This document shows positions 1-64,000 of a stretch of 64,000 nucleotides of DNA, piece by piece. The notes under the pieces are model-generated. The model was given only the letters and a program-made list of their open reading frames with translations, was not told the origin of the DNA and did not search any database. Position numbers and translations under genes: made by a program. Numbering within the stretch: position 1 is the first letter of the stretch; each line of letters begins with the position of its first letter. The stretch is from Brachionus plicatilis (taxonomy: Eukaryota > Rotifera > Eurotatoria > Ploima > Brachionidae). The stretch is taken from NCBI GenBank assembly GCA_010279815.1, contig QEOQ01000519.1:999002-1063001 (forward strand), in the 5' to 3' direction.

Positions 1-1384
1 GTGGAAAGGTAACAGAAGAAAGATAGCAGAAGTCTGGTAAGCAATTAAAGACCAATTTTGCTAACTGCACTGCCATGTAAGATTATGGAACGAATCATTC
101 GAGACGTCATGATGGAACACCTCTTCAGCAATAAACTTATTGCACCTGAGCAGCATTGTTTTGTCCTGAACAAATCGACAATGACCAACCTCCTGGAAAC
201 AGTAGACAGGATCAGCGAAGGTATCGATAACTGCTGGAATGTGCTGGTGGTTTTCTTGGATTTTGCCAAAGCTTTTGATAAAGTGTGCCACGAGTCTCTC
301 TGTAATAAAGTGGCTGCTTACGGCTTCGAGGTGCGCTTAGTGAGCTGGATCAGAGACTTCCTTTCAGGTCGGAAGCAGCGAGTTGCAATAGGACAGGATG
401 TGGTGGACTGGAGAGAAGTTACTAGTGGAGTCCCTTAAGGAAGTGTTCTAGGACCTCTCTTGTTTGTTATTTACATCAACGACATGCCTGATATAGTAAA
501 CCACGTCATCAAGCTTTTCGCAGATGACAGCAAGCTCATTGCAACCATCCGCAATGTTAACGACCTGGAATTGCTTCAAGGGGATCTTGAAGCACTAACT
601 CAGTGGTCCACAACTTGGCAGATGCTGTTCAATTCTGAAAAATGCAAAGTAATGGAATTCAGCAGATCCGGCCAGAACAAGTACTCGGACATAGACCCAT
701 GCATGGGTGTGACAAGGTCAGTACTCAATCAAACTAGTATTCAAAAAGATCTGGGAGTCACATTCGCAAGCAATCTCAAATTCTCCTGACACATCAAGGC
801 CCAATCTAATAAGGCCATCTCCATCCTTGGACAGCTAAGACGAACGCCTAAATTCTGGACCAACGCCACCTTCAAAACATTTTACTGCGCATATGTCAGG
901 CCCCATTTAGAGTATGCAGCAGTGGTTTGGTGCCCCTACACTGCCAAGGACAGCAACATTCTTTAGACAGTGCAAAGAAGAGCAACAAAAGTTGTCCCGA
1001 GAATCCGTAACTTCAGCTACAGTGATCGCCTTTCCATCTTGGGTTTGCCCACTCTGAACGAACGCAGGACCAGAGGAGACATAATCCAAATTTTTAAGTT
1101 TAGAAACGGCTTAAATAGCATAGATTGGGTCAGACCTCCCCCGCATTGCAGCTAGCTTTCCCAACCCGGACCAGCCCAGGGTATTAGAGGGCACAAGAGG
1201 TGTCTCTCCGTCCAAGCACCTACCAAATGCGCCCAACATGAAAATTTTTTCACAAATTGTGTCATCAGAGAGTGGAACAGCCTACCTGAGACAGTAATCA
1301 GTAATCCAGTTCAAGAACAGTCTCGACGCTTGGAAGTATTCCAGCGGACAACGGGTCCATTGCCCCGGTGTTACTAGGCCTTGA
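1..1384 (+). pseudogene. Decayed non-LTR (LINE) reverse transcriptase, 3' half
   Basis: Frame 1 reads as the finger-palm-thumb part of a Jockey/CR1-like LINE reverse transcriptase that would copy element RNA at the insertion site. Visible motifs are FLDFAKAFDKV (residues coded near 250-285), FLSGRKQRVAIG, GSVLGPLLFVIYIND after a broken GVPQ, and FADDSKL, the Y/FADD catalytic box near 520-540. The frame is interrupted by stops at 10-12, 46-48, 436-438 (Gln codon to TAA), 787-789 (probably Trp to TGA), 964-966 and 1153-1155. A +1 shift near 1300-1312 is needed to read the last stretch (FKNSLDAWKYSS) to a stop at 1382-1384. It is cut off by the left window edge. The LINE at 42-43 kb belongs to the same family. 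It is richer in GC than the surroundings, as expected for a recent arrival. Dead copy. Confidence 0.9.
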
Positions 1385-1553
1385 TTCCTTAATGACCGCC
1401 GAGATAGCAGCGCCGTCTCCACTCCAAGTATTAAAGAGATCTAAACAACAATTATTCTCTAAGGTCAATGTATAGCAGCTACCATAGACGGCTTCCGTAG
1501 TAAGCCGTCTCCGCAAGCCTGCTTGCTGTAGTTTATTATTATTATTACCTCAA
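1385..1553 (+). mobile_element. LINE 3' untranslated tail with stem-loop and (TTA)n end
   Basis: After the RT frame ends, the element continues into a short 3' tail. It holds GCTACCATA at about 1478-1486, then a perfect 8-bp hairpin at 1487-1509 (GACGGCTT / AAGCCGTC), and ends in TTATTATTATTATT. LINE 3' hairpins and short A/T repeats are the usual RT recognition end in such families. A related tail sits alone at 20561-20635. Confidence 0.7.
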
Positions 1554-1838
1554 TACATTCTTTGTTTATTGAGATTCATTTCGTATAGTAAGATTGGACA
1601 TACAAATTTTTTTAAAAAAGGTAAGTATTTAGATTTGGTTATTGTTTGTAGACCAAAAGCTGGAAGAAAAAAAATGCCTTAGAATGTAAGGTTAAAATTT
1701 TGTTTTTTATAATTTAGTTAAATTAGAAAAATTGGCATCAAAATTTATTTTTTTTAAAAAAAGGTAAAATTATTATTGGTGATAATAACACAGCTTCCAG
1801 CGATTTCTATCTGCAAAATATTTTTGATAGAATAAATC
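1554..1838. other. AT-rich spacer
   Basis: Low-complexity A/T runs between the LINE tail and the foldback element. No gene, RNA or repeat recognised. Confidence 0.5.
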
Positions 1839-1840
1839 TA

Positions 1841-3324
1841 CAGTACTGCTACGAAAAACTGTTTTTACGTGAAATTACGTAATTTCCAGTAATTTTACGT
1901 AATTTCACGTAAAATTACCAAAGTAAAAAAAGTAAATTTACCGGATTTTACGTAATTTTACGTAAAATTACCGGAAATTACGTAATTTTACTTAAAAAGT
2001 AAAATTCCAAAAAATACTACTTTCTTTGAGAATTTTGGCATTTTTTGACTTTTTTTAAATTTTTTGGTCCTGAATGCGAAAAAAAAAATTACTTTTATTC
2101 ACGTAATTTTACGTGAAATATTATTTAATAGTGGTAAATTTTTGTAATTTTTAGTAAAAAAAAGTAAAAAAAAGTAAAAATTAAGCTTTTTTTTTCAATT
2201 AAAATATTTACTTTTTATTTCCTCCATTTCATTATGAAATTTTTATTCATAAAACCGTAGAGTCTGACATTTGTCATTTACAAATCTCTTCATTATTTCA
2301 CTTCTGAGACGATTTGTAAATGGCTTATTATTGACTTAATTTTTTTTTTTATTTTTTAAAAATAATATATTTAAAACTTAAATATAAGAATACTAATGGT
2401 TTCAATAGCTTTCACTGGAACTACTATAAGTTCTTTCGGCCTTTCTTTTGGTTCCTGGTGTAAAGAAAGAACTGTCAGTTTCACCCCCAATAATTAATTT
2501 TTTAATGGCTTCATTTTCGCTATTAAGTTTCGAAACATTTGTGTTTAGCTTATTAATGTGTTCATTCATTGTAAATAAAGTTTGTTCTAAAGATGCACGG
2601 TTTGATGACTTTATCTCATTCAAGAGCTTATATTAGTCAATATTAAATTATATTTTTACTTTACTCGAGAAACAAAAAACGTCGAACAAAACGTCAAAAA
2701 ATACGTGATTGTTTTCATGAGCATTTACACCATAAATTTAAAAAAACCTGAAAAAAATTTAAATTTTTTTAATTTTTGCGGTTTATTGCGTTTAATGGTG
2801 TTAAAGCGAATGATAGCAATCATGAAGTTATGGTTTTTTGTTTTCAATTAAATCTTTAAAAAAAATTTAATAAAAATTAAGGTAATAAAAGTGGTTATAG
2901 AAATAAATGGAGATTGATCGAATCATTGAATTGTATTGAGATGTATCTAATTGAAAATTTTGTTTTTGCATTTTTGTTTATTGTTTATAATTAACTTATT
3001 TAAAATTTGTACAAAATTTACTTTTTTTTACTAAAAATTACAAAAATTTACCACTATTAAATAATATTTCACGTAAAATTACGTGAATAAAAGTAATTTT
3101 TTTTTTCGCATTCAGGACCAAAAAATTTAAAAAAAGTCAAAAAATGCCAAAATTCTCAAAAAAAGTAGTATTTTTTGGAATTTTACTTTTTACGTAAAAT
3201 TACGTAAAATCCGGTAAATTTACTTTTTTTACTTTGGTAATTTTACGTAATTTTACGTGAAATTACGTAAAATTACTGGAAATTACGTAATTTCACGTAA
3301 AAACAGTTTTTCGTAGCAGTACTG
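1841..3324. mobile_element. TA-flanked foldback DNA transposon with long ACGT-phased inverted ends
   Basis: The two ends are long inverted copies of each other: about 1841-2175 and 3005-3324. Both start CAGTACTGCTACGAAAAAC and are flanked by TA (1839-1840, 3325-3326), as expected of a Tc1/mariner-type TA target duplication. Within the arms the tetramer ACGT recurs about every 10 bp. Inner inverted repeats also occur (CATTTACAAATCTC near 2270 against its complement near 2320; a second pair near 2700 and 2810). The interior carries one small minus-strand ORF but no recognisable transposase, so the copy is probably non-autonomous. Relatives: 15795-15944, 54092-54875, about 52890-53138. Confidence 0.85.
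2402..2623 (-). CDS. Small coiled-coil ORF inside the foldback element
   Basis: A 73-codon ORF with an ATG start lies in the centre of the 1841-3324 element. Residues about 10-45 have leucine/isoleucine/valine spacing compatible with a coiled coil (HINKLNTNVSKLNSENEAIK), followed by a basic stretch TKRKAER and a serine-rich tail. No catalytic motif is visible and I do not recognise the family. It could be the remnant of a DNA-binding or oligomerisation domain of the element's lost protein, a captured exon, or chance. An intron-containing continuation cannot be excluded. Confidence 0.3.
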   Translation of the reverse strand: MNEIKSSNRASLEQTLFTMNEHINKLNTNVSKLNSENEAIKKLIIGGETDSSFFTPGTKRKAERTYSSSSESY

Positions 3325-3326
3325 TA

Positions 3327-4297
3327 TATTTTAACAAAAAGGCAGACAAGCAATATCATAAATATAAGAAAAGATTGACCGAACATTGTCATTTACAGTT
3401 ATTTTACCAAGAAAATTCAACAGAATGTTTTTTTTTTTTTTTTTAAATGTTTATTTCAAAATTTAAATGGCTCTGAGTAATAGAACTCCTTCCGCCATTG
3501 TTTTTCTTTTGATTAGTTTATAGTTTTACTTTAATAAATTGAATAAATAAGTAATTTTAGTTAATTTTAAATGATTTAAAAAAAAAGAGTATAAATAGAA
3601 AGCCCATTTTCAATCATCCATTCATTTATCTCATTCCAGATACCACAGAGAAGTGTTTTGTTACAGCATATTCTTGAGCTGTTAACAAAGGCACCGACAT
3701 AGACCTTTATTAGCTCATATTACACTTGTAATGTGCACAAATTCTGAAAACCCATGAACCTGCCTTACAATCAAAATATCATTTCTTTATTGGGACCATC
3801 GATAAATAGGCTAGAAATGTATTCAGAAAGATTTTCATCTAGAGTAAGAACCGAAATTATTCGAATATAAGAATACTGTATTCATCAAACAAATGTCATG
3901 ATCGAAAAGTTGCATGAAAAGCAATTGAGAACAACTAAAATTCAGATTTACAACCTTATTTATCGTCATAAAGTGATCATAAATGAGACCAGGAGTTTGA
4001 CTTTGAATAAGTTGAAAGATATTGCCAGAACCATCATACTTTTCTGAAGATATCGATGAGGCTTATGTAGCAGAAAGATTTTTTAAGCCTGGATGTGAAA
4101 TTGCCGAGGACCTTAGAATTTTTATGACAACTTGTATTCTTGTACAGTGTTTTTCTTTAAAAATTTGATTTTTATTTAATTTTTTTTAATTTTTTACATT
4201 TTATTCATAATTTTACACAATATAATAATATAAACTAGATAATTAATAAAAAGGTAATTTTTTGTAATTAAATTAAATTTTCACTAAATTCTGTTTC
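3327..4297. other. Intergenic stretch with a higher-complexity island
   Basis: Mostly A/T tracts (a long T run at 3430-3445). The part from about 3620 to 4130 has more balanced composition and short open frames broken by stops. It looks like old coding or transposon debris, but no family could be named. Confidence 0.35.
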
Positions 4298-4421
4298 TTA
4301 TGAATAAAATTTGGCATCTTGAAGTTTATTATTTAAAAAAAAAAAAGGAAAAAAGAAAAAAATTGACCGTATAAAAATAAAAATAAAAAAAACAGTATAA
4401 AAAGAAGAAAAGTAATTATAA

Positions 4422-4685
4422 TTAGCTAAATGATTCATCCAGAACCCTGTAAAGTATATTTTTATAAAAAGTATTGTTTGATATATCATTATGCATCAAA
4501 TGACACAAATTAATAATTTTACTAAAGAGCTCATCCTTGTTAGGGTAGCTAATTTTTTCCACATACACTTTATCTAGGACTTCTAGACATTGATTGACAC
4601 CAGCAGAATTCACCTCCATTCTAATCATTTTGCTTGTATCTTTTAGCTGTTTGATATACGACCCGTCTGGATATTTATAGTTCAT
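4422..4685 (-). CDS. Hypothetical ORF or terminal exon, unknown
   Basis: An 87-codon ORF starts with ATG at 4685 and ends with TAA at 4422. Its composition is less biased than the flanks and includes ordinary protein features: several cysteines and charged residues, and motifs such as YKYPDGSYIKQLKDTS and NQCLEVLDKVYVEK. No signal peptide, membrane segment or known domain is seen. It may be a small gene or the last exon of a spliced one. No upstream exon with compatible splice sites was identified. Not recognised; function unknown. Confidence 0.4.
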   Translation of the reverse strand: MNYKYPDGSYIKQLKDTSKMIRMEVNSAGVNQCLEVLDKVYVEKISYPNKDELFSKIINLCHLMHNDISNNTFYKNILYRVLDESFS

Positions 4686-4987
4686 GTAATATCTTGAAGT
4701 TTAGGATCAAAAAAATCAGATCAAATATTATTTATTTTATATATTTTCAATAATATTTGATTAAATCTCTCTACAAAATGCAAAATAATGCAGCAAACAT
4801 ACTAAATTGTAGATGAAGCTCTGAAAATAATCTTCATTTTTCAGTAAAATGCCCGTCATTAAAAAGTATTCAACTGCGAAATTTAATTGCAGAATTTTTG
4901 CGGAGTCTCATCAAATATTGTTCGAAAAATTCTACTTTTTTTACCAGCATTTTTGTTGAAATAAATAGTTTTACTTGAAATAACTAA

Positions 4988-5449
4988 TATTACGTAATAT
5001 TACATCATTTTACGTAAGCTAACATTTTAATACATCCTAATTTTGTATTTAATTTTCAGAGTTGTTTAAAAGTCCCAAAAAAAGTCTGAGTCCGGAATTT
5101 TTTTATCAAAAAATTGATATAATTCTTACTTTATATTTTAATAACAATTATTGTACAATTAGATTTAATTCTCAAATCAATAATTTTTAATCAATAAAAC
5201 GTTTGAAACTCATAATCTTGGGTTGTCTAATACAATAGATTTACCATATATTAGAATTTTGTTGCAATTTTAGCATAAATTTCTTCTTCAGTATTCAAAA
5301 TTTTAAAGCCCGGAGTAGGACTTTAAAAAAAAAAATTAAAATTCTGGACTTGGACTTGACTTGAGACTTATGACTTTTAAACAACTCTGGTAATTTTATA
5401 TAATCTTACATTTTTTGATGTAAAATTACGTAAAATGATGTAATATAAC
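4988..5449. mobile_element. Relic of an ACGT-phased foldback element, split by a hAT MITE
   Basis: The segment at about 4990-5015 (ACGTAATATT, ACATCATTTT, ACGTAAGC in 10-bp steps) is the inverted complement of about 5424-5449 (ACGTAAAATGATGTAATAT). The two arms are separated almost exactly by the hAT-type MITE at 5057-5389, so the MITE appears to have landed in the loop of an older foldback copy. Confidence 0.6.
5057..5389. mobile_element. hAT-type MITE, copy 1
   Basis: Ends are CAGAGTTGTTTAAAAGTC and its inverse GACTTTTAAACAACTCTG. The 8-bp flanks TTAATTTT (5049-5056) and GTAATTTT (5390-5397) match at 7 of 8. The interior shares GGGTTGTCTAATACAATAG and CTTCTTCAGTATTCAAAAT with copies at 40072-40357 and 44490-44788. 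CAG-starting inverted ends with 8-bp duplications are the hAT signature. No transposase. Confidence 0.85.
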
Positions 5450-6743
5450 CCGTTTTGCTGTTTAAAAGAAAACATTGTACAAGTATACAAGTTGCCAAAA
5501 AAATTCTAAGGTTTACTGCAAAAATTAAATCTCTATAAAAGAGGAAAAATAACCCCATTTTTTAAATTTCTTTAAGGTTTGGAATTCTAAAAGGAAAAAA
5601 TCATAAAATGAATAAAAAAACAATTTGATTAAATTCTTTTCTAAAACTTTTTTAAAAATAAAATTCTTAAAAAAATGTACAAATTTAATCTTGTTCAGAA
5701 TTTTTCACTAACAATATCCCTAAAGCACACTGAAAGAACGGACCTCAACAGAATTGATGAATACAAAACAGAAAATGTAAAGGAATGAAAAAAATTTTAA
5801 ACATGATAGCTTAATTTTTTTACTAGATTAAAAAATCCTTTCGAAACAGAAACAAAAATTTCTGATATTGTCGCAATTGGTCGGAATCCAGTTTAAAAAG
5901 TGTCAAAAGGGTTAAAAATAAATAAAATTTTTTTTAATTCTATCAGTGATTTTGTATTATATTCTGTTATTTGTATATTATGTATTTTTAAAGTAAAATA
6001 TCTGTAAATTATAAAAAAAATAATTTAGTTTTTTAATCTTAATTGACTTCTAAAGACAAAAAATATTATAAAAAATATATGTATATCAAAGCTCTTACAT
6101 TAAAGAAAGAGTTAATATCACATATCAATTTGAAAAAGAATCTTCATTAACAAATGAGTAAACCAGTGAGTCATACTATTAGGTACTAATCTGGAAATTT
6201 AGTTTAGTTTCAGTCTTATATAAGTTAATATTTTTTTTGCAGCTAATTTTTAATTTCGGCTATAAACCATTTAGAAAAAATATTTTAGTGAATCTAGAAT
6301 AAATGGAAATTTGAATATTTTTCAGGAATTTTTTTTTTCGAAAAAGTAACCTAGAAAATTAAAAAAAAAAATTATGACATAAATTTTAGTCGTTATATAA
6401 CATGATTTTACCTTTATGTAAATTAGATTGTTATTTTGAGCTGAAAATTTTTTAGATTTTTAAGGCGAAATTTTTTAAATGAAATTTTGTAAATTTCTTA
6501 ACTAATTAAAAAAAATAAACAATTTTTTATCATTTTGAATTTTTTGAGTGTTTAAATAAAATCAATTTTTAATTAACAAAACTGTGTTTCAAGCGAACTA
6601 ACATTAATATCGTGACCATATTTTATTTTTTATATTTAAACAAAATCGCTTAACAGTTTACTACTCTACATTGATAAAAATAAAATGTTTAACATTATTC
6701 ATATTGAAGAAAAAAGGAAATTTTTCTTGTTTGAAATATTTTT
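5450..6743. other. AT-rich intergenic stretch
   Basis: Homopolymer-rich sequence with no sustained reading frame and no repeat that I could match elsewhere in the window. Confidence 0.5.
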
Positions 6744-7222
6744 TTGATTGGTTAAAAGAAAAGACGTTTTTTTGTGAAACTTTTATTTTTATTGGTTAAA
6801 CAAAATTACAATATTTTACAAAAAAAAAACGAAATAAAATTAACATAAAAATTTAAGAGTTGTATGAGAAAGACTTATAATTTTCAAAAGGGTATAGCGA
6901 CGCAACAGATTTTCTTTTTGATTATAGGATAATTAAGGAAAGGTTAATCAATAAAAGCGATTTTTTTGAAATTGATGAAAAATCATTTCAAATTAAGTTA
7001 AAAACTCACAGGATTTTAAAAATCCTTGAAAAGGATTTACAAGTAAAAACTTTTTTATATCGAACGAGACTATTTTCCGTTTTTATGTTAAAAAAGGCAA
7101 ACAAAATTAAAATTGTATTATGTTAATTTTTTTTCATTCTTTTTTTGTAAAATATTGTAATTTTGTTTAACCAATAAAAATAAAAGTTTCACAAAAAAAC
7201 GTCTTTTCTTTTAACCAATCAA
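6744..7222. mobile_element. MITE or foldback element with ~105-bp inverted ends
   Basis: Sequence from 6744 (TTGATTGGTTAAAAGAAAAG) to about 6850 is repeated almost perfectly as its complement at about 7112-7222 (ending CTTTTAACCAATCAA). The spacer is about 260 bp and non-coding. High arm identity implies recent insertion or conversion. No clear target duplication was seen, so the superfamily is undetermined. Confidence 0.7.
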
Positions 7223-7705
7223 AAGAAAAATTAAGCCCAAAAAATTTTCCTATTTTTCATTGAATTCCTTCATTATGTTGAACAAAAATTTTTAAGATGG
7301 TATTTTTTAAATAATAACTTACCCCTGTATCAACTAGTAAATTGAGTTGATACGGCTTACATAAAATTATAATTTAAGATTATAAATTTGGAATCAAGAT
7401 TAACAGATAAATAGTGTTTTTTTAAAATTTAAAATAGATTTTATTGCATAATTTTAAAAAAAAATAATGCCTTAATAAAGTTTTTAGCGAATAAAACTGA
7501 AAATATTTTTTTTAAATGGAGGTATTCACCAATTTTGAAATTTTATTTTTAGGTAAAAATTTATACAAATTTTGATTTTATAATAAGCACGTTTTTTTAT
7601 TTATTTTCTTTAAAAATATTTAAATTCAAATTTTTCATTAATATCTTATAAAAGAAAAATATTCTTACCTTTTTTGAATTTTTTTAATATTTTTAGACCC
7701 ATTAA
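7223..7705. other. Upstream region of the P450 gene
   Basis: About 480 bp of A/T-rich sequence between the inverted-repeat element and the P450 start codon. It must hold the promoter if no upstream exon exists, but no TATA or initiator can be singled out in such composition. Confidence 0.3.
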
Positions 7706-9803
7706 ATGACATTTTTATTAGAATATTGCTTTACTTCATATCTAGCACTAGCTGCTTCCTTTTTATTATTTATTTTCGGATACTTTTTTTTCAAGCAGCA
7801 CTTGTACCGTCAAAAATATTCTCACATTCCAGGACCGCCAACCAAAGGGTTTGATAAATTTCACTTAAAAAAACTGACTTAATCAATTTCGTCCAGAATC
7901 ATAGAATTTTTATTTGGAAATTTTAATTCAATAGTCAAATGTTTAGCGGACGGTAACATCATTCCCGATTTATATGTTCAATGGTAATTGATAAAAAACC
8001 TTAAGCTAAGTTTAAAATCTGTATTTTAAGGTCTAAAAAATATGGAGACGTTTTTAAATTTCAAATTTTTATGAACTACGTTATTGTTACTAATGAGCCT
8101 GATGCTATTAGAGTATAGTTCAATATTTAACTTATTTTATTTAACAAAAATTTATTTATTTTCTTTAAAGGAGATTTTGATAAATAAAAATTATCCAAAG
8201 AATGAAAAAATTTATTCAAAAATAGGTTTTCCATACAATGAAAGGCAAGTTGAAAAATTGAATAAAAATTTAGTTGAATTTTTTTTTCTAAAAAGATTTA
8301 TGGGCCTTGGTCTGGTTACAGAAACCAATGATGAACGATGGAGAAAACGTCGCCAAATTTTCAATCCTGGATTTCATCGAAAGTAATATTTTTTTTTTCT
8401 AAATTAACAAGAATTCCTGTCAAAAAAAATTTAAATAAAAATTTTCATTAGCTATATTTAGAATAAATTTTGACTTGATTAAAATTAAAAAAAAAATTTC
8501 AAATTTTTAACTCTTATTTTAAGTGTTCTAGTAAAATGTTTAGGTGAGTTTAATGAAAAAACTGACCAATTATTGGAAAAATTGCGCAAAATTTCCGATG
8601 GAAAGACAGAAATTTCATTGTTTAAAGAAATTAATCGGATGACTTTGGACATCATTTCAAGTGTGGCATTCGGATTTTGCATAGATACAATCAATTTTCC
8701 AGAAAATGAATTCAGTCATAATATAACTGGATCATTCGAGGCAGTCAATCGCTGCTTAACTGATCCCATATTTATGGTAAAAATTTGGTCAACAAAAAAT
8801 TTTTTCCAAACTTTATTTTTAGATAAACCCCTTTAACTATTGGAAAAAACGAAAATATAAAAAATATATCAAAGACTTGAGAAATTTTGCGAAAGAAAAA
8901 ATTTTAGATCGTCTCAAAGAAATTGAAGATAATGAATTATCAGCACCAGATGACATTCTTACAGCCATTGTGACTAAATGCAGTAAAAATTAAAAAAATT
9001 AAAAATAAAAACAAAATTTAAAATGAAATTTAGGAGAGGACAAAATTGAAATCGAGTCACTGATAGATGATTTTATCACTTTTTTCAATGCTGGCCAAGA
9101 GACTACTGCAAATTCCATTGCATTTTGTTTTTTAGAATTGGGAAAAAATACACACATTTTGCCAAGGTTTAAAATTTTTTTTTTCAATATTAATTTAAGT
9201 TTTATTGATAGATTGAGAGAAGAAATCGACTCTGTTTTAGGTGCAAAGAAAGAGGTTACCTATGAAGACTTGACCAAATTGGAGTACACTGAATGCGTTT
9301 TTAAGGAAACGCTTCGTCTTTGGCCTCCAGCACCTGAAATTCTGCGAGTATCGACCGATGAACTATGCATCGGTGGCTTTAAAATACCTAAAAATACTCA
9401 AATAAACTTATCGCCGTATTTTTCTGGTCGAAATGAAAAATATTTTCCAAATCCAAATGAATTCAGACCGGAAAGATTTTTAAACGAGTTAAAATCCTTA
9501 AAAATATTTTTTTTTTTAAAAAATAAAAACTTTATTTTTAGAGTATCAAGCTATTCCCATTTTCCTTTTAGCCTAGGTCCAAGAAATTGTATCGGGCGAA
9601 ATTTTGCCATGGTAAATATTTAAATAACTAATCACACTGAGCTAAATTTCCATTTTTGCCAGATTGAAAGCAAAATATTCATTGCCAAATTTGTGCAAAA
9701 TTTTGATTTTAAATTAAAAGAAAACCAATCTTTTAAGCCCAAACTAATGACTACACTCCGACCAGCTGATGGAACCCTATGCTTTATAAGCCCACGGACA
9801 TAA
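7706..9803 (+). CDS. CYP46: Cytochrome P450, CYP46-like (ten exons, one apparent frameshift)
   Basis: A heme monooxygenase, ER-anchored by an N-terminal membrane segment (residues ~5-30) followed by the proline hinge IPGPPTKG. Exons: 7706-7848, 7897-7983, 8031-8112, 8171-8382, 8524-8776, 8823-8983, 9034-9166, 9212-9487, 9542-9611, 9663-9803; all introns GT-AG, 45-58 nt except one of 139. Family motifs are intact: I-helix AGQETTA, K-helix KETLR, FRPERF, and heme loop FPFSLGPRNCIG with the cysteine ligand. Order and spacing resemble vertebrate CYP46A1 (cholesterol 24-hydroxylase), e.g. ERWRKRRQIFNPGF; the actual substrate is not known. About 518 residues, normal for the family. Odd point: one extra T near 8940 shifts the frame between KEIEDNEL and SAPDDILTAIV. 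This is either a sequence error or an inactivating indel. Convergent with PCMT. Confidence 0.9.
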
Positions 9804-9834
9804 AAAATTTTTTTTTAAATATTTTATTTTAAAA

Positions 9835-10727
9835 TTAATAAATTGTATGACCCGTTTGTCTATCTTTATCAGTTAAAGGAACAAAGCCCACTGCACAAAC
9901 TTTTTCTTTATGTATACTCCCATCCTGTTGTTTGTCCACCTTGGTCAAATATTGATAGCTATACTCATCTCCGACTGGAATCACCAAACGTCCACCGATG
10001 GCCAGTTGATCAATGAGCTGAAAAAAGATAAAATGTCATTTTCTAATCAGTGGCAAGCTTACCGATTGAGGTATCTCAGAAATTGACGCACCGACATGGA
10101 TCGCGTCATACGGCCCTTCGTCAACATAGCCTTTGCGTCCATCACCGACTCAAAAGACATTTAAATTTAAAAAAATATAATTTTGATTTTTTGTTTCTTA
10201 CCAATCAGTTCTATCACATTATTGTCAAGGTATTCTGAATTCCATCTCTTGATATTCTCTATTGATCTATTTACCAACTGAGGAATATGCTCAATGCCAA
10301 CTACTTTGCCAGTTTTGCCAACCATTAAAGCAAATACGGCACATAGATAACCAGTTCCTGATCCAATATCTGAATTGAAAATTAATTTTTTTCTACTTTT
10401 ACACAGAGAAATTTTTCTTACCCAGTGCTTTGGCACCTGGCTTCAATTTATCTTTTAGAAGTTCTGTGGCATGTGCATGCATGTGAGGAGCAGAAATTGT
10501 AGCGCCATAGCCGATCGGCTGGGGACAGTCCATGTATGGATGAGCTGGTGCGAACAGACCTCGGTCAACAGCTGACATAGTTCTGCGAACCACTTCACTT
10601 TTAATCACTCTCTCATCTAGGCCAATTAAGTTAAAATAAAAATAAAACACTTTTTTTTTATATCAGCACTCATTAAATTTTTAATCAAGTCATCGTTGGT
10701 AACGTTATCTCTAGCAAACCAGGACAT
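9835..10727 (-). CDS. PCMT1: Protein-L-isoaspartate (D-aspartate) O-methyltransferase
   Basis: Uses S-adenosylmethionine to methylate isoaspartyl residues in aged cytosolic proteins, starting their repair. Five exons on the minus strand: 10727-10670, 10616-10422, 10369-10202, 10148-10063, 10017-9835, with introns of 45-53 nt. The model gives 229 residues, close to the 227 of the human enzyme, with matching blocks: [20 protein letters not shown] (substrate side), DIGSGTGYL (SAM-binding motif I), [15 protein letters not shown], and the end VPLTDKDRQ. The first donor is placed inside the codon after NLM, because this gives an ungapped match to the family; the nearby GTGTTT site would not keep frame. 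ATG at 10727 aligns with the family start. An in-frame ATG at 10781 would add 18 basic residues and is possible. Ends 31 bp from the P450 stop. Confidence 0.93.
9837..9842 (+). promoter_or_regulatory. Likely polyadenylation signal of the P450, inside the PCMT coding end
   Basis: AATAAA lies 34 nt after the P450 stop. On the other strand the same bases belong to the last codons and stop of PCMT. The PCMT transcript has its own candidate AATAAA at 9823-9828 (minus strand). The two messages must overlap at their 3' ends. Confidence 0.5.
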
Positions 10728-11311
10728 TCTTTTTGATATTTGATTAATCACGCGCTGCGATGATACTAATTTATATGACATTTAATTTTAGGCCAGATCC
10801 AAAAATAAGTTTAAAGAATTTTATCTAATAAAATGTTTTAAAAATACATTTCTTAATTTAGAAAGTTATTTTTTCAGAAAATTATTTTATTCTTTAAGTT
10901 GAAAGTCTGTTTAATTAGCGCAATTTTTTCTTTAATATTCGAAATTTTTAATAAGATCTTAATTAAAATTAAAAGTCCGGAAAATTATTCCGACGATTAA
11001 AAGTTCTATTGCAGAAAATTTTATGTCTTTGATTGCAGAATGGACCCTTATTGTTAATATTCGGGACATGGAACATTTTCCCTAGAAAAGTCTGAATTGT
11101 TGAAAAATATTTTCATCATCATATTTAATCTCGAATGTATCTTTTCTACATTCGAGATTAAATATTTTAAGGAAATTTAAATTCTTTATTTAATTAGACT
11201 CTTTTAATGGCGAGTTGCTCAGGTTTAAAAAAATAGAGAAATAATAAAAAAAAATATTGAACTTTTTAAATGAAAAAGAATGTATAGTAAAAAAAAATGG
11301 CTTAGTTTTTC
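10728..11311. other. Upstream region of PCMT with a long hairpin
   Basis: Presumed promoter region of PCMT, A/T rich. It contains a perfect 19-bp hairpin at 11121-11139 / 11147-11165 and otherwise nothing recognisable. Confidence 0.45.
11121..11165. repeat. Perfect 19-bp hairpin
   Basis: ATATTTAATCTCGAATGTA and its exact complement are separated by 7 nt. It includes the non-trivial core TCTCGAATGTA, so it is not explained by A/T bias alone. It may be a small RNA precursor stem or a relic of a foldback element. Confidence 0.7.
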
Positions 11312-11875
11312 GTTAGGAGATAAATATTTTTTTTAGTGTATAATTTTATTAATAAAAAGGAGATAAAAAAATAAGTGGATAAATTATTTTTGTAGGAGAT
11401 AAATATAAACTAAAATTGATAATTATTTTCAAAGGTAGATAATTAATTTGTGAAGTAGATATTTATCAGTTAGAATCGATTCTGAGAATTGGGAATCTAG
11501 CGCTTGCTCATGTCATTATTGGCAAAAAAATTTCAAATGTAAGCACACAATCGGAATTTTTTGTTTTGGCTTCAAGTTCAGTAGCAGTTCACGATCAAGT
11601 CGAAAATAATATTCAAGTTTCTGAGAAACGTAAACGCGGAAGACCAAAAAAATCAAGCAATGAAAACGAGCAATTGTCAAAAAGAGTAAGAAAATAAGTG
11701 TTAATTACTTTGTTTGTATTTTTTTTTTGTATTTTATTTTTGTACTTTTTTTTATTAATTGTCTCTTCTTAAAAAATAAATATATTCTGCAAAAAATGTT
11801 TATACACTTTTATTTTTTTTTTATCTACTTTTTATGAATTAAATTATACACTAAAAAAAATATTTATCTCCTAAC
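11312..11875 (+). mobile_element. Degenerate Mutator-like element carrying SWIM and AT-hook fragments
   Basis: Inverted ends at 11312-11348 and 11836-11875 (GTTAGGAGATAAATATTTTT type) enclose about 560 bp. Inside, one frame reads CSCHYWQKNFKCKHTIGIF (11505-11563), which has the CxC...CxH spacing of a SWIM zinc finger. A second frame a little downstream reads KRKRGRPKKSS, an AT-hook, ending at a stop at 11697. In MULE-type transposases a SWIM finger followed by such a basic RGRPKK tail is the typical C-terminus, so this looks like an internally deleted, frameshifted MULE. Catalytic residues are absent. Confidence 0.65.
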
Positions 11876-12036
11876 AAAAAATATACTCAAAAAAAATTCT
11901 TAGACCATTGAGTTGTAATTTCATTACACTCAGGCCCACTTTTAGCAAGTTTTTTGTCTATGCCTGTTTGTCAGATCAATCAGAAAATTATTTTAGAATG
12001 ATATTTGACGAGTGCCGGTGTTGAAGTTTCAAGAAT

Positions 12037-12082
12037 AAAATAATCTCTGCAACTAATTTTTGCAGAGTGCAGAGATTATTTT
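12037..12082. repeat. 15-bp perfect hairpin
   Basis: AAAATAATCTCTGCA pairs exactly with TGCAGAGATTATTTT across a 16-nt loop. Next to it lies the GCCGGTGTTGAAGTT phrase shared with 14842. Probably part of a worn mobile element. Confidence 0.6.
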
Positions 12083-12199
12083 TTAAAATTATTTAATTAT
12101 TAATAATTTATTAAAAATTTATTTTATATTTCAAACTTGACTTGCTGATCTTAAACTTCAAATTTTCCTAAATCTAAATCTTTTTAAAATCTGTAATTC

Positions 12200-12310
12200 A
12201 ACATTAGTTTACGTTTGACCGCGTAAAATAAAATTTTTTACGTAATATACTGTAAAGCAAACTTATGTAAACTTACGTAAAATAAAGTCAAATCCTCGTA
12301 ACAAATCAGT
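12200..12310. mobile_element. Relic of an ACGT-phased element
   Basis: Contains ATGTAAACTT followed 10 bp later by ACGTAAAATA, and the end-like string CAGTACTGTATAT at about 12306. Heavily decayed; identified by resemblance to the element at 1841-3324. Confidence 0.4.
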
Positions 12311-13671
12311 ACTGTATATAAAATTTATCTTATTTTTTGTAATCTTTTTCTCTTACTTTCTTATTCTAACGAAAAAATTGCATTTTATATTCAGTATTGA
12401 TTTGTCACAAGGATTTCGGTAAAATGTTTGTGGCATTCATTGAGGCTGTTGGAAATTTAATTTTAAAAGGGCTTTTAAATTAGAATTTGATAATTCGTTC
12501 ATATAACCAATCTAATATTTACCTTTGTTAATTATTATTATTATTCATATCATATTAATATTATTACACCTGCCATGGCGATGTTTTAAAAAGAAGATTA
12601 AAATTAAAAATAAAAATAATTTAATTCGAAAAAATTAAAAATAATCTTTGTCAAAACTAATGAATTCAAATCGTATTATGTGGTCTGGAATTAGATAAAA
12701 AAATTGTTAAGGGCTAAAATAATTGAAAATGGAGTAATCACGGTTATAACAAATTTTGAATTTCAAAAAAAGCTAACACCTTAAAAATGGCAATCATAAA
12801 TAAATCATTTAAAAAAGGTTGGCTGTACCTAAAACACGGAACGCAATTAAGTAATGCTGAAATGGAATAGAATGAGAACCTAAAATTCGGAACGAGTGCT
12901 ACAGAACAAACTAAAATATGGAATATTTTTCTTTGGAATTAGGTGATCTTTTTCAACTTGGTTTAACATCCTAAAATCTTAATAATAAGTCCAATACCAA
13001 AATTTTTTTATCTTCAAACAAGCAATGTGAAAATATTTATCACAATTGTCACAATCAATTGATGGTGTGCTACAATAAGATATAAACTTGAGATAAATTT
13101 ATTTATAAAAATCTAAAGCCTCTTTAGAATAAAAATATAAAATCAAAATATAGTTAAATAAAATAATAAAAAGGTTAAAATATAGAAGCAAATTAAACAA
13201 TAAATATATTTGATTTAAAAACAAAATATTTCAAAAATTATTAAATATTTAACTTTTCAGGAAAAAAGAAGAAATTAAAGGAAAATAATTACACAATGTT
13301 GTCAAAAGCTCGATTAATTTTGATTGGAATTTGGTATTTTTATCTTTCACCAGTCTGAAATCAAATAGAGAATAATAATCAATTAGATCGAGATTACGAC
13401 TAAACGTTACATAAAGTTAAATAAACTTCCTTTTTTTAAGGTTTTTAGACCCCTTTTATTTGAAGACAAAGTTGAAATCAATTTCTCATTTTTTTTTGTT
13501 CAAAATTAATTTTTTTTCCAAAAAATGTCTGCTTGAGAGTGAATTTTTTCACTTTTTATTAATAAAGTTTCAACTCAAATGTCAACTGCTTGAATTTTTT
13601 CATTCATTGATTTAAATTCTTATCTTTTTAGAGTGCTTGAGAAATTAATATTGATGACTAATTATTCTTTT

Positions 13672-13945
13672 TTAACCAAATTTACTGAAACTATCACCAA
13701 AAATTAAGAAAAAAATACAAAATTTCTAAATTATCCCAACAAAATATTATTCGCTTCATAATTACTAAAAAGATTCATAATTAATAAAGAGATTTAAAAA
13801 TACTATTATTTAACCAAATTTACTGAAACTTTTACCAAAAATTAAGAAAAAAATACAAAATTTCTAAATTATCCCAACAAAATATTATTCGCTTCATAAT
13901 TACTAAAGAGTACTAAAAAATACTATTTTCATTCAAATTTACTGA
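13672..13945. repeat. 138-bp direct duplication
   Basis: The block starting TTAACCAAATTTACTGAAAC at 13672 recurs at 13810 with very few changes. A shorter third start (CAAATTTACTGAAAT) is at about 13934. The inverse of this end motif occurs at about 14409-14436, so the block is probably a duplicated terminal segment of the element around it. Confidence 0.8.
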
Positions 13946-13963
13946 AATAAAAAAAAATTAAAA

Positions 13964-14311
13964 ATGTTAAAAATTGATGTTTCGAATATTCTTACTCATA
14001 AAAAAGCTATTGAACCTCCGATAGTTGAAGTGCAAAAATATGTTGATGTTAGTTCTGACGATGATGATTATGATAACAATGAACTTAATTTTAATGGAGC
14101 TAACGTAATAATCCGAATTAAGTGATATGTCCTTAAAATAGAGTACTCTATTTTAGTGACACGCTGTTATAACATGTAAAAGATTCTATAGTGACATGTC
14201 ACTAAAAAATTTAATGACATGTCATTAAATTCGGATATTTACGTTAGTACCATAAGAAAAAGAGCTAAAATTGCTTGGATTTTTCTGAAACAATGGCATG
14301 AAAGAGACTAA
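13964..14311 (+). pseudogene. Small acidic/basic ORF interrupted by a TA-flanked MITE
   Basis: From ATG at 13964 the frame reads KIDVSNILTHKKAIEPPIV, an acidic run (SSDDDDYDNNE) and then enters a MITE after 14102. Removing the MITE plus one TA (14103-14246) restores an open frame that continues IRKRAKIAWIFLKQWHERD to a stop at 14309-14311. The joined length is 67 codons and the phase is kept. As it stands the ORF stops inside the MITE at 14123-14125. Family not recognised; it may be the last exon of an element-encoded protein, since it sits inside the 13672-14440 inverted-ended element. Confidence 0.5.
14103..14244. mobile_element. TA-flanked MITE inside the small ORF
   Basis: Ends ACGTAATAATCCGAATT and (inverse) ACGTAAATATCCGAATT, flanked by TA at 14101-14102 and 14245-14246. 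Subterminal repeats TGACATGTCA occur in inverted pairs. 142 bp, no coding capacity. The TA duplication suggests a Tc1/mariner-mobilised MITE. Confidence 0.8.
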
Positions 14312-14444
14312 TTTTTGTTTTAAATTTTGGATTTATGAAATAAAAAGGTGTTTATGTAACTAAAAATAAATTTTGAAACTAAATTTGTGTTTTTGTTTTC
14401 ATCAAGTAAAATTGGTGATAGTTTTAGTAAATTTGATGATTTAA

Positions 14445-15283
14445 AATTAAGTAGCCAATATTGATTACTTGCTAATATTTTTTTTAATATTAGAATATTT
14501 CTTCAGATTCCTAGTTTGTTTTCTTTTATTTTTTTTTACTATTTAAAGTAATTTATTTCCAAGATTGTTCCGCAGCAAGCCCTTTAATTATTTTATATTT
14601 TGTTCTTTTTCCTTTTTGTTTAAAACCTTTATAGTTTAGAAGTTTATTTTACGGATCTGTTAGGATCTGGTGGTTCGCGGTTTTTACATGAACAATAAAG
14701 AAAAATAACAAAAAAAGGGAAAATAAAAGAAAACAAATTATAATTCTAAATCCAAATCCGAATGGCTAATGCTTTACACAGTGTTAAATACTAAAGACTC
14801 GCTAAGCACTGCGAAACAATGAGCATTTAAGAAGACGAGAGCCGGTGTTGAAGTTATTAAGAGAATTACAACATTTTATTATTTATTTTAAGGTTTTATT
14901 TTTCTTTCAACTTTTTTAAACATTTTCAAATCAAAAAAATTAATTAAATTATAATACGAATAAATTCGAGGTTACGAGAGAATGGAGTAATTAAGCTTAA
15001 ATTTATTGATTGATAGAATATGGACAATTGTTTGATGGAAGAACTTTACAGGGTACCATTCAAAGTAGCAAATTTTTTGAATCTTTCCTGAATATTTAAA
15101 ATACATTGGGCAAACAATTGACTATTTTAGCATTGGAAAGAAAATACTGGATTTGATCTAAGAGTATTTGTTTTAATTAACTCAATTGCTATAATATCAA
15201 TTTAATTCATATTATCTTTATTATTGTGCGCTTCTTATTAAATTTTTTTCAAAAAATAAATCAAACTAAATTCGCACTTTTTG
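14445..15283. other. AT-rich intergenic stretch
   Basis: No gene recognised. Contains the GCCGGTGTTGAAGTT phrase (about 14842) shared with 12014 in a moderately GC-rich patch at about 14750-14860, likely mobile-element debris. Confidence 0.45.
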
Positions 15284-15507
15284 AGCAAAGTAAAATTTTT
15301 GATCAAATTTCAAGCGATCAACCTTGCTCAAACGCAATTAAATTTCATTGCGTTTTTAGAAATTACAATTATTTTTCAAAAGTTTATAAATAAAGCTTTG
15401 AAAAATGTTAAAAAAATTAAAAATCTGTGATGAAATTTAATTGCGCATCTAAAATTTTTTGAGCAAAATTGAGCGATTGAAATTTGATTAAAAATTTTAC
15501 TTTGCTA
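15284..15507. mobile_element. 224-bp MITE with AGCAAAG ends
   Basis: AGCAAAGTAAAATTTTTGAT at the left is matched by the inverse at the right, ending CTTTGCT. Inner arms also pair (CAATTAAATTTCATTGCG against TGAAATTTAATTGCG). Direct flanks ACTTTTT at 15276-15282 and 15508-15514 form a 7-bp (perhaps 8-bp) target duplication. Non-coding. Confidence 0.8.
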
Positions 15508-15794
15508 CTTTTTAAACTAATTAACTACTATTAATCAATATATTATTATTGAACAATTCGAATAAAAAATCAATTCCTGTCTTCTTAATTTATTTGAGAG
15601 TCAAAACTTACACTCCACCCAACCTCATATACAAATCTGTAAACATGGCGAAGATTTTTTTTACAATACAGCCATTATAAAAAAAATATTTATTTTTATA
15701 AATCTAAAAAAAGTAAAAATATATTTTAATTTTTAATGCAGTTTTTATTTTATATCAGAAATTTATTTATAACAAAAGCTGCGTAAAATATATA

Positions 15795-15944
15795 CAGTAG
15801 CGCTACGCCACGTGGATTTTACGTAAATTTACGTCAAATTACGTTAATTTACGTAATTTTACTATTCTATCTTTACGTAAAATTACGTAAATTAACGTAA
15901 TTTGACGTAAATTTACGTAAAATCCACATGGCGTAGCGCTACTG
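15795..15944. mobile_element. Near-perfect palindromic ACGT-phased MITE
   Basis: A 150-bp foldback with arms of about 68 bp. It starts CAGTAGCGCTACGCCACGTG, ends with the complement, and is flanked by TA on both sides (15793-15794, 15945-15946). Only one mismatch was noticed in the outer arms (CACGTGG against CACATGG). ACGT occurs at strict 10-bp intervals along each arm. This is the cleanest member of the superfamily that includes 1841-3324. Confidence 0.9.
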
Positions 15945-16965
15945 TATATGTTAAAATATTAAAGCATTCAAGCTAATCAGCTGCCTAATTGTGCCTGACA
16001 ATAAACTGACTTTTTGCCTAGCACAGCTAAAATTACTTCTACTGCTTTTAATAATTCTTTAAAAAAAGATCATGTCCTTCAATTAAAAAAAATGGAAACT
16101 TTATTTATTTGACACCCTTTCAAAGTGATAAAAAATAATGATGCTAAGAAAAATTCTTGATTAAAAATGTAAGAATTTAGAATTTTAAAAACAAAGAGTT
16201 GCAAAAAATTTGAACTTTGGATCGTACAGTCCGGCGACATTTTTCTGATTCGCTATGAAATTAAAAACAAAAAGACTATGCTCCTTGCCATGATGGTATT
16301 TTTTGGTAAAATTATAAAATATAATAATTTTTAAACAATATTTTAAGTTAGCTTCTTCTACTTTGAAACTTTTCACTTCAAAATACAACACAATGTTTGG
16401 AAATTTTTATAATAAAGCGAGTTAAATCTCGCATTCATGCAAACAGCTTGAAAAAATTTCACATATATTCTTCATCGGAGAGTTAACGTGGTTTATCCAG
16501 TTATTTCCGGGATCAGGAAATAAAGATATATTGAAATATCTAAATAGGAAATATGATAGAACTCATCAAGCGATACAAAAAAATCCCAAAATTTAATATT
16601 TATTTAAACAAAATTTCAATTTTTTGAAAAGCTCGATTAAGACTTTAATTTTTTGTCCAAGTTGATTGATCATAGTTTTTGATTATGTCACTCATTATTG
16701 TTTTAGTTTTGTCGGTAAAATATTTTTTATATTCTAAAAAAATTTTTTTGCAACCAAAAAACTAATTTGAAAAATTAGAAAAAAAAATTTTTCAAATTTA
16801 ATGAACCAATAGATTAATAAATCTAAAAAAAAATTAATTTGTCAGATTTATCAATATTTTAAGAATCTGAAATAAGAAATTTATTTAAAATTCAAAATTG
16901 CAAAGCTTTTTTTTCATTAAAAGTGTATTACGAGATATTGATAATCAAATAAAATACAATTAAAT

Positions 16966-17016
16966 TTTTTTTCAAAAAAAAAATTTTTTTTCAAAAAAAA
17001 AATTTTTTTTCTTTTT
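16966..17016. repeat. Short A/T tandem repeat
   Basis: Two to three copies of a ~19-bp unit made of an A run, a T run and a C (CAAAAAAAAAATTTTTTTT). Simple-sequence expansion. Confidence 0.8.
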
Positions 17017-19268
17017 TTTGTTGCTCTAAAATACATAATTCCCTTAGAATCTAATCATGAATATTATTAAAAACTCATCCAAATGTCCAAATATCGATGA
17101 TTTCAAAATTCCTTGATAAAAAGCTTTGTTATTTTAGAAAAATTAATTTTTAAAGACCAAATTTTTTAATTTAAAAAAATAATCTTTCAATAAAAAAACT
17201 TAAAGATTACTGATCATACGCTCAAAATTAGTTAAAAAGATCTAATCTAATTTTTTTATATTTTTATTCTATTAAGGAAAAAAAAATCAAAAATATTTTT
17301 GAAAAATAAAATTAAGAGTAATTAAAGCTTTCATCTAATTTTTGGTAAGCAACGAGCAAATTTAAAATATTTTTTAAAATATATTTTAAAATACAAAAAT
17401 TAATCTTCTGTAAAACATTACACCATTTGACCTTTGTAAAAAAATAATTTTTAAAATTGATAGGATTTATTGTCTTGGACTTTTGAAATCACCGATATTT
17501 GACCATTTGGATCAATATTTAAATCTTTAATTAGGTTTTAGAGTAAAATCTAAAGTCAAGTCACCGGATTGTATTTAGATGATTAAAGATTTAGATTTTT
17601 TTTTCAAGAACAAATATTTATATTATGATCCGCAAATGAGATCAAATAAAAATTTTCATTAAATTTTATTAAAGATAAATGTAATTTGATTATAAAATAG
17701 CATTATTTGGCTAATAATATTTTTTGGACTTGTACTCATGATTTATTAAGCAATAGTTGAGCAATAGGAAACTTTTCCATTTATTTGCTCGTTTATTATA
17801 GAGATTAGTTATATTTCCGAGAGAAATAAGAAAAGATAGTTTAAACTTTAATTTGATATAATGATCACCTTTTAGAAGTTTGAAAAAAAGAATAGTTAAA
17901 GATATTTTGTGATTTATTTACGAACAAGATTAAAAATATCTCAATAAATATCAAATATCATTAGAAGTTGAATAAATTTTATTTGTCAAACACCTTAGAA
18001 ATTGTGTACGGCTAAGAAAGGTCTCACGCGGACTCGGAATGTGGCCGCACTTGACAAGCGTTTATCAGCTTAGGAATGTGTCTGTCATCATGCAGAAAAA
18101 AGTCAACTGGATGGACAACTAAAATATTTAAAAAACCATACGACTTGGTCTAATCATAGACGCTTAATTACTAACAAAATATTTGTATTAACTTCAAAGT
18201 TCTATAGTGGTCATCTCAAATTTCATAAGTAACTTTTACGGTGGAAAATCGGTAAATTCAGAGTGCATTTTGATTAAGAAGATTAAGCCATAAAGTCATC
18301 TGGATTTATTGATGAATTTTGTTGCTCAAATTTTTGACATGGTACTCTATACTTAATTCGGTAATTAAACACAATTTTTGGATAAAGATTTAATTCTCTT
18401 TTTTTTTCTTTTTTCTTTTTTTTTTTTTGAAAATTTAAACCCTAAAGAAAGATTTAAATTACACCGCTTCATAAAGTTGCCAAATAAGCTTTTTTTAGTA
18501 TCGTGGCTTGATAAAAACAAAACGAGAAAAGAAAAAAAGAAGAGTTCAGATGAAAGTGATATGACATGTAGATGGTCCTGAGGCGTCTCAACGCCAACAT
18601 TGTCATTCTATCATGATAGTTTAAGATTTTATCAGAGAAAATTAAATTTTTTTAAATTCATTCCGTGATTATTGTGGTCAGCCAAATTAAAAAGGCATTA
18701 AGTTTCAAATTTAGCATTTTATTTTGTTTGAGATAAGATTTAGGAGTTTTGACAAGAAAAACTGTGCCATTCAATTTAATTATTTGAAAAAATAAACTTG
18801 GTCAAGTAGTAACACAATTAAAAAGTCAATTAAGGCGAATGTTTTAAATTAATGTTTTTATTTTTGCAGCTAAAGCCATTAGGGTTTTATTTGAGATAAA
18901 ATTTTTGTGCACAGATAACAGCTCGACTGTCTTCGAATTCCTCTAGTTCACTTAAGATACTTGATTAGAACAACTAGAACCGATTTCTATTAATCTCAAG
19001 AGAAAGTAAATTTTAAAATTCAAATAGAGAACAAACCGCCGAACGGTTCTATCTCTATGAGAGAATACTTGACTCGGTCTGTATCTTTGCCAAAATCACT
19101 CAAATTTGTCTACAAAAAGAATTGCACCGTATCCTTATCTTATTTGCAATAGTCGTTTATCTTTGCCTATTTTTTAGATCTAAAATCTTTTAATTAATAA
19201 ATAAATAAATAAAGCTCAACTTGAAAGCACTCTTAAGCTCTTGTAGGATTTCGATTTTTCAACCTAAA

Positions 19269-19425
19269 TTACAATGATATATCTATTCAAGTTTTTTAAA
19301 AAAAAAAAAGAAAGTTGTTTTTTTTTTTCATATTTTTGATTGAAAATTAGAAGTGTGTGTGAGTGAAAAGGTGAATAAATAGCCTGGACAACTTAAGAGC
19401 AATAATTTGATCTAAGTCAATTTAA
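19269..19425 (+). repeat. Duplicated non-coding block, copy 1
   Basis: Starts ACAATGATATATCTATTCAA, then after a poorly conserved A/T stretch continues AGAAGTGTGTG, AAAAGGTGAATAAATA, CCTGGACA, TTAAGAGCAAT and TTTGATCTAA. The same words in the same order occur at 21628-21760. No open frame, no inverted ends. It could be a duplicated regulatory element or an RNA gene; which is unknown. Confidence 0.7.
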
Positions 19426-20560
19426 TTTTTTATTTTTAATTTAAATTTTTTGTTTAAAACAAATTTCAGTCAAAAAAATAATAAAATAATTAATTTTTTT
19501 TATAGAATTTTTTAGTTGATAAAACAAATAAAAAAGGTGGACTAGAAATGGCATTGTTAAAGATGAAAAATTTAACCAGCTTTACAAAATGTGTGGTCAT
19601 ATCAAACCCAAAATTTTTTAATAAAGTTTTTTCGGTTATTCTGTTCTTAAAATCTATGTAAATATTATGAAGTCTATTAAATTAATGATAATAAATAAGT
19701 CTTATATTGATCATCATTTTTAGTCGAAAAAATAGTCTAATCATTAGAAATGGAGTTATAAATAATTTAAAAAATGGCAATACTACGTTTCATCGAAAAC
19801 TCTTTTATCCAAAGTATCTTTTATTTAAGATTGTATATAGAAATAGTTCATAGAATTTTTTTGTATCGAATTCATACATCGAATGTTTTTCACAGAAAAA
19901 TTAACATTGAAATTGTATTCATAGAAAAATTTTCTTTTCATATCAATGGTGAATTTTGAATATTGGTTTGGAAGTCGAAAATACAGATTTTAAAGAAGTA
20001 CCATGGTAAAGCTCCTTCAGATTAAAAAAAGTCAAACCAAATCAAATAAAATTTAAATTTAAATATAAAAGTAAAATAAAGTAAGAGAAAATTTTAATTA
20101 AATTAAAAATTGAGAAAGTTATATTCTATCGACTTTTATCTGTTCAATATGAAAAAATTTTAACAAGCCATAATTAGGTTATTTTCAAAATATAACAAAA
20201 TTAGTCTTGATGGTTTTTTTTTTGAAAGAATAGTATCAATTTTAGGTAATAATTTTAATTCATTTTTATTAGATTTTTTTTAAAACTGATTTTGATGAAA
20301 AGATTTTCGCTGCTAGAAATTTCTTTTTCTGTTAAAACTCTCGTTGAAAAAATTTTAGTTTGAATGATAATCGTTTGAATTTTTTAGTAGAGTTTTATTT
20401 TAATTTTTTTTGGAGATAGCTAGTGACATTTAGAATATAAAAAAAAAGAATTATACAATTGAATGATAAATAATGGAATCTTAGTCTATGTATGGACCGT
20501 GCTTGATCTAATTTAATTCAGACTAATTGTAAATTTTTTTAATTTTATTTTTTTTAAGGA

Positions 20561-20635
20561 AAGATAGCTACCATAGCGACACTAAAGTTAGTCTCGCTCT
20601 ACAGGCGTCCTCCTGAAGCTTAGCATTATTTTTAT
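20561..20635 (+). mobile_element. Solitary LINE 3' tail
   Basis: Reads GATAGCTACCATA, then a hairpin (GCGACACTAA / TTAGTCTCGC, one mismatch), then AGCATTATTTTTATT. This is the same arrangement as the LINE tail at 1478-1547 (GCTACCATA, hairpin, TTA repeat), but the hairpin sequence differs. Best read as a severely 5'-truncated insertion of a related LINE. Confidence 0.5.
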
Positions 20636-21627
20636 TGTTTAATTATAATATTAATATAAAAAAGCTTTGGATACTTTATTAAAATAAATGTTAAAATTTT
20701 TAATACTGTTATTCAGACTTAGAATTTTTAGAATGCAAAAAATGCTAAAAATCTTCCTTTTAAATAAAATTTCTCTTAAAACATAACAGAGGACTATTTG
20801 GCAAAAGTTTGGTTAAATAAATGCCTGAGAAAATGTTCAAATGAGATAAAATATTGTTTATATAAAGTCTCAGCTTTGCGTAAATATATTATTTTTCGTT
20901 TTGATTTTTTTTTATCGCTTTGTTGGTGTTTATTGAAATAGATAATTGATTAATTAAAAAAATGCATTATTTATTTTTTTTTAGAACTTTTAAAGAATTA
21001 AATTTTTTTATTTAGAACAAAAAAATTAAAATATTCAAAATTCAAAAAGTAAAAAATACACAAAATCTGAAAGAATATAAATTAATATTTTGCAAAAATC
21101 TCTGCTAAAATAATAATGATCAATTTAATGATACTCTATCTTTGAAAATATAAATCTAAGGCTAATTAAACTATGTAGGAATAAAATCAATATTTTTTAT
21201 CAATTATATCAAAAAATAACTTAAAAGAAAATAAACAAAAATGTATATTATAATTCCATGTGATAAGAAGGCCATCAGAAAGCAGTGTTTATTTTTATTT
21301 TTCCTTATAAATTTTATTCACAAATACTAAGGACATGGAATTGTGGTGAAGAATTCAACTTTAGAGAATAAATAATAGTCGGGTGCATGAACTTGACCAT
21401 CTTTTTTATTCAAGAGATAGCAATTTTTTTAAATCAAATTTTGATTAAATTTCGGTCAGTTCGAGGCGGAAGTTTTATTTTTTCAGTTCAGATGTAGGCA
21501 AAAAGTTAAGGACACCACCACTTGTTAATTTATCTTTTGATAAATTAAGAAAAGATTAGCTATTATGTGTTCAAGGATCTTTTAATTAAAAAATAAAAAT
21601 AAATTATTTTATTATTTCAATTTTAAA

Positions 21628-21760
21628 ACAATGATATATCTATTCAAGGCCTTAGCATAAAAAAAATATTAAACTATTCATTTTAGAATTGGAAGTGTGT
21701 GAAAAGGTGAATAAATAACCTAGATAGTTTAAGAGCAATCATTTGATCTAATTGAATTTT
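21628..21760 (+). repeat. Duplicated non-coding block, copy 2
   Basis: Counterpart of 19269-19425, same orientation, about 2.3 kb away: ACAATGATATATCTATTCAA, GGAAGTGTGTG, AAAAGGTGAATAAATA, CCTAGATA, TTAAGAGCAAT and TTTGATCTAA. The conserved words are separated by diverged A/T filler, so constraint rather than recent duplication may hold them. Confidence 0.7.
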
Positions 21761-23622
21761 CAATTAAAAGAATGACTAAATTTTGCTTGAGGCTGGGTTC
21801 TCGAGGATTTTTTTTCTTTTTTTTTTTTTTAACTTTTGATTTAATTTCCTCGGTAAATTAAAAATAAAAAAAATTTCCGCACTTTTTTCTTTATCTGAAA
21901 CCTTTCAAAACGTGTGCTATCTTGAATGAAATTTAATTTTAAAAAAGCCACAATTTTGACCAAATTGTACCATTTAGTTAATTAAAATTTTTGTCATGTT
22001 TATAAAGATAACAAGCGAAATTATCCAGCTGTATTTGGCAGTAACCAAAACAATCAAGATCTTTGTGTTTGTTGAAGGCATCTGTAGAGTGATGATGAGT
22101 TAAAATAGCAGCCAAGAGAGCAAATAAACGATAAATCTTTAGTGTTTACTTAAGCAAAAATTCTCAAGTAAAGAATGTAATTTAAATTGTAAAGTGGATA
22201 TTTATGGAAATATCTCACTCGGCAATACGGATCTCGTTCACGCGCACATTTAAATGATAAGTTTATTTTTACAATAAAGAAAACTAAACAATTTCAAATA
22301 TTTAAATTTAATTTAAATAAAAAAATCAAGGCTACGAACTGATTAAAGAGTTAATTCTCAGAGCATTTGATTGGAATTTTTTTTTACTCTACAGACCAAA
22401 TGGTGTGTACAGGTATTTTTAATTAGAATTTTTTCAAATCGATTTAATCTGCATGGAACACTGCAATCAAAACATTCACATCAATTGGTCTTGCGTAATT
22501 TGTGTACAAATGTTTGTCACCTATTGACTCTCTCTTAATTGGGAATCTTATTTAGAAGTCAAATAAAAAAAAAACTCGGATCAGCATTTTTTTTTTAATG
22601 AAATTATTCAAAAAGTAAAAATTTTTATTTTTATCTTTATTTTATATCTAAAAATTGTTGATAAGCAACTGTCCGAGCTGAGTTCTAGCCTCAATCTCGG
22701 TCGTTTAAAATAATTTGTTTCAGATCGATTAATTTGATTTTAATTTGTTTGATACTCTATATTTTTTCTGCAAATATTTTGATCAATATAATTAGACATC
22801 AAGGTTTCTAAATTGTCATAGATGTGCTCATTAAAAATTAAATCTATATTCTAAGTTAGCTTAAACCATTTTAGATCGAAAATTGTGATCTATCTCTTTC
22901 GAACAATTAAGATATTTGATAAGAAGAGTTTAAATAATCTCAAATATCTTTGTGTTTAATATTAATAGCAAAATTTTGTTTATTAATGTCCCATTATTAT
23001 TTACTTAAAGATGATTTAAACCTTTAATCATAAGGCACTTATTGCGCAATAAGGTTTTGTATTGATTTTAAAGGTATTCGCTTATTTATCTAATAACAAG
23101 CCTAGTCATTTTCATTATCTTATTTTTTTAATGATTATTATTAAATAAAGGTATTATAACATTTAATTATTTTTTTAATTATTTTTATTATTTAAGCTGT
23201 TCAAAAAAGAAGAATTAGCTATAACCTTTTTATCAGTGTTGTTTAGGTTCGGCTAATTTGAGCTGGACTTGGTTCAATTTGACAAACCACATTAATGTAC
23301 TTACAAAAAATATAATATAATAAATTTTTATTTTTTTTAAATTGCTAAAATCACTATGTAATAACATAAGATAAAGATAAAGTTTTTTTTTCTAAAAAGC
23401 ATTTATTTTAAAAATTTTATAAAATGGATTAATTGATTAACTAGAATTCATTTATTAAACTTATTCATCGAAAAAATATTATGGGTACTGGCGCCCAGAC
23501 AGATTAGGATCGAGACAGTTCTATTCTCTCCAAACAATTAATAAAAGAATAATTCATTAGAATACAATTATGAACCTTACAAAATTGATTTGCAGACAAG
23601 ACCTTCCTGAAATGACTAGATT

Positions 23623-23675
23623 ACCATTTATAATTTTAAGAATGTGTTATCACAATTCTTAAAATTACAAATGGT
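23623..23675. repeat. Imperfect ~24-bp hairpin
   Basis: ACCATTTATAATTTTAAGAA pairs with TTCTTAAAATTACAAATGGT across a short loop; one or two mismatches. Non-coding. Confidence 0.55.
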
Positions 23676-23837
23676 CAATTTATTTTATAAAAAAAGATTT
23701 CAATTCAATTAGCATTTATTAAAAATTTAATATTTTTCAGTGGAACCTCTTTTAGCACTTAAAGTCTTTTTTAAAAGATCTACAATGTTTGTTAACCAAT
23801 TTAGATTTAATTTCTGAATGAGTTCTTTTAAATAACG

Positions 23838-24060
23838 GAATTCTTTCTAATTATCGTAGTTATTTTCCTTTTTTAATTTTTATGTCCAAAGTATATCAAA
23901 AAATTATTAATTATCTTTTAAAATAAAACTTTAAGAGACATGTGCCGTGATTTTATATTAAGCAGTTATTTTATAATAAATTTATTCTTAATTTCATTTA
24001 TTTAAAATGAAATAGAGTTTTAGTTTTTTTTGAATCAATTGATTTTAAAGCCATTTAAAA
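23838..24060 (+). pseudogene. Possible reverse-transcriptase remnant
   Basis: One frame reads NYRSYFPFLIFMSKVYQKII (about 23850-23909), which resembles the NYRP.S.L...SKVFEKII block of LINE reverse transcriptases. It is followed by frames broken by stops. No catalytic box could be found downstream. Weak evidence, based on one motif. Confidence 0.35.
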
Positions 24061-27000
24061 AATAATTAACAAAAATAAATTTAATTAAAGAAAAATTTTG
24101 TTATTTTAACATTTTTAGGGCATCTTATCAAGTGAACTTATATTCGAATCTTGGCTTAGTACATTTTGATACATGTTGGACCTTTTATTTAATTTTGCTT
24201 TTTTCAGTACCAGCTGTGGGTTTTCTATTGCATTTAATTTAAATCAAAGTTATCAGTTAGTAAATCTGTCAGCAGATAATTTTATTTTTAAATAAATATT
24301 TTTTGGATGTTTACAAAATGTTTCAGAGGCAGAGGGTTTTTGGCACATTTTTTAAATTTTGAATGTTATCATGTAGTTTATATATTTTCATCGCAAACCA
24401 TTCTTTAACTCTTGCTAAATATGTCAAGGAAAAAATATGCTCGTCATTTGAGTCGGAATATAAGTTGTATGTTAAGAAAGTAATAACTTTGACACAGTTT
24501 TTATTCACAATATTAAATAAAAAAGTTTTTTTTTTAAATTAAATTAATTTATTTTTTAATTTTATAGATAGTTTTAAAAATTTTCTTTTGCAACTTTAAA
24601 TCGGTCTTCATGTTCGCACTGATGAGATCTCTCATTTCAATTTATGGAAACTCATAAAACTTTCGAACTGCACACCATTGGAAAAGTAAGAAAGTTGTGT
24701 TTAATTGACGTTTTTATTAAAAAAATAAAATAAATGGAAGAAAAATTTATCTTAAAAAAAGTATCCAATTTAGATTTTTGGTACAAGTTTTTTGCTATAA
24801 GAAATCAGTAGCAAGTGTAGTTAAAATTTAGAAGGGCTGACATACAATTCTGTGGCTATTTCTGAGGTTGTTTTTTTTATTTTTTCGTTATTTGAAGATA
24901 TTTTAAGCAGGAAATGACTGAGAAGGTTTTAAAATTTTTATTTGTTATTGTAAAACTGCGTTATTTCAAAGAATTGCTACAATCAAAGTTCGTTATTAGA
25001 ATGTTCAACTGAGGATAGAAATCAGTAAAATAATTTTTGCATTTCTGAAATTAAAATTTTTTCAAATATTAATTTAAACAAGTTCATTTAAAAAGTTAAA
25101 TTTGCCCCAATTTTGATCGATATTTAATTTAAACATTGATGCCTAGATTCTATAAAAATATTAATCCATGCTCATTTTATTTAATGAAAAATCGTGCTGT
25201 ACTATTTAATTCAGCCAGTGAATTTCTTATTTTATTTTTAAATGGAAAAATTGCTCAATTAATTTAGATCGGAAAATTTAATTAAAATTATTTAAAAAAA
25301 AATTTTTCATCTTGTTTCATTTTTTTTAAATAAGATTAGCATAGGCAGCAAATCAACAATTTTTACGAATATAAAATTTTTTTGTATCCTTGTTTCCGGA
25401 AATATTTTATTAAAAAATAACCAGAAATAAATATCTATTTTATTAATTATTTACATTTTATGGCTGAATTAGTAAAAAAATAAATCACGTGAATTTAACT
25501 TTTAATTTAATAAATTAAAATTGGTATTGTGAATTTTAAATACAAATTGAACAAAATTTTTTAATAAATTAAAAATCAAAGTTAATAAAAACATCAGAAA
25601 AAATACTGCATCAAAGTGCAACATACTTTGTTACACCTTTTTTACCTAAAATAATTTTTCTCATGTGAAAAAAGAAAAAAAATAAAGCATCAATAAGATT
25701 TAAACAGATTATCGATTTGTTTTACTAAAACAAAAAAAAATAAAAATTTTACTTTAGGTTGAAAAGGTGCTACAAAGTATGTTTTACTAACTTTAATTTT
25801 AATTTATCAAAAAATGAAGAATTTTTGTTCAATTTGTATATGAAATTCACAATAACATTAAAATTCGGCAAAGACTTGAGTTAAGATTATATAATAAATA
25901 AATAAAACGCAGTCCGTGATTTATTTTTTTATTAATTCAGCCATAAAATTATTTTTTTAAGTAAAAAAGATTATTTATTCTTTAGAAAGAGCTAAATTTA
26001 TTTTAAAATTTTATTCACAATTTAACTCATGAGAATTTTTTTTAATTTTTTGAAAGTAGAAATTTACGGTTCAGCTAAATTTTAGAGTAAAGTCAAAGTT
26101 AGCTTTTTTGAAAGTGACAAAGCAACAATAACAAAAAAATCGATAGGTGGCATTCAAATGAGAGTTTGTGGTAGATATGTTGAAAACAGGCTACTTCAAA
26201 TGACTGCTTACTTAGAATCCAGTTTAATAAGCGAAAATTCAATTAAGATTTATGGTCTAGCAGGCTGTAATTTAAATTATACTTGAAGCAAACTCAAATG
26301 GCTTTTAAAGAGAAAATTAAGTTGTACAAAGTCGAGCATCAGATTAGGCTCTACTTTTTTTTGTGAATGTTTTTTTTAGTCTATAACTCCTGTTGAGCTA
26401 GAACAAAAAAAAAGTAAAAGCAACTTTGATAATTAATAAATTCAAAGTCTAGGTCAGCATAGAGGCAACATTTGAGAAAAAAAAAAATTCCATTTTACCA
26501 AATGATCAAGTTCAAACATTGTTTCGTAATCGGACAAATTGTTGCCAATCGAGTCCGAATTAAGCGAACACAACTCAAAGCTATTTACTTCAAGTTAAAT
26601 AATATTTGGTTAAATTCAAGTAAGTTGGAACACAATTATTTGTATTCTTTTAATTTTAGCCTTTAGTCTAATAAGCTTAAATAATTTGTAACAATTACAA
26701 AATTGTACAAATCCACAGGGCTAGAATAGTACGGCCTGAGATATGGCTCTTTTTCTGGACTAGAATCGCCTCTGCAGCAAGAAAGCCTATGAATTTTATT
26801 TTGTAGTATTTATTTAAATGTTTGATTTCAAATAGTTTCTGATTTCTGTTTTAGTTTGTGTCTATGTCCGATTGATTATTTGAATTCGCTCATTTTTACC
26901 TGCTCTATCCCCCCCCCTTTTTTATTTTTTTAATAAAATTTTAACTACATTAAAAATAGGATATTAAATTTCCTCTATTTTTCTGCTCGATTTTTACTCT

Positions 27001-30000
27001 TCAGTCACTCGATGCTGGTCTTCACACTGAATTTTTCATTTTTTTCTGCTCTCGGCTTCATCTAGACTCCATTTAAAAATTTATATAATTTTTGATTAAA
27101 CAATGAGCACTCTATTTTTTTTTAAAATGGTTAAATTGGCTTTTTTTTTTGAATAATCTCTGCACAATTTGTCGACAATCTACTTGGAGATAAACTAGAG
27201 GAAGGATATTTACCGGTGAAGCCAATTAGTCCACTATTTCCTGGCCAAATCAGGCCTATTTCAGCAGATTAAAGTCTCTTATTTCATTAAAATTTTGCTT
27301 CATTTGAGAATGGTTGCGCGACTAGCTTGGATAAACATTTTCGTGCAAATCCAAATATCGGATGCGCGTCATTTTTTTTAAGGTCCGAGTGAAGACCGAG
27401 CTCTAAGTTGTGAAACTAGATTTAGGACTGTAGTTAGGCCTTAAGATGATTTTTCCAGATTTAGCTTTAATATATAAATTTATCGATAAGAATAGAAAGA
27501 TCAATCTTGGCTTTAATTTTTAAATTTTTCGGACACGATCGGGATATTTATAAATACAGTGTGAAGAGACGCTCAATTTTATCATTAATATTTGTATAAA
27601 ATTCTACTTTTTTTTTTTTTTTTTTTAATTATTTAAATAAATATTTTTTTCCCAAATTAGGCGAGAATAAAGGAATTTTTTTTTAATTAAAATTTTTTCT
27701 ATATGTCTAATTTGCGGAGGAAAAGGGTTATTGATTTTTAAAGATTTAAGTAAAAGAGTAAAATTTGACTGATCATTAAATAAAAAAAATTAAAATTAAA
27801 ATTTTACTATAGCTGAAAAATAGATTAAGAGTCTATATTATTAAAGCTCTAAGTTGAGAAACAATTTACAATATTTAAAAAGAGATTAATTTGTTTCTAA
27901 ATAACAAAATAAAAAATGTATTTTTCTAGACTTTTTGGAATAAATTAAATTTTGTTTTATAAAATCTAGTTTGAATTTTGTTAATTTTCGCAGTCAGACT
28001 ACAATTGCTTAAATTCTCTGATTGTATCTAAATGTTCTAATATTATATTTTGTATGATAGCGTGAGACTGAAAAAAGCAATTAAGACCATTGCACAAGTC
28101 CTAGGGTATTTTTTCTATGAAAAAATAAATAATTTCCAATTCATTTGTTTTCTTTTAACTAATTAACTCAATATCTGAAATTATATTGATAATTATTTTG
28201 GACAAGAAGCTAAATTCTACGGTTTGATATTCAATATTTGCATTAGTAAAATGATGAAATAAATAAAAGGTAGTTTAATTTGTTTTTATTTGTTAGTCGG
28301 ATTAAAATAACATTCCACTTTATCAACAGCTTAATTAGTTTATTTTGAAGTTAAATTATGGTTGTGATTGCTTTTTGAAATAAAATAAAATTTTCAAAAT
28401 TAATCCCACGATTAATAAATCGATTTTTAATTATCTTTCACAAGATTTTTGACAAGTATTACTGGGTTTTGTTTATTTTTTAAAGAAAGATCATTTTATA
28501 TTTGTATTGGATGATATTATTATATTATGTTATCAGTTAATGTAAATTTTTTATATTTTCAATTGGGCAACTTTTGAATGATAAAGGCTAAGTGAAATTT
28601 TATATTAATTAAAAAAGAAAAATTAATAGAAATAACTAAGGATCAAAAGAAAGAAAATTTTTTAACTTAAAAAATTATCTTACTTTTATTATTCAATTAA
28701 TTACAATAAAATTTTTAAAAAAATATACATTCATTAAGTCTTTTTTTTATATCTGATTTAAATTGGTAACCATTCATTTTTTTATAAACCTCTCATTTAA
28801 AACAGTTTGCACGTTCGACTAAAATTTACTCTTTTAACTTTATTGTTTTACGGAATATAAATTCTATTAGCTTTTCAAACAAAAAATAATAAAAAAGAGA
28901 TTTTTAATTTATTTTCGTTGACTTACTAGGTCGATAGTTTAATGTGTAGTTATTATTTGAGTCTTCTGGTGTTTTCGAAACAGGATAAATCTGTTAAAAT
29001 CATTAGCATCAAAATTTAACAGTGAAAATTTGAAATTTATCAAAATAAAAAAATTAGGAAGCTAATTTCACCAAAAATCTAAATTTTCTCAGCACTACAA
29101 AAAAAAAAAATTTTAATTTAAAAATATTAAAATCAAAGATTTATTTTGCTATTTTCAGACGAACTAATTGTTTGTTATTTTTTATATTTGCAAATCATCA
29201 TGATAACCTTACTGTCGGCATTCAATAAGTCAAAAGAAAATACAACTAAGCAGAGTTTTAAAATAGAAAAGTATTCTTCGTGAGACAGAACTTATTTTAA
29301 AATTAGTAAGTACTAAGAATGAATAATTTTTGAATTGAATAGGAGATCAATTTTTATTTTAAAATTAATGAATTTCTCATAAATTCTAGTTTTTTATTCT
29401 TTGAACTTATCAACTATTCACATGAATCATTAAACACCTATTTTAGTTTTGTTTTTTGCAAATTCGACTGAAAATATTCATAATCTTAAATTTTAGATTA
29501 TTTGACAAAAACAAAGATAAACAAATTCAAAATTCATTTTTTACATTAATGTCATTTTGTAATAAAATTTAGAAAAAAACTTGTAATATGCATTCATATA
29601 TCATCTTTTTTTTTATAAATATTTAAATCAAAAATATTGATAATCGAAATTTCTTGCATTTTATATTTTTTTAGCATTTACGTCTCAATTAAATGAGATT
29701 TTAGCTAAAAAAATTATTTTATGAGACAATTTTTGGCAAAATTTTTAATCTAATCTTTTTCTAATTAATACAATTTATAATGAAAATTACTAAAGTAAAA
29801 ATTAAGATCACTAGGTCACAAATATCTTTGTAATTTTTAGGAAAATGAAACATTTTTAGATTGAAGGATTAAGACAATTGTATTAAATTAAACATTAAAA
29901 CATTGAATTGAATTATAGTAGTGGTAGTAGTAGTAGCTACTGCGATATAGTGTTCTATGATAGTTTATTCCATGTATCAACAAATCTGTTTGTTAAGAAT

Positions 30001-31197
30001 CCATATACAAAAATATTAATTAAAAAAATAAAGAACATGTTTTTAAATCGCATTAAAAAATGTTATGTCTTAATGCAAAAATGCTGAAAAATTTAAAAGA
30101 TGCAAGAAAAAAATTAATCAATCGAAAAAAGCATTGATACATATGAAAATATGAAGAGAATATTTATTTATTTTGTTTATTTAATTAAAGTTTAAGTCCC
30201 ATGGACAAATTAAAATAAAAATTAATAGACAGTTAAATATCCTTTTACAATTAAGTAAAAAATTCAGTTTGTTACATACAAAAAAATGATTAAGATTTGA
30301 TTAAAATGATTAATTTTTTTTAATTTCGTAAAACTGAATTCTCTTTTATTTGTATTTTTTTAATTTAGTCATTAAGCTTTTTTTAATGTCTACGCAAAAG
30401 GAAGCTTTAGATCATTTGCTCAAACACTGGATTAAACACAACTTTTAAAAAATGATAAATCAAAAAAGAATTGATTATATATTTGTTTGTTTATATTGAT
30501 CGAGTATGATCACATTCAGATTTAAGCAAAGTGATTCAATAATGTATGAATAAATATAATACAGTTTTATTAAGTTTGATTAAATTAAATTTTATTTTAT
30601 AATTAATTTTACAATTACTAATGATGATTTAAAACTTTTTTATTTTATGTAAATCAACTTTATTTTTTAATTTACATTAGAGAACCCTAATAATTGATGA
30701 TGATACTTTTATAATTTAAAAAGATAATTTCCAATTTTTTCCTCAAAATTATTTCTTTTATAAAAAGTATCGCAATTTTTATTCAAATTCTTAATTACAT
30801 AAATATCATAAAAATGAAATGAAACATTCATTGATTTCTGGTCAGTTAATTGACTTCATCATAGGCATCCCTCTCTGAGATTTTTTTTTAAAAATAAAAA
30901 AAAATTATTTATTAATAAATTAAAAAAAATTATTTTCGATATCGTTAATTATTAATTTTTTAAGCTTGTCGAAACAGCTTGTAGTCCTCTCGATTTAAAA
31001 TAATTGTCTACAATCACATTAGTTTTATAAAATTAATTTTCAATAAAATAATTCTAAAGAGTTTTATCTAAAAAATTTCTTCGAAAAAGAGTGTGATTTT
31101 CACCTTTCACGTAAAATATTTAAAATAATTACATTTTGTGATGTATTTTATATAGTAAAAAAATATCATTTAGTAAATTAAATGTTAGTCAATGAAG

Positions 31198-31200
31198 AGT

Positions 31201-31224
<24 letters not shown>
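31198..31224. repeat. (GA)n microsatellite
   Basis: About 13 GA units with a run of A and T after it. Confidence 0.95.
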
Positions 31225-31231
<7 letters not shown>

Positions 31232-33561
31232 TTTTTTTTTTTTCTAAAGATGGTAAGTGTTTGTATCACGACATTAAGTGGTCTCGAACCAGATAAGATG
31301 GATGATAAGTGGTTTAAAACCAAGTATTATGTTCTTAATACTCTAATGTATTGTTTCTTACAATATTCGAACAATTGGCTCCTAACACTGGAAATGTCCA
31401 ATTATACCGAGATTTAGACCACTTGAATAACGATAAGTAAACCAGTGATTACAATCACACAATGCATAACCATTTATTACATTTTCTCATGATAACAATC
31501 AGCTCCAAGCTGTGATAAGCTTCCAATTCAACTAAATTCGTTACTTGCCCACTTGGAAGAAAAAGGAAAAAAAAAACAATTTGTCATTTTTAAGATTCAT
31601 AAGCTTGAATAATTCAAATTAATAGAGATTTTATATAGTGATATATGGCCGGTTTTTTTAAAGTTAAAATGTCATTAATCATCCAAGATCAAAAAGCTGA
31701 ATGCTCGATTAAACAAGTGAATGTGATTTATAAATATTTGGCACGTAGATTTGTATTTAATGTCAAGTCAGAGTCGATAAATCAGATTACGGATGGGAAT
31801 ATTTGTTGCCTAAAAAAATAACTGCTGGTGCCATTAAGTCAAAGTATGAGGGCCAAACAACACTAGCTTTATTTGCATTTAATTAGCTTGAGTTAATCGA
31901 TTTTTAGAGCCACATACGACAATAAAAAATGACCGTAAACTACAAACGAACACGAACTGGAGCAAAAATAAACTTTATAATCTAATAATTCCATTATTAT
32001 TAGAATAGTTCGGGGCCAAAAGACCTTTCAGTTACATTTTAAAAAAGTAAACACAGTTTATGGACTTGTTTATTTACGTTTTAATTTATATATAAATTTA
32101 GCTGTCTTTTTTTTAGCTACCTTGACTAAGAAGTCTTAGCTGTGAACAGTAAGTCGATACAGCATTGAGCGGGCTTTGGCCAAATTGTATTAAAGCCTTG
32201 TAGTTCGATTGATTTTAGATTTTTCCGAGTTCAATTTTCTAACAGGGAAACCTTTTATTTGACTAAGGCACCGAGAAAACCCATCATGACCCTTATCAAA
32301 TTAAAATAAAGTTTTTTTTTTCTCCCTCTCATATTTTGTCAAAAAATAAAGAAAATTTTTTTTTTCAATAATTGTCAAATCTAATAGAGAAATGAAAAAA
32401 ATTTGTAAAATTTAATATTGAATTAAAAAAAAAAAGGTTTTCTAAAAGTTTATTTAATTTTTTTTCTAAAAAATAACTTTATCAAATGTTGTTTGTACCA
32501 CTATTCAATAAAAATATATTTTCAGAGTTTGATTTTTAATTTGTTTTATGTAATAATTAATTTATTGCACTTTAAGAAAGATTTAAAAAAAATATTCAAT
32601 TTTGAGTTTAGAATAAAAAATTATTTTTTTCAGAGTTTTAATTACAAGAATCTGTGTAAAGGATTGAACATTTGTGTACCAGAAAATAATTAATTTCGGT
32701 TCAGTTATTCGACTATTTTATGTTGAAAAAATATTTAAGATCTAAAGATTGTTATCAAATTTTTATTTGGCTAGTCAAAAAAATTAGAGAACTGCACTGC
32801 AAAAAATTGTTTAGATTCTTTGTTTAGAAGTTTTAAAATTCAATTTTTAAAAAATCTCATTTGATTAACCTTCAAAGATTTTAATTCAAAAAATTCTAAT
32901 TAAGTTAATCAAAAAAAAAATTTCAAAAATTAAATATTGGTATTTTCAGCATCAAGTTTTTGTTTAGAAAATTCATTATTTTTTTTTTCAACTTTGGTTA
33001 TCAAAATAATATTTTAAGTTCCGTAGACCCTTATCAAACTATAATTTTCTCAGTTGCTTTGTCAAAAAATTCAAGAATTTCCAAGAATCTTTGAATAGCA
33101 CTCTACAAAAACTTGAGGAAAAAATAAAATTTTGAAGAAAAAATTCTATTTTTCTAAGTAGTTGATTTATTAAGCGCTAAGAGGCGATAGTTGAACAATA
33201 TTTAAAAGCTTTTGAGCGCTTTTAGTCGGACTTGTTTGGTGTCAAATGTAAGAGAGTAGCGAGTTGGCCAAATAGTTAGGCATTCGTACGGGTGCATTTA
33301 AGTGCGTCACAAACAAATAACATTGACAATTATTCAATATGTTTGTCCAGTCAGAGCGACTACAAACAAAAGAAAAATTTTCTAAGTCTTGAAAAAATTT
33401 AATAAAATTAATTAAAATTCAAATTTTGACTCATTTAAATGGTTTGTTTAATTTTTGCGTATTATTTTATAAAGATTACCTACAAAAGTCAAAAATATCC
33501 GAATCCATTTTCTTTAGTTTATTTAATCTAATTTAGAAGGTGATGAAAAATGACTCTATTT

Positions 33562-33582
33562 TGTGTATGTGTGTGTGTGTGT
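33562..33582. repeat. (GT)n microsatellite
   Basis: Short GT array GTGTATGTGTGTGTGTGTGT. Confidence 0.9.
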
Positions 33583-33900
33583 CAAAAACTTATTGTTACA
33601 GTTAATTAATTTGACTACTCGGCCAAATTCCACTCAAATTTTTAATTACTGTTCAGAGATTCGCTTAATCTCAATGGACCCAAATCCGAGATTAGATTTT
33701 GTCACAAACATCATCATCCGAGCTTATTTTGTCAAACTTTTGTACTCTATTGTTTCCATTCAATGCCGGATTAAATTAAACACGAACTACATTTTCAGAA
33801 CTAATAATTACTGTTAGTATTTAGGTTAGTCACAAATTACAGCTATACTATTAGGGGCCAAATTTAGTCCTTGTCAAATCGCAAATAGATTTTTTTAATA

Positions 33901-33928
33901 GTTTTATTATTATTATTATTATTATTTA
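33901..33928. repeat. (TTA)n microsatellite
   Basis: About eight TTA/ATT units. Confidence 0.9.
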
Positions 33929-35350
33929 AAATGGTGTTGGCAAATAAAACTTTTTTTTTCCATAAATATTAAATTTTTTTTATTTAATAATCATTTTAAT
34001 TTATTAATTCATTGAATAATAATTTCAGTCTCATGAGTGTTAATTGGTTAGGATATGAAGATTTGAAGAAAAAATTTCAAGTAATTAGTAAAAAAAAATT
34101 TTTCTTTTTTATTATTTCTAATTTAATTTTATCTTACTTTTTTTCTTTTAAATTTTTTATTTTTTCCTAAAGTTTACCCAATTTTCTAAATTGTAGCGTG
34201 ACAAAAGGGTTTAACCGAGGGTTAAAGCTATTCGGACAAACTCGAGGGAAACCCCGAATTATTTTAAAAAAAAAAGAAAAAGTAGACTGAAGCAATCAAA
34301 TTTTTCATGTAATGAAAACTTGATGAATCTGAGAAACAAAAAACTTATTTGAGTAAATAAAGTCTTTATTTTGACACATGAGCAGTTCATTAGTAATTAA
34401 TAAATTCTGCTTAGATTTTTCTTTTTAAAAATATAAACCTTTAGTTAAACAATGGAGTGAAAAAATTTAAAGATATGAAATTTGCTCTTAAAAAATTTTA
34501 TTTAATTTTTTTTTAAATATTATCTATTTCTATTACTAATAATAATAATTTTGAAAAAAAAAAAATTTTCAGAAATTTAGCAAAAAATTATTTAAATTTA
34601 TGTGACAATTGAGCTAAATAAATTAAAATTTCAAAAAATAACGAGTCCATTTGAAAAAATCATCAGAGAATTATGGATTTGGTACTACTTGGTCTTTTAA
34701 ATGAAAGCATCAATTTAGTTTGGTACAAGAGGAGTTATCATTTGTAAATCTTTATATTAATCATTAGTTCTTTCAGTCACATAAAAAAAACAAAAAAAAA
34801 TGAGAGTTAAAATTATAATATTTTTTTAATAGCTATTTAAATAAATAAATATTAATAAATTTAAAAAAATTTATTATAGATTTAGAAGTTAGACGATTCT
34901 AGAAAGATATTAGATATTTGACTAATTTAGGTTCATTTGCCAATCTTACCTTCAGTTCAATGAAAATTGAATTTTTTTTTTATTATATTTAAATTTTTTT
35001 CTTAATTAATTAATTATTTTCTCTTAAATTTTGCTATTTTTTTTACATTGAATGAGGGTTTAAACGAAAGAAAAGAAAACACCAAGTTATTTAATAATAA
35101 AAATGTTGAATTTTGAAAAAATTCAATTCATCTGAGAATATGTTTAGACACGGAAAATAATACTGAAACAATAAATCCAATGTTTCATCCCCAAGATACT
35201 TCTGATTATCAACTTATTTTCCCATAAATCTTGAGAAAAAAATATATAATTTTTTTTGTTTATCTGTATCGATCTATAGTTCCTTAAGAATAAAAATGAA
35301 AAAAAAAATTTTTTATTTATTTGAATTAAAAAAATATAATACATTTATAG

Positions 35351-35418
35351 GTGGTGTGTGGAATGATGTCTCCCGAAGAGATCGAGGAACCACTGTGACA
35401 AAAGTTATTATTGTTTAA
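35351..35418 (+). other. Exon-like GC-richer island
   Basis: After an AG at 35349-35350, a frame reads GVWNDVSRRDRGTTVTKVII and stops at 35416-35418. Its composition is unlike the surrounding desert. No matching donor exon was found, so it may equally be a regulatory island. Confidence 0.2.
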
Positions 35419-37680
35419 GTGAATTTACAGCATTAGACAAACAATTTGAAGGCTTAGAAAATTTTGTGTCAGTTTTTGTGTTCTAATCCAGGAAATATTT
35501 TGCGTCCGGGGAGATTCATGCGTGAAAAAATTGTCACTTTGCATTTAGCTAAATGTAACAGTTTTAAAATCGTATTGTCTCTGCATGTCATTCCACCAAA
35601 ATAGGTATATAAACTACTTTTTGTTTTAAATTAATGTTAGTTGTGTGCAAATATTTGTCTAGTAGTAGTAGTGAGCAAATGAGAGCGATCAATAGATCGA
35701 TAAGTGATGAATAATGTCCAATTTCAAACATCATGTCACTTATTTATTTGTTTGGACCTATTGATGAGTTGTTTGTTCAATGTTGGATTAAGAGGAAATA
35801 GAAATTTTTTCCTAATTAAAATTTGTAATTAAAACGGAATTATACGAGCTTAGTAGTTCGCTACGTGAACACTGAATAGAATAATAAAATTTGCGACAAA
35901 AAGCACTTAAAATATGTTTTTTAGAGACGATTACCGAAAAAAGAATTTTTTTTCTTGAGGGAATCAGTTGGATAGCGATTTTACAGGGCTATATATCACA
36001 TGTACCGATTGTTTCCGATACATTAATCAGTCAATATTCCAATATTCGATTAATGTAAAAAAAAAAGTTAAATTTCTTTTCCAGTTGATTAACTCGGCTA
36101 CAAACTTTTAAAATTCAATTTTACTCTTTCGAGCAAAATAAGCTCTTAATGCTCTCCATAAGTTCGAATGTAATTAAGCTTAGAACAAGTTTTATGTCCG
36201 AAATGAACTTTTTTATGTTTATATCTATTTCCACTTAAACCGCTAGTTAAATCAAATCGGCTATCTATAATCTAACCTTTGTGGCTAGATTAATGACTTT
36301 CGTTAACCGTTTACAAGGCTTTTATTTTTTAAATAAATTAATAAAAAAAAGTAGAATTTTTTTCTAGATTGATCCATTCATTTTATTTATTTTTTTTTTA
36401 TTTTAATTAATTTATGTAAGATATGCTTGATGATAGAGATTTTCACTCAAAGTTGGATATAAATCGACTCTCTGTCAATTTGATCTCGATTTTTATTTAA
36501 CAACACTTTTTTGTTCATTTTTTGTAACAAATTGGCAAGATATTATTATTATGAATTTTTTTATGCTAAAACTTTTTGAAAAATTTTATATTTTTGAAAA
36601 GTGAGAGTTATTTAAGAAAAACAGTTACTATGGAAAGCATGGGATTATTATAGTGATATTTTAATCTATTAAATGTCAGCTTATAGTAGTGACCATCGTT
36701 TGACGCATAAATTTTTTATTAATTTTACCGCATAATTTTGTTTTTTTTTTCAAGAAATTTAAAATTTTTGATACGAGCAATACTAAAAATTATATAATAA
36801 AAAAATAAAACCCTTTACCATTTGATTATGTCACTTTGAGCTTTTTATTTAAAAGCTATTGATTAATTTTTAATGTTGCATTTAAATTTGTATTAAAAAT
36901 CTTTATTTTTAAATTATTTAAATAAATGTAATTTAAAAAAATGAGAATTTTCGATTAAATTAATTTTCTTGTTAAGAAAAAATTGTCTATCTTTATATTT
37001 AAAAAAATAAACTATCAAAGTAAGCTTATAGATAAAAATAATCAAGCAGTCTGGTATCATTTATCAAAATATTTTTTTATAAATCAAGTTTTAAATTTAA
37101 TATAATTATTTAATTAATTTTTATGTTTTTAATTTAGGTTTAAAATTATTTAATTAATTTTTTTAAATTATGAAATAATACTGCAGTTCCGTTTCCATTA
37201 CCAAATAATTTTTGAAAAATTAGATTTAGTCCTTAACTATATTTTCTTTATAATTTAACAATTAATTTTTTTAATTAATTTTTTTATGCTTTAATTTATT
37301 TCATAATATGTATAATATTGGTATCTTTAGCTTAATTAATTTTTTTAATAAATTAAGTCCTAAATTAAATTGTTTTTCTAATTAAACTTTGTATCTGTCA
37401 ATTTTATTTCGAATAAGGTAATAGAAAAAAAAATCAAGCATTCTAGTACAGTTTAATTAATGATTTTTCAAAATAAATTAAGCCCTAAATTTTTTTTTTC
37501 TTTTTTATTAATTAAATTTTTTAATATTTTTTTTCTGTAAACTAAGTAAGTTAATAAACAAAAATAATAAAACAGTCTGGTATCTTTCACTAGATAATTT
37601 TTTAAATAAATTTAATCCTCAACCAAATAACTTTTTCTAATTTAATGCTAAAAATTTTTTAATAAAAAAATACATTTTTC

Positions 37681-37682
37681 AG
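37681..37682 (+). promoter_or_regulatory. Candidate 3' splice acceptor before the protocadherin start codon
   Basis: A pyrimidine tract ending TTTTTCAG lies 14 nt upstream of the ATG at 37697. This implies that a non-coding 5' exon lies upstream, possibly far into the desert. Confidence 0.5.
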
Positions 37683-37696
37683 ATATTTTATCTAGA

Positions 37697-39856
37697 ATGA
37701 TTAGATTAATTATATTGCTAATCAGTGTTCGTCTGATAAAGAGCAGCCAAGCGTCTCGTATCGAGCTACAGCACATTGAAATAAACGAGGAACTAGAGCC
37801 CAATTACTTAATTATCAACTTTACGGAATTAATTTTGCACCGGATGAGGCTGATGCAAAAAAACCCCAATTTAATACGCCTAGAGTCGCTGGAGCTTGAG
37901 CAGACCAGCAACCTAAACGAATATTTCAGCATAGATTTGAAAAAGTTTCGGCTCCAGGACGAAAACGGCCTAAACAAGTCGAGCATCATTCTCCTGAGAA
38001 CAAGCTCGAAAAAGCTAGACCGCGAATACTTGTGCCGCACGGACATTCCGAGCTGTCCGTGCGCCCACCAGTGCTTTCTCAACCTGAACCTGAGCGCTCA
38101 TTTTGAAAACTTTGGCCACGGAATGACACAAATCAAGCTCAGCTTGCCAATTTTGCTCAACGACCTGAACGACAACAAGCCATTTTTTTACCAACCAGAG
38201 ATCATAATCGACCTCAATCAAATGGAAATAGGCGAGCAAGATTTGGTCACCATTCCGCTCAAACTGGCCGTCGATCTGGACTCCACCAAACTCAACCAAG
38301 TGGTGGGCTATGCCTTGGAAAAAGTCTCCTACATCAAGGACAACTACGCTTCCATTTCATTCAGCAACAATCAATTGGACCTGTTGATAGACTTGAGACA
38401 GCTAAGTCCAGATTTGGAATTTTTAAGTGACAAATTTAAGCTAATAGCCACCGATTCTAGGCACCATGCCGACCAACTCATCCAAATCAAGTACAAAATA
38501 CCAAAGTTAAAGCCAAGCAAATCAACTAAAGGCGGCCTGCCATCTCCTCGAGTTACCAGCCACCAAACCAATGTGATATCCATAATCTCGGCCATAAATG
38601 ACATTGAGATCGTGGTCTCAAATAGCAGCGAGTCTTATGAACTAAAGTTTAAATCGAACTCGAAAAATCAAATATTTGTGTCAAACAAAACCGACTCATT
38701 GATTACCCTGGCCTATTTTATTGTGGAAAAGACCAAGGCTGGCAAAAAGCTGGACCACATTGAGCTCAGGAGCGAGCAAGCGGCCGAGTCTGGCTTGCCA
38801 CTGGGCCAACATGGCGATCTTTTTGTGATCAGCGAAATGAGAAATGGTCTGTATTCAATATCTGTCAAATCTGAGCAATACCATCAAATAATTAAGTTTA
38901 AAAATGAGGAAAAAAAAATTAATTACAGTCTCCTATTGAGAACTAAAATAGATCAAGAGGAAATTTTTAAAGCTATTTCAATGCAAATGCCTGCCTCTTT
39001 GTTTGTCAGAAGTGCATTTACTTCATCTCAGCAGCCAAGAGTGGACTCTGCACTGGAGTCGGACAAGCTGGATCTGCAAAATTATTTGGTGATTGTGTCC
39101 ATAGCTTGTGTTGTGCTGGCAGTGTTCGCTGTTTTGTGTCTGACCATTTCGGTGATGTGCTTTTGCTGCAAAAAGTGTCAGGATAACAAAAAAGATGAGA
39201 AAATTGAGTCCGTGGACCAAGAGGAAAAGAGCCCTAATATAATGGTTTATGATGTTTTGCCAAATCAAACAAAGTCTTTGTCCTCTTCTTCGTCATCTTC
39301 TTGTACCAGCTCGAATTTGTCGCCAGTGACCACGACCACTACTTCGATGGCAAATGAGCAGATGCACGAACAAAAGCCAATTAATCCTTTGTTCGATACC
39401 AATCTGGGCGCTGAGTGGTTCCAGGCTCAGCATCAAAATCAGAGCACTGCAGTGTCCTCGCCCTTGTCTGCGTCCTCTTCGAGCAACTTGATCAAAACAG
39501 TGGACGAAGTGGACAAGTACAAGAATGATTTGTATCGAAATGCCCAAGTGATGTACAAGCAGAAGCAGTTGTTTCAGCAGAATCAGTCGAATTACTACTC
39601 ATTTGGCGTTGATTCAAATGTGGCCACTGCGAGTCCAAGCACCAAGACTGAAATTTACCAAGCCAAGCCAGTTAGTTTGCTGAACAATTCGATGGGGTCG
39701 TCTTCGCCCAGCTACTCGTTCATCAATGAGGTGAATTTAAACAGTGTGGACAATTTGAAAGATAGTATTAAGGAAAAAATGATGAGCAGACTGAATGAGG
39801 CTTTGACCAACCCCAATTTGTCCTCCAAAAGCTTTGGACAAATATCGTGTGTTTAA
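37697..39856 (+). CDS. Protocadherin-like single-pass membrane protein, intronless CDS
   Basis: A 719-residue ORF, unusually GC-rich for the window. Residues 1-19 form a signal peptide (IRLIILLISVRLIKSSQA). The region ~105-165 has the layout of the first protocadherin cadherin repeat: LDREYLC, then a cysteine-containing strand, then LNDLNDNKPFF, the calcium-binding DxNDNxPxF linker. Residues ~165-265 look like a second, degenerate cadherin repeat with few calcium ligands. A membrane segment follows (~463-488, LVIVSIACVVLAVFAVLCLT), then cysteine-rich juxtamembrane residues and a long Ser/Thr/Gln-rich cytoplasmic tail ending ISCV, which fits a class I PDZ ligand (S-x-V). Typical protocadherins have six or seven cadherin repeats, so this is a reduced form. 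Probable role: cell-cell recognition (inferred). No intron interrupts 2.1 kb, unlike the other genes here. Confidence 0.78.
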   Translation: MIRLIILLISVRLIKSSQASRIELQHIEINEELEPNYLIINFTELILHRMRLMQKNPNLIRLESLELEQTSNLNEYFSIDLKKFRLQDENGLNKSSIILLRTSSKKLDREYLCRTDIPSCPCAHQCFLNLNLSAHFENFGHGMTQIKLSLPILLNDLNDNKPFFYQPEIIIDLNQMEIGEQDLVTIPLKLAVDLDSTKLNQVVGYALEKVSYIKDNYASISFSNNQLDLLIDLRQLSPDLEFLSDKFKLIATDSRHHADQLIQIKYKIPKLKPSKSTKGGLPSPRVTSHQTNVISIISAINDIEIVVSNSSESYELKFKSNSKNQIFVSNKTDSLITLAYFIVEKTKAGKKLDHIELRSEQAAESGLPLGQHGDLFVISEMRNGLYSISVKSEQYHQIIKFKNEEKKINYSLLLRTKIDQEEIFKAISMQMPASLFVRSAFTSSQQPRVDSALESDKLDLQNYLVIVSIACVVLAVFAVLCLTISVMCFCCKKCQDNKKDEKIESVDQEEKSPNIMVYDVLPNQTKSLSSSSSSSCTSSNLSPVTTTTTSMANEQMHEQKPINPLFDTNLGAEWFQAQHQNQSTAVSSPLSASSSSNLIKTVDEVDKYKNDLYRNAQVMYKQKQLFQQNQSNYYSFGVDSNVATASPSTKTEIYQAKPVSLLNNSMGSSSPSYSFINEVNLNSVDNLKDSIKEKMMSRLNEALTNPNLSSKSFGQISCV

Positions 39857-39989
39857 AGTTAGTGACAATTCTAATGCAGCGACTACTACCTCTTCTAAAA
39901 ACGACAATGACAATTTTTTGTAAATTTATTTTTTTAGTTTAGTTTTAATTTATTTTATTTTTTTTCATTCATTATAAATTTGAAATTTT

Positions 39990-39995
39990 AATAAA
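39990..39995 (+). terminator. Polyadenylation signal of the protocadherin-like gene
   Basis: AATAAA 134 nt after the stop codon, the first good match downstream. Confidence 0.5.
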
Positions 39996-40071
39996 AAAAA
40001 TAATTAATTAAATCATATTTTTTTTTAATAAAAAAAAAAAATTATTTCTTATTTGCAGTCATGGTCTAACC

Positions 40072-40357
40072 CAGAGTTGTTTATAAGTCCAAGTCTAGAA
40101 TTTTTTTTTAAATTTGCTAGATCAGGCTTCATATCAAAAAATTTATATACTCTTGGGTTGTCTAATGGAATAGATTTGCCATATATCAGAATTTTCTTGC
40201 AATTTTTGTATAAATTTCTTCTTCAGTATTCAAAATTATAAAGCCTGGACTTGGACTTTTTTTTTGAAAAAAAATTAAAGTCTTTGGTCGGACTTTTGAA
40301 AAAAAATAAGTCTGGACTTGGACTTGACTTTAGACTTGTGACTTTTAAACAACTCTG
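40072..40357. mobile_element. hAT-type MITE, copy 2
   Basis: CAGAGTTGTTTATAAGTC to GACTTTTAAACAACTCTG, flanked by GTCTAACC (40064-40071) and GTTTAACC (40358-40365), 7 of 8 identical. The interior matches copy 1 at 5057 (GGGTTGTCTAATGGAATAG). The small ORF at 40053-40241 is only this repeat read through. Confidence 0.85.
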
Positions 40358-40822
40358 GTTTAACCCAGTCACTAGAAAAAACGATGATCAATAGGTTAAA
40401 ATTCATTGATGAATCATTAATGAGTTAGGAAACATTTCATTTAACGATTAAAATTACATCATAAATTATTTAATTTTTTTAAATAAGAAATTCCAATTTT
40501 TCGAATTAATTTTAAGATTATAAAAAGGAAACATTTCGAAAACAAAGACATTTTTTAAAATTTTTTTATTCAATTAATTTTAAATTTTACAATTGCAATT
40601 AAAAATATATCTACATTTTTGATTTAAAAAAAATATCAATTCACATTTTTCTCACTGGGAAGAGTTTATTTTTTACTAAGCGAAAATATAAGCAAACCAT
40701 AAAAATATTAAATTATACCACTGATTTAATAAAACAACCACAAATTAAATTTTCAATCACACATTCAGTTCTTCTCCAATAATCTAGTTATAATAATAAC
40801 AATTTCTATTTTAAACCATATT
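40358..40822. other. AT-rich intergenic stretch
   Basis: No recognisable feature. Confidence 0.5.
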
Positions 40823-41315
40823 TTGATTGCTATAACCATATATTTAATAAAATAATATCAAAAGAAGTATAAAAAATAACTAAATGAAAATACTTTTTTT
40901 TCATTTATTCAAACAGAAAAATATTTTTTTTTTATTTGTATGTCATAAATTTTACATTTCTTGATATTTCTGAATCTTGTTTAATTTTAATCAATTTTTA
41001 ATCATCTTAAATAATAAATTTTTATCTTATTATCATTTTATTATCTTTCAAAAATGAGTCAGTTTCAAGCCAGTTTTAATTCAAAATTAAAATTTGAATT
41101 TTTTTCCGTTCCATGTAGTTATTTAGGCGGCCACATGAATTTTATGACTTTTAAAAATAAAGATTTCAAGTCAAGTCTAATGACTAGATTTGGCTCTGAC
41201 TTAATGACTTTAAAATAACTCTGGTTTGAATAACTTAAGTAATAGTATTTTTATTTTGTTATTTTTATACTTCTTTTGATATTGTTTTATTAAATATATG
41301 GTTATAGCAATCAGA
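40823..41315. mobile_element. Foldback element with ~58-bp inverted ends
   Basis: TTGATTGCTATAACCATATA (40823) onwards to 40880 is matched inverted at 41258-41315 (…TATATGGTTATAGCAATCAGA). The spacer includes a partial hAT MITE. No target duplication could be fixed. Confidence 0.65.
41140..41223. mobile_element. Partial hAT-type MITE
   Basis: GACTTTTAAAAATAAAGATT and, at the right, AATGACTTTAAAATAACTCTG resemble the ends of the 5057/40072/44490 family; the left end is lost. Nested in the 40823-41315 foldback. Confidence 0.5.
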
Positions 41316-41464
41316 ATATCTTGTCCTTTTTTGAAATTTACTGAACTTTCCGGGCTAGTTGGATGCGAGTAAAATCTACCACTGAACAGTCTTGTTAATT
41401 TGTCAAGTGTTTGATCATCACAAAAATATTCGGATGATACTTAGTTTTCATTTTGTTAAGACCG

Positions 41465-41625
41465 GAATGGAAAAAATTTTGCAGATTTTGCAGATTCAGT
41501 ATATTGGTGGTACAAAGGATGCATCAGTTGCTACAATTTACAGAACATGTTTTGATCCTTCAGAACTTAAGCTTTGGCATTTTTAATATTTTGTTTTTGA
41601 TTTTTGTACCAGTATTCACAATGCC
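41465..41625. mobile_element. Half copy of the 58170-58634 MITE
   Basis: ATATTGGTGGTACAAAGGAT and TTCACAATGCC at its right end are shared with the right arm of the element at 58170-58634. The left arm is missing here. Confidence 0.65.
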
Positions 41626-41639
41626 TTAAAATTTTCAAT

Positions 41640-41720
41640 ATATATAGTAATTTTGGTTGGAATTGATTACTAGAACAAAACTTGAGTAGAAAAAGCCTTA
41701 GACCACTCGGCCATGCTGTC
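41640..41720 (-). pseudogene. tRNA-Leu(CAA) pseudogene fragment
   Basis: On the minus strand the first 26 nt from 41720, GACAGCATGGCCGAGTGGTC onward, are nearly identical to the 5' half of the functional tRNA-Leu at 43503. The anticodon region with CTCAAG and an intron-like gap can still be traced, but the T arm and 3' acceptor strand are lost. Confidence 0.6.
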
Positions 41721-42005
41721 TCGATGCAATCATGGAACTTGAAATTTAACAAAAACAAAAATAAAAATCAAAAGATATTTTTTTTTTATCAATAAATTCT
41801 AATTAGAATGAATTTTTTTATCAAAAGAAAAACATATCGTTTGATACGTTTTATTTTCAGTTAAAAAATCAAAAATAAATTTTATTTTAAGTCAATCTTA
41901 TTTATTTTATCAAAAATTTTGATTTAGATTGCTTATATCTGCTATAATACAGAGGCAAAAACAAAAAATATTAAACGATTGATAAAAGATTAATTTGATA
42001 CTAGA

Positions 42006-43060
42006 AATATTAAAAAAACATGTGCACTTAATATGTTTATCCCTTCAAATAAGATCATCATCACAGACAAGGTAAGCATATGCAGTACATTAAATGAATT
42101 TTTCCATTCTGTTTTTGATAAACCGACTCCGTTGGCAATTATCAACCATGCAAAGGAAACTTTTCAAACACGATCACAACCTTGTCCTGGTTTCCGAGTT
42201 GAAGACCTAGTTACACCTGACACGGTACTTTCCAAGCTTAACAGACTTTGCAGCGACAAAACTACTGGAGTTGATCAAGAAGCTACACACCCCCTCAAAA
42301 TGTGTGCAGAAGCCCTTTGCGGCCCTTTATCAGATCTTTATGTTCAATCATTGACTCTTTAGGCTGTCCCGAAAGAGTGGAAAGAGGCAAATGTGTCGCC
42401 TATCTTCAAAAAAGGTAGTAGAATGGAATTACCGTCCGGTCTCGCTTACCTCTGTTCCTTGCAAAGTATTGGAATCGATCATCAAGGACTATATTGTCAA
42501 GCATCTGATTAAGAATAATCTTCTCTCGAAAAAACATCATGCACAGGTTCCTGAGCCTAATAATTTATTTATGGCTTCGTTCCTAAAAAGGCTTGTGTTA
42601 CCAATTTACTTGAAACTGTTGACTTTTTGAGTGACGCAATGAGTCGAAAGGTACCTACTGGTGTAATATACCTTGACTTTGCGAAAGCATTTGACAAGGT
42701 TTCACATGAACTACTCCTGGTAAAATTAGCTGCTTATGGTATTCCAGTTCTTATAGTTAATTGGATTCGCTCCTTCCTATCAGGCTGGAAGCAACGAGTC
42801 GTTATTGGTAGCGTTGTTTCCGATTGGAAGCCAGTTACTAGCGGAGTACCTCAAGGATCCGTTCTTGGTCCTCTTCTCTTCGTTATATATGTCAATGACT
42901 TGCCTGATGTATGCAGATCTATCTGCAAGCTTTATGCAGATGATACAAAGCTAATAAGCCATGTGACCAATGAGGATGACTTCAAAATGCTTCAACACGA
43001 CCTCGATAATTTAGTAGACTGGTCATTGTACTGGAAAATGAGCTTTAATCAGATTAAGTG
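42006..43060 (+). pseudogene. Decayed LINE reverse transcriptase, same family as 1-1550
   Basis: Reading across frames gives the linker and RT of a Jockey/CR1-like element: FRVEDLVTPDTVLSKLNRL, VPKEWKEANVSPIFKKGSR, NYRPVSLTSVPCKVLES, then an open block at 42627-43085 with GVIYLDFAKAFDKVSHE, SGVPQGSVLGPLLFVIYVND and LYADDTKL (catalytic YADD). Breaks: a TAG at 42361-42363, frameshifts near 42415 and 42560, and loss of everything after FNQIKC at about 43060. The 5' end is also missing. The open block is better preserved than the 1-1384 copy, so this insertion is younger. No 3' tail, so the end was deleted after insertion. Confidence 0.9.
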
Positions 43061-43395
43061 TTTGCTAAAAATCACTTATTTATAAAAAATTAAATAAAGA
43101 TTTTTTTTTGTTAAAAATTACTTTTATTAAAATCAGTCTGAAATTTGTCTAATAAAATTTGATTAATTGGAAAAATTTTCAATTGACAAATTTTGTTCAG
43201 TAAATATATTTCTGTTTGCTTGTTTTTAATAAATAAAATATAAATGATTAATAACATTAAAATCCATAAAATATTTCATTTAAAATATAAATTCTTCATT
43301 ATGATTCTTAATTACAAAGATGGAATTGTTTTCTATATGAATAATATTTATTCGCTAATATTTTAAATTTAAAAGAAAATTTTCTGAAAAAATTT

Positions 43396-43503
43396 GACAG
43401 CAGTGGGATTTGAACCCACGCCAGTATACACTGACCAGAACACACTTTGTAAGTTATATTTCAAACTTGAGTCTGGCGCCTTAGACCACTCGGCCATACT
43501 GTC
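43396..43503 (-). tRNA. tRNA-Leu(CAA) with a 25-nt intron
   Basis: On the minus strand: acceptor GACAGTA pairs with TGCTGTC; A box TGGCCGAGTGG; anticodon stem CCAGA / TCTGG around CTCAAGT with anticodon CAA; long variable arm as in Leu tRNAs; B box GGGTTCAAATCCC. A 25-nt intron (43441-43465) sits one base 3' of the anticodon, the standard place. A body of 83 nt remains after splicing. It lies about 130 bp downstream of the 188-residue ORF, same strand. Appears functional. Confidence 0.95.
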
Positions 43504-43636
43504 TATATTTAAATATTAAATAAAACTTGATAAAAATTAAAAATCCCTCACTCAACAATTAATGTAGAAATTTTCAAAATATAAATTTTTTTTTATTTAG
43601 AATAAAATGATATGTTTTAAAAATAAATAAAAAAAT

Positions 43637-44203
43637 CTATCGATTCCAAAACCACCAGCAATGATTCGTCGGAATATCACGAGGCATATCTTTTTCAATT
43701 ACCTTTAAAGTTCCATACTCTTTTGAACCAAGTAGTTTTTTATCAAAATCTTCACCGATCTCATAGCTGAATTTTTGGAATTCTAAATCAATATTTTCAT
43801 TGCATCCCTTAAACAAATCTATCATAAATTGATAGCCTGATCTTATCTCCAGTACTTCTTTACCAATTGAATCATACTCATAAAAATCAACACAAAAGTC
43901 CAAATAAGCACTAAGGTAATAGAGTAACCAATCTTTGTCATCAACAATCAAATTGGACACATCTTTAACCAAATTTTTCAGATCACCATTTTGAACACTT
44001 TTTAAGCAATTAACATTTTCCTTGTTGGCGACAATTCCTAGATTTAAAAATTGCTTGAATAAATCAGTTCCTTCTTTAAGGATGTCAATTCTTGTTTTTG
44101 AATTAGTCGATTCTTTAATATTTAAATTAATTTGGTGCAAGTTGTCATTTTTAATCTTAAGTAAACGTTGTCTTATCGTCACTAGGATATTTTGAATATT
44201 CAT
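43637..44203 (-). CDS. Orphan intronless ORF, 188 residues
   Basis: Starts at ATG 44203 with an A-rich context and runs open for 188 codons. The protein is soluble-looking, with helical, charged segments (IRQRLLKIKNDNLHQINLNI) and no signal peptide or membrane span. The C-terminus DIPTNHCWWFWNR is striking: three tryptophans and a Phe in a five-residue window. I do not recognise a family. It has ordinary amino-acid use over a length not expected by chance at this A/T content, which supports a real gene. The tRNA-Leu follows on the same strand. It could be the sole or last exon. Confidence 0.65.
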   Translation of the reverse strand: MNIQNILVTIRQRLLKIKNDNLHQINLNIKESTNSKTRIDILKEGTDLFKQFLNLGIVANKENVNCLKSVQNGDLKNLVKDVSNLIVDDKDWLLYYLSAYLDFCVDFYEYDSIGKEVLEIRSGYQFMIDLFKGCNENIDLEFQKFSYEIGEDFDKKLLGSKEYGTLKVIEKDMPRDIPTNHCWWFWNR

Positions 44204-44489
44204 TTTAATAGAATAAAATTTTTATTAAGAAAATAAGAAATAATATTTGAAATATTTATATAAATTTTAGACATTTTTTAAATAGAAAATTTTCTTGTTC
44301 TATTTTTGGATGAGATTAATTTTAGAAGTGAATTGTAAGAAAAATTTCTAAAAATTCACATGACCGACTTATTTGCATATTGCTTTCTTCAAAACATTTT
44401 AAATTAATTGATGCAAATAAGGGTGCCATTTATTTAAAGGGATAATAGGTTATTGAAAGAGTTTTGTTTAGATTTATGAAGAATTAAAT

Positions 44490-44788
44490 AAGAGTTGTTT
44501 AAAAGTCACAAGTCTCAAGTCAAGTTCAAGTCCGGGCTTTAGAATTTTGAATACTGAAGAAGAATTATGAAGACTTTTATGCTAAAATTGCAAGAAAATT
44601 CTGATATATGGCAAATCTATTGCATATACTATGGCAAATCTATAGATAACCCAAAAGAATATAAATTTTTGGATATGAAGTCTGATATAGCAAATTTAAA
44701 AAAATAAGTCTGGACTTGGAATTTTTTTTATTGACTTGGAATTTTTTTTATTGACTTGGAATTTTTTTGGGACTTTTAAACAACTTTG
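44490..44788 (-). mobile_element. hAT-type MITE, copy 3 (inverted)
   Basis: AGAGTTGTTTAAAAGTC to GACTTTTAAACAACTTTG, flanked by AATTAAAT (44482-44489) and AATTGAAT (44789-44796), 7 of 8 identical. Opposite in orientation to copies 1 and 2. Contains a local 24-bp tandem (TTGACTTGGAATTTTTTTTA) at 44733-44767. Confidence 0.85.
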
Positions 44789-44796
44789 AATTGAAT

Positions 44797-46277
44797 CAAA
44801 AATAATGATTATTTTTAGCTTCTTTAAAACTCAAATAATAAAAAAAAGTATTTGTTTGTTAGTTTTTTTAACCAAATTTTTGTTTTTTACAACTAAACAG
44901 AACTGTTTACTTAGAAAATATTTGAATTTTTGAAGCAAAGGTAAACAAAAAGCGGGAAAAAAATTATTTGGAATTTAAATTATTAAAGAAACGCCTTTAT
45001 TTATCGATTGATGAAATTAATAATTTAAATTCTAAAAAGTATAAGACTGATTGTAGAAATTAAAAAATGGTATTAGAATTACAAAATTTTGTTTGAAAAT
45101 ATTTATTCGAGGCATTTTAACTAATTAAGAATTTTTACATGCATAACATTATCCATAAAATATGTCAATTAATCTTTTAGCGGTTCTCAGAAATCTTATC
45201 TAGGAAAATCAAAAATTTTTTCTTTTATTTTAAGAAATTAATATAACGATAATCCAAAAAATAGATATTTTCTAAAGAAAATTTGTAAAATAAATATTTA
45301 ATTTAAGAAATTTACTAAGATAAAATAAAATAGCAACAATTTTAAATCATTCCTGCTAAGTAATTGAACCATTAAACATTTAAGTTGAATGCTTTGAATT
45401 AAACCATAAGAAAAACTTATTATTGTAACATGGGTCAATTATTTAATGTTTAAAGCGGATGGCAAATTTTGAAAAATTTATTATTTTGCTAATTAATATT
45501 AAATGTTATTCATCTTATTGAATAAATATATAATTTGGGATCCGTAGAATAAAAATCATGTTTTTATTTGCTTTTCGTTTTTTAGGGTAAATTTTAAGCT
45601 CAAAAAAACACCTGGAGATTTATTCGGATGTTTTTTACCACAAAAATGTTTGCTTTCAGACAATCTAATTAGAATGTTAACTTATCTTATCTGTCAATAA
45701 ACAAGCTGGCGATCTTTAATGGGGTGAATTTCTGGGGTATAGGGGAAAATAGGTTTCCACTTCTTTATTCCAAAAATTCACCCAGTTACCCCAATACATT
45801 TGACCCAATTAAACCGTTTGCCCGTGAATTTAGCCCTTTTGCTCAAAAATTGTCAAATAAATTTATAAAACCGGTTTTTAGAGGAATTATTTTTGATAAA
45901 ATTTTTTTTTATTTTTTTATTTAGTTAAGAATTTCTAGAAAAGTTGTTTTATTTTGCATTTTTTTACATGATATTAATGTCCTACTAAAACACTGACCAC
46001 CACTTTTTAACAAAGCAAAAATATTCTTAAAAAAAAAATTTTAACCGGTCATTTAGATTGGATTTTTCTGTAATTTTTGAAAAAAAAATAAGTTTTTTTA
46101 GAGACTTTTAATATTTTTGAAAATCTCCTATTATCTCCCAATAAGAATTTCATAATCTTTCCAAAAATGTGTTTAGTTTTTGTCCAGAAAAAAAAGTTTT
46201 TAAGAAACAGTCAGATTTAATTTTGATTTCTGGAATCAATTTTTTTTTAATTTTAAAAATTTAAAAATTTAAATATA
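44797..46277. other. AT-rich intergenic stretch
   Basis: No gene or matched repeat. A slightly GC-richer patch at about 45700-45900 has a short open frame, but nothing supports it as coding. Confidence 0.45.
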
Positions 46278-46472
46278 CAGTACAATTTAAAACTAACTTG
46301 TACATTTCTTTTCCTCAACTCTTCCTCAACCCTTCCTTTCCTCTATTTTTCCTTTCCTCAACTTTTCCTTTCTTTTCCTGAGTTGAAGAAAGGAAAAGTA
46401 GATGAAAGGAAAAATAGAGGAAAGGAAGAGTTGAAGAACAAAATGTGTACAAGTTAGTTTTAATTTGAACTG
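46278..46472. mobile_element. TA-flanked hairpin MITE with polypurine/polypyrimidine arms
   Basis: CAGTACAATTTAAAACTAAC at the left pairs with the inverse ending AATTTGAACTG, flanked by TA at 46276-46277 and 46473-46474. The central arms are almost pure CTTTCCT-type pyrimidine on one side and purine on the other. Non-coding. Confidence 0.8.
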
Positions 46473-46622
46473 TAATCAGTAACTCTTCTATAATTTAAAA
46501 AAAATGTAAATTTCGAACTGAATTTTTAATTCAAAAATTTAATCTTTTTTAAAATTTTTTCATTTAATATAAAATTTTTTAACTCTACGATCGACATTTT
46601 TTATTTAGATAATTACAGAAAA

Positions 46623-49600
46623 ATGTTTATTAAAAGAATTGATTTTACTAAGCGCTTATTTTTATTAATTATTTTATTTAAGAAAACTCAATTACTAGGT
46701 AATTAAATTAAATTAGACAATAAATTTATTATTTTTTAATTAAATTATTTTTTCAAAGAATTAGCTAGTTGTTCACAAAATGCTTTGAATATTTGGAATG
46801 ACTTGGAACCAAACAAAATAGATTCTCGATCTTGTATCGTTTCGATTTTTTACAATAGCTATTTGCTAAGTGGTTATAAAAATGGTGATATAAAAGTGTG
46901 GAACATGTCAAGTTTTTCATTATTAAATGATTTTAAGAGCCATAATGATGGGATCAATTCAATTGAACAAATTAACAATGAAACTTTTGTGACTGGCTCT
47001 GAGTACAAAATTTCAGTTTGGAGTTTTACAAATAATTCATTAATTGAAGCAAAAAATTTAACAGATAAACTCGTATTTTTTAAAGTACTGCAGAATAGAT
47101 CCCTGTTAGTATGCTTATTTAGGAAAGATAAAATTTGGTCCATTTTTCGCTATTGGGATAAAAGTTTGATAAAAATTTTCAACACGACCAGCTTTGAATT
47201 CGAAACTATTGAAATAGAAGAAGATGGAAAAATTAGATGTATTGAAATATTAAATGATTTTATGATCGCTTACTGTTACAAAAATTTTATTAAAATATTT
47301 AATTTCATCAATAATCTTCATGTGGATACTATTGATACAAAAGGTTATCTTTCAAGTATAAAGTATTTAAACAACAGTAAATTTGCTTGTGGTTTTTATA
47401 ATGGCAGAGTTGAACTTTGGGATAAAGAGTCAAAATCTAAAATAAAGAGTGTAGATAAATTTCGTTATTCATATTATGGAATATACTTGGAAAATTTAGG
47501 AAACTTAATTGGTTACAGCAACAAAAAAATTATTCATATATGGAATTTGGAAACAGAGAAAAAAATCGCTTTACTCAGACATGACAGTTTTGTGGTTTCA
47601 TTTCTTTTTATAAATGGTACTTAGAGAAATATTTACCTGTATTTTTAAACTAATTATATTTTTATTTACTATAGTTGAGGCATAAAGGGTGACTTTATTT
47701 ATTTGTTTTAATAAAAAGAGAGAAACTCAAGGATGAGGATTAAAAAAATAAAAAAAAGTGAAACAAAAAAAAACGCATAAAATTAAATCTAAATTAAAAT
47801 AATGTTCTTAACTTTTTTAATTGATTTTCATCTTAATTTTTGTGATCCTAACTCTGTTTGAATAAAATTATAAACTAAAAGATGAAAATAAAAATAAGAA
47901 AAGTACCTTGAAACTTTATGAACTTTATTTATGTTTTAGAAACTTTAAGTACTTTGATTAATAACAAATAATTTATTCTAAATGTACAAAAGAATAGTAA
48001 TTTATTAAGATTATTAACTTAATTTTTTATTAAAAAATTCATTCATGTGATTTTCACATTCCAATATATCTATTTTATGCGTTTTTCATCATTTTAAATA
48101 AAATGTTTCCTTTTAATGCGTGAATCACATTTTATATTCGTTTAATTTCTCTTAATTTGTTTTTAATCCTCACCCGAAACTCAAGGCGATTCGAGGTTTG
48201 GATTAATAGCAAAAAATTAATTATTACTTAATTTATTAAGATTAAAATTAATAAATTAAGTATTTATCCAGGAACTTTTGTTACAATTATATTAAGTAAC
48301 AAAAATACGATTAGAGATGATTAATAAAATCAATCTATCAGAAAATCGTTCTGCTAAAGTGTCATCTTATACAAAACTTGAATCACCCGAATTAAGTCTT
48401 TGCAAAAACCCTTCAATTTGAGTTATTTATATTTTTGATTTTTGTTTTAATATCTTAAATTAGTTTTAATCTGTAATTTCTCTATCAATAAGAAATTAAA
48501 AGACTAAAGTCTTTTTTTTATTTATTTATTTTTATTTATTTACAAATAGCCATTTAAACCGGCTTCGTGAAGACAATGAAGCAGGACTTTTCAACAGATA
48601 TTTTCATCTTCCACTTGAAGAGCCATTTTTCTAATTCGTCAAAGTATCTATCTATTTATCCTATTTTCTAGATTTCCTTTTTTCTTAAAAATGTAGAAAG
48701 TCGTCAGCAAAACGAAGAGAGTATTCACTATTAGTTTTATTTCTTTTGTAGGTATGCAGGTATGTCATTGATAAAAATTCTACAAAGTAATGGACTAATT
48801 ACTGAGCTTTGAAGAACACCTGCTGTAATATGGTATTCATCAATTATATGACCATTTACATTTACTTTAAATTTAAATTAAATTTTGAGATTTTGAGTCT
48901 AAGAATGAATAAATCCAATGTGTTAGATAAGGGGGAAGATTCATTTTTATTAGTTTATAAATAAGACCATCATGCCAAACCCTATCGAACGCTTTGGAGA
49001 TATCAAAAAATAGGGAACAAACTTTTTTCATTCTTTTAAATAGCATTGCTTTTTCTTTTAACCTTTTTATCGCTGAGGTAATCTCTTTAAAGCTCTCTTT
49101 AAGGCTCGTCAAATTTGCATTGATATTTTTTATTAAAAAACTCATGATTATAATCAATTATTTCTCTATCTTTTTGAGGGTTAATTAGATCATTTTTGAG
49201 ACTCAAAAATATTGTCGTATTCATCTTATCAGACAAGTTATGGTTTCTTTAATTATTTTTCTTGTCTATTGGAATATCTCTTGATTAGATTTTTGGTTTA
49301 GAAATAATTTTCAGTCTCATCCTGATCATTTGAGCGGACATTGACAGGTGTCTTGCGTATTGGTAGAAAATCGTTTAAAAGACTTACCAGATGGTCTTCT
49401 AACACTGGATCTTTAAGATCTTGGAAGCTAATTTACTACGTCATTGAAATTAGTTGGCTGATATCCAGACGTTTTTGGCATCATATGTTCATCATTGTCT
49501 TTTTGTTCAGCTTCAATTATTGATTGTGTTTCTTCTTGGTCAACGTAAAGATCATTGAAGTCAATCTTTTCCTCTCAAGTGACTTAAGCTTTCCGGCAAT

Positions 49601-51673
49601 GGAGCATTTTTGTGTCAAGTATCCTTTCTGATGATACTTTTCGCATATTGTATCTTAGAGAGGGAATTTCGCTATGTTATGTCCTTCTTCATCACAAAAA
49701 TTTCTGCTTTTTTCAAACAATTGACACAAAACGTTTTAAACTATACATTATTGAAGGGCCTGACAAGCTTCCAATAATGTTCTTAACTTCTTTTGGAAAT
49801 GATATTTTCGCTCTTCTGAAACCATTTTTCCTCTCGTATCTATATCTTTATTTTTCTGCAATAATGTGTTCATTATTAAGTCCATCAATTAAAAAAGCGT
49901 TAAAAAAGTTTCAAGTCGATGATTCTCGAAATCAGAGGGCAAAAAGTGAAAACGTTAAGTACAATACCTTCTGAGATCCTGGTCTTAATTTGCATCTTCA
50001 AGCAAGAAATCGGTTCCATTAATATTGATTTCACGATCGAAGATTTTGGAAACATTAAAAGCAGCATTAAACTCGATTATCCATAATTTGTTTGAAGAGA
50101 AATTGTTATTTATTGTTAGTTATGAAATTGTTATTGTAATTTTCCACTTGGTTTAGGACGACATATGCACTAATTAAGACTTTATGGCTAATCGATTTGT
50201 CTAACCTCTTCAATTTTTAAAAATCCACCGTATTGGTTTGTTTTGCTGAGCGACATAGTTTGGTTTGCCAAAACAATGTCATCAGTAAAAAGCGAGAAAC
50301 TAACTCAAATTTTTTTTAATTCGTTTTTAATATCGTTTATGAAGATCGCAAATAACAGGGCGCTTAAGCAACCACCTTGGGGTTTACCTGATTTAATTGG
50401 TTTTTTAGATGAGTCCAACTTATCATTAATCTGAAATGTTCTCTCATCTTGATAAGATCTTTTCCATTTTCTGATCATTACTGGGCATCTGTATTTATGG
50501 AGTTTTTGAAGTATATTGACTTTTTTTAAATTAGTCCATTGTGTTTAGAGACTTATCTTTCACATTGTGAATTTTTTTTTGACGTAACTATTTAAAAATT
50601 GTTACTTTAGAAATTATTTTAATCTGATAAAATTTCAACCTCGACCTTTTAAGAACCAAACCATAATTCAAAAAATACAGTTGCTTTGTATTCTTAGCTT
50701 ATTTGAGAGACAAAACTTATTATTCTCGAAAACTCGTATACAAGTCTTTTAACATGACGAAGACATTTGCTCCACTTCAACCTTTATAAAATATTGTGAC
50801 TTTCTAATAGACTTGGTCAAAGTCAATTTTTTACTTTAAATATCATTAAACTTTTCAAATCAGTATTTGATGCCTAAGAATAAAAATTGACTTTAAACAT
50901 TTATAAGTCAAACTTCTAAAAAATGTATTATTTTGAAAAAACAGGTAAAAATAATTAATTCAATTCAATTTATTTGAATTGGAATTAAAATTTGAACTTA
51001 ATTTTTTAAATAAGAATATTTTTTAGATACCGTGAATTTTAAAAGTGATGAAAGCATTTCAGAGCCTTTTGAAGAAGAAACACTGCCATTGAATGATTTA
51101 CCAATAGAAACTATAAATTTACTTCTTAGTTCCGATATTGACATTGGTGATTGTCTTTCAAATTGTTCAAATAGAGGCCATTGCGTTTTATTAGAGAAAC
51201 AAGAGCCGGAAAAATTCTCTTATTCATGCGAAGCACATTTTGGAGGGAACAAATGTCAATTTGATCTGAGGCCTTGTTCTTCAAATCCATGTCTCAATAA
51301 TGGAACATGCAAAGAAGTGCTGAATAATACAACTTCGAAAACAATAAGAATGTATGAATGTGAATGTGCCAAGTATTATTTTGGGAAAAATTGCCAATTT
51401 CAGATTAATGTTTGCCAAAACGAAACATGCTCTTCTCATGGTGTCTGTCAATCATTGAATTTTAAGCCAAAGTGTAAATGCTTTCCTTTGTATGAAGGTG
51501 AAAAATGTGAAATTGAAAAACCGGAAAAAAAAGTCATCGATAGAATCATAAAAACCTCAACCATAATTGCAATAATATTTTTGATCTTTTTTATTTTAAT
51601 TCTTGTCATTATTGACTTAAGTGGCATATTTATGAAGAAAGATAAGAAAAAAGTTTCCCAAAAAAAAAGTTAG
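46623..51673 (+). CDS. Predicted membrane protein: WD40 propeller + three EGF repeats + transmembrane segment
   Basis: Three exons join in frame: 46623-46698, 46759-47616, 51027-51673, all introns phase 1, GT-AG (60 nt and 3410 nt); 526 residues. Exon 1 gives a short hydrophobic start (RLFLLIILF), a weak signal peptide or anchor. Residues ~26-310 are WD40-like: ASCSQNALNIW, LLSGYKNGDIKVWN, FACGFYNGRVELWD, LIGYSNKKIIHIWN. Then an acidic linker and three EGF modules, each with six cysteines: GDCLSNCSNRGHC…, RPCSSNPCLNNGTC…, NVCQNETCSSHGVC…; next a membrane span (~residues 487-510, IIAIIFLIFFILILVII) and a lysine-rich tail. The long intron holds LINE debris and a MITE. If the exons are separate genes, the first would be a WD40 protein ending at 47624 and the second would lack a start codon, which favours one gene. 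Ligand unknown. Confidence 0.62.
47733..48175. mobile_element. MITE in the WD40-EGF intron
   Basis: Flanked by direct repeats GAAACTCAA (47722-47730 and 48176-48184). Ends GGATGAGGATTAAAAA and, inverted, GGGTGAGGATTAAAAA. A further inverted pair is ACGCATAAAATTA / ATTTTATGCGT. A 9-bp target duplication with GG-starting ends suggests the Mutator superfamily. If the 9-bp duplication is right, the element starts at 47731. Non-coding. Confidence 0.65.
48560..49160 (-). pseudogene. LINE reverse transcriptase fragment B
   Basis: On the minus strand a frame reads SLFFDISKAFDRVWHDGLIY (near 49050-48985) and KLIKMNLPPYLTHWIYSFLD, then ITAGVLQSSVISPLLCRIFIND (about 48820-48755). After a frameshift it reads FADDFLHF, the catalytic box, and later YFDELEKWLFKWKMKIS. 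This is a Jockey-type RT palm and thumb with stops and shifts, distinct from the family at 1 and 42 kb. It lies in the WD40-EGF intron, antisense to that gene. Confidence 0.8.
49560..49830 (-). pseudogene. LINE ORF1 remnant with zinc-knuckle motifs
   Basis: Minus-strand frames read RAKISFPKEVKNIIGSLSGP, then CEKYHQKGYLTQKC (49645-49604), a worn CCHC-type zinc knuckle, preceded by a second one (C…FCDEEGHNIAKF). Such knuckles end ORF1 in Jockey-like LINEs. It lies just upstream, in transcription sense, of RT fragment B, so both may be one truncated element. Confidence 0.55.
50200..50530 (-). pseudogene. LINE reverse transcriptase fragment A
   Basis: The minus-strand frame from about 50525 reads ILQKLHKYRCPVMIRKWKRS, then SGKPQGGCLSALLFAIFIND (about 50390-50331), and after a stop LFTDDIVLANQ, a variant of the catalytic YADD box. 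This is the RT palm of a second LINE copy upstream of the ORF1/RT-B pieces. Both ends are missing. Confidence 0.8.
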
Positions 51674-52480
51674 AAAAAAAGAAGCTTATTTATCACAATT
51701 GAAAATTTTAACTAACCTAAATGTCCAAAATTAAACTTTTAAACTTTTAGCATTGTGAAATTGACTACAAAACACTGGTAATGGTAAAATTTTATCAATG
51801 GTATACAATAAATAAAATAAATAATAAAATAAATATTCTATTAGGTTTTTAATAAATATTTGTATTAGATTTGAATATTTAATTTTCAAAGCCTTGATGT
51901 GATGATTTTAATTTTGTAAAACTAAGTTCATCTCAGAGGAAATTGTTGCCAATAATATTGTTTGCTATTAGTTGAAATTTCAGAAGCATATTGTCATTTA
52001 AGAGGTGCTAAAGAATGTTTTCTGAAAATAATTTTTTTTTGAATTGTTTTCATTTGTAACAAAAAAAAATGTAATTTTCAGATATTTTTGGTGAAAATTT
52101 TTATTTTCAAAAAGAGAAATATTGAAAAATAGGCAAAGAAAAATTTTGAAACTTATAGATTCCCAAAAACGTTTCAGAACTAATCTCTTTACTTAATTTG
52201 AAAAATTATAAAAAGCTAATAAGAAAATGCTGCTTATTATTGAAACTTGTATTGAAATTAACCAAATTTGAAAGGATTTTTCTCTTTTTTAATTGATTCG
52301 TTTAAGGCTCTATGGTAAAATAAAAGATTATTATTTATTTGTTTTATCTGTGCCAAGTTAATATTTCTTGGCACAAATTAAAAAAGATTTTAAAAAAAAT
52401 CAAGAAATAAAATAAAATAAAAATATAAAGAAAAAATAACATAAAATATAATATAAAAGACTATTAAAATTTATAAATTG
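51674..52480. other. 3' flank of the WD40-EGF gene
   Basis: AATAAA-type signals occur at about 51808-51832. Otherwise A/T-rich with a 9-bp perfect hairpin (TGTGCCAAG / CTTGGCACA) at 52349-52375. Confidence 0.4.
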
Positions 52481-52599
52481 TAAGAGGTGACAGATGCAAA
52501 TAATTAGAGGAAAGTATTCCTGTTTCGCCTTCGCCAAGCAGTATCTATGCAAACACATTCATGCTGTCTCTGCACAGTTAAAATTGGCTGATTGCGTTA

Positions 52600-52662
52600 T
52601 TCCATTGGAAGCTAAACAGATCCCGATTGGATAGAGACGTGGGCCTGGACGAACGGTAATTT
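52600..52662 (+). pseudogene. 5S rRNA-like fragment
   Basis: GGAAGCTAAACAG (compare 5S box A, GGAAGCTAAGCAG) is followed, 7 nt later instead of about 19, by TTGGATAGAGAC, then CCTGG and ACGGT, in the order seen in the 5S internal promoter. About 12 nt seem deleted. It lies in a GC-richer block (52495-52665) and could be a dead 5S copy or a 5S-derived SINE. Confidence 0.4.
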
Positions 52663-52889
52663 TCTAAGCATAATCAAACAGTAATTTTATTGTCAGTTAA
52701 CTTAAATTCAATAAATTTACTGAATAAATAAATATTTTTGCCATTTCTTTTTAATTAATTTTCTGAATATTTATACGAGAAAAATAGTAAATTTTGAATA
52801 TTCCTTTAAAAGTTATTAATTCTTAGGTAATTAAAATAGTCATTGAGAAAAACAGTGACTGGTCGGATCATTAATAATTACATTGTAGT

Positions 52890-53138
52890 TGTGTTTTTTT
52901 TAACGATTTGTTTTACTAAAATTTAGTAAAATTTACCATTTTTCCCGTTTTTTATGATAAAAATTTACGTAAAATTGCGTAAAATTTCGTAATTTTATTT
53001 TTTCAATTTTCATTTTAATTTTCAAAAAAAATGAAAAAAATTCCTAAAAATCGCCATTTTTTTATTTTTTTGTTTGCCCTTTTTATGTTTACTAAAATTT
53101 TCGTAAAATTACGTAAAAAAAGTTTATCATAGCAGTAA
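52890..53138. mobile_element. Worn ACGT-phased element truncating a small gene
   Basis: Inverted arms carry ACGTAAAATT, GCGTAAAATT, TCGTAATTTT in 10-bp steps (52968-53000) and TCGTAAAATT, ACGTAAAA at 53100-53118. The right end, inverted, reads CTGCTATGATAAACTTTTTT, like the CAGTACTGCTACG ends at 1841. It joins directly to the first exon of the duplicated minus-strand gene. Confidence 0.6.
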
Positions 53139-53159
53139 TTTAGTAACTAAACTAGTCAT
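53139..53159 (-). pseudogene. Truncated first exon of the duplicated small gene (copy A)
   Basis: On the minus strand ATGACTAGTTTAGTTACTAA matches the first exon of the gene at 60246 (ATGACTAATTTAGTTACTAA). After that the sequence runs into the ACGT-phased element, so only about seven codons remain. Copy A of this gene is therefore dead. Confidence 0.6.
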
Positions 53160-54091
53160 TTCGTATTAAACTTGTTAAAATTAAATTAAAAAAACTTAAA
53201 AGATAAAAGCAAGCAGAGAATTCAATAGAGTTAAAATCAAAGTCAATTTGAATTTTAAATATTATTTTTTTTTTTGGTCATATAGACCTTTTTTACAAAA
53301 TTTTTTGATTAAATGAATTTAAATGTGAATAAATTAACTTTTTAAAAACTGGTAAACAAAACCCAAAAATATCAAATAAAATTTAAAACATATTGTCATT
53401 TAAGATTTTATATTAAGCAAGCAATTAAATCAAAAATATTTATTTAATTTTATATCTTTAAAATGGTAACTTTCAGAACTTTTTTTCTTATTTTAAATAA
53501 ATTTTAAATAAGATTTATTTTTTTTGTTTAGGATAATTCTGAATGTGAACAAAAAAAATTGTGTGACAATTATTGTGATCAAATTAATGAAATAATACAA
53601 GGTAACTATTTTTTAATAAAACAATTGATTAATCACAATTAATTTTATTATATTAGAAGATGAAATAATTATATTTTATTAAATTAAATTTATTAATACA
53701 AAAAATTAAATCAGAAAATTACTTTAATATTTGGAACTCTTTTGTGCAATCAGGAGATGATTAAAGTCAAAGTTGAGAAGATATTTCTTTAAAGGCTTAG
53801 TTTTTTGGTAGCAGCTAATTATATTTTATAGTATCTAATTTTTAGTAGATAAAAATAATGTAGAAAATTATTTTTCTTAGTAGCAAAATAAATTGATTAG
53901 CAGATTATTGTATTCTTCAGTATATAAATGTTGTCAATAACATTTAATTTAATTACAAGAAAATTTTTGAAATAAAGAATAAAATGACATTCAAGAGTCA
54001 AATCAACCCAAAAGTTTGCCCCTAGTTATTTCATAAACATTAAATAATATTGAAGAGGCTGTTGAAAATTCAACACCTGCTCCTCTAAGTA

Positions 54092-54875
54092 TAACTGATC
54101 AAGTAGCATGACAAGTGGATTTCTGGTAATTTTACGTTAATTTACGTAAAAAATAGTAAAACTGAAAAGGCCAAAAAAAGCTCAATCTTTGAATTTTTTA
54201 TTATTTTTTAATAAACTTTGAAAAAATTAGTTCCTATTTATATGTTTATATTTTCATGGATAGACAATGAATTTAAATAATTAAAAAAACGTTTTCCTTT
54301 CTGTACTTTTTGTACTTTTTCTAATTTATTTATTTGGCCCTGTTACTTTTTGTACTTTCTGTACTTTTTGTACTTTTTCTAATTAATTTATTTGGCCGTT
54401 TTACTTTCTGTACTTTTTATACTTTATCAATATTTTAATTATCAAATTAAATTTAACGGGGTCCGGGGCGGAGCCCTGGTTTAGGGATTCGGGTATGTAA
54501 AAGATAAGAGAAATTTTAGTTAAAATAAAATTAATAATTAAAATTTTAATTTTTTGTAATGTTTTTTTTTTAATTGGATAAAGTACAGAAAGTACAAAAA
54601 GTAACAGGGCCAAATAAAATAATTAGAAAAAGTACAAAAAGTACAGAAAGTACAAAAAGTAAAAAAAGGATTTACTTTTAAATATTTTCATTGTCTATAC
54701 CTCTATATTTTACCAATAGTTACTTCTTATTTCTTATTTACTAATTTTTACGTAAATTTAGGAAAAAATGGAAAATAATAAAAAATTCAAAAAATTGAGC
54801 TTTTTTTTGGCCTTTTAATTTTTACTAATTTCTACGTGAAATTACCAGAAATCCACTTTTCAAATCGGCACTGTA
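54092..54875. mobile_element. ACGT-phased foldback element nested in the Mutator-type element
   Basis: Left arm AGTGGATTTCTGGTAATTTT (from 54113) and right arm, inverted, the same words up to CACTGTA at 54869-54875. TA is at the right end; the left end is worn. ACGTTAATTT and ACGTAAAA are 10 bp apart. It encloses another inverted pair made of GTACTTTTT units (about 54300-54420 and 54575-54665) around a GC-rich hairpin at 54463-54479. Confidence 0.7.
54300..54665. repeat. Inverted arrays of GTACTTTTT units with a GC-rich centre
   Basis: Left array: ACTTTTTGTACTTTTTCTAA and GGCCCTGTTAC words. The right array is their complement (AAAGTACAGAAAGTAC, GTAACAGGGCC). The centre carries CCGGGGCGGAGCCCTGG at 54463-54479, a 7-bp stem with a GGA loop in otherwise A/T sequence. 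A minus-strand ORF across it (54401-54613) has no support. Confidence 0.7.
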
Positions 54876-55375
54876 TCTTGGATTTTGTTTTTTTGTTTTT
54901 TTCATGTGATTTAATTAGCTGCTACCAAAAAACAAATATATGCTTATAAAAATAAATATCTTTTTTCTCAAATAATTTATCTTTTTTCATAATTAATATT
55001 AGATACGAAAGAATATAATTAGCTGCTACCAAAAAATACATTCTTTCTTTAAATGGTAGTAGTTCAAAATAAATCAATTAAATAGCCAATTTATAAAATA
55101 GCTTGTTCATTATAACTATACAGAAATAGACTGTCAAAAAATAAAAAAAGCCAATGAAATGGCCAATTGAGCTATTTTTTAATTGATAAATTGCTTTTAT
55201 TGAAAAAAATACAGAAATATTAAAAATTTCAATTATTAATAATTTAATATTTTAAAATAAGTGAAATTATATCAAAAAAATCATCAAATTTTGCTTTATT
55301 ATATTCATTAATTATTGCTCTCCGTCTTTCATCTAACAAAACGCTTTCACTTATTCTATTGATTACAGGTCCCGT

Positions 55376-55639
55376 TTATGCTTTGATTAAATTATTTTCA
55401 ATTTTTTGTTTTTTCAACTTTTCTAATTTTACAGAATCAGATGCGTGATTGTGTGTTCGAGCCTCGTCAATTATTACTCGATAATGTTCGCAAATTTTGT
55501 CTCCATTTATTGTGCACCCCACATTACAGCCCCGGTAAATACAGCGCCATACTGTTAGAGTTTGTTGAAGCAATTCTATAGAAGGAGTTTTGATGGCATA
55601 ATTGAGGTTTTTCCTTTTGTGACAACGATGCAATCCCAT
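55376..55639 (-). pseudogene. FLYWCH zinc-finger fragment (MULE-type N-terminus)
   Basis: The minus-strand ORF from ATG 55639 reads LTVWRCIYRGCNVGCTINGD (about 55545-55485) followed by EARTHNH. The spacing W-x-C-x4-C ... H-x-H is that of a FLYWCH zinc finger, a DNA-binding module found at the N-terminus of many MULE transposase proteins and in some host regulators. The frame ends 24 residues after the last His (KKQKIENNLIKA). No transposase core follows, so it is most likely a broken element. A host FLYWCH gene with further exons cannot be excluded. Confidence 0.6.
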
Positions 55640-55774
55640 CTGATTCTGAAGATAACTGAAATGAACTAAAATTAGAGTTTAAAATTTCTAAATTCACTGT
55701 TGCAACAAAAAATGATAATAACTGAATAGAAAAAAGTGTTTAAAAAGCAATTATGAACAAGCTTTTTTTATAAA

Positions 55775-55865
55775 AATAATAATAATAGGGGGGGGGAGGA
55801 TTTTAGACGGACTGGTTGGAAGAGAGCTACTTCTTTTCAGTCCCCTTTCGAGATTGTGTCTTTTT
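55775..55865 (-). other. GC-richer patch with a poly-G run and ATT repeat
   Basis: (AAT)n, then ten G, then about 70 nt of balanced sequence. On the minus strand this reads as unique sequence ending in poly-C and TATTATTATT, which resembles a LINE 3' tail, but the GCTACCATA phrase is absent. Uncertain. Confidence 0.3.
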
Positions 55866-56371
55866 GATTAAATAGAATTAAATAAAAATAAAACAGAATA
55901 AAAAAAAAAAATTAATTTTAAATGTTTTAATGAATTAAGTTTTTAGTTTTCTTTTCATTTCTTCGCTCTAACTTGCTTTTTTTTATAAAAAAAAAGAGAA
56001 AGCTATTTTGATATAGAGCTCTTTAAATTAAAATTTTAGTTTTAATGTTTAATTTTTTATTTAAGATAGCGTTAGTTTAGATTTTTTTATGGATATTTGG
56101 ACAACAAGAATAGACCTTTCAATATGTAATGAAGGAAAAAAGGAAAGAAATTGTCCTTGTTCAATTCTTTGAAATTAATGTGAACAAATGTTTAAGCAAA
56201 TACATATTAACTCTTAAATCAGATGATTTTTCAAATTATTTAAATTTAAAAATTTCAATAAAACTCACAATTAATAAACTATGCAGACAAAAAATTTACT
56301 TCTTCATTAAAAATTCATCCATATTATTTGTTAATATGTTTTAATGTTTTTTTAGTTAAAAATATTAAAAA

Positions 56372-57454
56372 TAGTGTTGGCAATCGACTCCAATCGATTG
56401 ACAAATTTAATAAATCGATTAATTTTTTTTAGTCGATTATTAAATCGATTAATTTTTTTTAGTCGATTATTAAATCGATTAATTTTTTTTAGTCGATTAT
56501 TTAATCGATTAATTTTTATTAGTCGACTATTAAATCGATTATTTTTTTTTAGTCGACTATTTAATCGATTATTTTTTTTTAGTCGACTATTTAATCGATT
56601 ATTTTTTTTTAGTCGACTATTTAATCGATTAATTTTTTTTAGTCGATTATTAAATCGATTAATTTTTTTTAGTCGACTATTAAATCGATTATTTTTTTTT
56701 AGTCGACTATTAAATCGATTAAATTTTTTTAGTCGATTTTTAAATCGATTATTATTTTTTAGTCGACTATTTAATCGATTAATTTTTTTTAGTCGACTAT
56801 TAAATCGATTAATTTTTTTAAGTCGACTATTAAATCGACTCAATTTTTTTAATCGACTATTAAATCGATTAAATTTTTTCAGTTGACTATTAAATCGACC
56901 AATTTTTTTTAGTCGATTATTATTTTAGTCGACTATTAAATCGAATTATTTTTTCTAGATGACTATAATACTTCTAATTTATCTCGAAATTAAAATTTAG
57001 GAGGGAAAAAAATATTATTTTTTAATAAAAAAGGTTTTTAATTGATTTAAAATTATAGATTTAAAGCAAAATAAAAATAATTCGATTTAAAAGTCGACTA
57101 AAATAATAATCGACTAAAAAAAATAAATCGATTTAATAATCGACTAAAAAAAATTAATCGATTTAATAATCGACTAAAAAAAATTAATCGATTTAATAAT
57201 CGATTAAAAAAATTTAATCGATTTAATAATCGACTAATAAAAATTAATCGATTAAATAATCGATTAAAAAAAATTAATCGATTTAATAATCGACTAAAAA
57301 AATTTAATTGATTAAATAATCGACTAAAAAAATTTAATTGATTAAATAATCGACTAAAATAATTTAATTGATTAAATAATCGATTAAAAAAAAATAGTCG
57401 ATTTAAAGTTAGTCGATTATTGAATCGATTATTGATAATCGATTGCCAACACTA
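56372..57454. mobile_element. hAT element built of opposed 30-bp tandem arrays
   Basis: Perfect 8-bp target duplication ATTAAAAA (56364-56371, 57455-57462). Ends TAGTGTTGGCAATCGA and, inverted, the same, of hAT type. The left arm (to about 56960) is about 18 copies of a 30-bp unit containing TCGATTAATTTTTTTTAGTC; the right arm (about 57065-57440) is about 12 copies in inverse orientation. A short non-repetitive centre separates them. Because the unit is a multiple of three, both strands stay open for about 165 codons; these frames are artefacts. The paralogous site at about 61540 lacks the element. Confidence 0.9.
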
Positions 57455-58169
57455 ATTAAAAAGTATTAAAGAAAATTTTTCATGATTTGGAAGCTTCTTT
57501 TATTCACATGTAAATATTAAATTTAGATTTTGTTTAAAATTGTATTTTCAAGCATTTAAATTTAGAAGAAAATATGCAAAAATTATTTTATATTGACTTT
57601 TAAAACATCAAAACTTCTCCAATTTTTCAATATAAAAAAATTAAGCTTAGCCATTAAGACTGCTTTAGAATAGAGGTTTTGATTTGTTTATTAAAAAATT
57701 TCAATATTCTATCCATAGCAAATTTAAAAAACGAAAACCACGATTTTTACAAAAGAATCAAAAATAAAGGTATTTTTTATCATTTAAATTTTTCTTTTAA
57801 TTTCTTTTTGAAATATTTTGAGATATTTTCTGATAATTTTTAGCTCTTTTTATTTTTTAGTTCATAACTTATATGGCTATTTACATTACCTTAAATGGTC
57901 AAAATATTATTTAATCAAATGGATTGAGAAAAATCTTTCCAGGAAATGCGATTAGAATACGATATTAAAATTCGTAACAGTATAGGAAAAAATATAATAA
58001 AAAATGGTAAAAAATTCAGAAACAAAATCTACCAAAATAGAATTGGCAAATCATGTGCATCATGATTTGGAATTTCTAATACAATAATTGACTTTTAAAC
58101 AAAATATTTGTCATAAATTTTATGCTAAAATCCATTTGAATAACAAAATAAAATCTTTTTTTAAGTGTG

Positions 58170-58634
58170 TCATTGTGAATTTTGGTACAAAAATCAAAAA
58201 AGTATTAAAAGTACCAAATCTTAAGTTCTGAAGGACCAAAATATGTTCTGTAAATTGTAGCAACTGATACATCCTTTGTACTACCAATATACTAATTCTA
58301 CGTGACTCTGCAAAATTCAGAACATTGTGAATTTTAGTACAAAAAACAAAACAAAAATCTAAAAAAACGCTAGAGCTTTAATCTGAACCGATTAAAACAT
58401 GTTCTGTAAATTGTAGCAATTGATCCTTGCTTTGCACCACCACTTAAAGTTGAGTTGGATTTTTAATATGATATAATATCCAAAATTTACAATTTTCTGA
58501 GTTTTGCAGAATCAGTATATTGGTGGTACAAAGGATGGATCAGTTGCTACAAATTACAGAAAATGTTTTGGTCCATCATAATTTAAGCTTTGACATTTTT
58601 AATATTTTGTTTTTGTACCAAAATTCACAATGCC
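58170..58634. mobile_element. MITE with 10-bp target duplication and three arm copies
   Basis: TTTAAGTGTG at 58160-58169 and 58635-58644 flank ends (T/G)CATTGTGAATTTTGGTAC and its inverse. The ~150-bp arm occurs twice forward (58171-58318, 58323-58443) and once inverted (about 58480-58634). The Mutator superfamily is suggested by the 10-bp duplication. A half copy is at 41465-41625. Confidence 0.75.
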
Positions 58635-58644
58635 TTTAAGTGTG

Positions 58645-59811
58645 ACAAATTTCCTTTTTTTCAAATTCTACCAATTTAAAATAAATATCATTATTCGTGC
58701 TAAAATTATATTTTTAAAAAGTAAAGCAGAATAATCGGCAATATTCTAAATTGCCCAACTTGACAAAATCCTACTGATAATAATAAAATATTATTAGTCA
58801 TATTATTGGATTAAGGTTTTGTGAGATTCAGTACAAAATGATAAAAAGAACACAAAATAATGTAAAAAAATTGAAATACTTTTTTTCTAAATGTTTAAAC
58901 TTAATTCTGAAAATGCAACATAGTGCAACATTCAAAGTTGCATCAAATATCAAAGTCTGCTAAATTTGCAGAGTTTAGCAGAAATTAAATTTTAATATAA
59001 TCGAGCGTAGGGCATTTTGCAGAGATTTTACACATAATTAGCAGACTTTTACAGTTGATGCAACTTTGAATTAATTTTAAACTTTTAGAAAAAAAATTAA
59101 TTAATTTTTTTACAATTTTTTCTGTTCTTTTGTACTGAATTTCAAACAAACCCTGGATTAAATAAAATCCAATTGATATCTTAATTTTATTTAATTTGTG
59201 ATATTAAAATTAAATCAATTATTATAATTGGTTACTTTTAAAAAAAGCAGAGTTCAGATAAAGATTGATATAAATATTCAGATAAAAATATTCAGATAAA
59301 GATTGATTGCTAGAAAAAGCTTATTAAAATAAAGTTGAAGAAAGGTTAGTTTTTTTTTAAATTTAAATTTTAAATAAAATTGTAAAATCAAGCATTAAAA
59401 TTTTATTATCAATAATTTTTTCTCTGATTAGCATCTACATTCATAAAGAAAGGTGCAAAAAATTTGATAAGCGTAAGTTCAAATTTCTGGAGATCGAAAA
59501 ATTTTTTTTTCCACTTTATATTAATAATAATTTTTTCATTATTAATCTCCATTTAATAAATTCGACAAATCAATTTAGTCTAAATTCAAGGATTTGATTT
59601 ATTATATTTTTTGACAAAATAGAACTTTAACAATTTCCTACTGAATCAAATTATGGTGACAAAAGTATTCAAAACCAAATCATCGATATAGGTAAGAAAA
59701 ATTTTCATTAAAATTTTTTTTTTAAAAATTATTTGAAAAATTTTGATTTGAAAAAATAAACAAAGATCTTAAACAAAAAATCTATTTATTTATTTAAAAT
59801 TCGAACGATTT
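58645..59811. other. Intergenic stretch with an inverted repeat and exon-like pieces
   Basis: An inverted pair around 58850-59150 (ATTTCAGTACAAAAGAAC-like ends: GATTCAGTACAAAATG at 58832 and CTTTTGTACTGAATTTC at 59129; CAAAGTTGCATCAA against TTGATGCAACTTTG) marks another foldback element. At 59438-59470 and 59630-59690 short segments end in good donors (GTAAGTTC, GTAAGAAA). One reads QFPTESNYGDKSIQ, faintly like QFPILNNYDPEKYE of the neighbouring gene, but an in-frame stop precedes it. Confidence 0.4.
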
Positions 59812-60246
59812 TTAATCATCTTTTTCTTTCGAATTAATGCGTCCACTAAATGGTAATTCTATAAAAGATGACGACTGATGGGTTTCGTAAGGATTTTTCA
59901 AAAAATCATTGTTCCGACAAAATTCTATTATCCAAATTAAAACAAAATTGAAACACAAAATTAGTAACTAATTTACTTTCATATTTTTCAGGATCGTAGT
60001 TATTAAGTATTGGAAATTGAGCTAAAATAATTAACATTAAAAATAAAAAATATTTCAACTTAATTTTAAGGATTACCTTTTTGCCCTTCCTGGTGTTTTT
60101 CAAGGTGCTTCATAGCTTCCGATAATTCTAAATGAAAAAAAAATATTTGATTAAATTCTTTTTTTAAATATTTTAAACAAACCATTTCTAATTACGAAAA
60201 TATACAACAAAATTTCATCAATTTTATTAGTAACTAAATTAGTCAT
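59812..60246 (-). CDS. Small four-exon gene of unknown function
   Basis: Exons 60246-60183, 60127-60077, 60021-59977 and 59924-59812; three GT-AG introns of 52-55 nt, all phase 1; total 90 residues. Exon 1 (MTNLVTNKIDEILLYIFVIRN) is mildly hydrophobic. Exon 2 gives LSEAMKHLEKHQEGQK, a charged helix. Exon 3 gives QFPILNNYDPEKYE; exon 4 gives FCRNNDFLKNPYETHQSSSF… and a Lys/Asp-rich end. The start has a good A-rich context (AACAAAATGA). The exact frame-keeping of four short exons is the main support. It is divergent from the + strand gene that starts at 60547, with 300 bp between, so a shared promoter is likely. A truncated first exon survives in the duplicate at 53159. Family not recognised. 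Confidence 0.62.
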
Positions 60247-62345
60247 TTTGTTTTGAAACTTGCTTAAAATTAATTGTTTAAAAAAAGTATAAAAGCTTAA
60301 AAGATAAAAGAAAACTAAAAATTTAATTGAATCAAAATCAATGTCATTGCGAATTTTAAATATTATTTTTTTGGTCATCTAGACTAAAAATTTTAATTAA
60401 ACGAATTAAAATCAGAATATATTAACTTTCTAATTAGTACAAAAAAAACATGAAAATATTCAAAAATTTAAAAACATAATTTAATTTTAGATTGGATCAA
60501 GAAAATCATTAAATTTAAAAATATTTATTTTATTTATTATTTATAAATGGTAATCTTTGAATTTTTTTTCAATTTAGATCAGCTTTTAATTTTTTTTATT
60601 TTTTTTGTTCAGGAAAATTCCGAATGTGAACAAAAAAAATTATGCGATAATTATTGTGACCAAATCAACGAAATAATACAAGGTAATTTTTATTAACAAA
60701 ACAATAAATCTATTCCAATTTATTTATTTATTAATTTATCAGAAATGAAAATTTTTTATATCTTTATCACTAGAAGCACATAATAATTATCAAGATTTTA
60801 AGGCTAAAATATTTAAAAAAAAATTAAAGAAATTTTATTGATTTTTTAACTTTTTTCAATGGAAAAGTATATAAAATTTTTTATAAATTTTTTTAAAATG
60901 ATTTAAAATGATTCATATGGTGCTTTAATTGTTGCCTTACAATAAGACCTTAAATTCTTTTTTATATATCTTTAAATTCTAATTCTGAAATAAAATCATT
61001 TAAATTCAATTTCAAAATGTGAAATGAGTGTTAAACATGTTGTGCAAATTTTAGCTATTTTTTTTAATTTTATTTTTTTTTAAATGAAAGATACGACCTG
61101 TAATGCTCGTATTTTTAACATATGGGCAAATAACATACAATCGACTCTAGAGATAGAGGGAGAAGCTGGTATTATTGACATAGTTAGAAACTGCTCTTGT
61201 CAAATTCTTTGAGAAAAACTGAACAAACAATTCAGCATTAATTTTTGATAGAATATTTATATACTCTAATGATATATTCAAAGGTTTTGGCAACTGAATA
61301 TCATGATTGAGTAAATTTTTAAAATAGTTAATATTAAATTTTGAAATTATAAATTTAAAAAAATAGAATAAAGTATTTTTTATTTAAATTTTTAAGCAAA
61401 AAAAAAATTTAGAAAAAAATTGGATAGACCTTCCAATATGCAATGAAAGATGATTGGAAAGAAATTTCTCTTGTTTAATTTGAAATGATTGTTTCAATTT
61501 TTTATTAGTTTATTTTAATATTTTTTTAATTAAAAATAATAAATAGTTTTAAAAAAAATTTTTACTGATGATTTAGAAGTTTCTCTTGTTCTTAAAGAAA
61601 TTTTAGATCAAGATTTTGTTATAAATTTTAGTTTCAATATTAAGAAGATTTAATAATATATGCACATTATATTTATATAAGTAAAACAATGTCAAAATAA
61701 ATTTTTATTTTGACATTTAATACAATTTTATATTAACTTTTAGATTAAATAAAAAAGTACTTTAACCTTTTTTTAAAATAATTAACAAATAAAAATGTGT
61801 GTTCCTATTTAAATAAAATCAAGTCATCATTTCCGAAGATATATTCTTTGCTAATTTCAATTTTTTTTAAATTTCTTTTTTTAATTTATCAAGAGAAATT
61901 TTATGAAAATGTATACTTTCGAAAATGCTGAAGCTGAGACATTTCATTCTCTTGAAAAAGGAAAAAATGGTATTTGATTTAAATCAAAAAATTAAAAGAA
62001 TATTTCAATTTTTTTTTTTAAGAATTAGAAAGATCAATTCAGAAGCTAGATGAAATAGAAAATGACATCAAAAGTAAAGAAACAAATCTAAGATATCCAA
62101 ATCATCAAAACTTCTACAATTTTTCAATTTCAAAAACTTTAACCAAGGCTTTTTTAGACTAGAGGCTTTGATTTTTCATTTATTTAATAGATAGCTTAAC
62201 ATATATTTTTTATCAAAAGTAAATTTCAAAAAAGAATACGATGATTTTTACAAAAGGACAAAAAATAAAGGTATTTTTTATTATCTTTAAATTTTTCTTT
62301 TGAATTATTTTCTGATAATTTTAAGCTCTTTTTATTTTTTAATCA
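60225..62345. repeat. Segmental duplication, copy B
   Basis: The shorter, less disturbed partner of 53145-57870. It lacks the hAT element at the matching point: TTAAAAATA joins directly to ATAAATAGTTTTAAA near 61535-61560. Confidence 0.75.
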
Positions 62346-62670
62346 TTTTTAAATATAGAAAAACACAATTTCTTTTAATTTTTTTTAATAAAAGAAATAG
62401 GGGAATTGAAAATATACTGGGAAAAAAAATATGTTTACGGTATGTTTACCAATGAAGAAGATAAAATTTATAATCAGCAATTTGAATTCAACAAAAAAAG
62501 TAAGGTTTTTTAATTATTTAGATAATATTTTAAGATAAAATTAATTTTTTTAAGACAAGCTTGCGAAAACACAGAGTAAGTTCCTTAAACTCCAAGGATT
62601 TTTTATTATAAATCTATAAATTTAAGCTTTTATTTTCAAATTAGTTTTTGACAAAGAAGAAAATATTTAA
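60547..62670 (+). CDS. Small multi-exon gene of unknown function with an ATG-only first coding exon
   Basis: Exons: 60547-60549 (ATG alone, donor GTAATC), 60613-60682 (NSECEQKKLCDNYCDQINEI…), 62023-62073 (LERSIQKLDEIENDIK), 62220-62270 (NFKKEYDDFYKRTKNK), 62401-62499 (ELKIYWEKKYVYGMFT…), 62555-62575 (microexon KLAKTQ), 62645-62670 (FDKEENI, stop). Except for the intron after the ATG, all introns are phase 1. The joined product is 106 residues, charged, with a likely helical coil across exons 2-3 and three cysteines early on. An extra in-phase exon at about 61903-61969 (ATG, MKMYTFENAEAETFHSLEKG) could be an alternative first exon. No signal peptide or known domain. Joining of exon 2 to 62023 is inferred from phase only. 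Divergent from the gene at 60246. Confidence 0.55.
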
Positions 62671-63477
62671 TTTTATAATCTACATAACATTTAAAGCATA
62701 TCACATGAAAATTATTTTTTTTAATTCAAATATTAATTTTAATATCTTAAGATAAACTCATTGAATTTTAATGAAATTTTTAATTGATCATCAACTTCAA
62801 AATGCCCCTTTTTTGATAAATTAAAATTAAATATAATAAAACCAATTTAAAAAATACTGCAACATTCTTTGTTTCACTTTATGTAAAAATACCGTTAACA
62901 TGAGTTTACGGTATGTTTTATTATCTTTTACTTAAATGTATTTAAAAAAATAAAAAAGTTTAATTTGTATTTGTATTTCACAAAACCAGGAACTATATTA
63001 AAAAATATTTTTATTTAATTTTAGTAATTATATAAATGAAATTAATATAAAAATCTATAAAATCTTAAATTTTAAAAAATAATAAAAAGTTAAACTAAAA
63101 ATTTTTTTGACTTGGTTAAATATTAGTTGGATAAGAAAATAATTTAATTTAAAATACTTTTATAAAAGTCTTCTAGGGAACACTGGCCTTCTAATTTACA
63201 TAAATTTTCTAAGTTTTATTTGATTAAATTCGATCAAATTAAATGTTTCTTGTAATTGTTTTCTGTCAATAAAGTAAAATATACATTGTATAATGGCTAA
63301 ATTTGGACTTTATTAGTACTCATACCCCAAATTTTTAATTTTTTACCCCAAATTTATTAGAATAACACCAAAAACAAAAGAAAAAAATAAAAATATAAAA
63401 TGACACTATTTTTTCACATTATCACCTAATTTAGTAAAAATACACCAAATTTATTAAAAAAAAAATTTTTTTCAATT
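62671..63477. other. AT-rich intergenic stretch
   Basis: No gene or repeat recognised. TTTACGGTATGTTT at about 62904 echoes the same phrase in the exon at 62430-62445, but may be chance. Confidence 0.4.
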
Positions 63478-63935
63478 TTACCACAAAAATTTAAATTTTT
63501 CCACATTTGTTTGAGCAACCCAATATCTTCTTTTAATCATTTTTGCACCACATTTATCACACAACTTTTCTTCAGCTTGTATGTTTGAAACAATTCTCGG
63601 TCTTTTGGATACATTTTCTTCAATTGGATTACTTTCATCATTATCATCTGAATCAATGCCTTTTGGTGCTAAATTGATTTTTTGCAACCTTTCTTTTGAA
63701 ATTTACAATCGAATGCATGCTTATCGGAATCGGCTAATTTATTTGTGCCATGAAAGCTCCATGATACGTTGTCGAAATGTAAATTTTTGATCAATTTTTT
63801 GAATTCTTCAAAAGATTCACAGTCTTCAACAAAATCGTAGGCTTTAGCTTTGCTTCGTTTGGTTTTTGGGAATTCTTCAGCGTCATTCACTGTATCGTTG
63901 AAATTATTTTCGAGATTACTCGCAGAACTAGACAT
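63478..63935 (-). pseudogene. Frameshifted ORF, possibly the N-terminus of a transposon-encoded protein
   Basis: From ATG 63935 the frame gives a serine-rich start, a basic stretch KTKRSKAKAYDF, then NLHFDNVSWSFHGTNKLAD and HAFDCKFQKKGCKK. A stop then follows, but one extra base in the A6 run near 63685 would lead into INLAPKGIDSDDNDESNPIE, SKRPRIV, and CDKCGAKMIKRRYWV, ending at 63478. The two parts together make about 155 residues. The W-x-F-x-G-T-x-K … C pattern and the CDKC pair recall zinc-binding N-termini of MULE-type proteins, but I cannot name it firmly. It is a single-base deletion or a sequence error, otherwise intact. Confidence 0.5.
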
Positions 63936-64000
63936 TTTGATTTGATGAAATGAAGTTTATTTATTTATTTTATTTATTTGTTTTCTGTACCGAGCTAGAG

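Follow-up and report, generated by a model that had tools for sequence, protein, structure and literature searches.

The element at positions 15795-15944 of the window (the whole stretch of DNA that was analysed, 64,000 nucleotides) carries the tetramer ACGT in both arms, and this raises the question of which transposons such ends belong to and what might bind them. A sequence-only reading had described it as a TA-flanked foldback element with near-perfect arms and a long hairpin. This was borne out, as 67 of 68 arm positions are paired in a single predicted hairpin, the energy of which (single strand) is -75.5 kcal/mol (z -21.6), with none of 200 shuffles being equally stable. The element contains ten ACGT, spaced by 11, 10, 10, 10, 24, 10, 10, 10 and 10 bp, such that eight of the nine gaps are 10 or 11 bp. 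Being short and non-coding, with inverted repeats shared with a coding parent and with many copies, it is a MITE; the genome holds 118 matches to the stretch, many places being counted on both strands. It should be noted that no complete parent of this subfamily was among the places read, and that at one place (C78) a single tip of the same AGC type lies together with exons of a transposase and part of the second gene described below. The coordinates of all features are given in Table 1.

Table 1. Elements, arms and relics of the window, and the complete two-gene copies of the genome
Feature	Position	Strand	Length	Remarks
TA-flanked non-autonomous element (MITE), CAGTAGCGCTACG subfamily	15795..15944	.	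150 bp	ACGT array in both arms
TA flanks of the 150-bp MITE	15793-15794 and 15945-15946			
Left arm of the MITE	15795..15862	+		tip CAGTAGCGCTACG; ACGT at 16, 27, 37, 47, 57 from tip
Right arm of the MITE	15877..15944	-		inverted copy of left arm
Internally deleted copy, CAGTACTGCTACG subfamily	1841..3324	.		parent type G000:C40:299440-303417, 3978 bp
Left terminal inverted repeat	1841..2168	+	328 bp	ACGT at 27, 37, 57, 67, 110, 120, 140, 261, 271 from tip
Right terminal inverted repeat	3017..3324	-		91% to left over 328 aligned columns
Second-gene relic with introns	2165..2843	-		query 325-1003 = parent 3479-2768, 92%
Last transposase exon, relic	2882..2929	+		same exon present in C40 parent type
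Decayed copy, CAGT(A/G)CCGATTTG subfamily	54099..54873	.		clear right tip; degenerate left tip with approximate left edge
Relic with CAGTACTGATTTG end and TA flank	12200..12314	-		
Relic, degenerate tetramers	4988..5449	.		10-bp register for most
Relic, few sites	52890..53138	.		in register: left side 3/5, right side 2/4
Complete copy C40			3978 bp	left-arm inverted repeat 386 bp
Complete copy C2			3461 bp	left-arm inverted repeat 332 bp
Complete copy C27			3393 bp	left-arm inverted repeat 51 bp; two stops
Complete copy C4			3308 bp	left-arm inverted repeat 337 bp
Complete copy C59			3554 bp	left-arm inverted repeat 493 bp

To see how widespread such ends are, we counted ACGT spacings and element tips. 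Within the window, a distance of 10 bp separates 17 pairs of ACGT; 100 first-order Markov sequences gave a mean of 0.12 and a maximum of 1. The searched genome (102.9 Mb, 173 contigs) contains 658 sites of three ACGT at 10-bp spacing, overlapping triples being counted, with 53 in a reversed-letter control; at spacings of 9 and 11 bp only 2 sites each were found (controls 13 and 327). The claimed excess of 10-bp spacing in other copies is thus real. The 327 triple sites of the reversed control correspond to TGCA at 11-bp steps and belong to other repeats. With at most one mismatch allowed, TACAGTRNYGCTACG-class tips number 742 (reversed control 11) and TACAGTRNYGATTTG-class tips 1,658 (control 110). 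These counts cover two tip classes, a third being CAGTGGTGTTCCGG; the excess over control, about 2,280 tips, represents a large family in this rotifer genome. The flank is TA in 48 of 50 ends that were chosen by tip and array with TA not required, and TA is found on both sides of all five complete copies described below, as a candidate target duplication. One superfamily with common tips and TA flanks, as had been proposed, is supported.

The copies in the window show how the elements are related. The interiors had been taken to be unrelated, so that the ends would be what is conserved. This does not hold: the interior of the copy at 1841-3324 matches the complete parent-type copy C40 at 91-92% identity over 679 and 389 bases (blastn), where the 389-base, 91% match spans the last transposase exon and the inner arm, and both genes of the two-gene parent are conserved across subfamilies. 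The copy is thus an internal deletion derivative and not a pair of ends around foreign filling. The copy earlier placed at 54092-54875 really ends at 54873, with the different tip CAGTGCCGATTTG; four intact ACGT lie in the stretches checked (54134, 54144, 54750 and 54834), and its six best blastn pieces against the two-gene copy at C4 are 42-119 bp long and 84-98% identical. The end motif with TA flanks, thought to be shared by the clean copies, is indeed present at 1841, 3324, 15795 and 15944, but not at 54873. That the relics keep the 10-bp register although the tetramer has mutated is a weaker point. With one mismatch allowed, the sites in the commonest register, as raw counts without shuffles, are 5 of 6 at 4973-5032, 4 of 5 at 5408-5450, 3 of 5 at 52903-52987, 2 of 4 at 53085-53120 and 5 of 10 at 12201-12296, and the register evidence in the relics is weak. 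A second end of the relic at 12200-12314 was not found. The window elements, MITEs and larger, are deletion derivatives of a two-gene IS630-Tc1-mariner clade.

Other repeats and genes share the window with these elements. Two tandem arrays with a 30-bp unit (17 and 10 copies, 91% matches) form a large inverted pair at 56407-57406 and can fold back on each other, the open frames at 49-438 and 41994-43085 resemble, by eye, the reverse transcriptase of non-LTR retrotransposons, and a 109-base tRNA match lies at 43395-43503 on the minus strand, which, as it exceeds the length of a plain tRNA, perhaps contains an intron.

A DDE transposase partner had been suggested for these elements, and full-length copies with a DDE_3 transposase were indeed found. 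DDE_3 pieces lie within or next to several elements; Tc1-like transposase exons could be joined through GT-AG introns, the sites of which match in two subfamilies (C40 and C27). Five introns were spliced, and probably one more is present, giving a protein of about 340 residues. It matches DDE_3 of Pfam (E 4.2e-11, 43.3 bits, cut-off 28.6) and, below the cut-off of 31.5, HTH_Tnp_Tc3_2 (E 2.5e-5, 24.9 bits). The catalytic domain of Sleeping Beauty (5cr4) aligns with it at E 1.3e-15, ungapped from the second D to the E, with 34 residues between these two when counted by hand in C40 (DD34E). By their DDE_3 domain, DD34E spacing and TA flanks, the elements are identified as IS630-Tc1-mariner transposons and their deletion derivatives. 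The best named matches of the transposase are proteins of Brachionus plicatilis and B. calyciflorus, the two from B. calyciflorus being 50% and 64% identical over 72% and 54% of its length. In a quick tree of 61 rows, built without bootstrap, the five transposases and five Brachionus proteins form a group of ten (SH-aLRT 97) that excludes both fish Tc1 and two single-gene Tc1 elements found in this genome. Some copies are nearly identical to B. plicatilis proteins, which suggests that they reside in the genome of B. plicatilis or of a close relative. Two other candidates were set aside. DDE_1 (pogo/Tigger, PF03184) has 95 matches in the genome and was dropped, as the pieces inside the elements were DDE_3. 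A 453-residue open frame (C11:744557, L073) was considered as an autonomous partner, but lacks the aspartate at the first catalytic place and has no second gene or opposite tip within the 4 kb fetched. At 55% G+C in surroundings of 25%, it looks like a host-like gene related to the transposase, perhaps a domesticated one.

In addition to the transposase, the complete copies contain a second gene, which has introns and lies on the opposite strand, head to head with the transposase gene. Thirteen places were fetched for one gene or the other, and five of these yielded complete copies with both tips and both genes, 3.3-4.0 kb long and divergently arranged in all five. Long terminal inverted repeats of 332-493 bp are present in four of them, the fifth having 51 bp. 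Of the other eight fetched places, C11 holds the host-like open frame, C24, C26 and C72 have transposase parts with no second-gene match, C91 has second-gene parts with no transposase match, and C76, C12 and C78 have parts of both. A genome-wide search with the conserved part of the second gene gave 17 matches, which fall at 13 loci. Nine of these loci have a transposase match no farther than about 2 kb away and C91 has none (C87, C33 and C26:403236 were left out of this neighbourhood reading). For C2, C4, C27, C59 and C76, the second-gene models were assembled by eye out of tblastn pieces and open frames and have provisional splice borders; borders of the C40 model agree with the B. plicatilis protein P0121.

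Between the five complete copies, the transposases are 54-68% identical and the second proteins 29-46%. When one exon block of about 44 codons was compared, pS was 0.55-0.91 and pN 0.15-0.41 in 26 of 28 second-gene pairs, and most comparisons thus point to purifying selection. The two outliers are C59-C12, which are nearly identical, and C76-C91, which show little constraint (dN 0.65, dS 0.84). In 25 of the 28 second-gene pairs and 14 of the 15 transposase pairs, synonymous change either exceeds one per site or is undefined. All named relatives of the second protein come from B. plicatilis, 10 in one search and 16 in a profile search (E up to 10) that scored the 7,995 candidates sharing most words. 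A 5,619-base contig is listed for one of them, P0131, as well as for P0007, a transposase of this type from B. plicatilis, which suggests that both are annotated on one contig. B. calyciflorus yields transposase relatives, although protein searches found no second protein there. The N-terminus of the second protein is charged, and a long helix is predicted with low confidence. As no Pfam family matches it above the cut-off and the structure model of P0121 is poor (pLDDT 51.6), a DNA-binding role of the second protein is a guess. Five single-gene Tc1 copies of the same genome (L083, L084 and L090-L092, not a random sample) have neither an ACGT pair 10 bp apart nor a second-gene match. This links the array with the second gene, though it is no proof of binding. 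Three of these five copies have inverted repeats of 21-39 bp; none were found in the other two.

We then considered where the ACGT sites lie with respect to the tip. Counted from the terminal C, they are mostly at positions 27, 37, 47, 57, 67, 77 and 87. To avoid a bias towards the array, 32 ends were picked by tip with 200 clean bases required and, unlike in the companion set, with selection free of the array (L023-L052, the first 30 places of a long list, on contigs C1 and C2). Between positions 14 and 110 of these ends, 57 of 77 ACGT lie at 7 mod 10 from the tip, where 3.1 are expected; at least one in-register ACGT is present in 23 of the 32 ends, at least two in 15, and none in 9. The 10-bp register along the arms, which the sequence-only reading had noticed, is therefore sustained. 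When 20 clusters (89 ends) were given equal weight, half of them being single ends, 25.2 of 37.8 ACGT were in register. For eight representatives chosen by hand from these clusters, identity over positions 27-170 is 0.50 unshifted, 0.47-0.48 when displaced by +-10 bp, 45% by 20 and 44% by 30, as compared with 0.25-0.33 for displacements of 3-7. As identity is high at 10-bp shifts even though synonymous change is extensive in most pairs, the lattice is kept rather than a particular sequence. The unit is a palindrome, TTTACGTAAA, in the consensus of 223 units selected for intact ACGT. There are exceptions: the C2 subfamily is one base off, at 8 mod 10, several ends with GCT tips have one site or none, and the C27 copy has five intact ACGT across its two arms. 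Arms of C40, C2, C59 and the AGC type also have an isolated third group of 1-3 ACGT near 284-295 bp from the tip, at a nearly equal distance in several subfamilies and off the face of the outer lattice.

The lattice is interrupted once in many arms. The gap between the outer and inner blocks is often 24, 33, 34, 43 or 44 bp, a multiple of ten plus 3 or 4, although a gap of 24 bp in the short AGC MITEs can also be the centre of the element. In seven two-block arms, chosen for their inner block, which C27 and the GCT copy lack, this jump is located 67-97 bp from the tip. For sites at 27-181 bp in these arms, the best-fit period is 10.34-10.51 bp, and it becomes 10.00 in each after removal of the jump. 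The fit was typed by hand on 5-12 sites per arm without a shuffle test, used the right arm for C4 (where it is fuller) and C2, and left out the site at 16 and all sites beyond 181 bp, so that the innermost sites at 273-313 bp, which a hand calculation for C40 places on another face, were excluded. The helical pitch of DNA is about 10.4-10.5 bp. At a plain spacing of 10.0 bp, each site would thus be rotated by about 17 degrees relative to the one before it, which the jump compensates; the jump may have arisen once, as a single inherited event. The suggestion that all sites face one side of the helix is thereby sharpened, since it is the mean repeat with the jump included, 10.34-10.51 bp in the seven chosen arms, that fits the helix.

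Taken together, we favor a reading, with a probability of roughly 0.55, in which the parents are two-gene elements, the tip is the transposase site, and a dimer of the second protein on the one-face row of ACGT sites joins the arms. The transposase would recognize the tip, approximately the first 25 bp, while a putative homodimer would recognize each TTACGTAA site. With the sites in a row on one helical face, the dimer could cover the two arms and join them for excision, for which arm pairing by TnpA of En/Spm serves as a model. The likeliest binder would be the element's own second protein, which would pair or wrap the ends. As the MITEs keep the sites, they could be mobilized in trans.

Several other explanations should be weighed against this one. 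The helix-turn-helix domains at the N-terminus of the transposase might bind the array themselves, with the second protein employed otherwise, e.g., in regulation or in escape from silencing. In its favor, the array has a fixed register relative to the tip, at which the transposase has to work, and Tc1 relatives bind long, repeated ends. However, the tip block (positions 1-25) already has the size of a Tc1 transposase site, the motif of the array, a short palindrome, does not resemble the tip, and the five single-gene Tc1 copies do without an array; we consider this account unlikely. Rather less probable is that a host bZIP protein binds the arrays and that the element borrows it as an enhancer or architectural factor. 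While the consensus from the 223 units is TTTACGTAAA, and TTACGTAA is the consensus of PAR/E4BP4-type bZIP dimers, sites 10 bp apart seem too close for adjacent bZIP dimers, and nothing here ties any host bZIP to the elements.

The two remaining explanations require no dedicated binder. We consider it quite improbable that the lattice is a functionless by-product, i.e., a 10-bp tandem repeat that slips and is homogenized between arms and copies. Copies do differ in unit number by steps of 10, and recent copying or conversion is suggested by the identity between the arms of a single element, 85-99.7% in eleven copies. A 10-bp lattice would also be maintained by slippage in units of 10 bp, and this counts against a functional reading. 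On the other hand, ACGT keeps its distance from the tip in spite of the extensive synonymous change noted above, few sites lie in other phases, and the jump agrees with the pitch of the helix. Least probable, in our estimate, is a nucleosome-positioning or intrinsically curved sequence. A/T runs and ACGT alternate with a 10-bp period, such that A/T tracts and CG follow each other every 5 bp, the classical pattern of rotational positioning, and the 150-bp MITE is close in length to core nucleosomal DNA. For positioning, however, neither the ACGT tetramer nor a fixed register relative to the tip should be needed.

Tc1/mariner elements with a single gene are the textbook case of a minimal transposon, and a two-gene lineage with a tip-locked, helically corrected array would show how a minimal transposon gains an accessory protein. 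The lattice is, in addition, unusually regular, so that displacing sites by a few bases would be a direct test of helical-face assembly. The superfamily is known; the two-gene lineage and the architecture of its ends may be new. In titles and abstracts of the open literature (subscription journals, Repbase and Dfam lie outside this scope) on two-gene Tc1 elements, on rotifer Tc1 elements and MITEs, and on helically phased ends, we found no description of this lineage or its lattice. The available parts of Blommaert 2019 (PMC6555955) and Nowell 2021 (PMC7943196) name no such family, and those of PMC2872659 describe no such two-gene family or lattice.

Compared with known systems, the elements resemble the Tc1 family (DD34E) in their DDE_3 domain, DD34E spacing, TA flanks, CAGT tips and transposase of about 340 residues. 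Tc1 elements usually have one uninterrupted transposase gene and a length of 1.3-2.4 kb, although this is not strictly defining. By contrast, all five complete copies have two divergent genes and 3.3-4.0 kb, with the phased ACGT lattice, introns in C40 and C27 and, in all but one copy, repeats of 332-493 bp. The long inverted repeats of IR/DR elements of the Tc1 family, such as Sleeping Beauty and Bari3, likewise contain internal sites. In those elements the sites are two direct repeats, each about 30 bp long; here they are short palindromes, up to a dozen or more, on a 10-bp lattice, and no internal copy of the tip site was noticed by eye in the printed arms. We also compared the elements with En/Spm, in which TnpA and TnpD are transcripts of one gene, and with the VANDALs, which are another transposon group. 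As in En/Spm (CACTA, TnpA and TnpD), a transposase is accompanied by a second element protein, and in the available part of the source the second protein of En/Spm binds reiterated subterminal motifs of 12 bp (PMC2613891); the likeness to TnpA was drawn with Pfam as the sole sequence comparison. En/Spm belongs to another superfamily, with CACTA tips, a 3-bp duplication and the 12-bp motif (PMC2613891), while the tips here are CAGT and the flanks TA. Some pogo elements, also of the ITm group, have one or two ORFs and TIRs of 392-856 bp, and in this they are similar to our copies. Their transposase, however, is DDE_1 with DD29-56D instead of DDE_3 with DD34E, and no phased lattice is described in the available part of the source (PMC7386202). 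With VANDAL21, the elements share dense arrays of short motifs in non-coding DNA. Recognition of such arrays by an element-encoded protein, the anti-silencing VANC, is described for VANDAL21, where the motif YAGTATTAY stands in tandem repeats of one orientation; the available part of the source describes no lattice tied to the tip as found here (PMC5735166). A tentative reading, to which we give somewhat less than even odds, is that a Tc1/mariner lineage independently evolved a TnpA- or VANC-like system, in which a second, dimeric protein would be arranged in a row on the TTACGTAA lattice, on one face and in the manner of a ruler. If this analogy is true, 10-bp steps with one +3/+4 correction would align sites up to about 13 turns from the cleavage site, in an end-recognition machine that is exploited by MITEs.
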